IMG/VR virus record: IMGVR_UViG_3300017744_000088
Coordinates: 1 to 30,338 of that record
Reading direction: 5' to 3' (one strand)
DNA: 30,338 bases
Origin: a virus
The notes under the pieces were generated by a model. It did no database searches. It worked only from the letters and a program-made list of their open reading frames with translations, and was not told the DNA's origin. Each line of letters starts with the position of its first letter. Position 1 is the stretch's first letter. Position numbers and translations under genes: made by a program. Below are positions 1 through 30,338 of the stretch, piece after piece.

Positions 1-826
1 ACTCAGAAGCAAATGATTTAGGTCTGGCTTTTTGTTGAGCCAATAAATAATCCTCACTCATTATTTCTGGGGCTAAAACTCTTCGTCCCGGTACAGGGTC
101 TAATGCTGGTAGTACCCTAGCTTTAAATCTAGGGTCTTCTTGAAGCTTACCCAATATATCTCCCGGCATCATAGGTGTCCCCACCACAATTACAGGGGCT
201 TCTTTTAGGGGTATAAATAAACTTTCTGTCATAAAGTGGTCTTCTACCTTAGTTATTTGTCCCATATTCAAAGGATTCTCTGGGTCTCTCAGAACGTCAT
301 CCGCAATCAAAGCACCATTCACGTGCATACCCCGTTTAAAAGAAAATAATCCTCCATGCATTATTTCCATAGGTTTATTGTTCTTGTAGAACCTTGCGGA
401 AAAATCTGCTTTAGGGTTTCTGTTTACAAGCAGTTCAGGAATAATAGGATTCCTAGCAACTGTTTTATTTATTTCAGCAATGTGATACTTTGCCATGCCG
501 TCACTATAAGATAAATAAAGTATAGACATATCTCTAGGGGCTTTTAATAATCTCCATACACTGAAAGCGTGCCCCAGTATAGTTGATTTAAAATGACCTC
601 TAGGTAATACACCTACATAATTCATTCCAGTTTCTAAACATTCTTCGATGTCTTCAGCAAGCAGACTCACATGCCAAGCTTTAAAGTATTCAGGGTTATC
701 ATAAGAAAGAGACCAGATGTTCTCAATAAAATCTCTAAAAGAACCAACCTCATATTTCTTTTGGTCTATAAGGCCATCCGAAAGCATGTTAAATGCACCT
801 TCAACACTAATAATATCTTTAGCCAT
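1..826 (-). CDS. terL: Terminase large subunit, N-terminal part (cut by window edge)
   Basis: This gene encodes the ATPase motor that packages DNA into the prohead. It reads from an ATG at 826 with an AGGGA ribosome binding site and runs off the left edge, leaving 275 residues. Visible motifs are a Walker A-like loop LPRGHFKST (about residues 74-82), a Walker B strand ALIADDV (about 172-178) and a coupling motif VVGTPMMPGD (about 214-223), in the order expected of phage large terminases. The nuclease domain lies beyond the window. It starts 1 bp after the stop of the small-subunit-like gene, a usual terS-terL arrangement. The motifs are read directly; the packaging role is family knowledge. 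Confidence 0.9.
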   Translation of the reverse strand, partial: MAKDIISVEGAFNMLSDGLIDQKKYEVGSFRDFIENIWSLSYDNPEYFKAWHVSLLAEDIEECLETGMNYVGVLPRGHFKSTILGHAFSVWRLLKAPRDMSILYLSYSDGMAKYHIAEINKTVARNPIIPELLVNRNPKADFSARFYKNNKPMEIMHGGLFSFKRGMHVNGALIADDVLRDPENPLNMGQITKVEDHFMTESLFIPLKEAPVIVVGTPMMPGDILGKLQEDPRFKARVLPALDPVPGRRVLAPEIMSEDYLLAQQKARPKSFASE

Positions 827-827
827 A

Positions 828-1328
828 TTATATATCCCTGTGTTTTTGTTCGATTGTTTTTAGCTTTACCCCAATCCTTTGTAAAGTTTCTTGGTCAGCT
901 ATCTCTTCAATCAAAACATTCATAATATCTTGAACAAACTCAAGATTTATCATCCCTTGAAGTACTTCCCTTTGACCTTTTATTCCAATATCTGCCGCCC
1001 TAGCTGCATCTAAAGCCCTGTCAAAATGAAGTTCTGTCATTTCTCTGGTTGCTTTATTAGCTATTTCCGTATAACCATCTAGCTGTTCAGATTGTAACCT
1101 AGAAAATCTCTGCCCTTCTGATTCAGCTAAATCTCTTTGGGTATCAGCTATAGCCACAGCTTTTTGTTCTCCCCATTTTTCTTTTTTAGCCCACATATAA
1201 ATTGTGGGTGGAGCTACGGCATGTTCATCAGTAGAAATTTCTTTAGCAATTTGTTTAGCCGTCTTATCTCCTTGAAGAAATAATTCCATAGCTTTTAATT
1301 TAATTGTCTCTGGTATATGTTTAGGCAT
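828..1328 (-). CDS. terS: Terminase small subunit-like DNA-binding protein
   Basis: This 166-residue protein has an N-terminal helix-turn-helix-like segment (about residues 8-52, with IPETIKLKAMELFLQGDKTA and PPTIYMWAKKEKW). A mostly helical, charged C-terminal half suitable for oligomerisation follows. This layout and its place directly before the large terminase support a small terminase subunit that recognises phage DNA and delivers it to the motor. The ATG at 1328 has no clear Shine-Dalgarno sequence. It lies 2 bp after the upstream gene's stop, so translation is probably coupled to that gene. Another HTH protein is the alternative. Confidence 0.75.
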   Translation of the reverse strand: MPKHIPETIKLKAMELFLQGDKTAKQIAKEISTDEHAVAPPTIYMWAKKEKWGEQKAVAIADTQRDLAESEGQRFSRLQSEQLDGYTEIANKATREMTELHFDRALDAARAADIGIKGQREVLQGMINLEFVQDIMNVLIEEIADQETLQRIGVKLKTIEQKHRDI

Positions 1329-1330
1329 AA

Positions 1331-1834
1331 TTAATCGTATATATTGTTACCATCAAGAGCCCCATAGCCATCATCAGACGCATGTTGTGAATCAATGTTA
1401 CCACCTAATGCACTGCCATCAGAGTTTAGGAATTGTGAGAAGTCCCAGTATCCTGTCTTATCTGTGTGTGCTGTGTAACAACTTGGAACTTTTATTTTAG
1501 CCCCATGAGGAAGTTTTACTTCGTTATATTGCATCCCTATCTCCCCTCTGGTACATATTCCAGCCCATATATGTTCTTGTTCTACAATTGGGGTATAGTT
1601 TGTTCTTTTTAGTAAGCTCCCAGTGGTTCTCTGTAGGTTTTTTACTTCTTTGTTACTAGCACACTTGGCAAACTTACACCAAACAACTGTGCCATATTCC
1701 TTCTTTACGTCTTCTATAGTTGGGAATTTCTTAGGAAACTTATCCTTATACTCCCTTTTAGGTTCGCCCTTCTTGCTAGGAAAGAACATTTGAAAATTTC
1801 TTACTACCTTTTGTAATCCACCTGCTAAACTCAT
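1331..1834 (-). CDS. Hypothetical protein upstream of the terminase genes
   Basis: A 167-residue protein of unknown function. The open frame extends further upstream into the RuvC-like gene. The ATG at 1834 (MSLAGG) is chosen because it has a strong AGGAGG seven bases ahead and sits 1 bp after the upstream stop. The first 50 residues are basic and Lys/Phe/Pro-rich. The middle has four Cys (VVWCKFAKC and GIC, then SCY) and the C-terminus is acidic and glycine-rich (DDGYGALDG). No transmembrane segment or enzyme motif is recognised. Its position between resolvase and terminase suggests a link to DNA processing or packaging, but this is only context. Confidence 0.6.
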   Translation of the reverse strand: MSLAGGLQKVVRNFQMFFPSKKGEPKREYKDKFPKKFPTIEDVKKEYGTVVWCKFAKCASNKEVKNLQRTTGSLLKRTNYTPIVEQEHIWAGICTRGEIGMQYNEVKLPHGAKIKVPSCYTAHTDKTGYWDFSQFLNSDGSALGGNIDSQHASDDGYGALDGNNIYD

Positions 1835-1835
1835 A

Positions 1836-2288
1836 CTAGAACCTCCTTTTGTTCCATAATGCAATGCATGCAGCATCTGCATAATCTTGTTCGGGGAATC
1901 TATCACCCCACTTTTCTATAGCAAATGCTTTTATATCATCTTTTTTAGCATTGCCCTTACCGACAATAATTTTTTTCCATCGTCTATTGTCTATAATTGT
2001 AGTAGAAATATCTTCTTTTAATAGAAATGCCCATACTGCTCCAACCACATTTGCTATAGCAATTGTTGCTTTAGGGTTCTGTATAAATATAGCCGCCTCA
2101 ATAGCAGCAAAATCTACTTTATTTATTGTACTTAATTCTTCTGAAAACTCTTTAGTCATATTGGGGAATCTTAAGTCAAAAGATTTTTCTTTACTATTCC
2201 ATTTATATAAAGACACTAGTTTTTCTTCGTCGTCTATTAGTGCTCCATGTATAGCTAGACTTGAACAGTCCAATCCTAAGTATCTAAT
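1836..2288 (-). CDS. RuvC-like Holliday junction resolvase, probable AUU start
   Basis: A resolvase-type nuclease of the RNase H fold that cuts branched DNA, useful for resolving recombination intermediates before packaging. Acidic residues fit RuvC: Asp in the first strand (LGLDCSS), Glu in DFAAIEAAIF, and the paired Asp of DYADAACIALW near the C-terminus. No ATG or GTG precedes the first strand. A TTG at 2273 would delete the first beta-strand and begin right at the catalytic Asp. An ATT at 2288, overlapping the upstream TAG stop and preceded by AAGGGG, gives IRYLGLDCSS, a complete strand, and a protein of 150 residues. The family call is firm; the start is inferred. Confidence 0.8.
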   Translation of the reverse strand: MRYLGLDCSSLAIHGALIDDEEKLVSLYKWNSKEKSFDLRFPNMTKEFSEELSTINKVDFAAIEAAIFIQNPKATIAIANVVGAVWAFLLKEDISTTIIDNRRWKKIIVGKGNAKKDDIKAFAIEKWGDRFPEQDYADAACIALWNKRRF

Positions 2289-2787
2289 CTTGAGCCCCCT
2301 TAGTCCTTAGAGTAACCACTCTACTTACCGTCCCATAAGCCTTGCGATACGTTTCCAACAGACCCTTAACGATACGTAATTCAGCCTCTTGCTCAATAAC
2401 ATCTCTTTTAACCTGTTTTAGTTGTTTGTTTTCTGTCATAATCTCGCCCCGAATCTCATCTTTTGTAGGCTTTTTCTTTTTTTCGGCTTCATATTTTTGA
2501 CCCAGTTTATACAAAGAAGCAGAATAGCCTTCATTAAATGAGGCTTCTAGAGCTCCTAAAGTAGCTTCAATTGTTGCTACCTTTGTTTCTAGAAAGGCTT
2601 CATAGCCACCATACATAGTTAGAAACCCCTCAAGTTCTTTATCAGAATATTTATCTAACTCTGAAAAATTTAGGTTTTCTCTTTCTGCTAGGTCAGGACT
2701 AAATATAGGTATACCTAATGATTCCGCTTTTTTTCTAGCTCTTCCTAAAGCTTTCATTGGAGTCCATTTGGTTTCTCTTTCTTGCAT
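2284..2787 (-). CDS. Coiled-coil protein, candidate recombination mediator
   Basis: A 167-residue, strongly helical and charged protein that I do not recognise with certainty. It has an N-terminal basic segment (KALGRARKKAESLGIP), an aromatic stretch around FLTMYGGYEAFLETK (about 56-70), and long heptad-like helices (about 70-150) including KPTKDEIRGEIMTENKQLK. It sits among a RecA/UvsX-like recombinase, nucleases and a RuvC-like resolvase. A small helical protein in such a neighbourhood recalls UvsY-type mediators that load the recombinase on single-stranded DNA, but this is inference from context and composition. The ATG at 2787 follows a GAGGG site. Confidence 0.6.
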   Translation of the reverse strand: MQERETKWTPMKALGRARKKAESLGIPIFSPDLAERENLNFSELDKYSDKELEGFLTMYGGYEAFLETKVATIEATLGALEASFNEGYSASLYKLGQKYEAEKKKKPTKDEIRGEIMTENKQLKQVKRDVIEQEAELRIVKGLLETYRKAYGTVSRVVTLRTKGAQD

Positions 2788-2791
2788 TGGA

Positions 2792-3478
2792 CTAACCCTC
2801 TACCTTTCGACAGGCACACCATGTAGCCCCATCACAATTTTCTGGTCTAGCTAACATTTCTTGAATTGTAAAGCATCTATTTAAAATATCATCCCATGCC
2901 TTAATATCACGCTCAACCAAAAAACTTTTTATTTTCTGGTCATTTTTATTTTCATATAAAACAGTTCCAATGTCATAATTTCCCATGTTTAAATATATTT
3001 GAAGTTGGACTGAGTGCTCTGGCTTTGGACTTCTAAGCTTACTAAAACCATTAGTATTTATTGATTTTAACTCTACAGGCATATGATTGTAAGTAGCATG
3101 ATTAATTATAAAATCAATCCTTCCTGAAATAGGTGGAATATCTTGTTTTACTGATAATTCTCTATCTATTAAAATATTTAATTTAGAGAACCATTTGTCT
3201 ACACGGTCTTCTAAAGAGTTACCATTTTGAAAAATTCGTTCCAATTTTGCTGGTAAGGTTTGGTCTATCATTAGCCCGTTATAACAGAGCCACAAATATC
3301 TGTCACAAGGGTTACCTAAAGCTGATGGGTAGAACACTCCTGCTTTAGGGGCTTGCATAACACCATCTAAAGAAGCGTCTATCATCTCTTCTAACCATAG
3401 GTCAGCAGGAGCATTAACAGCAGTTTTCCTAGCCTTTGCCGATTTTTTTACTGGCTTAATTTGGTTAATTCCTGCCAT
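2792..3478 (-). CDS. PD-(D/E)XK exonuclease with Cas4/RecB-like cysteine pattern
   Basis: A 228-residue nuclease. The PD-(D/E)XK core is visible: Glu90 (NGNSLEDRV), Asp122 (GRIDFII), Glu136-x-Lys138 (PVELKSI), and the following Gln motif (HSVQLQIYL, about 156-163). One Cys (NPCDRYLWL, Cys58) precedes the core and three cysteines (Cys215, Cys221, Cys223) close the protein. This recalls the 4Fe-4S cluster of Cas4 and AddB-type nucleases, although the terminal spacing is not the usual one. No CRISPR array or other cas gene is present, so a role in DNA end processing for replication or recombination is more likely. It overlaps the next upstream gene by 31 bp and starts at an ATG with AAGGA. Confidence 0.8.
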   Translation of the reverse strand: MAGINQIKPVKKSAKARKTAVNAPADLWLEEMIDASLDGVMQAPKAGVFYPSALGNPCDRYLWLCYNGLMIDQTLPAKLERIFQNGNSLEDRVDKWFSKLNILIDRELSVKQDIPPISGRIDFIINHATYNHMPVELKSINTNGFSKLRSPKPEHSVQLQIYLNMGNYDIGTVLYENKNDQKIKSFLVERDIKAWDDILNRCFTIQEMLARPENCDGATWCACRKVEG

Positions 3479-3753
3479 AATATGTCCTTAATTTTTTCTA
3501 ATGTTTTTTCTTTTATATGTATAATATACTCTATATCTTCCATAGACTCTAAAACCTTATCTCTTTTTCTATCTCTCTTGCCTAAATGCCCATATACCCC
3601 ATCTGCCTCAACTACTAATTTTAATTCTGGTATATAAAAATCTACTATGTACGGGTGATAATAAGCCTGTTCTTCATAACGTAACCCAAACTCATCTAAG
3701 CACCTAGCAATTAAATTTTCTTGGTCCGTATAATCTCTAGGGGGTAAGTTCAC
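3448..3753 (-). CDS. DUF559/Vsr-like small endonuclease
   Basis: A 101-residue protein matching the compact DUF559 fold, related to Vsr and type II endonucleases. The core is VDFYIPELKLVVEADGVYGH, with Asp38, Glu49, Asp51 and His56 as likely metal-binding or catalytic residues, followed by a basic stretch KRDRKRDK. It starts at GTG (3753) inside the last 17 bases of the recombinase gene, and no in-frame ATG exists nearby. It ends inside the next nuclease gene. Such proteins often act as nicking or repair nucleases, or are carried as free-standing elements. The substrate is unknown. The family call rests on motif recognition only. Confidence 0.75.
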   Translation of the reverse strand: MNLPPRDYTDQENLIARCLDEFGLRYEEQAYYHPYIVDFYIPELKLVVEADGVYGHLGKRDRKRDKVLESMEDIEYIIHIKEKTLEKIKDILWQELTKLSQ

Positions 3754-4678
3754 TTTTCATCTCTTCAAATAGTACTGGGTTGTCTAAAAATTCCTTTTTA
3801 ATACCATTCAGACCTTGAGCATTTATATCCTTGTACTTATACCAAGCACCCTTCTTTATTATCACATTTTGTTCAAGACCGTCTCTAATATAGGTTTCAA
3901 CTAAATCAATGCCGCCCTCAACTCTAAAAGGAACAATTGCAGAGTCCCAATTTTCCCCTCCTGTTTTTGTTTTCCTTAGTCTGACATTCATGTCAAACCC
4001 AACCTTTTTCTCTCCTTCGGTTATCCAGCCTTTTCTTTGAACTTGTAGGATAGAGTGAGAGAAGAACACTTGCCCCTGTCCTGCAGGCATATTATCTAGT
4101 GCTACAGGTCCCATACTAGCACGTACTTGGTTTATAGCCACAAAAGCAGAACCATTTTGTAGGTGGGGGAACAGCTTTGGAAAGGAGCTATTTACAAATC
4201 TTGCTTGCCAAGCCATTGGATTATAACCAAAGTCTTCTACGGATACATTAGAAGGAACTAATCCTGCAATGCTATCAAGAACAATTACTTCAAATCCTGC
4301 AATCATAGCTTCTCTTATGTGTTCCATAGCCTCTTCCCCTGTGGTAGGTTGAGAGACTAGTATCTTTTGGTCATCAATCCCACAAGTAGCCATCCAATCT
4401 TTATCATAAGATAATTCAGTGTCTACCCAGACAGCTTTACCGCCCAGCTTTTGGGCATTTACAACTATTTGTGAAGCTAAATAAGATTTACCTACATTAG
4501 TTGGTCCATAAATAAGAGTCATTTTTTTAAACGGTATACCACCACCAGTAAGTCTATCTAATGCTGGAACATTAAAGGGTATTCTGTTTGTAGTGAAGCT
4601 GTCACTATCTCCCTTTTGAAAGCTTAAGTTTTTGTTTTTTAATAATTTCTCAATTGCATCTTCTGCATTTTTATCCAT
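3737..4678 (-). CDS. RecA/UvsX-like recombinase
   Basis: A 313-residue strand-exchange ATPase that coats single-stranded DNA and pairs it with homologous duplex. Visible motifs are Walker A GPTNVGKS (58-65), a catalytic Glu in VDTELSYDKDW (about 85-95), Walker B VIVLDSIAGL (131-140), and the NQVRASMGP plus glycine-containing L2-like region (183-202). The frame is open 16 codons further upstream. The ATG at 4678 is chosen because GGAG precedes it at good spacing. The C-terminal DNA-binding domain of bacterial RecA seems reduced, as is common in phage forms. It overlaps the MazG-like gene by 8 bp and the DUF559 gene by 17 bp, so the recombination genes are probably translationally coupled. Confidence 0.9.
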   Translation of the reverse strand: MDKNAEDAIEKLLKNKNLSFQKGDSDSFTTNRIPFNVPALDRLTGGGIPFKKMTLIYGPTNVGKSYLASQIVVNAQKLGGKAVWVDTELSYDKDWMATCGIDDQKILVSQPTTGEEAMEHIREAMIAGFEVIVLDSIAGLVPSNVSVEDFGYNPMAWQARFVNSSFPKLFPHLQNGSAFVAINQVRASMGPVALDNMPAGQGQVFFSHSILQVQRKGWITEGEKKVGFDMNVRLRKTKTGGENWDSAIVPFRVEGGIDLVETYIRDGLEQNVIIKKGAWYKYKDINAQGLNGIKKEFLDNPVLFEEMKSELTP

Positions 4679-4934
4679 TTTTATATCTCCTGCGAACCGC
4701 CTCTGCCCAAGCCAAATAAGTAGCACAGGTCTGTATTAGTTCGATAAATAATTTTGTTTCGTTTTGTCCGTATACTTCTCGAGCAATGTCGCCATTTCTT
4801 TCAACAGTAATAATATTCCACCAAGAATCATCGTGGTCTTGAAGACCCCATATTTTATCTTGTCGTTCTCTTTCTGCTAATATAGCTTCTAAAACTACCA
4901 TTCGAGTAGGTTCAGAAGAATTAAGAGGACCCAT
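4671..4934 (-). CDS. MazG-like nucleotide pyrophosphohydrolase-type small protein
   Basis: An 87-residue protein with the signature opening of phage MazG/DUF550-type proteins: AILAERERQDKIWGLQDHDD (about 17-36), then a helix VERNGDIAREV and a second helix ELIQTCATYLAWAEAVRRR. Related proteins hydrolyse nucleoside triphosphates to monophosphates. The metal-binding residues look eroded: ExxGE is ExxGD here, and the usual ExxD of the second helix is not conserved. Activity is therefore uncertain. The start is the ATG at 4934, overlapping the preceding gene by 14 bp. It lies directly before the recombinase. Confidence 0.6.
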   Translation of the reverse strand: MGPLNSSEPTRMVVLEAILAERERQDKIWGLQDHDDSWWNIITVERNGDIAREVYGQNETKLFIELIQTCATYLAWAEAVRRRYKNG

Positions 4935-5139
4935 CTAACATATCCTCTATTTGAGCGTCTACTTTTCCTTTTATAAATTCCCACATAACATCAGCTACTT
5001 TTTTTGATTCTTCTAGCTGAGGCTCTATAGGTAATTCCGTATCTATTTGGTCAACAGATAAGTCTACTCTTCCATATTGATTTTGTTCTAGAGGACCTAC
5101 TCTAAATGTAAATCCTAAATGTGCACTAACTTTTGGCAT
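4921..5139 (-). CDS. Small hypothetical phage protein
   Basis: A 72-residue protein of unknown function. The first half is predicted beta-rich (VSAHLGFTFRVGPLEQNQYGRVDLSV). It is followed by an acidic linker (DTELPIEPQLEESK) and a C-terminal amphipathic helix (VADVMWEFIKGKVDAQIEDML). I recall small phage proteins with this beta-hairpin plus helix layout, but none has a function I can name. A strong AAGGAG precedes the ATG at 5139. It overlaps both neighbours by 14 bp and belongs to the recombination operon. Confidence 0.6.
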   Translation of the reverse strand: MPKVSAHLGFTFRVGPLEQNQYGRVDLSVDQIDTELPIEPQLEESKKVADVMWEFIKGKVDAQIEDMLDGSS

Positions 5140-5659
5140 TTGCTTTCTCCTTTATTCCTTTGTATGTTTTCACAAAGGGTAATGTTTCAATTTCTTTTTT
5201 TGGTATTGGGTGAATCCAACTTAAATAGGTTGGATTTTTAGCAGGCTTGTCAAAAGGACATTTTTCAAAGTCTTTTGTAAGATGCTTGTTTTCTAAAAAC
5301 CATGGGCGTATTTCATTCATAGGAGCTTTATACAAAGTGTCTGTCGTATTGCAATAATGTAATAGCCACTCTGCTTCGGTTGAGAGAAACCATCCTGTCT
5401 TCTTTGCTGCTTCTTGACTTATAATTTCAAAAGCTAAATTGTTTGTCCTACCTGCTGCCAAATCATTTTTTATTTCTGCTGTAGTCATTCTTCCATCATC
5501 GTAAGTAAGCTTCACGTCAAAGCCCATGTTTTGATATTTTTTAATATTTGATACATCCTCTACATTTTTTATATTCTTTAGCCCTGATAGCCAATCAATT
5601 ATTAGTTTTTCTCCTTCGTCACCAACTGGAGCTTTTTCCCCCCAAGTATGTACTTTCAT
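5126..5659 (-). CDS. Putative PD-(D/E)XK family nuclease
   Basis: A 177-residue protein with an N-terminal nuclease-like core: Glu15 in GDEGEKLIIDWL, Asp48 in MGFDVKLTYDDG, and Glu62-x-Lys64 in TTAEIKND. This spacing fits the E-D-ExK arrangement of resolvase- and restriction-like nucleases. The C-terminal half, with many aromatic and Pro residues (PTYLSWIHPIPKKE), is not recognised. Its ATG overlaps the DUF3310 stop as ATGA, showing coupling. It is the third nuclease-like gene in this operon beside RuvC. The specific role (end processing, host DNA degradation or resolution) cannot be read from sequence. Confidence 0.65.
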   Translation of the reverse strand: MKVHTWGEKAPVGDEGEKLIIDWLSGLKNIKNVEDVSNIKKYQNMGFDVKLTYDDGRMTTAEIKNDLAAGRTNNLAFEIISQEAAKKTGWFLSTEAEWLLHYCNTTDTLYKAPMNEIRPWFLENKHLTKDFEKCPFDKPAKNPTYLSWIHPIPKKEIETLPFVKTYKGIKEKANAKS

Positions 5660-5919
5660 TTTTTTGTTTCCTTGTCGTTAAAATGTAAAAGGAGCATTGC
5701 GTAATGAATAATCTTTAGAATGTCTTTACGAGGTGTTCCTTTTTTATCATATCGGGAAGCGTACTTTAGAATGTTCCCTCTACAGAAAGCTCTAGCATCT
5801 CCACAAGCCGCTATAAAGTCTAATGTCTGAACTTCACCCTCACTGTAGTGCTGGTCATATGTATTGTCTACATAGTCAGATATTTCTTTTAGTATCGTTT
5901 TTTCGTTGTATTTGCCCAT
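5656..5919 (-). CDS. DUF3310 family protein
   Basis: An 87-residue protein that fits the DUF3310 pattern of phage early genes: a tyrosine-rich lead with YSEGEVQTLDFI (about 25-36), then ARAFCRGNILKYASRYDKKG (about 42-61), then DILKIIHYAMLLL. Members are often labelled nucleotide kinase-like, but the biochemical function is not established. The start ATG at 5919 has only a weak AGG upstream. The gap of about 30 bp ahead of it separates it from the cysteine-rich gene. It lies in the replication/recombination operon. Confidence 0.75.
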   Translation of the reverse strand: MGKYNEKTILKEISDYVDNTYDQHYSEGEVQTLDFIAACGDARAFCRGNILKYASRYDKKGTPRKDILKIIHYAMLLLHFNDKETKK

Positions 5920-5946
5920 TAGTTTTACCTACTTTTATTCTAGCAG

Positions 5947-5965
5947 TTTTTCAGTTCCAGTCAAT
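5947..5965. repeat. Left copy of near-direct repeat bracketing the cysteine-rich gene
   Basis: Nineteen bases (plus strand TTTTTCAGTTCCAGTCAAT) match 6355-6374 with one base missing and one substitution. This copy spans the 3' end and stop of the cysteine-rich gene, encoding its terminal Ile-Asp-Trp. Confidence 0.6.
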
Positions 5966-6343
5966 ACAACGCATACACAAGCCTCTTGCCACAAGAACTT
6001 TAGGTCTTACAGAACTCTTCTTTATATACGATTCCCCCCGAGACTTTGCCAGTACTCTAACACTTTTAATATGGAAATATCTTAAGCATTCTTTTTTAAT
6101 ACCCCAATTCTTGCATTGTATTTCTGCCTTAACACTAGGTTCTAAATGACTTAAGTTGTTACTTCCAAAACAATCTTCACATAATCTAGACTTGATAAGA
6201 TATTGTTGATTATAAAGTAAATCATTTGGGTGCTTAAGCCCTTCCCTCATTATCTTAGTTCGTTTGCCTTTTCTAGCACACTCAATACATTCTGCGAGTG
6301 ATTCAAACACTTGTCTTCTAATTCTAGAATTTCGTTTCTCCAT
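5951..6343 (-). CDS. Cysteine-rich putative zinc-binding protein, possible insertion
   Basis: A basic protein of 130 residues (140 if a TTG at 6373 inside the polymerase gene is used). Numbered from that TTG, four cysteine pairs are visible: CIEC (29/32), CEDC (65/68), C87 with C96, and CMRC (133/136). These could bind two or more zinc ions. Arg/Lys clusters (RNSRIRR, RKGKRTK, KKSSVRPK) suggest nucleic-acid binding. The family is not recognised; a free-standing homing-type nuclease or a transcription factor are possibilities. The ATG at 6343 has a poor ribosome binding site, and the TTG alternative is preceded by GGAAGA. The gene is bracketed by near-direct repeats, and its last residues IDW echo the polymerase C-terminus. 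Confidence 0.6.
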   Translation of the reverse strand: MEKRNSRIRRQVFESLAECIECARKGKRTKIMREGLKHPNDLLYNQQYLIKSRLCEDCFGSNNLSHLEPSVKAEIQCKNWGIKKECLRYFHIKSVRVLAKSRGESYIKKSSVRPKVLVARGLCMRCIDWN

Positions 6344-6354
6344 TTTATCAAAAA

Positions 6355-6374
6355 TTTTTCTAGCTCCAGTCAAT
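6355..6374. repeat. Right copy of near-direct repeat bracketing the cysteine-rich gene
   Basis: Twenty bases (plus strand TTTTTCTAGCTCCAGTCAAT) match 5947-5965. This copy covers the last codons and stop of the DNA polymerase gene, so the two copies lie at the 3' ends of consecutive genes about 409 bp apart. Confidence 0.6.
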
Positions 6375-8339
6375 GTAGTCTTCCAGCTCTACTGGTTTGT
6401 AGTCTTTCTTGGTAGCCCACGAAGGAGAACAGACCTCCATATCTACCTTCAAAGGTACCCCTAATGTATTTTCTTCAAGTAAACCTTGTATTTTATATGG
6501 GATGGTATTAAACTCACTGTCGTGTATTTCACATATTATCTCATCATGTACTTGTAGTAAAAGACTACTCTTTTTATCTAATAAATAATCGTCTATAACT
6601 AACATCCTTTCACTAAGAATGTCTGCACTGGTTCCTTGTACGAGATAGTTTACCCCCTTATAAGCAAACTGTGGGTTTATTTTGTACTGTCTTCCATACC
6701 TATTTTTCACCATACCCCGTAATTCTACTTTTTTTACCACTTTATCAAAAAAATCTTTTGAACCTTCCATCCCTTCAAAGTATTGTTTTTTAAACTTACC
6801 TGCTTCCCTCGGAGTAGTTCCTAGTTGTTGTGCCAGCTTTTTATTACCAATACCATAAATAGTTCCAAAGGTTATAGCTTTAGCGTATTGTCTATACTCT
6901 TTAAATCTGGGGGAAGATTCGTCTACACCAAAGGCTAACTTAGCTGCCTCACTATGAAAATCTACATCATCCTTATTCAAAATAGCATCTATAGTTTCAT
7001 TCCTAAAATAAGACATAAATACTCTAACTTCCATTTGTTGATAATCAAACCCAATTAAGCTGTAGTTAGGGCGAGGTACGAATAGTCGGCGTATAGCTAA
7101 TTGCTTGGTATCTGAGTCATCATATTTGTCATCACCTATAAAAGACCATGTAGATAATACATCGTCAGTTAATTCAGTGTCCATTGTTATTCCCTTTTGG
7201 GCTACCATAGCAGATATACCATTACGGATTTCTATTTTATCTTGGTCGGTTAAATCTCTCTCATGTAATTTAAAGTGATTTCTTGGGATATTTTGTAGGT
7301 TAGGTTCCCGACTAGAAAGTCTTCCTGTGGCAGTTCCCCAATTGCAAAAATTGGTGTGCATAACATCGGTTTCTAAATAAGGGTCAAGATAAGTAGAGCC
7401 AAGTTTTTCTAATGTCCTGTATTGCCTTATTAAACCTGCCATTCTGTGGTTTATATTTATTAAAGCTGCTTCATTCCAAGACTCGTTGCCTTTACCGGTC
7501 TTTACTGGAGAGGTAATACCCATCCCATTGAAGACTTCTCCTATTTGTTTAGGGCTTGAAATGTTAAATTCTTCCTCAGTCTTACCGCATAAGGTGAGTA
7601 TTTCCTGCCTTACTTCTGCTAAACGGTCTAATAAAACAGATTTTGTAGCAATAGCATAGTTTTTATCGACTGAAATACCCAGCATTTCCATCTTAAATAA
7701 AACCTTACTGAGCTTTTTTTCCAGCTCGAAAACCTTATTCTGACCAGTTTTTTCAATCTTTTTTAAGTAATCGTTATAAATTCTAGCTGTTAATGTAACA
7801 TCTTTCTTACAATACTCTCCTAAGAAATCAGGTGGAGCCATGGAAAAGTCCTTGTTCCACTTATTAGACCGAAGAAACTTCTTTGTATCAATGTCATACT
7901 GAACAGCCGCCTCACCATAAGCACGCTTACCTGTAGGCGTTAGACCTAACTCTTTAACGTCTGAATGTTCGATGAGTCGAACCATAACAATTACATCAAT
8001 AAGTTCTTTATCTGTGATATCTAAACCATCTTTTTCTAAAAAATGTAAATCAAACTTTAAGTTATAACCTACATAAGATTTAACTAATTGGTTTAAAATA
8101 GATATAAGCTTTTGGAGTGCTTCCATTTGTAGGTTTTCTCCAAGATGATGTCTGAATGGGTAGTATTGCACAAGTCCATCCGGGTTGGGAGAACCAACTC
8201 CAACACCGCAGATTTGGTTAGACCCGTAAGCATCTAACCCATTCGTTTCGACATCAACTACAAGGGTCGGTGCTACCTCTAATACCGACTGTAGTTGCTT
8301 GAGACTTTCCTCAAAGGTGCGATTAGTTACAACCGACAC
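6360..8339 (-). CDS. Family A DNA polymerase with 3'-5' exonuclease
   Basis: A 659-residue replicative polymerase related to PolA. The proofreading domain has DVE (Asp29, Glu31), YNLKFDLHF (92-100) and YCKKD (176-180). The polymerase domain has TATGRLSS (336-343), motif A GFDYQQMEVRV (430-440), motif B R483-x3-K487-x3-F491-x3-Y495, and motif C QVHDE (596-600). Phe491 corresponds to E. coli Phe762, a state often seen in lytic phage polymerases. There is an extra acidic segment of about 55 residues (about 357-412) between PNLQNIPR and IRRLFVPRP, where most relatives have a few residues. There is no 5'-3' nuclease domain. The start is a GTG at 8339 with GAGG. Confidence 0.95.
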   Translation of the reverse strand: MSVVTNRTFEESLKQLQSVLEVAPTLVVDVETNGLDAYGSNQICGVGVGSPNPDGLVQYYPFRHHLGENLQMEALQKLISILNQLVKSYVGYNLKFDLHFLEKDGLDITDKELIDVIVMVRLIEHSDVKELGLTPTGKRAYGEAAVQYDIDTKKFLRSNKWNKDFSMAPPDFLGEYCKKDVTLTARIYNDYLKKIEKTGQNKVFELEKKLSKVLFKMEMLGISVDKNYAIATKSVLLDRLAEVRQEILTLCGKTEEEFNISSPKQIGEVFNGMGITSPVKTGKGNESWNEAALININHRMAGLIRQYRTLEKLGSTYLDPYLETDVMHTNFCNWGTATGRLSSREPNLQNIPRNHFKLHERDLTDQDKIEIRNGISAMVAQKGITMDTELTDDVLSTWSFIGDDKYDDSDTKQLAIRRLFVPRPNYSLIGFDYQQMEVRVFMSYFRNETIDAILNKDDVDFHSEAAKLAFGVDESSPRFKEYRQYAKAITFGTIYGIGNKKLAQQLGTTPREAGKFKKQYFEGMEGSKDFFDKVVKKVELRGMVKNRYGRQYKINPQFAYKGVNYLVQGTSADILSERMLVIDDYLLDKKSSLLLQVHDEIICEIHDSEFNTIPYKIQGLLEENTLGVPLKVDMEVCSPSWATKKDYKPVELEDYIDWS

Positions 8340-8349
8340 AGTGCCTCAA

Positions 8350-9027
8350 TTAAAATAATTCGTCATCATCGTCAGCTGTTGATGTAGCTATATCAATGAT
8401 GTCAGTATTACCGTATCGTTCTAAATAATAGTCTTTTATAAGAGGTAGTTCTTCAGGGTCCTTTGCTTTATCAGCTGGAATCTCGTCTATTTTAGGAGTT
8501 GCGGTAATTGCATACGATGTATCGTAGGCACCTTGTCCGGTTCTTTTTATTCTCAAAACGCCTTTGTTCAATGCACCCCAATCACTATAAACGTCTACTA
8601 ATTGATTCCAGACATAGTCACTTCGACCAAATCCTAAAGAAACAATTCTAAAATCGTTTATATCTTCTCTGTATACCTTTTTTCCTGCAGGTCCTTCTAT
8701 TTCTATCCAGTCCTCGTTTCGCTTTTCAGTGTGGATAATATTATGTACATATGCCCAAAAAGCAAACTTGTGAGAAGCTCTTGTATCTTCAGGTACGCCA
8801 CTTGTATCTACCTTGTCATCCTTTATCAAGTTTGTCCAACGATTACCTACTCTAAATGTATACAAATATATCTCGTCTAAAAATTTGTCGTTTTCTTCTC
8901 CCGTTGCTACAGAAGTCAGAAATAGTTGGTCACCATCTTTTAACCATACCTCTCTCCCCGGAGCTCTTTCGGGCAACGGTCTTCTAGCGTCCTCTCTTCC
9001 TTTTGCAATTCGTGCTATTCCACTCAT
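8350..9027 (-). CDS. Probable single-stranded-DNA-binding protein
   Basis: A 225-residue protein with a beta-rich, aromatic core (EVWLKDGDQLFLTSV, FAFWAYVHNIIH, VWNQLVDVYSDWG, GVLRIKRTGQGAYDT). It ends in a very acidic tail with a terminal hydrophobic residue, TADDDDELF. Such tails in SSB, T4 gp32 and T7 gp2.5 contact polymerase, primase and helicase. The gene is placed exactly between primase and polymerase. Together these features support a single-stranded-DNA-binding protein of the replisome. The ATG at 9027 has AGGAG. No OB-fold can be proven by eye, so the role is inferred from tail and context. Confidence 0.75.
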   Translation of the reverse strand: MSGIARIAKGREDARRPLPERAPGREVWLKDGDQLFLTSVATGEENDKFLDEIYLYTFRVGNRWTNLIKDDKVDTSGVPEDTRASHKFAFWAYVHNIIHTEKRNEDWIEIEGPAGKKVYREDINDFRIVSLGFGRSDYVWNQLVDVYSDWGALNKGVLRIKRTGQGAYDTSYAITATPKIDEIPADKAKDPEELPLIKDYYLERYGNTDIIDIATSTADDDDELF

Positions 9028-9041
9028 ATAAATCTCCTATT

Positions 9042-9905
9042 TTAAAATATTGTTTTATTTCTCATTACCTTGTGCAAGGTATTTATGTCACTAATTTCTT
9101 GTACATCTTTAAATTTTTTGGGTAACTTTAAATATGATATAAAAAATCTACCCTCCATGTCAAGTGTAGCTTTATCTATTCCCTTTTTACCAGCATCGTC
9201 ATTATCTAATGCTAAAACCACTTCCTGTGGATGCAGTGAACTAATTAGGTCTACTTGTTTTTGTGAGACGCTAGCCCCTAATATAGCAACACTAGAATAA
9301 CCGAATTGACTAAGCCACATACAATCTAAAGCCCCTTCGACAACATATAATACTTTTGTCTCATATAATTGATTTATACCAAATAAACTTTGTGATTTAG
9401 CAAAACCCTTAGAAAATAAATATTTTGGTATGGCTTGTTTTCTACGTGCTATCCAACCCTGTATTTCCAATGTTTGGTCTTCTACCGGAATCATAAAGTC
9501 TAAAAATTCATTAACTTTACATCCCCACTTCATAGTTGTTTCTTGTGTAAACCCTCGATTGTATATCCAATGATTTGTTGGAACATCTTCTAGTATCTCG
9601 GGCTTTTCATAAGATGATGTAGGTTCTGTAACTTCCTCTAGGTCGTCAAGCATAGAAAAATCTAGTTCCCACGCCTTCGATTCAAACTCGCTATTTATTT
9701 CATCCCAAGATTTACCTGATAGCTTCCAAATAAAATACTTAAGATTACCTTGACCACACCCTGCAAAACAAATCCACACCCCCTTCTCTAAATTAATAGA
9801 ACAGGACTCTCTTCTATCTTCGTGAAAGGGGCAATGAATTATAAATTGTTCTTCATTTGGTACCGATATACCATATTTAATTAGTACAGAGTACCAATCT
9901 ATCAT
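9042..9905 (-). CDS. DnaG-like primase (zinc finger plus TOPRIM)
   Basis: A 287-residue primase that would make RNA primers for the fork. The N-terminus has a CHC2-type zinc motif: Cys25-x2-His28, then Cys46-x3-Cys50 (WICFAGCGQGN). A TOPRIM domain follows, with YVVEGALDC supplying the catalytic Glu and LALDNDDAGKKG supplying the DxD. No helicase domain is fused, and the helicase is encoded separately just upstream. The length is shorter than bacterial DnaG because the helicase-interaction domain is missing. The ATG at 9905 overlaps the preceding stop as TAATG, with AAGGA ahead. Confidence 0.9.
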   Translation of the reverse strand: MIDWYSVLIKYGISVPNEEQFIIHCPFHEDRRESCSINLEKGVWICFAGCGQGNLKYFIWKLSGKSWDEINSEFESKAWELDFSMLDDLEEVTEPTSSYEKPEILEDVPTNHWIYNRGFTQETTMKWGCKVNEFLDFMIPVEDQTLEIQGWIARRKQAIPKYLFSKGFAKSQSLFGINQLYETKVLYVVEGALDCMWLSQFGYSSVAILGASVSQKQVDLISSLHPQEVVLALDNDDAGKKGIDKATLDMEGRFFISYLKLPKKFKDVQEISDINTLHKVMRNKTIF

Positions 9906-10105
9906 TATCTATCCTTCTTATTTTTTCTTAGAAATAGAACTACCTCATTACGATATCCATTTTCATCAGAAGCAATACCTTTACGTATGTCTCCTACTGT
10001 GATATCCATAATAGGTCTTCCATATCCCTTACTTCTTGCAGATTTTACAACAATATTGCTATCGTCTTCAGTATTACTGCTTGAAAGCCAGTCTAAGATT
10101 CCCAT
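9905..10105 (-). CDS. Small hypothetical protein between helicase and primase
   Basis: A 66-residue protein of unknown function. The N-terminus is MGILDWLSSSNTEDDS, followed by a basic, glycine-containing segment (SARSKGYGRP), a region DITVGDIRKGIASDENGYRNEVVLFLRK and a basic end. A very strong AGGAGG precedes the ATG at 10105, implying substantial expression. Its fixed place between helicase and primase suggests a replisome partner, but no motif supports a specific role. Confidence 0.6.
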   Translation of the reverse strand: MGILDWLSSSNTEDDSNIVVKSARSKGYGRPIMDITVGDIRKGIASDENGYRNEVVLFLRKNKKDR

Positions 10106-10120
10106 AATAACCTCCTGTTT

Positions 10121-11368
10121 TTAAAAGTCTTCCCATTCATAATCAGGGAGCTCTTCTATATTTCCATTATTTACAGCCCATTGCATCACCGTTAGGTCTT
10201 TAGACAACTCACCATCACGGTATTTTTGAAACTGTACTAATCTCTTATCATCCTCATGTTCCAAAGCACACATAGCTACTGCTACATCTGCAGCTCTTAT
10301 CAAAGCATCACCAAATGCTACTTGGTCAGCTCTAGGTGGTGTAAACATATTAGCTGCATCCCTTGTTGCCTGTGTAGAAACCATAATTGGGGTATTTGTA
10401 GAAGTTGCTAAATTCTTTAGCCCATAAAACAACGAATGGGATTGCTCCCAAGCTGCTTTTTTTGCATCAGAAGTAGCTACTAAATACACCCCATCAATTA
10501 CTACAAACTCTGGGTTGTGCTTTCTTACCAAACCAGCGATAGCCTCAATAGATATACCCATCTGTCCTGAAATATGGTCACAAATTAATAAAGATTGAGA
10601 GTCAGATTCTTCTAAAAACTTAACATACTCGTCTTCATTTATTGGTTCACCATGTCTCAATGCCCTGTGGGACAAGTTATATCCTTTCATCTTAGCTAAA
10701 ACTACATCAAGTCTCATGTTTATAGCCGTATTAGGCATCTCAGTAGACACCAATAAGGTTCTTACTCCATTATTGACCGCTGTAGCTGCTGCATGTACAC
10801 ACATCCAAGTTTTACCAATGGTAGGTCTAGCAAACATGGCAATTAATTCACCGGGCATCCACCCGACACCTGAAGAATTAATAGTCTTAAAGCTAGTGGG
10901 TACACCCATTAAACCATCACCCATTTTTCTTTTAGCAGTTCTTTCTTTCCACTCGTCTAAACGAGTTAAATTACCACTATCATATGCTTGAACGTCTTCA
11001 TCAAAAACTATTTCAATATCTGTTAACCCCACCATAATATTTGATAGTGCTTTTTTAGGGTTTTCTTTTACCAACTCTCTTTGTTTCTGAACTGTAGATA
11101 CTACAGCACGCTGCAAGACTTGGTCTTTAAAAAGCTCTACTGCGTATTCAAAATTAACAGATTGTGCAGTTTTGTCTAGAGTAGGAAAGTTTTCAACCAA
11201 TACTTCGGGAGAAGCAAACTCTCCATATTTATCGAAGTGGTTTAATATAAATTTATAAGCATCCCCATGCCTAGCAAAGTCTTTTTCAGAATGCTTAAAA
11301 GAACGTAAATTAATTTTTGTGTCTAAGCCAAAGATTAGGGCTGATTCAATATATTCAAAGTTAGGCAT
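10121..11368 (-). CDS. DnaB-like replicative helicase
   Basis: A 415-residue hexameric helicase of the DnaB/T4 gp41 type. Residues 1-110 form a helical N-terminal domain. The RecA-like motor contains GWMPGELIAMFARPTIGKT (about 169-187) with the ARPxxGKT Walker A, a catalytic Glu in LLVSTEMP (about 205-212), Walker B FVVIDGVYLV (288-297) and sensor-like STQATRDA (331-338). It unwinds the fork and works with the separate primase downstream. The ATG at 11368 has AAAGGAG and directly follows the stop of the preceding gene. The C-terminus is acidic and aromatic (LPDYEWEDF). Confidence 0.9.
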   Translation of the reverse strand: MPNFEYIESALIFGLDTKINLRSFKHSEKDFARHGDAYKFILNHFDKYGEFASPEVLVENFPTLDKTAQSVNFEYAVELFKDQVLQRAVVSTVQKQRELVKENPKKALSNIMVGLTDIEIVFDEDVQAYDSGNLTRLDEWKERTAKRKMGDGLMGVPTSFKTINSSGVGWMPGELIAMFARPTIGKTWMCVHAAATAVNNGVRTLLVSTEMPNTAINMRLDVVLAKMKGYNLSHRALRHGEPINEDEYVKFLEESDSQSLLICDHISGQMGISIEAIAGLVRKHNPEFVVIDGVYLVATSDAKKAAWEQSHSLFYGLKNLATSTNTPIMVSTQATRDAANMFTPPRADQVAFGDALIRAADVAVAMCALEHEDDKRLVQFQKYRDGELSKDLTVMQWAVNNGNIEELPDYEWEDF

Positions 11369-11602
11369 TTATGCTCCTTTTTTCGTGTACAAGACTCTAT
11401 TTTTATCAGAATATATTAAATAGTTTACTTGAGGTGTGTTGTAACTGTCAACTGATGACTTTGCATCCTCAAACGTGTCGTACTCTCCCTCAGTCCAAAC
11501 GTCTCCCCCAACTTCTTCTGCTATAACTCTAAACAAACTTTTTACTATTTTATTCTTGGGTTTCTGTATTAATCTTCCCCGTCGTCTTACTCGTCTTGGC
11601 AT
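11369..11602 (-). CDS. Small basic hypothetical protein before the helicase
   Basis: A 77-residue protein. The N-terminus is very basic (MPRRVRRRGRLIQKPKNK); the rest looks like a small alpha/beta fold (FRVIAEEVGGDVWTEGEYDTFEDAKSSVDSYN, then VNYLIYSDKNRVLY). The ATG at 11602 has GGGAG ahead and lies 53 bp inside the end of the preceding gene, an unusually long overlap, but no better start is available downstream. No known family is recognised. Coupling to the helicase is suggested by the abutting stop and start. Confidence 0.6.
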   Translation of the reverse strand: MPRRVRRRGRLIQKPKNKIVKSLFRVIAEEVGGDVWTEGEYDTFEDAKSSVDSYNTPQVNYLIYSDKNRVLYTKKGA

Positions 11603-12014
11603 AAGCCCACTCCCTTAATTCTTTTATAACTTCTTTTAATCTTTTTCTTTTTGATGCTGTTGGTAACCATGCAGAATCTAAAAACATATATTCACGCCAC
11701 AATTTCCTCATTTTAGGATTACCATATCTTTTTATGGACCAGTATATTTCAGGATTATCAGGAATCATATAATAACGTATACCTGCTGTAAAATACGGTA
11801 CAGATACCTTTCGGTCATTCCTGTTTATACAATTTAATATTGCACAGGCAACGTGGGCTGAACCATGTTCTTCTATACTATTTTTTAGTTTATGCATCTC
11901 ATTCCCAATAAAACCAACACCATTGTAATCAACCCCATATTTTTCTTTGTATAAGGCTCCAAACAATTTGTATAAATCTTTAGCATTTAATTTATCAAGG
12001 GCTATCTGTTTCAT
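11550..12014 (-). CDS. Hypothetical protein, candidate replication accessory
   Basis: A 154-residue protein without a recognised domain. It is helical and basic, with a conserved-looking core (YKEKYGVDYNGVGFIGNEMHK, then AHVACAILNCINRNDRKVSVPYFTAGIRYYM) and a basic C-terminus (ASKRKRLKEVIKELREWA). It lies between a sigma-like factor and the helicase operon. A helicase loader or DNA-binding initiation protein is possible because none is otherwise seen, but this is context only. The ATG at 12014 overlaps the sigma-like gene by 20 bp and has a weak ribosome site, so coupling is likely. Confidence 0.6.
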   Translation of the reverse strand: MKQIALDKLNAKDLYKLFGALYKEKYGVDYNGVGFIGNEMHKLKNSIEEHGSAHVACAILNCINRNDRKVSVPYFTAGIRYYMIPDNPEIYWSIKRYGNPKMRKLWREYMFLDSAWLPTASKRKRLKEVIKELREWAYAKTSKTTGKINTETQE

Positions 12015-12510
12015 CGGACTCGGTTTTAAATTTGTCTCTTAAAGATTGTCTAACTTTATAAGCAGACTCTCCTAAATCTTCAGTAATTTCTTCCATAGTC
12101 AAACCCTCTAATTTTAGCTGTAAAAATAATTTTTCTTTATTTTCTAGCCCCTGTGCCTCTACCCATAAATTAGCTTCAATTTCATCGGAATAAGTACCGG
12201 GGTCAATCAAAGCCTTAGATATTTCAAAAGGCATTATATTAGAATCTGAATATGTTAAATCCATACTTCTTTGGAGTGGTTGACGTTGTGCCTTACTAAT
12301 TAGCGTTCTAATAGTATTTACTAAAGATGTGTGTAAGTAAGTGTGGAAAACAACTCCTCTAGAGTCATCATAGGCTTTTGCAGCTTTTACAAGAGCAATT
12401 CTAAGTTCTTGGGCTAAGTCCTCATTATCTAAGCCAATAATAAAAGAATTAGATACCATTTTTTGTATCTTAGGCTCCCACTGTAATATTAATTTATCGT
12501 TTATTTCCAA
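11995..12510 (-). CDS. Sigma-70-like RNA polymerase sigma factor
   Basis: A 171-residue protein with two-domain sigma architecture. Residues about 12-72 resemble region 2: the polymerase-binding and -10 helix segment LDNEDLAQELRIALVKAAKAYDDSRGVVFHTYLHTSL. Residues about 122-162 resemble the region 4 helix-turn-helix (ENKEKLFLQLKLEGLTMEEITEDLGESAYKVRQSLRD). It would redirect host RNA polymerase to phage promoters, plausibly late ones. The start is a TTG at 12510 with no good Shine-Dalgarno sequence, and no ATG or GTG exists in the open frame upstream, which may keep expression low. Variant AGTATAAAA motifs lie just upstream. Length is typical of small ECF-like or phage sigma factors. Confidence 0.8.
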   Translation of the reverse strand: MEINDKLILQWEPKIQKMVSNSFIIGLDNEDLAQELRIALVKAAKAYDDSRGVVFHTYLHTSLVNTIRTLISKAQRQPLQRSMDLTYSDSNIMPFEISKALIDPGTYSDEIEANLWVEAQGLENKEKLFLQLKLEGLTMEEITEDLGESAYKVRQSLRDKFKTESDETDSP

Positions 12511-12557
12511 TGTCTTTTGTTCGTTTTTAAATCCAATTGGATTAATTATTACAGTAC

Positions 12558-12583
12558 TTTTATACTAACACATTTTATACTCA
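12558..12583 (-). promoter_or_regulatory. Two AGTATAAAA motifs upstream of the sigma-like gene
   Basis: On the minus strand two near-identical elements, TGAGTATAAAA and TTAGTATAAAAG, lie in tandem between the HTH/zinc gene and the sigma-like gene. They resemble the AGTATAATAA elements of the structural module. The first overlaps the preceding TGA stop. No TTGACA-like -35 is visible. Confidence 0.4.
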
Positions 12584-12970
12584 ATATGCAACTCGTTTGC
12601 CTCTGTAATAACACCCATTAGAACAATATATATTATTATACCCACTATTATACTTTTGTACTATCTGACTTCGTTTTCTGTAGAAAGGTACACGACAGTA
12701 GGAACAGTTTACTTTTATGTTGTAATATTGGAAGTGACAAGAACCATCATGTACTAGTTTTGTACTGATTTCTCCACATATTTTGCAGTGCCTAACATTC
12801 TTCATCTTCTTTGCCCGAATAGTAGGAACATTATTTTGTTTCAGTACTTTGTATATATACTGACGGGACACACCAAAAGCATCACCGATTTGCTGAAGTG
12901 TATCATGTGGGTTATTATATCTGTGTTGTATGATTTTAGAAGTCTGAGAGACTTGCGTTCTCTTGCTCAT
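12581..12970 (-). CDS. Helix-turn-helix plus zinc-binding regulatory protein
   Basis: A 129-residue basic protein. A helix-turn-helix sits at about 24-44 (TLQQIGDAFGVSRQYIYKVLKQ). It is followed by cysteine pairs CKIC (62/65), CH (78/79), CSYC (89/92) and CSNGC (116/120), which could bind one or two zinc ions. DNA binding is therefore likely. A transcription regulator or a free-standing mobile nuclease accessory are both possible. It starts at the ATG at 12970, overlapping the preceding gene by 35 bp with AAAGG ahead. It sits at the boundary between structural and replication modules, directly before the sigma-like gene. Confidence 0.7.
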   Translation of the reverse strand: MSKRTQVSQTSKIIQHRYNNPHDTLQQIGDAFGVSRQYIYKVLKQNNVPTIRAKKMKNVRHCKICGEISTKLVHDGSCHFQYYNIKVNCSYCRVPFYRKRSQIVQKYNSGYNNIYCSNGCYYRGKRVAY

Positions 12971-13127
12971 AGCCTTTTACTGCTGAAATGATATCATTTT
13001 TCCATCGAGTTGATAATTCATTCGTGGTTAGGTCACTTGATTGAGCCCCTACGCCTAAAATATTCCCCACAGCTGCTTGCATTCTAGTCCATTGTGCATC
13101 TGTGAATGATACTGTTATGTCTGGCAT
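12936..13127 (-). CDS. Small protein following the tail-tip fibre
   Basis: A 63-residue protein: a predicted short beta start (MPDITVSFTDAQW) followed by helices (RMQAAVGNILGV, LSTRWKNDIISAVKGYEQE). Small proteins with a similar opening occur next to tail-fibre genes in many phages, where an assembly or chaperone role is suspected but unproven. Its ATG overlaps the fibre stop as TAATG and has a strong AAAGGAG, so expression is coupled to the fibre. Confidence 0.65.
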   Translation of the reverse strand: MPDITVSFTDAQWTRMQAAVGNILGVGAQSSDLTTNELSTRWKNDIISAVKGYEQENASLSDF

Positions 13128-16100
13128 TATTTATTCTCCTTTAGTTTTTCTATCTCTTCTTTTAGTTTTTTTATTTCCATTAGTAGTATTACTGATAATT
13201 TGTCGTAAGAAACACTTTCTGGTGTATTATCGTTATTATAATTTACTATTTCTGGTAGTATTTCTGCTACTTCTTCTGCTATCAATCCAATATCTTTCTT
13301 ACCTTCTGTAGCCGATTTTTCATTCCATTCAAAGTCTACAGGTCTTAAGTCATATAATTTATTTGAGTCTAAAGCTATATCAACTATGTTTGTTTTATAT
13401 CTTCTAGATGATGATTTTTTATGTACTACGTTTGAACCATCGACAACTAAGTCGGTACCTGAAGTAGTTCCTAAGGTATCCAACACTAACCCACTATTAT
13501 AGAATCTACCTCTTAAAGCTCCTCCTGTAGCAAAAGCTACTTCGTTTGCAGAGCTTTGATACATACCTGTATCTGTATCACCATTGAATGTATAGGCAGG
13601 GGAACCTGCTCCGGGGCTTGTACTAGCATACACTAACCCAGAATACAAAGCCCAAAACTCCCCACTACTAGAACCTAAAACAACTCCATCATTACCAATA
13701 TCGGCTGTATAACTAGGAAGAATGAACATAGTTTTATTTGCTTCATTAGGACCAATGTAGATATTATGAGAAAAATCAGTATCATACCCAGTACCACTTG
13801 CAGCTTCTTGTGTAGTAGCTAGCCAGTAAGTTGACGGAACTCCCCCAGACCCCCCGTCATAAACTGTTTGGTAATAAGTTCCTAATCCTTTAAGGGATAT
13901 TGCAGCACCATTTGAATGAGTAGCAGCACTTGTGCCTTCATAGTCACGCTCAACAGTCAACGTGTTAGATGATATGCTTTTCACAAGCATTTTTTCACTA
14001 TCTATTATAAGTACGTTACCTAATGCAAATTTTGTTCCATCAGAAACATCGACACCATCTTCACTAGCATCTAAATCTTCTGCTAAAGTTGCTCCAGAAG
14101 CCCTATTCTTAGATGAAGAGCCCATAGAAAACACAGAATCGGGGGTTAAGTCATTAGTATCTTCTAGAACAGACAACCCGCCAGCATATATTACTACTTT
14201 ATCTTCATTAGCCCCACTAGCTAATCTTCCTGTAGTTGGGTTTATTTTTATTTGTTGTTCCCCAGCCGCATTAAATGCTGTTATACCAGTACTATTCATA
14301 ATGAAGCCATTTTGGTCTGTACCACTACCATCATTAACCGTTGCACTTGTTTTTATATTGTTTGCTAAAACTAAGTTTGCTTCTAGTTTAGCTGCTGTAA
14401 TTGCATTAGCTTGTATATTATCTGCTTTTATAGCTCCAGCTGCCAATACACCGGCTGAAACTGTAGCTTCATTACCTGTAAAAGGGAATATAGAAGGAGA
14501 ATCTGAACCATCATCTGAGTTAGCAACCACTACTGTAGCTAATAGCATTCGGTCATCTTGGTATACATCTGAATAAGTATTACTTATTTTTAGCGTTTTA
14601 TTTGAATCATTTACTGCATATATCTTTACAGGGTTACCAGCACCATCATTTAGTGCTTGGGTTTGAGCCGACGTACTATTTTGTGCCCGATTTAATTCTG
14701 CAGTATCTCCATCTGTAATACTGTCAACAGTTAGATTTTCTTCTGAAATTTGTAACATTTGACCTACAAACATATTTGATGTAGAAGTTACCTCAAAAGT
14801 TTTTTCTGTTGTGGAGTCATTGGCTACCCTCATTGTAGTAATTTCAGGTTTACCTACTTCTTTATATATATAGTTAACCCCTGCTGCCAAAGTAACCTTA
14901 CCACCCGCAACAGATGAACTGTTACCTAAGCTAGCTGTACCAGTAGCACTATGAACAACTGTTTCAGTAGTATTGTCTGCAAATGAAATTGTAGCATCAC
15001 TACCTACAGAACCTTTTCGCCCAAATTTTATTTTGTTATACTCACCTGAAGTACCTGTAGCCTCAAAACTTAAGTTAGATGTAGCTTGTTGATTACCTTT
15101 TTTTAATAAAGATGCTTCTAAGGATTGCCCTTGTAATATTTCGCCAGCTTTTAACTTAGTTGCATTAGCCCCTTGAACGCTTTTTGATAAAACCCACCGA
15201 GCAAATGGAATATCATATTCAACAGTAGCGATTCTTATATATTTTGTACTTTGTTTTGCGGCAGTTTCATAATCGCTGAGTGTTTTTAAGGCGTAGGTTG
15301 AAGCACCCCTTAAATAATATAAAATATAAGGACCTGCTTGTGTAGTTATTGAACCAGTATTCCCGGCAGCTATTGAGTATTTTCTACTACCTACATATAA
15401 AGTTCCTGCTGTCCATGCTACTGTATGCTCATTGGCTGCTGAAAAGGTATTATCTATAGTTATTGTCAGGGCTTGTGATGGCTCTGGTTGGTCTGGAGCT
15501 TCAGGACTTCCCCAATCATCAAATAACACCTCCGCATCAGAAGCAAAAGCAGGTTTGCCAGCATCTGCCCCCACTTTTTGATTTGAGTCAACACCTACTG
15601 TATCAAATCTAGAAACCATAACCCCATTTTCATCTTTATGGTCAAGTTTAGTTACGAGCATATTTGTATTTAAATTAGATAAGTCATTTCTTACACTAAT
15701 ATAATCTCCGGCTCTAACTGGTACATAATATCTTACTGTATCACTAGCCGAAACTGTCCCGTATGACCACGTTATTCTTACGGCAGACGAAGTTGTACTA
15801 GTTACATAACCATAAACATTCGTAGCTGCATTATTAGCATCTAGTTTTACAACCAACATACCTGCCGTTACACCATAGTTTTGTGGGTTTTCACTACCAG
15901 ACAAATCAAGAGTTTGGTCTGAACCACTATGAGTTGTAACAGAAGCTGGACTATCATCAAAATAAAAAAATGGTCTTTCGTGTGTTTGAAATTTAGCTCT
16001 TACTAAAGGTTCTGTTCTTTTCTCTAGTAAGGAATATATAGCCTTTCTTTGTTCATTAGGAACTTTTATTGTTCCTAAGCCTGTCTGCAAATTTCTTCTT

Positions 16101-18025
16101 ATTCCGTACGCTGTTCTAGGTCTAGACCTTATTTGAAACTCTGCACTAGAAGAAGTTTGCCCCTTGAACTCTGTTCCTTCAGTCCAATAACTTGCGTTTT
16201 CACTAATTCTTTCGTCTACATCTGAAATTAATACATATGATGTAGCACTTGATGATACCGTAGCTGTTCCACCTTGTAGTCCTGTCCATTGTAATCTACA
16301 GACCTCTAAAGCAAAAATTTCTGCATTGTTAGAATGCGAAGCTACAGAAGGCGTAAGTCCCGTAGTAGGGTGAGGCTGCTCTCTTGTAACAGTAAGGGTG
16401 TCAGTAACTGTATTTATAGCTGTTACCTTCATTACTTCAGTACCTATTTCAATATGCTGCCCTATATAAAATCCTGCAACACCGGGATTATCTACAACAA
16501 TTGCTGTATCTGTAGTATTTATGCCATCAGCATCATTTAGTAAACCTATTTTAGCTTTTAAATATTCTGCACTTTCTGTACCCGGAGTACCATTGCTGAT
16601 ATCTTTCTCGGGATTACTTACTAATAAATCTACAAAATCATCAAAATTTGAAGCGGATTTTATTGAAATTAATTCAAATGTACCTTTGTCTGAAACAATT
16701 ATAGGTTCTGAAAGTTTATTTTCATTTGTAGATTTAGGTATCTCTTCTTCTAAATAAGAAACTGTTGCATCTGTATAGATTTCATTTTTAGGTCTTTTTA
16801 TATCATAAGATGTCATAGGTACACGCATAGTTGTTTTCGTGAAATCTCCTCCAGACGTAGTATCTGGGGATGGGTAGTGGACACTTAATCCATATGTTGC
16901 TGGAGTATTGTGTGGACGTTCGCCACGCTTAAAATAATTAAAAAAAGCTGATGGTTTATGGTCAGCTAAAGATGCGTTAGTACCATTTGTTGCTCCTCCC
17001 CAGTTAGGGTCTAAATAGTAATCATAACCATGTGTTATCTCTGTGCTATCTGAAATAGTATGGGGTTCTGTTTTAGCTAAACTTTTTATTCTACTTAAAA
17101 TTGATGTAAGCCCATTCATTTTAAAAGGTTTATTTCCACTGTTACTATCTACAATATATTTAGCTACAGATTCTGTAAACCTATCCGTATCCCCTGAGTT
17201 AGCATCTCCCGGAGTTGTTATGTTTTGGCTATATTCAGCTACAAGAGATTTTATTAATCCACTTCTGCTTGATATATAACCTTCTCCAGCGGTAGTTTGC
17301 CATATTTTGTTTCCTACATCTAAATTATCTGCTCCTGTCCCATGAGGAACTACTGCGTCATGCAAATTAGCATCATTATCCATTAGATAATCGTTACCAT
17401 CTATGCCTGAGTTTTCTGAAAGTTCTTGTAAAAAGTCATAACCAGTTATTGATATAACTTGTCCTACACCAATTTTAAAACTATCGTCTACAGAATAAGC
17501 AACTCCGTAAAAATATACATAGTGTGTGTCCCCATCTCTAAGTTTTATGTGGGTAAAGTCTAGTAACTTACCTGTATGAGGTCCTTTTGCAGTGCCCCCA
17601 CTATTAGAAAAAGGATGACTTGAAGCGTTGTTTATAATTGCTTTTAACATTAGTGGATTATGTAATGAGTCAATAAGTTCCCACCTTCTAACGTCACTTA
17701 CTGCTACATAAATATCTGCTCCACTATCAGCTGTTTCAGGAGATGACCCTCTAACAACTACAATAGTTGTACCATCTGTTATAGATACTACCTCTAGTTC
17801 TTCAGTATTTGTACCAAATTTAATTATCTGACCAGTATAAAACTCTGCACTTGATGAAACTGTAATAGCTGTTTCGCTATCATCTAAAGCTTCGTTTAAA
17901 GTAGCTGTTAGTTTTGTGTTTGCCCCATCTCTAAAACTAACTAAATCTTTCCATTTAGTCCCGTTCCAATAAGAAAAAATAGGTCTTTTTATGACTCTAG
18001 TAGGATTCGCTGTAGATATTGCCAT
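13127..18025 (-). CDS. Tail-tip hub/fibre with C-terminal S74 chaperone domain
   Basis: A 1632-residue protein at the tail tip. The N-terminus (about 1-200) resembles a tail or baseplate hub: DVRRWELIDSLHNPL, KLRDGDTHYVYFYGVAY, VGQVISITGYDFLQEL. A beta module (consensus GxxIxIGxExhxVxxI..LTVxR) is inserted at about 39-108 and recurs at about 493-573, 1062-1145 and 1307-1375. Residues about 1230-1300 carry fibre-like sequence (AITAAKLEANLVLANNI). The last 97 residues form a peptidase S74 intramolecular chaperone beginning SSSRRYKTNI, with the Ser/Lys pair expected for self-cleavage, and end in a coiled coil (LMEIKKLKEEIEKLKENK). It probably connects the tail tube to receptor recognition. Confidence 0.85.
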   Translation of the reverse strand: MAISTANPTRVIKRPIFSYWNGTKWKDLVSFRDGANTKLTATLNEALDDSETAITVSSSAEFYTGQIIKFGTNTEELEVVSITDGTTIVVVRGSSPETADSGADIYVAVSDVRRWELIDSLHNPLMLKAIINNASSHPFSNSGGTAKGPHTGKLLDFTHIKLRDGDTHYVYFYGVAYSVDDSFKIGVGQVISITGYDFLQELSENSGIDGNDYLMDNDANLHDAVVPHGTGADNLDVGNKIWQTTAGEGYISSRSGLIKSLVAEYSQNITTPGDANSGDTDRFTESVAKYIVDSNSGNKPFKMNGLTSILSRIKSLAKTEPHTISDSTEITHGYDYYLDPNWGGATNGTNASLADHKPSAFFNYFKRGERPHNTPATYGLSVHYPSPDTTSGGDFTKTTMRVPMTSYDIKRPKNEIYTDATVSYLEEEIPKSTNENKLSEPIIVSDKGTFELISIKSASNFDDFVDLLVSNPEKDISNGTPGTESAEYLKAKIGLLNDADGINTTDTAIVVDNPGVAGFYIGQHIEIGTEVMKVTAINTVTDTLTVTREQPHPTTGLTPSVASHSNNAEIFALEVCRLQWTGLQGGTATVSSSATSYVLISDVDERISENASYWTEGTEFKGQTSSSAEFQIRSRPRTAYGIRRNLQTGLGTIKVPNEQRKAIYSLLEKRTEPLVRAKFQTHERPFFYFDDSPASVTTHSGSDQTLDLSGSENPQNYGVTAGMLVVKLDANNAATNVYGYVTSTTSSAVRITWSYGTVSASDTVRYYVPVRAGDYISVRNDLSNLNTNMLVTKLDHKDENGVMVSRFDTVGVDSNQKVGADAGKPAFASDAEVLFDDWGSPEAPDQPEPSQALTITIDNTFSAANEHTVAWTAGTLYVGSRKYSIAAGNTGSITTQAGPYILYYLRGASTYALKTLSDYETAAKQSTKYIRIATVEYDIPFARWVLSKSVQGANATKLKAGEILQGQSLEASLLKKGNQQATSNLSFEATGTSGEYNKIKFGRKGSVGSDATISFADNTTETVVHSATGTASLGNSSSVAGGKVTLAAGVNYIYKEVGKPEITTMRVANDSTTEKTFEVTSTSNMFVGQMLQISEENLTVDSITDGDTAELNRAQNSTSAQTQALNDGAGNPVKIYAVNDSNKTLKISNTYSDVYQDDRMLLATVVVANSDDGSDSPSIFPFTGNEATVSAGVLAAGAIKADNIQANAITAAKLEANLVLANNIKTSATVNDGSGTDQNGFIMNSTGITAFNAAGEQQIKINPTTGRLASGANEDKVVIYAGGLSVLEDTNDLTPDSVFSMGSSSKNRASGATLAEDLDASEDGVDVSDGTKFALGNVLIIDSEKMLVKSISSNTLTVERDYEGTSAATHSNGAAISLKGLGTYYQTVYDGGSGGVPSTYWLATTQEAASGTGYDTDFSHNIYIGPNEANKTMFILPSYTADIGNDGVVLGSSSGEFWALYSGLVYASTSPGAGSPAYTFNGDTDTGMYQSSANEVAFATGGALRGRFYNSGLVLDTLGTTSGTDLVVDGSNVVHKKSSSRRYKTNIVDIALDSNKLYDLRPVDFEWNEKSATEGKKDIGLIAEEVAEILPEIVNYNNDNTPESVSYDKLSVILLMEIKKLKEEIEKLKENK

Positions 18026-18562
18026 TTAGAAACTTACTCCCTCTCTAAACTTAGCTACAAAAGAAATACTAAATGCCCATCTATCTTCTAATCCCGGAGT
18101 TTGTGAAAATTGAAATTGTTGTACTGCCCCTCTATAAACACCACCACCTGTAGCTAAAGCACCACTTGTGTTCTCTGGGGTTGTAGCATCTCCTATCTCT
18201 AATTGCAAATCGGTTGAATCACTTGTAACCCATGTAATAAGTTTGTTCTCTAAATAGTTTTTATATGGCACGTAATAAGTTTGTGTGCTACCTGATATAG
18301 TATGAGAAACTTTCTGCATCCCTTTGAATGTAGTTGAATCTGTGTTGGTAGTATCCAGTCCTATATTATCTACAAGACCTGAAATAGTAATTGCTGGTCT
18401 AGTAGTTCCCAAATCAAATATTTCTGGGTTACTTCTAGGTAATGCAATATGTATTGGGGTTCTTGAAAAAGATAATGCTAGTTGGTCTGCTTTCAGTGCA
18501 AGCCTAACGCTAGCTGAAGCGTGTGTATTATCTCTCAAGAAAACCGATAACTCGTCTGCCAT
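18026..18562 (-). CDS. Distal tail/minor tail protein
   Basis: A 178-residue beta-rich protein directly between the tape measure and the hub/fibre, where distal tail (Dit-like) or adaptor proteins are encoded. Visible segments include RTPIHIALPRSNPEIFDLGTTRPAITISGLV (about 34-64) and a C-terminal block YRGAVQQFQFSQTPGLEDRWAFSISFVAKFREG. The latter resembles the closing strands of tail-tube-like folds. The ATG at 18562 has GGAGG. The stop directly abuts the hub start. The position supports the role more than any motif. Confidence 0.65.
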   Translation of the reverse strand: MADELSVFLRDNTHASASVRLALKADQLALSFSRTPIHIALPRSNPEIFDLGTTRPAITISGLVDNIGLDTTNTDSTTFKGMQKVSHTISGSTQTYYVPYKNYLENKLITWVTSDSTDLQLEIGDATTPENTSGALATGGGVYRGAVQQFQFSQTPGLEDRWAFSISFVAKFREGVSF

Positions 18563-18589
18563 TTAAATTCCTCCGAAGGTATATATTAT

Positions 18590-18606
18590 ATTATACCCAT
18601 ACTAGA
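18590..18606 (-). promoter_or_regulatory. TATAAT-type candidate promoter upstream of distal tail gene
   Basis: The minus strand reads CTAGTATGGGTATAAT in the 62-bp gap before the distal tail gene, a degenerate member of the AGTATAAT family seen in other gaps. The adjoining bases form an inverted repeat, GGTATA and TATACC. No clear -35 element is visible. Confidence 0.35.
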
Positions 18607-18624
18607 AAGATTTACGTTGAAAGT

Positions 18625-20109
18625 TTAGTATCTACCTACACCTAACATCATTTCTTGAAAGTATAGGTCATCTTCATATTGAGCAGCTTCGTCATGATAA
18701 CGAGCTACGTAGTTGTCTTTTGCTTGGTTTGTTAAGTCGATTGCATTGTTTGCAGCATTCATATTTCTAAATTCGGCTGGTGACCTTACAGTCGCAAAAG
18801 GAGGAAGGTTTTCTGTAGATGAAAAAACTGAATTATTTGCATATTCATTACCTGACATCTGGGCGGCATAATTAAATCCCTGCATCCCCGGTATCATAGT
18901 TTCTGCCATAGCGGAACTTTGACCTAAAGCATTAAAAAGGTTCCCAACTGCACGAATCCCTCCACTAAAAATTTGGTCATCCGAAGCTTGTATTCTTTCT
19001 CGCTCTACTCGTTTCTCGTCCTCACTTTGAAGTTTAGGTATTGATTTCCCCCCTATGCCCTTTCCCCCCATTTGAAACGGGTTCATTAGGTCTACTACAT
19101 TCCCGGGAATATTTATCAAACCTTCGACCATTCGTTCTGTTTGGAATAAAGCATCATCCAAGTAGTTAACAATTTTGTTTGCTGGGGTACTTAGTGAACG
19201 CCCCGGAGGTCCACCGGGATATCCTTCGGGAGCTCCAAACTCTGCAAATTCATCAATCTGACCAGCCCCAAAACCTAAGCTTTCATGAGGAGCTCTTCTA
19301 GGAACTAAAATAGGCCCAATATCAGGTAAGCCGGGAAGCTCCTTTTTATCATATAAAAAATTAGGAGTTTGATTTTCAAGTTCTTCCTCTATTCGTTTTT
19401 GTCTTTGGGCAGCCATTTTCTCTGCTTCTGTCATTCCTTTAAACCAGCCCATTTCTTTTCCTACCCATTCGGCTACGGTTCGCATCATTTTACCAATCGC
19501 TTCAGCTCCGTGAGGTGAGTCCCACCATGTCACAACAACGTTGTTCCAAAAATCCTGTAGTAGTTGTTTAATGAATCCCCAAACTCCATCTGTGTTATTT
19601 TTTACATTTTCTAAATACGCAGCTGCTCGCTTACCAAAACCTTCTAAAGCGTCTGCTTTTGCTTGAACATGAGGTATAAAATCTATCATGTTGTTTAATA
19701 CCCATTTGATTACTGGCATTAGGGGTATCAACATAATATCAACGAAGGCACCTAAAATTTGGAATACGGTACCAAAAACTCCTGTAAATATCTGTGATTG
19801 TTTTAAAATAGACGCAAGGCTTACATTTACTCCTAGTAATCCTGCTGTCTTGCCGGTCATTTTTTTAAGTTGTTTGGTTCTGTTGACACCACTTTCGATA
19901 AGACCTCTTTCCATTAGTCTCTTTCGAGCTTGTGAACCACCAGCACCTATTGGAGATAATGCTTGTATAGAATCTTTAGCAAGTCTAACTGTGCCTGTTG
20001 CAGCACCTATGCCGATTCCCGCAGCACCTGTAGCTAAACCAGTGGCAAGGGTAGCTCCACCCAACATGAGGGAAGCTGCTCCACCTGCTAATCCTATAAT
20101 ACCAATCAT
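18625..20109 (-). CDS. Tape measure protein
   Basis: A 494-residue protein with a glycine/alanine-rich hydrophobic N-terminus (about 1-38), a basic segment (about 60-92) and a membrane-compatible stretch FTGVFGTVFQILGAFVDIMLIPLMPVIKWVLNNMI (about 108-142). Long charged helices follow, then a Pro/Gly-rich linker (about 255-315), and the protein ends in a Gln/Asn/Met-rich region. Placement directly after G/GT and hydrophobic-helical composition support a tape measure that sets tail length and may help DNA pass the inner membrane. By the usual 0.15 nm per residue, a tail of about 70-75 nm would be expected. No lytic domain is seen. The ATG overlaps the GT stop (TAATG) with GGGAGG. Confidence 0.8.
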   Translation of the reverse strand: MIGIIGLAGGAASLMLGGATLATGLATGAAGIGIGAATGTVRLAKDSIQALSPIGAGGSQARKRLMERGLIESGVNRTKQLKKMTGKTAGLLGVNVSLASILKQSQIFTGVFGTVFQILGAFVDIMLIPLMPVIKWVLNNMIDFIPHVQAKADALEGFGKRAAAYLENVKNNTDGVWGFIKQLLQDFWNNVVVTWWDSPHGAEAIGKMMRTVAEWVGKEMGWFKGMTEAEKMAAQRQKRIEEELENQTPNFLYDKKELPGLPDIGPILVPRRAPHESLGFGAGQIDEFAEFGAPEGYPGGPPGRSLSTPANKIVNYLDDALFQTERMVEGLINIPGNVVDLMNPFQMGGKGIGGKSIPKLQSEDEKRVERERIQASDDQIFSGGIRAVGNLFNALGQSSAMAETMIPGMQGFNYAAQMSGNEYANNSVFSSTENLPPFATVRSPAEFRNMNAANNAIDLTNQAKDNYVARYHDEAAQYEDDLYFQEMMLGVGRY

Positions 20110-20713
20110 TAAAATCCTCCCTTGGGCCCTTTAAAACTGTTAGCACTTGCTCGTGCTTCAGCTTCTTGTTGTCTTTGTGTCAACGCCATTTCTACTCCCA
20201 TAACCATATAAAGTTCTTCATCTGAGAAATTAGTAATAGCCTCCCAAGAAAAACCCGTTTTTAAAAGTTGTATGATAGTTAACCAATAGCTAAAGACCAT
20301 GTGCTCACTTTTATCTACAGGTAGTCCTTTTAAGAAAACTAAGACTCTTTTTTTATTTCATCAGGTGTTTGACCCCCCTTATCTCCGAAAGCGTTGGGTA
20401 CTATTTTCTCTAAAGCAGTACCTAGTCTGTCGTCAATAGAAACTAAAAAGGCTTCTGTTGTAGGTCCCCAAGGAGCTTCTACAATGATTTCCTTTAAACA
20501 TTCCCTTATATACTTGTCGCCATCAAAAGAAGATTGCCCATCGTTAGTTACTTTTAGACATCTGGATACAAGTTGGTTTCTGCGACTCCATGATAGAGTT
20601 TTTACAGAAACTTCAAATTCATCCCCAGTCTGTTCAATAACTACTGTCTTTCTTTCTACTGTTGGTTCAACCGTATATTTAGTGTGGTCAAATGCTTTTC
20701 TTTGCTGTGCCAT
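20109..20713 (-). CDS. Tail assembly chaperone GT, product of a -1 frameshift
   Basis: The 63-codon reading frame at 20109-20300 stays open upstream, in the -1 frame, through the A AAA AAA heptamer at 20348-20354 inside the 3' end of the G-like gene. Slipping there joins 122 residues of G to 79 further residues, giving 201 in total and ending in FSYWLTIIQLLKTGF, DEELYMVMGVEMALTQRQQEAEARA and a glycine tail. The pattern matches lambda G/GT, where the fusion chaperones tape measure and tail protein. The ATG at 20300 has only a weak ribosome site, so independent translation is less likely. The frame and slip site are seen directly; frameshifting is inferred. Confidence 0.75.
20339..20713 (-). 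CDS. Tail assembly chaperone G
   Basis: A 124-residue protein between the major tail protein and the tape measure. It has a beta-rich first half (YTVEPTVERKTVVIEQTGDEFEVSVKTLSWSRRNQLVS) and a helical second half with EAPWGPTTEAFLVSIDDRLGTALEKIVPNAFG. The order major tail, G, GT, tape measure is highly conserved in siphoviruses and myoviruses. The ATG has AAGGAG, and the gene ends in TAG six bases after the slippery heptamer. It acts in the host cytoplasm during tail assembly and is not expected in the virion. Confidence 0.75.
   Translation of the reverse strand: MAQQRKAFDHTKYTVEPTVERKTVVIEQTGDEFEVSVKTLSWSRRNQLVSRCLKVTNDGQSSFDGDKYIRECLKEIIVEAPWGPTTEAFLVSIDDRLGTALEKIVPNAFGDKGGQTPDEIKKES
20348..20354 (-). 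other. Slippery heptamer A AAA AAA for -1 frameshifting
   Basis: On the minus strand the G-like gene ends GAA ATA AAA AAA GAG TCT TAG. The seven A residues are phased as A AAA AAA, so P- and A-site tRNAs can re-pair one base back. The -1 frame then runs without a stop into the GT extension. Confidence 0.7.
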
Positions 20714-20734
20714 ATTTTTCTCCTTACTTATTAT

Positions 20735-22807
20735 TTATGGATATACAGGTACATTATCTCTTATTGTTATCTTCAAACTTCTAAATATCATACTTAAATC
20801 CACTTCTAACTGTTGGTCACCTGTTATGTCATGAGCAGCACTATTGATAAAAATACCTTGTTTATTTAATTGATTTGTATTATCTGTGCCCTCTGTAGGT
20901 GAACCAGCTGTAGTAGATGTTGGTATGTCTATTATTATATAATCATTAGTCCCTCTTTCAAACTTCATAGAAGCTGTCATACCTCTTCTGTGTATACTTC
21001 CTCCACCAGCACCATAATCACCTTCTAATAATAATTGTCTAAATAATTCTAATGCTCCACCTTGGTCGGAATTTGCTGCTGTTGCACCTGCACTGACATC
21101 TGCGTCTGGTAGAGCAACTGTTGCAGACATGGAATATTCTCTAGCTCCTTCTCTTATTTCGTAAGGACCTCTAGCTCTTCTTCCTTGTTTACCGATATAA
21201 TATCTTGGTTCCTCACCATTTGAAATTGATAATGAAAAACTTCTTATTCTAGCAAATTCTTGTCCAAAGAATTTTATGGTTCCTTCTGAAAAATAATATG
21301 GAGCTGTTGTTGGATAACCAGTTCCGTTATTAAGGGCTGCTGCCCCTCTATGACTAGGCTCACCTATATCATCATGGTCAATTTGTTGCATTAATCCAAA
21401 TCTAGGCAAGTTAGCGGCAACACTAGCACCTACATAATCATCTCCTAAAGCTGTACCCCCAACCGTTTTTTGGTTTTGTTGGTTGTGTACCATGTTTAGA
21501 AAATTTACTCCGTCCCAAGACATTGCTAACATTCCACCTTCTTCTGCAGATATTGTGGTAGAACCTATCATTCCCCCCACATATCTTCTGTCAAAATTTC
21601 TAGCCGTAGTTTCAGAACTATCTTTCATATGTATATGCCATGATACTGTATCAAGGCTTGTTGACTCTTCAATAGTATGGTCATAATAAGTATTGCTAGC
21701 ATCAACTACGTTTATTACAGAATTGTTAACATGGGCATGTTGGAAAGGGTAGTTTATTTTAAAGTTATCTGCTGTAGGTTCAGCTACTACTCGTCTTACT
21801 TCGGCAAAAGCACCATCAGTTGTTGAGTCTGAACTTCCACTAATTTTAAAATAATCTCCTGCAGCTAAATTAGCTACTTGAGCACCATCTGCTGCAAAGT
21901 ATATATCACCTTTAGCAGTTGCTCCATTTAATAATATTGTTCCTGCCTCAATAGTTCCGGGGGTTGTCTTAATTGTACCTATTGGAAATCTTAGTGGCCA
22001 TCCATTTAATAAAGTGATTCCACTAACCGAACCAGACAGAGTTTGTTGTCCGGGATAAAATGTAGATACATTTCTTTTAGATTGTGTACTAAGAAATCTT
22101 CTTCCTTCAATACTCATCTCTGGGTCTGGCGTATCTACTGTTTCATAAATGCCCGGAATAAATGTAATATATTTATCGTTATCATTCCTAGTATCATCTC
22201 CACCAATAGCAGAAACACATAGTACTGTTTGTCCACTTGCGTGTGCAAAAGCTAAAGGTCTATCTAAAACAAGTGATGTCCCAGATTGACTTTCAACTCT
22301 ACGTATTTCGTGAGGTACTATTGTTTGCCCAGCTGAGCCGGCAATAGTTCCTATTCTAATCATATCTCCGGGAGTAAATCTTGTTTTGACTGCGGCATCA
22401 TCAGCATGGTCAGCAGCAGCAGTACTACCTTCAAATCCCCTAACGACAGTTGCATCTCTGTTATTTGTTCCAGCTATAGCCGTAACTTGCATGCTTTCAC
22501 TACCGACTTGTAAAACCTGCCCTATATATAATTCAGGGTCACCAGTACTACCATTATCAAATGAGATAGCTGTATCTGCAGCATCAGCAGTGGTATCTCC
22601 AAAACATAAAACTGCATTTGAACCTGATGTATTAAAAACATTAAATTCTGCGTTTAGGGTTATAGTTCTGCTGCCTACCGCAGCGGCTGCTCCTAATGTT
22701 GCTGTAGGGGTACGTGCTAAAGTCCCCTCCATCATTTCCGGGTCTCCGCCTTGTGCAGTTTCTGCTGCAAATGTTAATTGTGCTTGGTCGCTTCGATATA
22801 TTGCCAT
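20735..22807 (-). CDS. Large major tail (tube) protein with inserted domains
   Basis: A 690-residue protein in the position of the major tail protein, before the G/GT chaperones. Tail-tube-like features are EMSIEGRRFLSTQSKRNVSTFYPGQQTLSGSVSG (about 223-256), a late beta region (REGAREYSMSATVALPDADV) and a closing segment QLEVDLSMIFRSLKITI. Typical tube proteins have 150-300 residues. Here the extra length comes partly from a beta module at about 32-150 (LYIGQVLQVGSESMQVTAI and VVRGFEGSTAAADHADDAAV), also found repeatedly in the tail-tip protein. This module may decorate the tube surface. The start is the ATG at 22807 with GGAG about ten bases ahead. A capsid protein is the less likely alternative. 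Confidence 0.7.
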   Translation of the reverse strand: MAIYRSDQAQLTFAAETAQGGDPEMMEGTLARTPTATLGAAAAVGSRTITLNAEFNVFNTSGSNAVLCFGDTTADAADTAISFDNGSTGDPELYIGQVLQVGSESMQVTAIAGTNNRDATVVRGFEGSTAAADHADDAAVKTRFTPGDMIRIGTIAGSAGQTIVPHEIRRVESQSGTSLVLDRPLAFAHASGQTVLCVSAIGGDDTRNDNDKYITFIPGIYETVDTPDPEMSIEGRRFLSTQSKRNVSTFYPGQQTLSGSVSGITLLNGWPLRFPIGTIKTTPGTIEAGTILLNGATAKGDIYFAADGAQVANLAAGDYFKISGSSDSTTDGAFAEVRRVVAEPTADNFKINYPFQHAHVNNSVINVVDASNTYYDHTIEESTSLDTVSWHIHMKDSSETTARNFDRRYVGGMIGSTTISAEEGGMLAMSWDGVNFLNMVHNQQNQKTVGGTALGDDYVGASVAANLPRFGLMQQIDHDDIGEPSHRGAAALNNGTGYPTTAPYYFSEGTIKFFGQEFARIRSFSLSISNGEEPRYYIGKQGRRARGPYEIREGAREYSMSATVALPDADVSAGATAANSDQGGALELFRQLLLEGDYGAGGGSIHRRGMTASMKFERGTNDYIIIDIPTSTTAGSPTEGTDNTNQLNKQGIFINSAAHDITGDQQLEVDLSMIFRSLKITIRDNVPVYP

Positions 22808-22840
22808 GTTTAAATTACTCCATAATTTATGTAGTATAGT

Positions 22841-22853
22841 TTATTATACTAAG
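22841..22853 (-). promoter_or_regulatory. AGTATAATAA candidate promoter before the major tail gene
   Basis: The minus strand reads CTTAGTATAATAA at the end of the tail-terminator gene, overlapping its TAG stop, about 35 bp before the major tail ATG. A short inverted repeat (AGTATA and TATACT) adjoins it. No -35 hexamer is visible. Confidence 0.4.
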
Positions 22854-23283
22854 TTTCTAATAAAATTCCGTTGTTCTCTAATTGAATCTCCAGAGTGCCT
22901 GTCCATATGTTAGCCTGTTCTCCAACCTCTTCATTAAAAGTCATGAACTGCTGTCTTTGAAAATTAGTTAAAGAGTGCATTCTAGCATGAGAAATTCTTC
23001 TTACTTCTCTCATTAGGTCAAATAACCTTTGTCTACTAGTTAAAGTATATAATTCTATCTCTATAGAATACAATCTGTTCCCATACTTCCTGTTACCTAT
23101 AGGCATTTCTTGAACCGCTGGGTTGCCAGTCCTACCTATCAAGTGGTCTCCCACATTTAAATCAAATCTAAATGGTTGATTAGCACCATTTACTGTAGTC
23201 AAAGAAGGTTTTGTTACATTACTTGCATTCCATTGACTATTTATATCAGTCATTATGTCGTCAATTGCTATTGGTTCAGGCAT
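22849..23283 (-). CDS. Probable tail terminator/tail completion protein
   Basis: A 144-residue protein between the neck protein and the major tail protein, the usual place of the tail terminator that caps the tube and joins it to the head. It opens with an amphipathic helix (IAIDDIMTDINSQW), has a core with RLYSIEIELYTLTSRQRLFDLMREVRRI (about 70-97), and closes with a beta strand (IWTGTLEIQLEN), compatible with the alpha/beta fold of these proteins. The start overlaps the upstream stop (TAATG) with GAGGTG. The function is inferred from position and general fold. Confidence 0.65.
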   Translation of the reverse strand: MPEPIAIDDIMTDINSQWNASNVTKPSLTTVNGANQPFRFDLNVGDHLIGRTGNPAVQEMPIGNRKYGNRLYSIEIELYTLTSRQRLFDLMREVRRISHARMHSLTNFQRQQFMTFNEEVGEQANIWTGTLEIQLENNGILLET

Positions 23284-24401
23284 TAAAACACCTCAAAAGC
23301 ACGCATACTATCTAAATTAGCCTCGATTTCATTCTGCCATGATTGGATTCGGCTACTGATATCATATCTATCCATACCACTAACCACTAACCCACCATAA
23401 TCAGCACTTCGAGCAATTTCTGTAGCAGCTAGTTTTTTTGTCATATCTGTAACCATACCGCCCTGTCTTATATCTGTTTGAATATCTCTACCATATAAAT
23501 AAGTTACTTTCACAGGCATAGTAAATTCTCCACCACCCCATCTCCATACTGGAGCATTGTAAGAAGTAAATCTTGCTGGTAACAAGAAGTACCTTGAGAA
23601 TTGCACCATCCCTGTATCAGGAACTAAAAAGTAGTCACCTGTTCTTCCTTGTCTTTTAGAATCCCAACCAGCACCACTCCATATTTGTAAGTCTAATATT
23701 TTGTAGGCATCTGCTTTATCTAAATGAAAACCATTTAAATTAAATTGTTGATATTCATTGTAAACAATATTTGGTCTCCAAGATTTTCTAGATTGCATAT
23801 CTATGTAAGACTGTGCCTCATAAATATATTGTTCTACTGTAGATTTTGAAGGAACTGTAGAACTAGTAAAATCAGTACCGCTAAGTACATTTTTAAGTTG
23901 CATTAGTTCATATATATCTTTAGTCGTACAGTAAGCTGCGTGAGGTCTCATTTGTATACGCTTAAATGTTGGTGCTGTACTTACACTACTAGGTGAAGAT
24001 ATTCTTACCCAATATAATGTACTACCATCTATTGCTACGGTAGCCCAATCGCTTAGTAAGTTTGCTGGAAATATTTCAGCTCCATCTTTACCAAAACCAT
24101 ATTGTCCACCCTCACTATCATCAGGGTCTAATTGATATCTTCCAGACGCTGGTATAAACTCGGTCCACGCACTGCCACTATAGTATTCATATTTTAAGGT
24201 TCCTAAACTTCCTGCCCCATCAATATCAAAAATCGCCATGTCAAACTTACTGTCATGACCTAAATATAAAAAATGACTTGTTTCGACAAAAGCTCCAAAC
24301 GAAGTACCTGAAGGCGATTGTGCCTCTAAGGTCATATCCCCGTAATTAGAACCGTTATAAGTTAATACTTTTGTAAATTCGGCTCCAGCAGTGGTCGCCA
24401 T
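23283..24401 (-). CDS. Head-tail connector (adaptor) protein with extra beta domain
   Basis: A 372-residue protein with two parts. Residues about 1-150 form a beta-rich region (HFLYLGHDSKFDMAIFDI, LKYEYYSGSAWTEFIP, ATVAIDGSTLYWVRI) resembling surface jelly-roll-like modules. Residues about 155-372 contain a helical lead like gp6-type adaptors (CTTKDIYELMQLKN, TVEQYIYEAQSYIDMQSRKSW), a beta middle part and a helical end (MTKKLAATEIARSADYG). The position before the tail terminator supports a neck adaptor that binds the portal. The fused N-terminal domain is unusual for an adaptor and may project outward. The ATG at 24401 has AGGAG. Confidence 0.65.
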   Translation of the reverse strand: MATTAGAEFTKVLTYNGSNYGDMTLEAQSPSGTSFGAFVETSHFLYLGHDSKFDMAIFDIDGAGSLGTLKYEYYSGSAWTEFIPASGRYQLDPDDSEGGQYGFGKDGAEIFPANLLSDWATVAIDGSTLYWVRISSPSSVSTAPTFKRIQMRPHAAYCTTKDIYELMQLKNVLSGTDFTSSTVPSKSTVEQYIYEAQSYIDMQSRKSWRPNIVYNEYQQFNLNGFHLDKADAYKILDLQIWSGAGWDSKRQGRTGDYFLVPDTGMVQFSRYFLLPARFTSYNAPVWRWGGGEFTMPVKVTYLYGRDIQTDIRQGGMVTDMTKKLAATEIARSADYGGLVVSGMDRYDISSRIQSWQNEIEANLDSMRAFEVF

Positions 24402-24410
24402 TTATATCTC

Positions 24411-24665
24411 CTAGGAGTCTTTATCTCCTGTTTTACCTTTTATTGCTTCTTTAGCTGCTTCTACAACTTCGTCTGGTACTCCACCTTCATTTATTATTTC
24501 TGGTGTATCATCTTTCCCTCTAAGGTACATTAGTACACCTTGTAGGTTTTGTACTTGTCCGACTAATTGTTCTCTGTGTGCATTTACTTTGTTTAGTTCA
24601 TCGACTAAAGCTTCCATTTTTTCAGTAACTGCTTTTAAATCGTTTTGTACATCTATCTCTGCCAT
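24411..24665 (-). CDS. Small coiled-coil protein
   Basis: An 84-residue acidic protein. Residues about 5-48 form a heptad-patterned helix (VTEKMEALVDELNKVNAHREQLVGQVQNLQGVLMYLRG), followed by an acidic linker and a second short helix (DEVVEAAKEAIKGK). It may trimerise or act as an assembly partner of the neighbouring neck or fibre proteins. No family is recognised. A strong AGGAG precedes the ATG at 24665, and a candidate promoter and short hairpin lie in the leader. Confidence 0.6.
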   Translation of the reverse strand: MAEIDVQNDLKAVTEKMEALVDELNKVNAHREQLVGQVQNLQGVLMYLRGKDDTPEIINEGGVPDEVVEAAKEAIKGKTGDKDS

Positions 24666-24690
24666 GTTTCTTTTCTCCTATATTCTTTAT

Positions 24691-24705
24691 CCCTTTTTAT
24701 AAGGG
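24691..24705 (-). other. Short hairpin in leader of the coiled-coil gene
   Basis: CCCTT and AAGGG flank a five-base loop between the candidate promoter at 24711 and the ATG at 24665. On the minus strand it is not followed by a T-run, so it is more likely a leader structure than a terminator. Confidence 0.3.
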
Positions 24706-24710
24706 TCTTT

Positions 24711-24723
24711 ATTATTATACTAG
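24711..24723 (-). promoter_or_regulatory. AGTATAATAA candidate promoter before the coiled-coil gene
   Basis: The minus strand reads CTAGTATAATAAT just after the stop of the small duplicated gene and about 48 bp before the next start. The same arrangement follows the other copy of the small gene. No -35 hexamer is visible. Confidence 0.4.
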
Positions 24724-24729
24724 ATTTTA

Positions 24730-25020
24730 TTAACTATCTATACTGTCATCCCAGTCACTTCTTTTAGTCCAAGTACCACTATCGTAGTCATACTTGTCCC
24801 CATAGTAAGCTGATGGAACATTAGTTACACTTTCGACTATAGTAGAGTTACCACTATGTAAGTCACCAATTATTAACTCTGGTGGGTCTCCTACTGTTAT
24901 TTCTGTAGATGTAACAGTTAATGTTTTATCATCTGGATAAACATATTTTACTCGTTTACTTTCGTCTGATGCATAACCATTAGATGTTGTCCATCCTGAT
25001 GAAATTATTATTTTACTCAT
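24730..25020 (-). CDS. Small fibre-associated protein, intact copy
   Basis: A 96-residue protein directly following the 939-residue fibre-like gene. It starts MSKIIISSGWTTSNGYA, has a beta-rich middle (DDKTLTVTSTEITVGDPPELIIGDLHSGNSTIV) and an aromatic, acidic end (YGDKYDYDSGTWTKRSDWDDSIDS). The function is unknown; by position it could be a fibre cap, decoration or assembly factor. A near-identical copy follows the second fibre gene at 27897-28187, but that one has TAG where this one has the TGG codon for Trp in GTWTK (24769-24771). The ATG has AGGAG. Confidence 0.7.
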   Translation of the reverse strand: MSKIIISSGWTTSNGYASDESKRVKYVYPDDKTLTVTSTEITVGDPPELIIGDLHSGNSTIVESVTNVPSAYYGDKYDYDSGTWTKRSDWDDSIDS

Positions 25021-25042
25021 TTGTTTTCTCCTATTCTATTCT

Positions 25043-27862
25043 TTATATTCGTGGTGCATTAATTAATACAGTTGTGGCTGTTAGTGCTTTACCTACATGT
25101 ACTGTTCCAACAGTTGTTGTTAAAGCTCCTCCGTCTGATATATACAAATGGCTTCCTATTGTTAAGGAACTTTGCCCTGTACCAATACCACCTGTAGTTG
25201 TCACTGTGCCTGTGGCTCCATCTGAAATTGCCGAATTAGCAATCCCAATAAAGCTACCAGCATTGTCAGCTACTACTGGTAATATCCCAAGCGTTCCTAA
25301 TGTACCTGTTTGAGGATTAAATGCTATAAAACTTTTGTTTGAATTAGTATCATAACAAGATGTTATATAGTTTATGTATCCACCACCGGTATCCCCATTT
25401 TCTGGTGCTACCATTGCAACAGCACCTACAACAAATTCTGCACTACTACCTGTACCAGATATTTCTCCCGTTGTAGTTATTACTCCACTATAACCATGAA
25501 CTATAACAAATTTAGCGGCATCTGGGTTATAATGCCCATGAAAATACAGCCCATATTCCATGTCTGCTGGTAAGTTTTCGTTACCATGCAATGAGCGTGT
25601 ACCCGCTGTTATAGAACCTGAAGCACTAGTAAAGGGTATAAACTCTGCTCCCCCTGCATATCCTTGACAAGCCATAAGATTTATATTTTTAACTGGGTCG
25701 TGCATAACCCTCATTGGTTGTGCCCCACCTATTTGTACACTGTTTAATGCCACGGCTGTCCCTGCTGTTAAAGTACCATTCCCACCGCCATCAGGGTCAA
25801 AAGATATAGATACTGCATAAGGATAGTTACTGTTTTGTGTATCCCTATAAACAACCATAGCTCTTTCATCATTATCGTCAAAACAGATACCCACACCATT
25901 GTCTCCACTTACATCATGTGCGTATAGTTGGGTATTAGAAGTAAATAAGTTAATATCATTGTCACTAGCACCTCTTATATTAACAGCTTTCATGTAAAGT
26001 TGATTAGAGTTATCTGCGTCTTCAAAAACAATAATAGCTCTGTTGTGAGTTGAGTCAAAACAAACAGCAGCATTTCTTTGTGAATTGTCTATTCCTTGAG
26101 CACCACCTATTGTCATTGTGTTTGAAGCTGCATCATTTACTGTAAAAGTTACGGACCTTAGACCGTTAGTTGTAGTATATACCCACAAAAATCTATCAAC
26201 ATTAGTATCGTATATTATCTCTCTTGCTGGTTGATAATTTATTGCTGAACTTTCAGCTACAACAGGAGTACCAAATGATAGTGTATGATTAGCAGCACTT
26301 GTTATATGCCCAAGTGCTAGGGTTGCGTAACTACTATTACTTCCGTCTCTATAACCAACGGCAATTTTATTATTATCTGGGTCAAATCCTGAAGAAATGT
26401 AAATAGAGTTACCACCACCCGGCTCGATTCTAGTAGCTCCCGGAGATGAAAACGTATTAAAGTCTAATCCAGCTTGAAGTGCTGCAGCGGTTTTTATTTT
26501 TCCATCTGATTCTAAAGCTACCAAATCACCTGCAGAAATTGCTCCATCAGCTACAGCGTCAAAAGAACTACCACCACTACCAATATATGTGCTTAAATCA
26601 GAAGCAGGTATTTGCTTAGTTGTTGAACCATCAATTACAATAAATGCATCTGCATCGGCAAGAGTAATTGAAGAAGTAGATTTAGCAGAACCATCTAAAA
26701 GATTTAATTCTGCCGCAGTTGAACCTACATTAGTACCACCAATATCTAAAGTTGTAACTGATAACTCACCAGCAACGGTAACAATGCTACCACTTGCTGT
26801 AAGTGTAAGTAAATCTTCGTCTCCAACAGGTCCTATAGTACCAGTGGTTTTTATAACAAGCCCACCATCGTCTATAGTTAGTATATCTGTACCATCTATG
26901 TCGAACACCATCTTTCCATGGTCACCAGTTCCTGATGCAGTAGCACTAGAGAAATGAACCTCTTCTGCTGTTTTGTTACTCCCACCATTAAGTACTTCTA
27001 TCTTCAAAGCTTCTGTAGCACTTGTCCCAATACTAAGTGATGTATCTGCATTGTTAGCATCGTGAAATAAGGTTACATCACTAAATGTCATTGCTAATGC
27101 ATTCGAAACAGCACCAATTGTTGTAAGTCCTGCTAGAGTTGTTACATTAGGTTGTGACGCAGTTGTTATAGTTGCTGCTAAACCACTATCATCTATTGTA
27201 ACAATATCGCTTCCGTCTACATCAAAAACCATTTTACCATGATTTGATGTTCCTGACGCTGTAGCGGTACTAAAGTGTACTTCTTCAGCGGTCTTATTAC
27301 TGCCCCCATTTAATACTTGTATAATAAGAGATTCGGCAGCTGATGTACCTAAAGATAATTTTACGTCAGCATTGTTTGCATCTCTATAAAATTCTAAGTC
27401 AGCGTTTGTTGTTAGCTTACCGGCTGCATGAGTTACAGTTACGTTCCCATTATTGAAATTTAAAACTCCTCCAGAAGCAATAAATAAATCAGACCACATA
27501 AGGCTAGTTGTACCTAGGGCAGTTCCATCGCTAGTTCCGGGAGAAAGACTATTTTCAGCTAACTCTACTTCTTTTGCATTATTAGCATAGAAGTTTATTT
27601 TGTTAGTATCTTCAAAGTCTATTTTTGTTTCGTTGTCTTCACCAATTTTTATATCTGCGACTAATAAAGAAGTTATACCTGTTTGGGCTGCATCAATATT
27701 TAATGTATTTGTAGATAAAGTTACACCTGTCCCCGCTGTAAAAGCAGTTTTAGATATAGCAATAGCTGCAGATGCATTAATATCTGCGTCTACAATGGCA
27801 CCATCTAAGATACCAGCTGACGATACACTAGCCGCTGACGGCTCTGAACCAACAAATCCCAT
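25043..27862 (-). CDS. Fibre-like protein 1 with putative seven-bladed propeller
   Basis: A 939-residue structural protein. The N-terminus has fibre-type repeats (DGAIVDADINASAAIAISKTAF), and two copies of an approximately 85-residue repeat lie at about 150-235 and 260-345 (core NGGSNKTAEEVHFSxATASG then HGKMVFDxDG). From about 490 to 857 seven repeats share FDxxxNKxxVVYxDxxNSxY-like blades, suggesting a seven-bladed beta-propeller. The ends before and after it (DGAISAGDLVALESDGKI and IGIANSAISDGATG, GKALTATTVLIN) look like halves of one beta domain enclosing it. It is a paralogue of the gene at 28197. Location between neck genes and (presumably) capsid genes suggests a head-associated fibre or a misplaced tail fibre. 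The ATG has AGGAGG. Confidence 0.75.
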   Translation of the reverse strand: MGFVGSEPSAASVSSAGILDGAIVDADINASAAIAISKTAFTAGTGVTLSTNTLNIDAAQTGITSLLVADIKIGEDNETKIDFEDTNKINFYANNAKEVELAENSLSPGTSDGTALGTTSLMWSDLFIASGGVLNFNNGNVTVTHAAGKLTTNADLEFYRDANNADVKLSLGTSAAESLIIQVLNGGSNKTAEEVHFSTATASGTSNHGKMVFDVDGSDIVTIDDSGLAATITTASQPNVTTLAGLTTIGAVSNALAMTFSDVTLFHDANNADTSLSIGTSATEALKIEVLNGGSNKTAEEVHFSSATASGTGDHGKMVFDIDGTDILTIDDGGLVIKTTGTIGPVGDEDLLTLTASGSIVTVAGELSVTTLDIGGTNVGSTAAELNLLDGSAKSTSSITLADADAFIVIDGSTTKQIPASDLSTYIGSGGSSFDAVADGAISAGDLVALESDGKIKTAAALQAGLDFNTFSSPGATRIEPGGGNSIYISSGFDPDNNKIAVGYRDGSNSSYATLALGHITSAANHTLSFGTPVVAESSAINYQPAREIIYDTNVDRFLWVYTTTNGLRSVTFTVNDAASNTMTIGGAQGIDNSQRNAAVCFDSTHNRAIIVFEDADNSNQLYMKAVNIRGASDNDINLFTSNTQLYAHDVSGDNGVGICFDDNDERAMVVYRDTQNSNYPYAVSISFDPDGGGNGTLTAGTAVALNSVQIGGAQPMRVMHDPVKNINLMACQGYAGGAEFIPFTSASGSITAGTRSLHGNENLPADMEYGLYFHGHYNPDAAKFVIVHGYSGVITTTGEISGTGSSAEFVVGAVAMVAPENGDTGGGYINYITSCYDTNSNKSFIAFNPQTGTLGTLGILPVVADNAGSFIGIANSAISDGATGTVTTTGGIGTGQSSLTIGSHLYISDGGALTTTVGTVHVGKALTATTVLINAPRI

Positions 27863-27880
27863 TAGTTTATTCCTCCTTTG

Positions 27881-27892
27881 TTATTATACTCA
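27881..27892 (-). promoter_or_regulatory. AGTATAATAA candidate promoter before fibre-like gene 1
   Basis: The minus strand reads GAGTATAATAAC about 20 bp before the fibre ATG and immediately after the small-gene copy. If used, the leader would be very short, with the AGGAGG close to the transcript start. Confidence 0.4.
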
Positions 27893-27896
27893 TTTT

Positions 27897-28187
27897 TTAA
27901 CTATCTATACTGTCATCCCAGTCACTTCTTTTAGTCTAAGTACCACTATCGTAGTCATACTTGTCCCCAAAGTAAGCTGATGGAACATTAGTTACACTCT
28001 CGACTATAGTAGAGTTACCACTATGTAAGTCTCCAATTATTAACTCTGGTGGGTCTCCTACTGTTATTTGTTCAGATGTAACAGTTAATGTTTTATCATC
28101 TGGATAAACATATTTCACTCGTTTGCTTTGGTCTGTTGCATAACCATTAGATGTTGTCCATCCTGATGAAATTATTATTTTACTCAT
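27897..28187 (-). repeat. Second copy of the small-gene region (compare 24730-25020)
   Basis: About 290 bp match 24730-25020 with roughly a dozen differences counted by eye. Similarity continues past the stop into the AGTATAATAA element that follows both copies, so the duplicated block includes gene and downstream signal. Confidence 0.85.
27936..28187 (-). CDS. Small fibre-associated protein, copy truncated by an amber codon
   Basis: This 83-residue frame is nearly identical to the 96-residue protein at 24730-25020. It stops at a TAG (27936-27938) in place of the TGG codon for Trp in GTWTK. The 12 codons after the TAG, through TKRSDWDDSIDS and TAA at 27897, are still present and unchanged in sequence, so the change is recent, a sequencing or population variant, or the amber is read through. 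The protein core is retained and might still fold. It follows fibre-like protein 2 by 9 bp, with AGGAG before the ATG. Confidence 0.65.
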   Translation of the reverse strand: MSKIIISSGWTTSNGYATDQSKRVKYVYPDDKTLTVTSEQITVGDPPELIIGDLHSGNSTIVESVTNVPSAYFGDKYDYDSGT

Positions 28188-28196
28188 TTACTTCTC

Positions 28197-30338
28197 CTAT
28201 TGCTTGACTGGTGCATTTACTAGTATTGTAGTTGCTGATAAAGCTCTACCGACTGGGGTTCCACCTGAAGTTGTTACTAAAGCTCCCCCAGAATCAATAT
28301 AGTACTGAGAGCCAACAGTTAAACTACTTTGGTTTGTTCCTATTCCTCCACTTGTTACTGTACCCGTAGCATCATTAGAAATTGCTGAATTTGCAATACC
28401 TATGAACTTTCCACAATTGTAAGGAACTGTTGGTAAGGTGGCATACATAGCCTTCTCTGCAGTATTTGCAAAATAAAAAATAGCGTGTTTATTAGAGTTC
28501 GTATCGTAAGCAGCTGACATATAGGTAATATACCCACCATTAGTCTCGCCATTTTTTGGAACATAAGCAATTGTATCATCTACAGTATACGTTGCACTAC
28601 TTCCGGTTCCGGAAATGTCACCTGTTTGAACTATCATACCACTATAAGAATTAAAAACAACTATTCTTTCAAAATCTGGATTATAGTTTGCAAATGTGGG
28701 ACTTCCAAGTTCATGTCCTAAAGCAGCAACAGCGGTTTCTGTAAACATAGTTCCGGCTGTTATTGTTCCTGAAGAACTTGTAAATGGCATGTATAACAGA
28801 TTTGTTCCACCTGAATTTCTAGTAACAAATAAATTAATGTTCTTAGCTGCATGATGTACAAGACTACCATGATAACCAGCATTTAGTGTTACGGTGTTTA
28901 AAACTACCGCAGTACCCACAGTAAGTGAATTATCAGAATTATCTACTGTTAAAGCCACGGCTGTTGGGCGACGACTATTACTAGCATCCCCATAAACAAA
29001 CATTACTTTGTTATCATTAGAATCAAAACACATACCTAGTACAATTGTATCTGCATCATCAGCGTCTGTAACAGCCGCAACTGAACCTATACTTTGTATA
29101 TCATTGTCACTGCTCCCCCTTACGGTAAATGCAACAGCGTTAAAATGATTGCTGTCTCCCTCATCTTCAAACACCATAACCATTCGGTTTGCATTTGAGT
29201 CAAAGACAATTGAGAAAGCTCGGTCAGAAGAATCTTCAAGTGTTTGTTGACTTCCTGCAGTAATTGTATTAGAGGCTGCATCATTTACAGTGCATACTTT
29301 AGCATATATCTTGCCGTCGCCAGTTTGATAAGGCACTACAAATCTATCTACACTTGTATCATAAGGAATATTTGCTCCTGTTATAACGTTATATCCTGTA
29401 CCACCACTACTTAAGACTACCGGAGTTCCGAAAGACATTGTATGAGCAGCTGCATCACTTATATGACCCATTGCCATAGTTGGGTAGTTACTATTGTCAG
29501 CGTCTCTGTAAGCTACAATAAATTTATTATTATCTGGGTCAAAACCGATAGAAGAATAATAACCATCATCATTAGCATCAACTGTTGTACCCGAGTTAGA
29601 TGCAAACCCAGCCCAAGCTTTACCTTCTTGGATACCTTGAGCTTTTTCTATATCACCATCAGCTCTAATAGCTACTAGGTCACCAGCTGAAATAGCACCA
29701 TTTGCTGTTGCTGTAAACTCAACTCCTCCACCTCCAGCATCTTCCCAAGCTGGAGCTGTTCCTGCACCAGTAGAGGTTAGTACTTGACCATCTGAACCAT
29801 AATTAGCACCACCAATTCCAATTTCTCCTTGTGAAGTAAATCTAAATTTTTCTGTGGCGGCTTCAGAATGTCCTGTTTTGAATACTAAGTCTGTTGCATT
29901 GACAGAAGCACTAAATGTTCCTTGTGCTACTGCTTCAATACCAGCTGCTACTGTAATAGCATCTGTACCATCAGCTTCGTGTGGTGCTTGAAATTCAATC
30001 TTTCCAAGAACATCGTTTGCATTAATATCTGTAAGAGATGTTGCAAGTAATAATTTTCCTGTACTTGTCGTAGCATCTGCAGACGCACCCATTATTCTTA
30101 GTTGGTCTGCTGACTCATCCCATTCCATATAAGCTCCGGATGAAGCTCCAAAAAACTTCACATCATGTCCTGTATCATTAACACCTATAGTAAGCGTACC
30201 TACCATTGAAGTGTTCCCAGTAACATCTAGACTAGCCGTAACGTCTAATTGGTCTGCGGATTCGTCCCATTCCATATATTTGCCAGATGTAGCTCCGAAG
30301 AATTTTACATCATGACCAGTGTCGTCTACACCTACAGT
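28197..30338 (-). CDS. Fibre-like protein 2 with putative seven-bladed propeller (5' end outside window)
   Basis: The frame is open to the right edge, so the N-terminus is missing; 713 codons are visible. It begins with a tandem repeat of about 49 residues (GHDVKFFGAxSGxYMEWDESADQL, two copies visible), a modular shaft-like sequence. After a glycine linker it shares the whole C-terminal part with fibre-like protein 1: DGDIEKA-type lead, seven blade-like repeats (for example IGFDPDNNKFIVAYRDADNS and MCFDSNDNKVMFVYGDASNS) and the closing IGIANSAISNDATG / VGRALSATTILVN domain. The N-terminal parts of the two paralogues differ. Likely a receptor- or surface-binding fibre; head or tail location is not settled. 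Confidence 0.75.
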   Translation of the reverse strand, partial: TVGVDDTGHDVKFFGATSGKYMEWDESADQLDVTASLDVTGNTSMVGTLTIGVNDTGHDVKFFGASSGAYMEWDESADQLRIMGASADATTSTGKLLLATSLTDINANDVLGKIEFQAPHEADGTDAITVAAGIEAVAQGTFSASVNATDLVFKTGHSEAATEKFRFTSQGEIGIGGANYGSDGQVLTSTGAGTAPAWEDAGGGGVEFTATANGAISAGDLVAIRADGDIEKAQGIQEGKAWAGFASNSGTTVDANDDGYYSSIGFDPDNNKFIVAYRDADNSNYPTMAMGHISDAAAHTMSFGTPVVLSSGGTGYNVITGANIPYDTSVDRFVVPYQTGDGKIYAKVCTVNDAASNTITAGSQQTLEDSSDRAFSIVFDSNANRMVMVFEDEGDSNHFNAVAFTVRGSSDNDIQSIGSVAAVTDADDADTIVLGMCFDSNDNKVMFVYGDASNSRRPTAVALTVDNSDNSLTVGTAVVLNTVTLNAGYHGSLVHHAAKNINLFVTRNSGGTNLLYMPFTSSSGTITAGTMFTETAVAALGHELGSPTFANYNPDFERIVVFNSYSGMIVQTGDISGTGSSATYTVDDTIAYVPKNGETNGGYITYMSAAYDTNSNKHAIFYFANTAEKAMYATLPTVPYNCGKFIGIANSAISNDATGTVTSGGIGTNQSSLTVGSQYYIDSGGALVTTSGGTPVGRALSATTILVNAPVKQ

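Follow-up and report, generated by a model that had tools for sequence, protein, structure and literature searches.

Phage Mu carries two alternative pairs of fibre and chaperone genes (S-U and S'-U') in one genome, arranged in inverted orientation in the G segment and switched by an invertase. In Lentibacter phage vB_LenP_ICBM2, several fibre-like genes stand in a row and each is followed by one of three small assembly-chaperone genes. For the Alteromonas phages A5 and V22, a host-recognition module consisting of a fibre and its cognate chaperone has been described that is exchanged by recombination between distantly related marine phages (PMC10579305). In marine phage genomes, local variability also falls on tail-fibre and host-recognition genes, in the metaviromic islands detected by read recruitment (PMC3909814).

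We analyzed a linear virus record of 30,338 bases (the window) whose recognisable genes lie on the minus strand. It shares with Mu the presence of two pairs of fibre and assembly gene in one genome, but its pairs are direct, a promoter-like element lies near both and no inversion was seen. A Mu-type invertible fibre cassette was considered and rejected on the direct orientation of the copies and on the inverted repeats of 22000-30338, where only a 20-nt pair of 80% identity was found. In case of A5 and V22 one module per genome is described, whereas the window holds two in tandem, with the small gene alone homogenised within the genome. The arrangement of ICBM2 is similar and its last small gene carries the domain of smB, one of the small proteins of the window; however, the ICBM2 protein continues into a Phage_tail_APC domain at its C-terminus, which is absent from the small proteins of the window. 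Compared with the read recruitment that revealed metaviromic islands, the signs of variability in the window are contig breaks and mosaic identity.

The gene order on the minus strand is fib1 (cut by the contig end), smA, AGTATAATAA, fib2, smB and again AGTATAATAA, followed by tail genes (Table 1). A fibre gene followed by a small gene, twice in tandem, had been put forward in the original prediction and is what we see. Downstream of smB lie AGTATAATAA (24712), the gene of an 84-aa protein, p372 (encoding a 372-aa protein), the gene of a 144-aa protein, another AGTATAATAA copy (22841) and the tail-tube gene. The locus belongs to a marine tailed phage with two successive tail-fibre genes. Behind each of them stands a copy of one small gene, which probably functions in fibre assembly. 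Among the other genes, the tail-tube protein (20735-22807) matches PF18906 (E 1.9e-9), and its sole matches in annotated phages are the haloarchaeal tailed viruses HHTV-2 and HCTV-5 (25-29% identity). A 1632-aa protein (13127-18025) carries a Peptidase_S74 self-cleaving chaperone domain (E 9e-12) at its end; it may thus serve as an additional receptor-binding protein whose chaperone is built in.

Table 1. Coordinates of the tandem fibre array in the window.
Feature	Position	Strand	Basis and remarks
fib1, tail-fibre-like protein	28197..30338	-	open frame; 713 aa visible, 5' end lost at contig end
fib1 C-terminal repeat domain and terminal decoration-like domain	28208..29540 (approximate limits)	-	motif matches; weak phrog_122 match
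smA, small accessory gene copy A	27936..28187	-	83 aa; amber codon where copy B has TGG
smA remnant past the amber codon	27897..27935	-	in frame with smB C-terminus; comparison of 97 codons including stop
AGTATAATAA, promoter-like element upstream of fib2	27881..27890	-	conserved at same place in L004
fib2, tail-fibre-like protein	25043..27862	-	complete, 939 aa
fib2 C-terminal repeat domain and terminal cement-like domain	25052..26390 (approximate limits)	-	motif matches; Phage_cement_2 below Pfam's cut-off
smB, small accessory gene copy B	24730..25020	-	96 aa
AGTATAATAA, promoter-like element upstream of 84-aa gene	24712..24721	-	exact copy

The small gene, together with a few bases at each end, forms a 297-nt direct repeat of 96% identity (24726-25022 and 27893-28189). 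Within the gene 280 of 291 nucleotides are identical, compared with 42 of 70 before it and 47 of 95 after it. The near identity of the copies predicted at the DNA level is thus real, but the smA protein is shortened. The 11 differences fall into 4 synonymous and 6 non-synonymous codons, giving a dS of 0.07 and a dN/dS of about 0.4 that derives from very few changes. For the adjoining fibre C-halves dS is 1.52, and comparing substitutions by segment, as had been proposed, shows non-uniform divergence. The sequences next to the small genes follow position: the downstream flank of smA is identical at 101 of 110 nucleotides to position A of L004, and that of smB at 109 of 110 to L008, both from other species (L numbers are our labels for related contigs). 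Paralogues within one genome are therefore closer to each other than to their orthologues, while their flanks are orthologous by position. Because identity ends at the gene edges and the flanks follow position, the cassettes must be old and the small gene alone recently overwritten. On these alignments, the small gene is homogenised within the genome by recent gene conversion, a sharply bounded instance of concerted evolution among tandem fibre modules and one of the two readings offered originally. The last 51 nt of smA agree with the B-type L008 at 49 of 51 positions and with the A-type L004 at only 34 of 51, so that copying at the 3' end of the gene probably ran from B to A.

The same layout could also stem from a recent duplication of the whole fibre and small-gene cassette with subsequent fast fibre divergence under diversifying selection. 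The order of parts is indeed alike in both cassettes, AGTATAATAA included. However, the fibre dS is near saturation, which selection at the protein level cannot account for, and the positional orthology of the flanks to other species largely refutes such a duplication. Further, the two cassettes stand in this order in the sister genome (L004/L006) as well, where the small genes have diverged strongly (dS ~3, saturated), and the layout is therefore older than the homogenisation, although replacement of the whole second module by another type is an alternative for this genome. We consider a recent duplication very unlikely. Strong constraint on the protein or DNA of the small gene, the other reading offered originally, would keep the copies alike without recombination and fits their 96% identity beside diverged fibres. 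Between species, however, the small gene diverges freely (dS 0.37 to above 2, dN 0.11 to 0.6), and non-synonymous changes outnumber synonymous ones between smA and smB, one of them creating a stop. We reject constraint as an explanation and regard it as extremely improbable.

This stop results from codon 84 of smA, which reads TAG (27936-27938) while the frame onward to the common C-terminus is unchanged. As a result smA lacks the last 13 residues, among them the conserved W84. Either a recent loss for which smB compensates or an error in the sequence may lie behind the amber codon. Reassignment of the codon was also considered, but TAG terminates 11 of the 35 genes counted, including fib1, and recoding is therefore unlikely. 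Both copies further share an insertion that is absent from four full-length homologues of this type (L003, L004 position A, L005 and L008). An exact-match search of viral contigs with the insertion DNA found nothing, leaving no closer strain for comparison.

In contrast to the small genes, the two fibres have diverged strongly, as originally noted. Their C-halves align end to end with 48% protein identity (dN 0.49), while in DNA an identity of 72% extends over a 138-nt patch only. Six motif matches were found in each C-half, spaced 51-60 aa with one double gap (fib1: residues 266, 326, 379, 438, 552 and 611; fib2: residues 493, 551, 602, 661, 778 and 837). This pattern probably represents about seven propeller-like repeats, as in a seven-bladed beta-propeller. 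Profile searches against the PDB gave no match, the repeat domain included. At the end of the proteins, fib1 shows a weak match to the head-decoration family phrog_122 (residues 638-703) and fib2 a similarly weak one to Phage_cement_2 (residues 869-930). In a DNA search of annotated phages the sole matches were short ones in the fibres, to HTVC033P, CRP-345 and AG-345-E15. The fib2 C-half has no match among these phages.

The N-terminal halves had been described as different. This is true of the shafts, as nothing in the N-half of fib2 significantly matches the visible part of the fib1 shaft, but it is partly an edge effect because the fib1 N-terminus lies beyond the right end of the window. 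The fib1 orthologue in IMGVR_UViG_3300025131_000017 (L087), 76% identical to fib1 in the C-half and 92% over 157 aa of the shaft, starts with MGFVGTKP, and fib2 starts with MGFVGSEP; the two N-termini are 38% identical over 245 columns. The fibres therefore have a common anchor but different shafts. The fib2 N-terminus is 62% identical to the fibre found at this position in L004. In the fib1 shaft (30099-30338) we also observed two 93-nt direct repeats of 77% identity, the window ending exactly where the second copy ends.

Diversifying selection on the fibres had been suggested, yet dN/dS is about 0.3 both between fib1 and fib2 (0.49/1.52, near saturation) and between fib1 and its orthologue (0.16/0.56), values that are pairwise averages and may mask selection on few sites. 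Judged by the dN/dS of the fibres and of the small-gene pair, neither diversifying selection nor unusual constraint is evident. Since both fibres retain the C-terminal repeat domain, two binding specificities are plausible, and the two fibres would then bind different surface groups. Rows of two or three similar fibres are also present in other phages (L009, L014, L028 and L089).

With respect to the role of the small protein, an iterated profile collected a family of 17 members among the small proteins compared, both window copies counted. Neither smA nor smB matches a Pfam family, Phage_tail_APC (PF16778) included, or any chaperone family. In the ICBM2 homologue, however, the smB-like domain is N-terminal and joined to the Phage_tail_APC domain. 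The small gene lies directly downstream of a fibre gene in the window and, in most cases seen, in relatives. Its type also tracks the type of the fibre C-half, L004_B and L028 pairing with full support in both trees, while the shortness and mosaic nature of the gene leave tree support within the small-gene group weak. The domain fusion and the pairing of types support, without proving, a putative cognate role in fibre assembly or capping. Alternatively, the gene might encode a virion or regulatory protein of unrelated function, which accompanies fibres without acting on them. Such a protein would agree with the lack of chaperone-family matches and with the unrelated small proteins of similar size that follow other fibres of this phage group. 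Given the fusion of a homologue to a tail-assembly-chaperone domain, the position right after the fibre and the correspondence of types, we regard this alternative as possible though rather unlikely.

The element AGTATAATAA occurs exactly three times in the window (22841, 24712 and 27881), always intergenic and on the minus strand, compared with 0.29 occurrences expected from shuffles. Copies do follow each small gene as originally noted, but the third precedes the tail-tube gene and the element is therefore not cassette-specific. In related contigs, some duplicates included in the counts, the coding strand has 21 copies and the opposite strand two, almost all of them 3-49 bases ahead of a gene start. 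The element contains TATAAT, which would suit a candidate promoter-like element. Between AGTATAATAA and the 84-aa gene (24660-24730), a small CCCUU/AAGGG hairpin recurs in relatives, its folding energy being ordinary (z -1.0).

Exchange in the fibre region also extends across species. L087 represents the other end of the 81.5-kb contig of L004, and its final 127 bases match the first 127 of L005 exactly. L003 and L004 both begin at base 212 of L005, and the first 127 bases of L004 are identical to L003. Two identical 127-base stretches, separated by about 84 bases missing from the L004 contig, are thus common to two species whose p372 genes differ with a dS of about 1.0. By these identities, DNA in the fibre region is recently shared between two related species. 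The recurring number 127 suggests the word length of the assembler, consistent with the concentration of contig ends upstream of p372. A scan of genome contigs with p372 found no relative. The 84-aa gene (24411-24665) differs from L008 (2041-2295) with a dS of 0.18, while the next gene, p372, shows a dS of 0.99 to L008; the 84-aa gene probably marks a further tract of recent exchange next to the fibre array.

Contig ends also bear on whether the window joins the fibre regions of two phage strains in one chimeric assembly. Assemblers do struggle here: of 61 contigs in this group, 44 have an end within 5 kb on the upstream side of p372 and one has an end within 5 kb on the downstream side. These counts are not independent, as some contigs represent the same phage sampled twice, and the p-value of the test exaggerates the contrast. 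Nevertheless, no 55-mer is repeated in 24700-30338, and the longest exact run common to both cassettes around the small gene is 53 nt. Further, two sister contigs, from separate assemblies of another species, show the same small-fibre-small order with a fib1 C-terminus in front and a conserved A-side flank. Assembly collapse thus appears unlikely, and we give a chimera very little credence.

Overall, we favour with reasonable confidence an old tandem of receptor-binding fibre and cognate accessory modules in which the small gene was recently homogenised by gene conversion, the array most likely being under frequent recombination. Each module would consist of a fibre with a shared N-terminal anchor, an exchangeable shaft and a C-terminal repeat domain, and of a small cognate accessory protein encoded downstream, which probably caps the fibre tip or aids its folding, as tail-fibre-assembly chaperones do. 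Homogenisation between modules would proceed via homologous recombination, most likely helped by the RecA that the phage encodes. Fibre ends and promoter-like elements would be too diverged for conversion and hence keep their separate ancestry. More doubtfully, the accessory gene might itself act as a homology handle: alike within and between genomes, it would anchor crossovers that swap fibre heads between positions and species, one allele would serve several fibres and the amber codon of smA would be tolerated with smB serving both.

In conclusion, this locus is a fairly ordinary case of the reshuffling of phage host-recognition genes, of the kind expected from known fibre/chaperone modules (PMC10579305) and marine metaviromic islands (PMC3909814). 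Reshuffling of fibre modules helps explain why metagenomic contigs of this group break so frequently in the fibre region. If the small gene is indeed a recombination anchor, it could be used to track host-recognition modules as they move between uncultured phages. The array provides a natural example of marine phages keeping and reshuffling several fibre modules, with a recombination footprint that is legible to within one gene.
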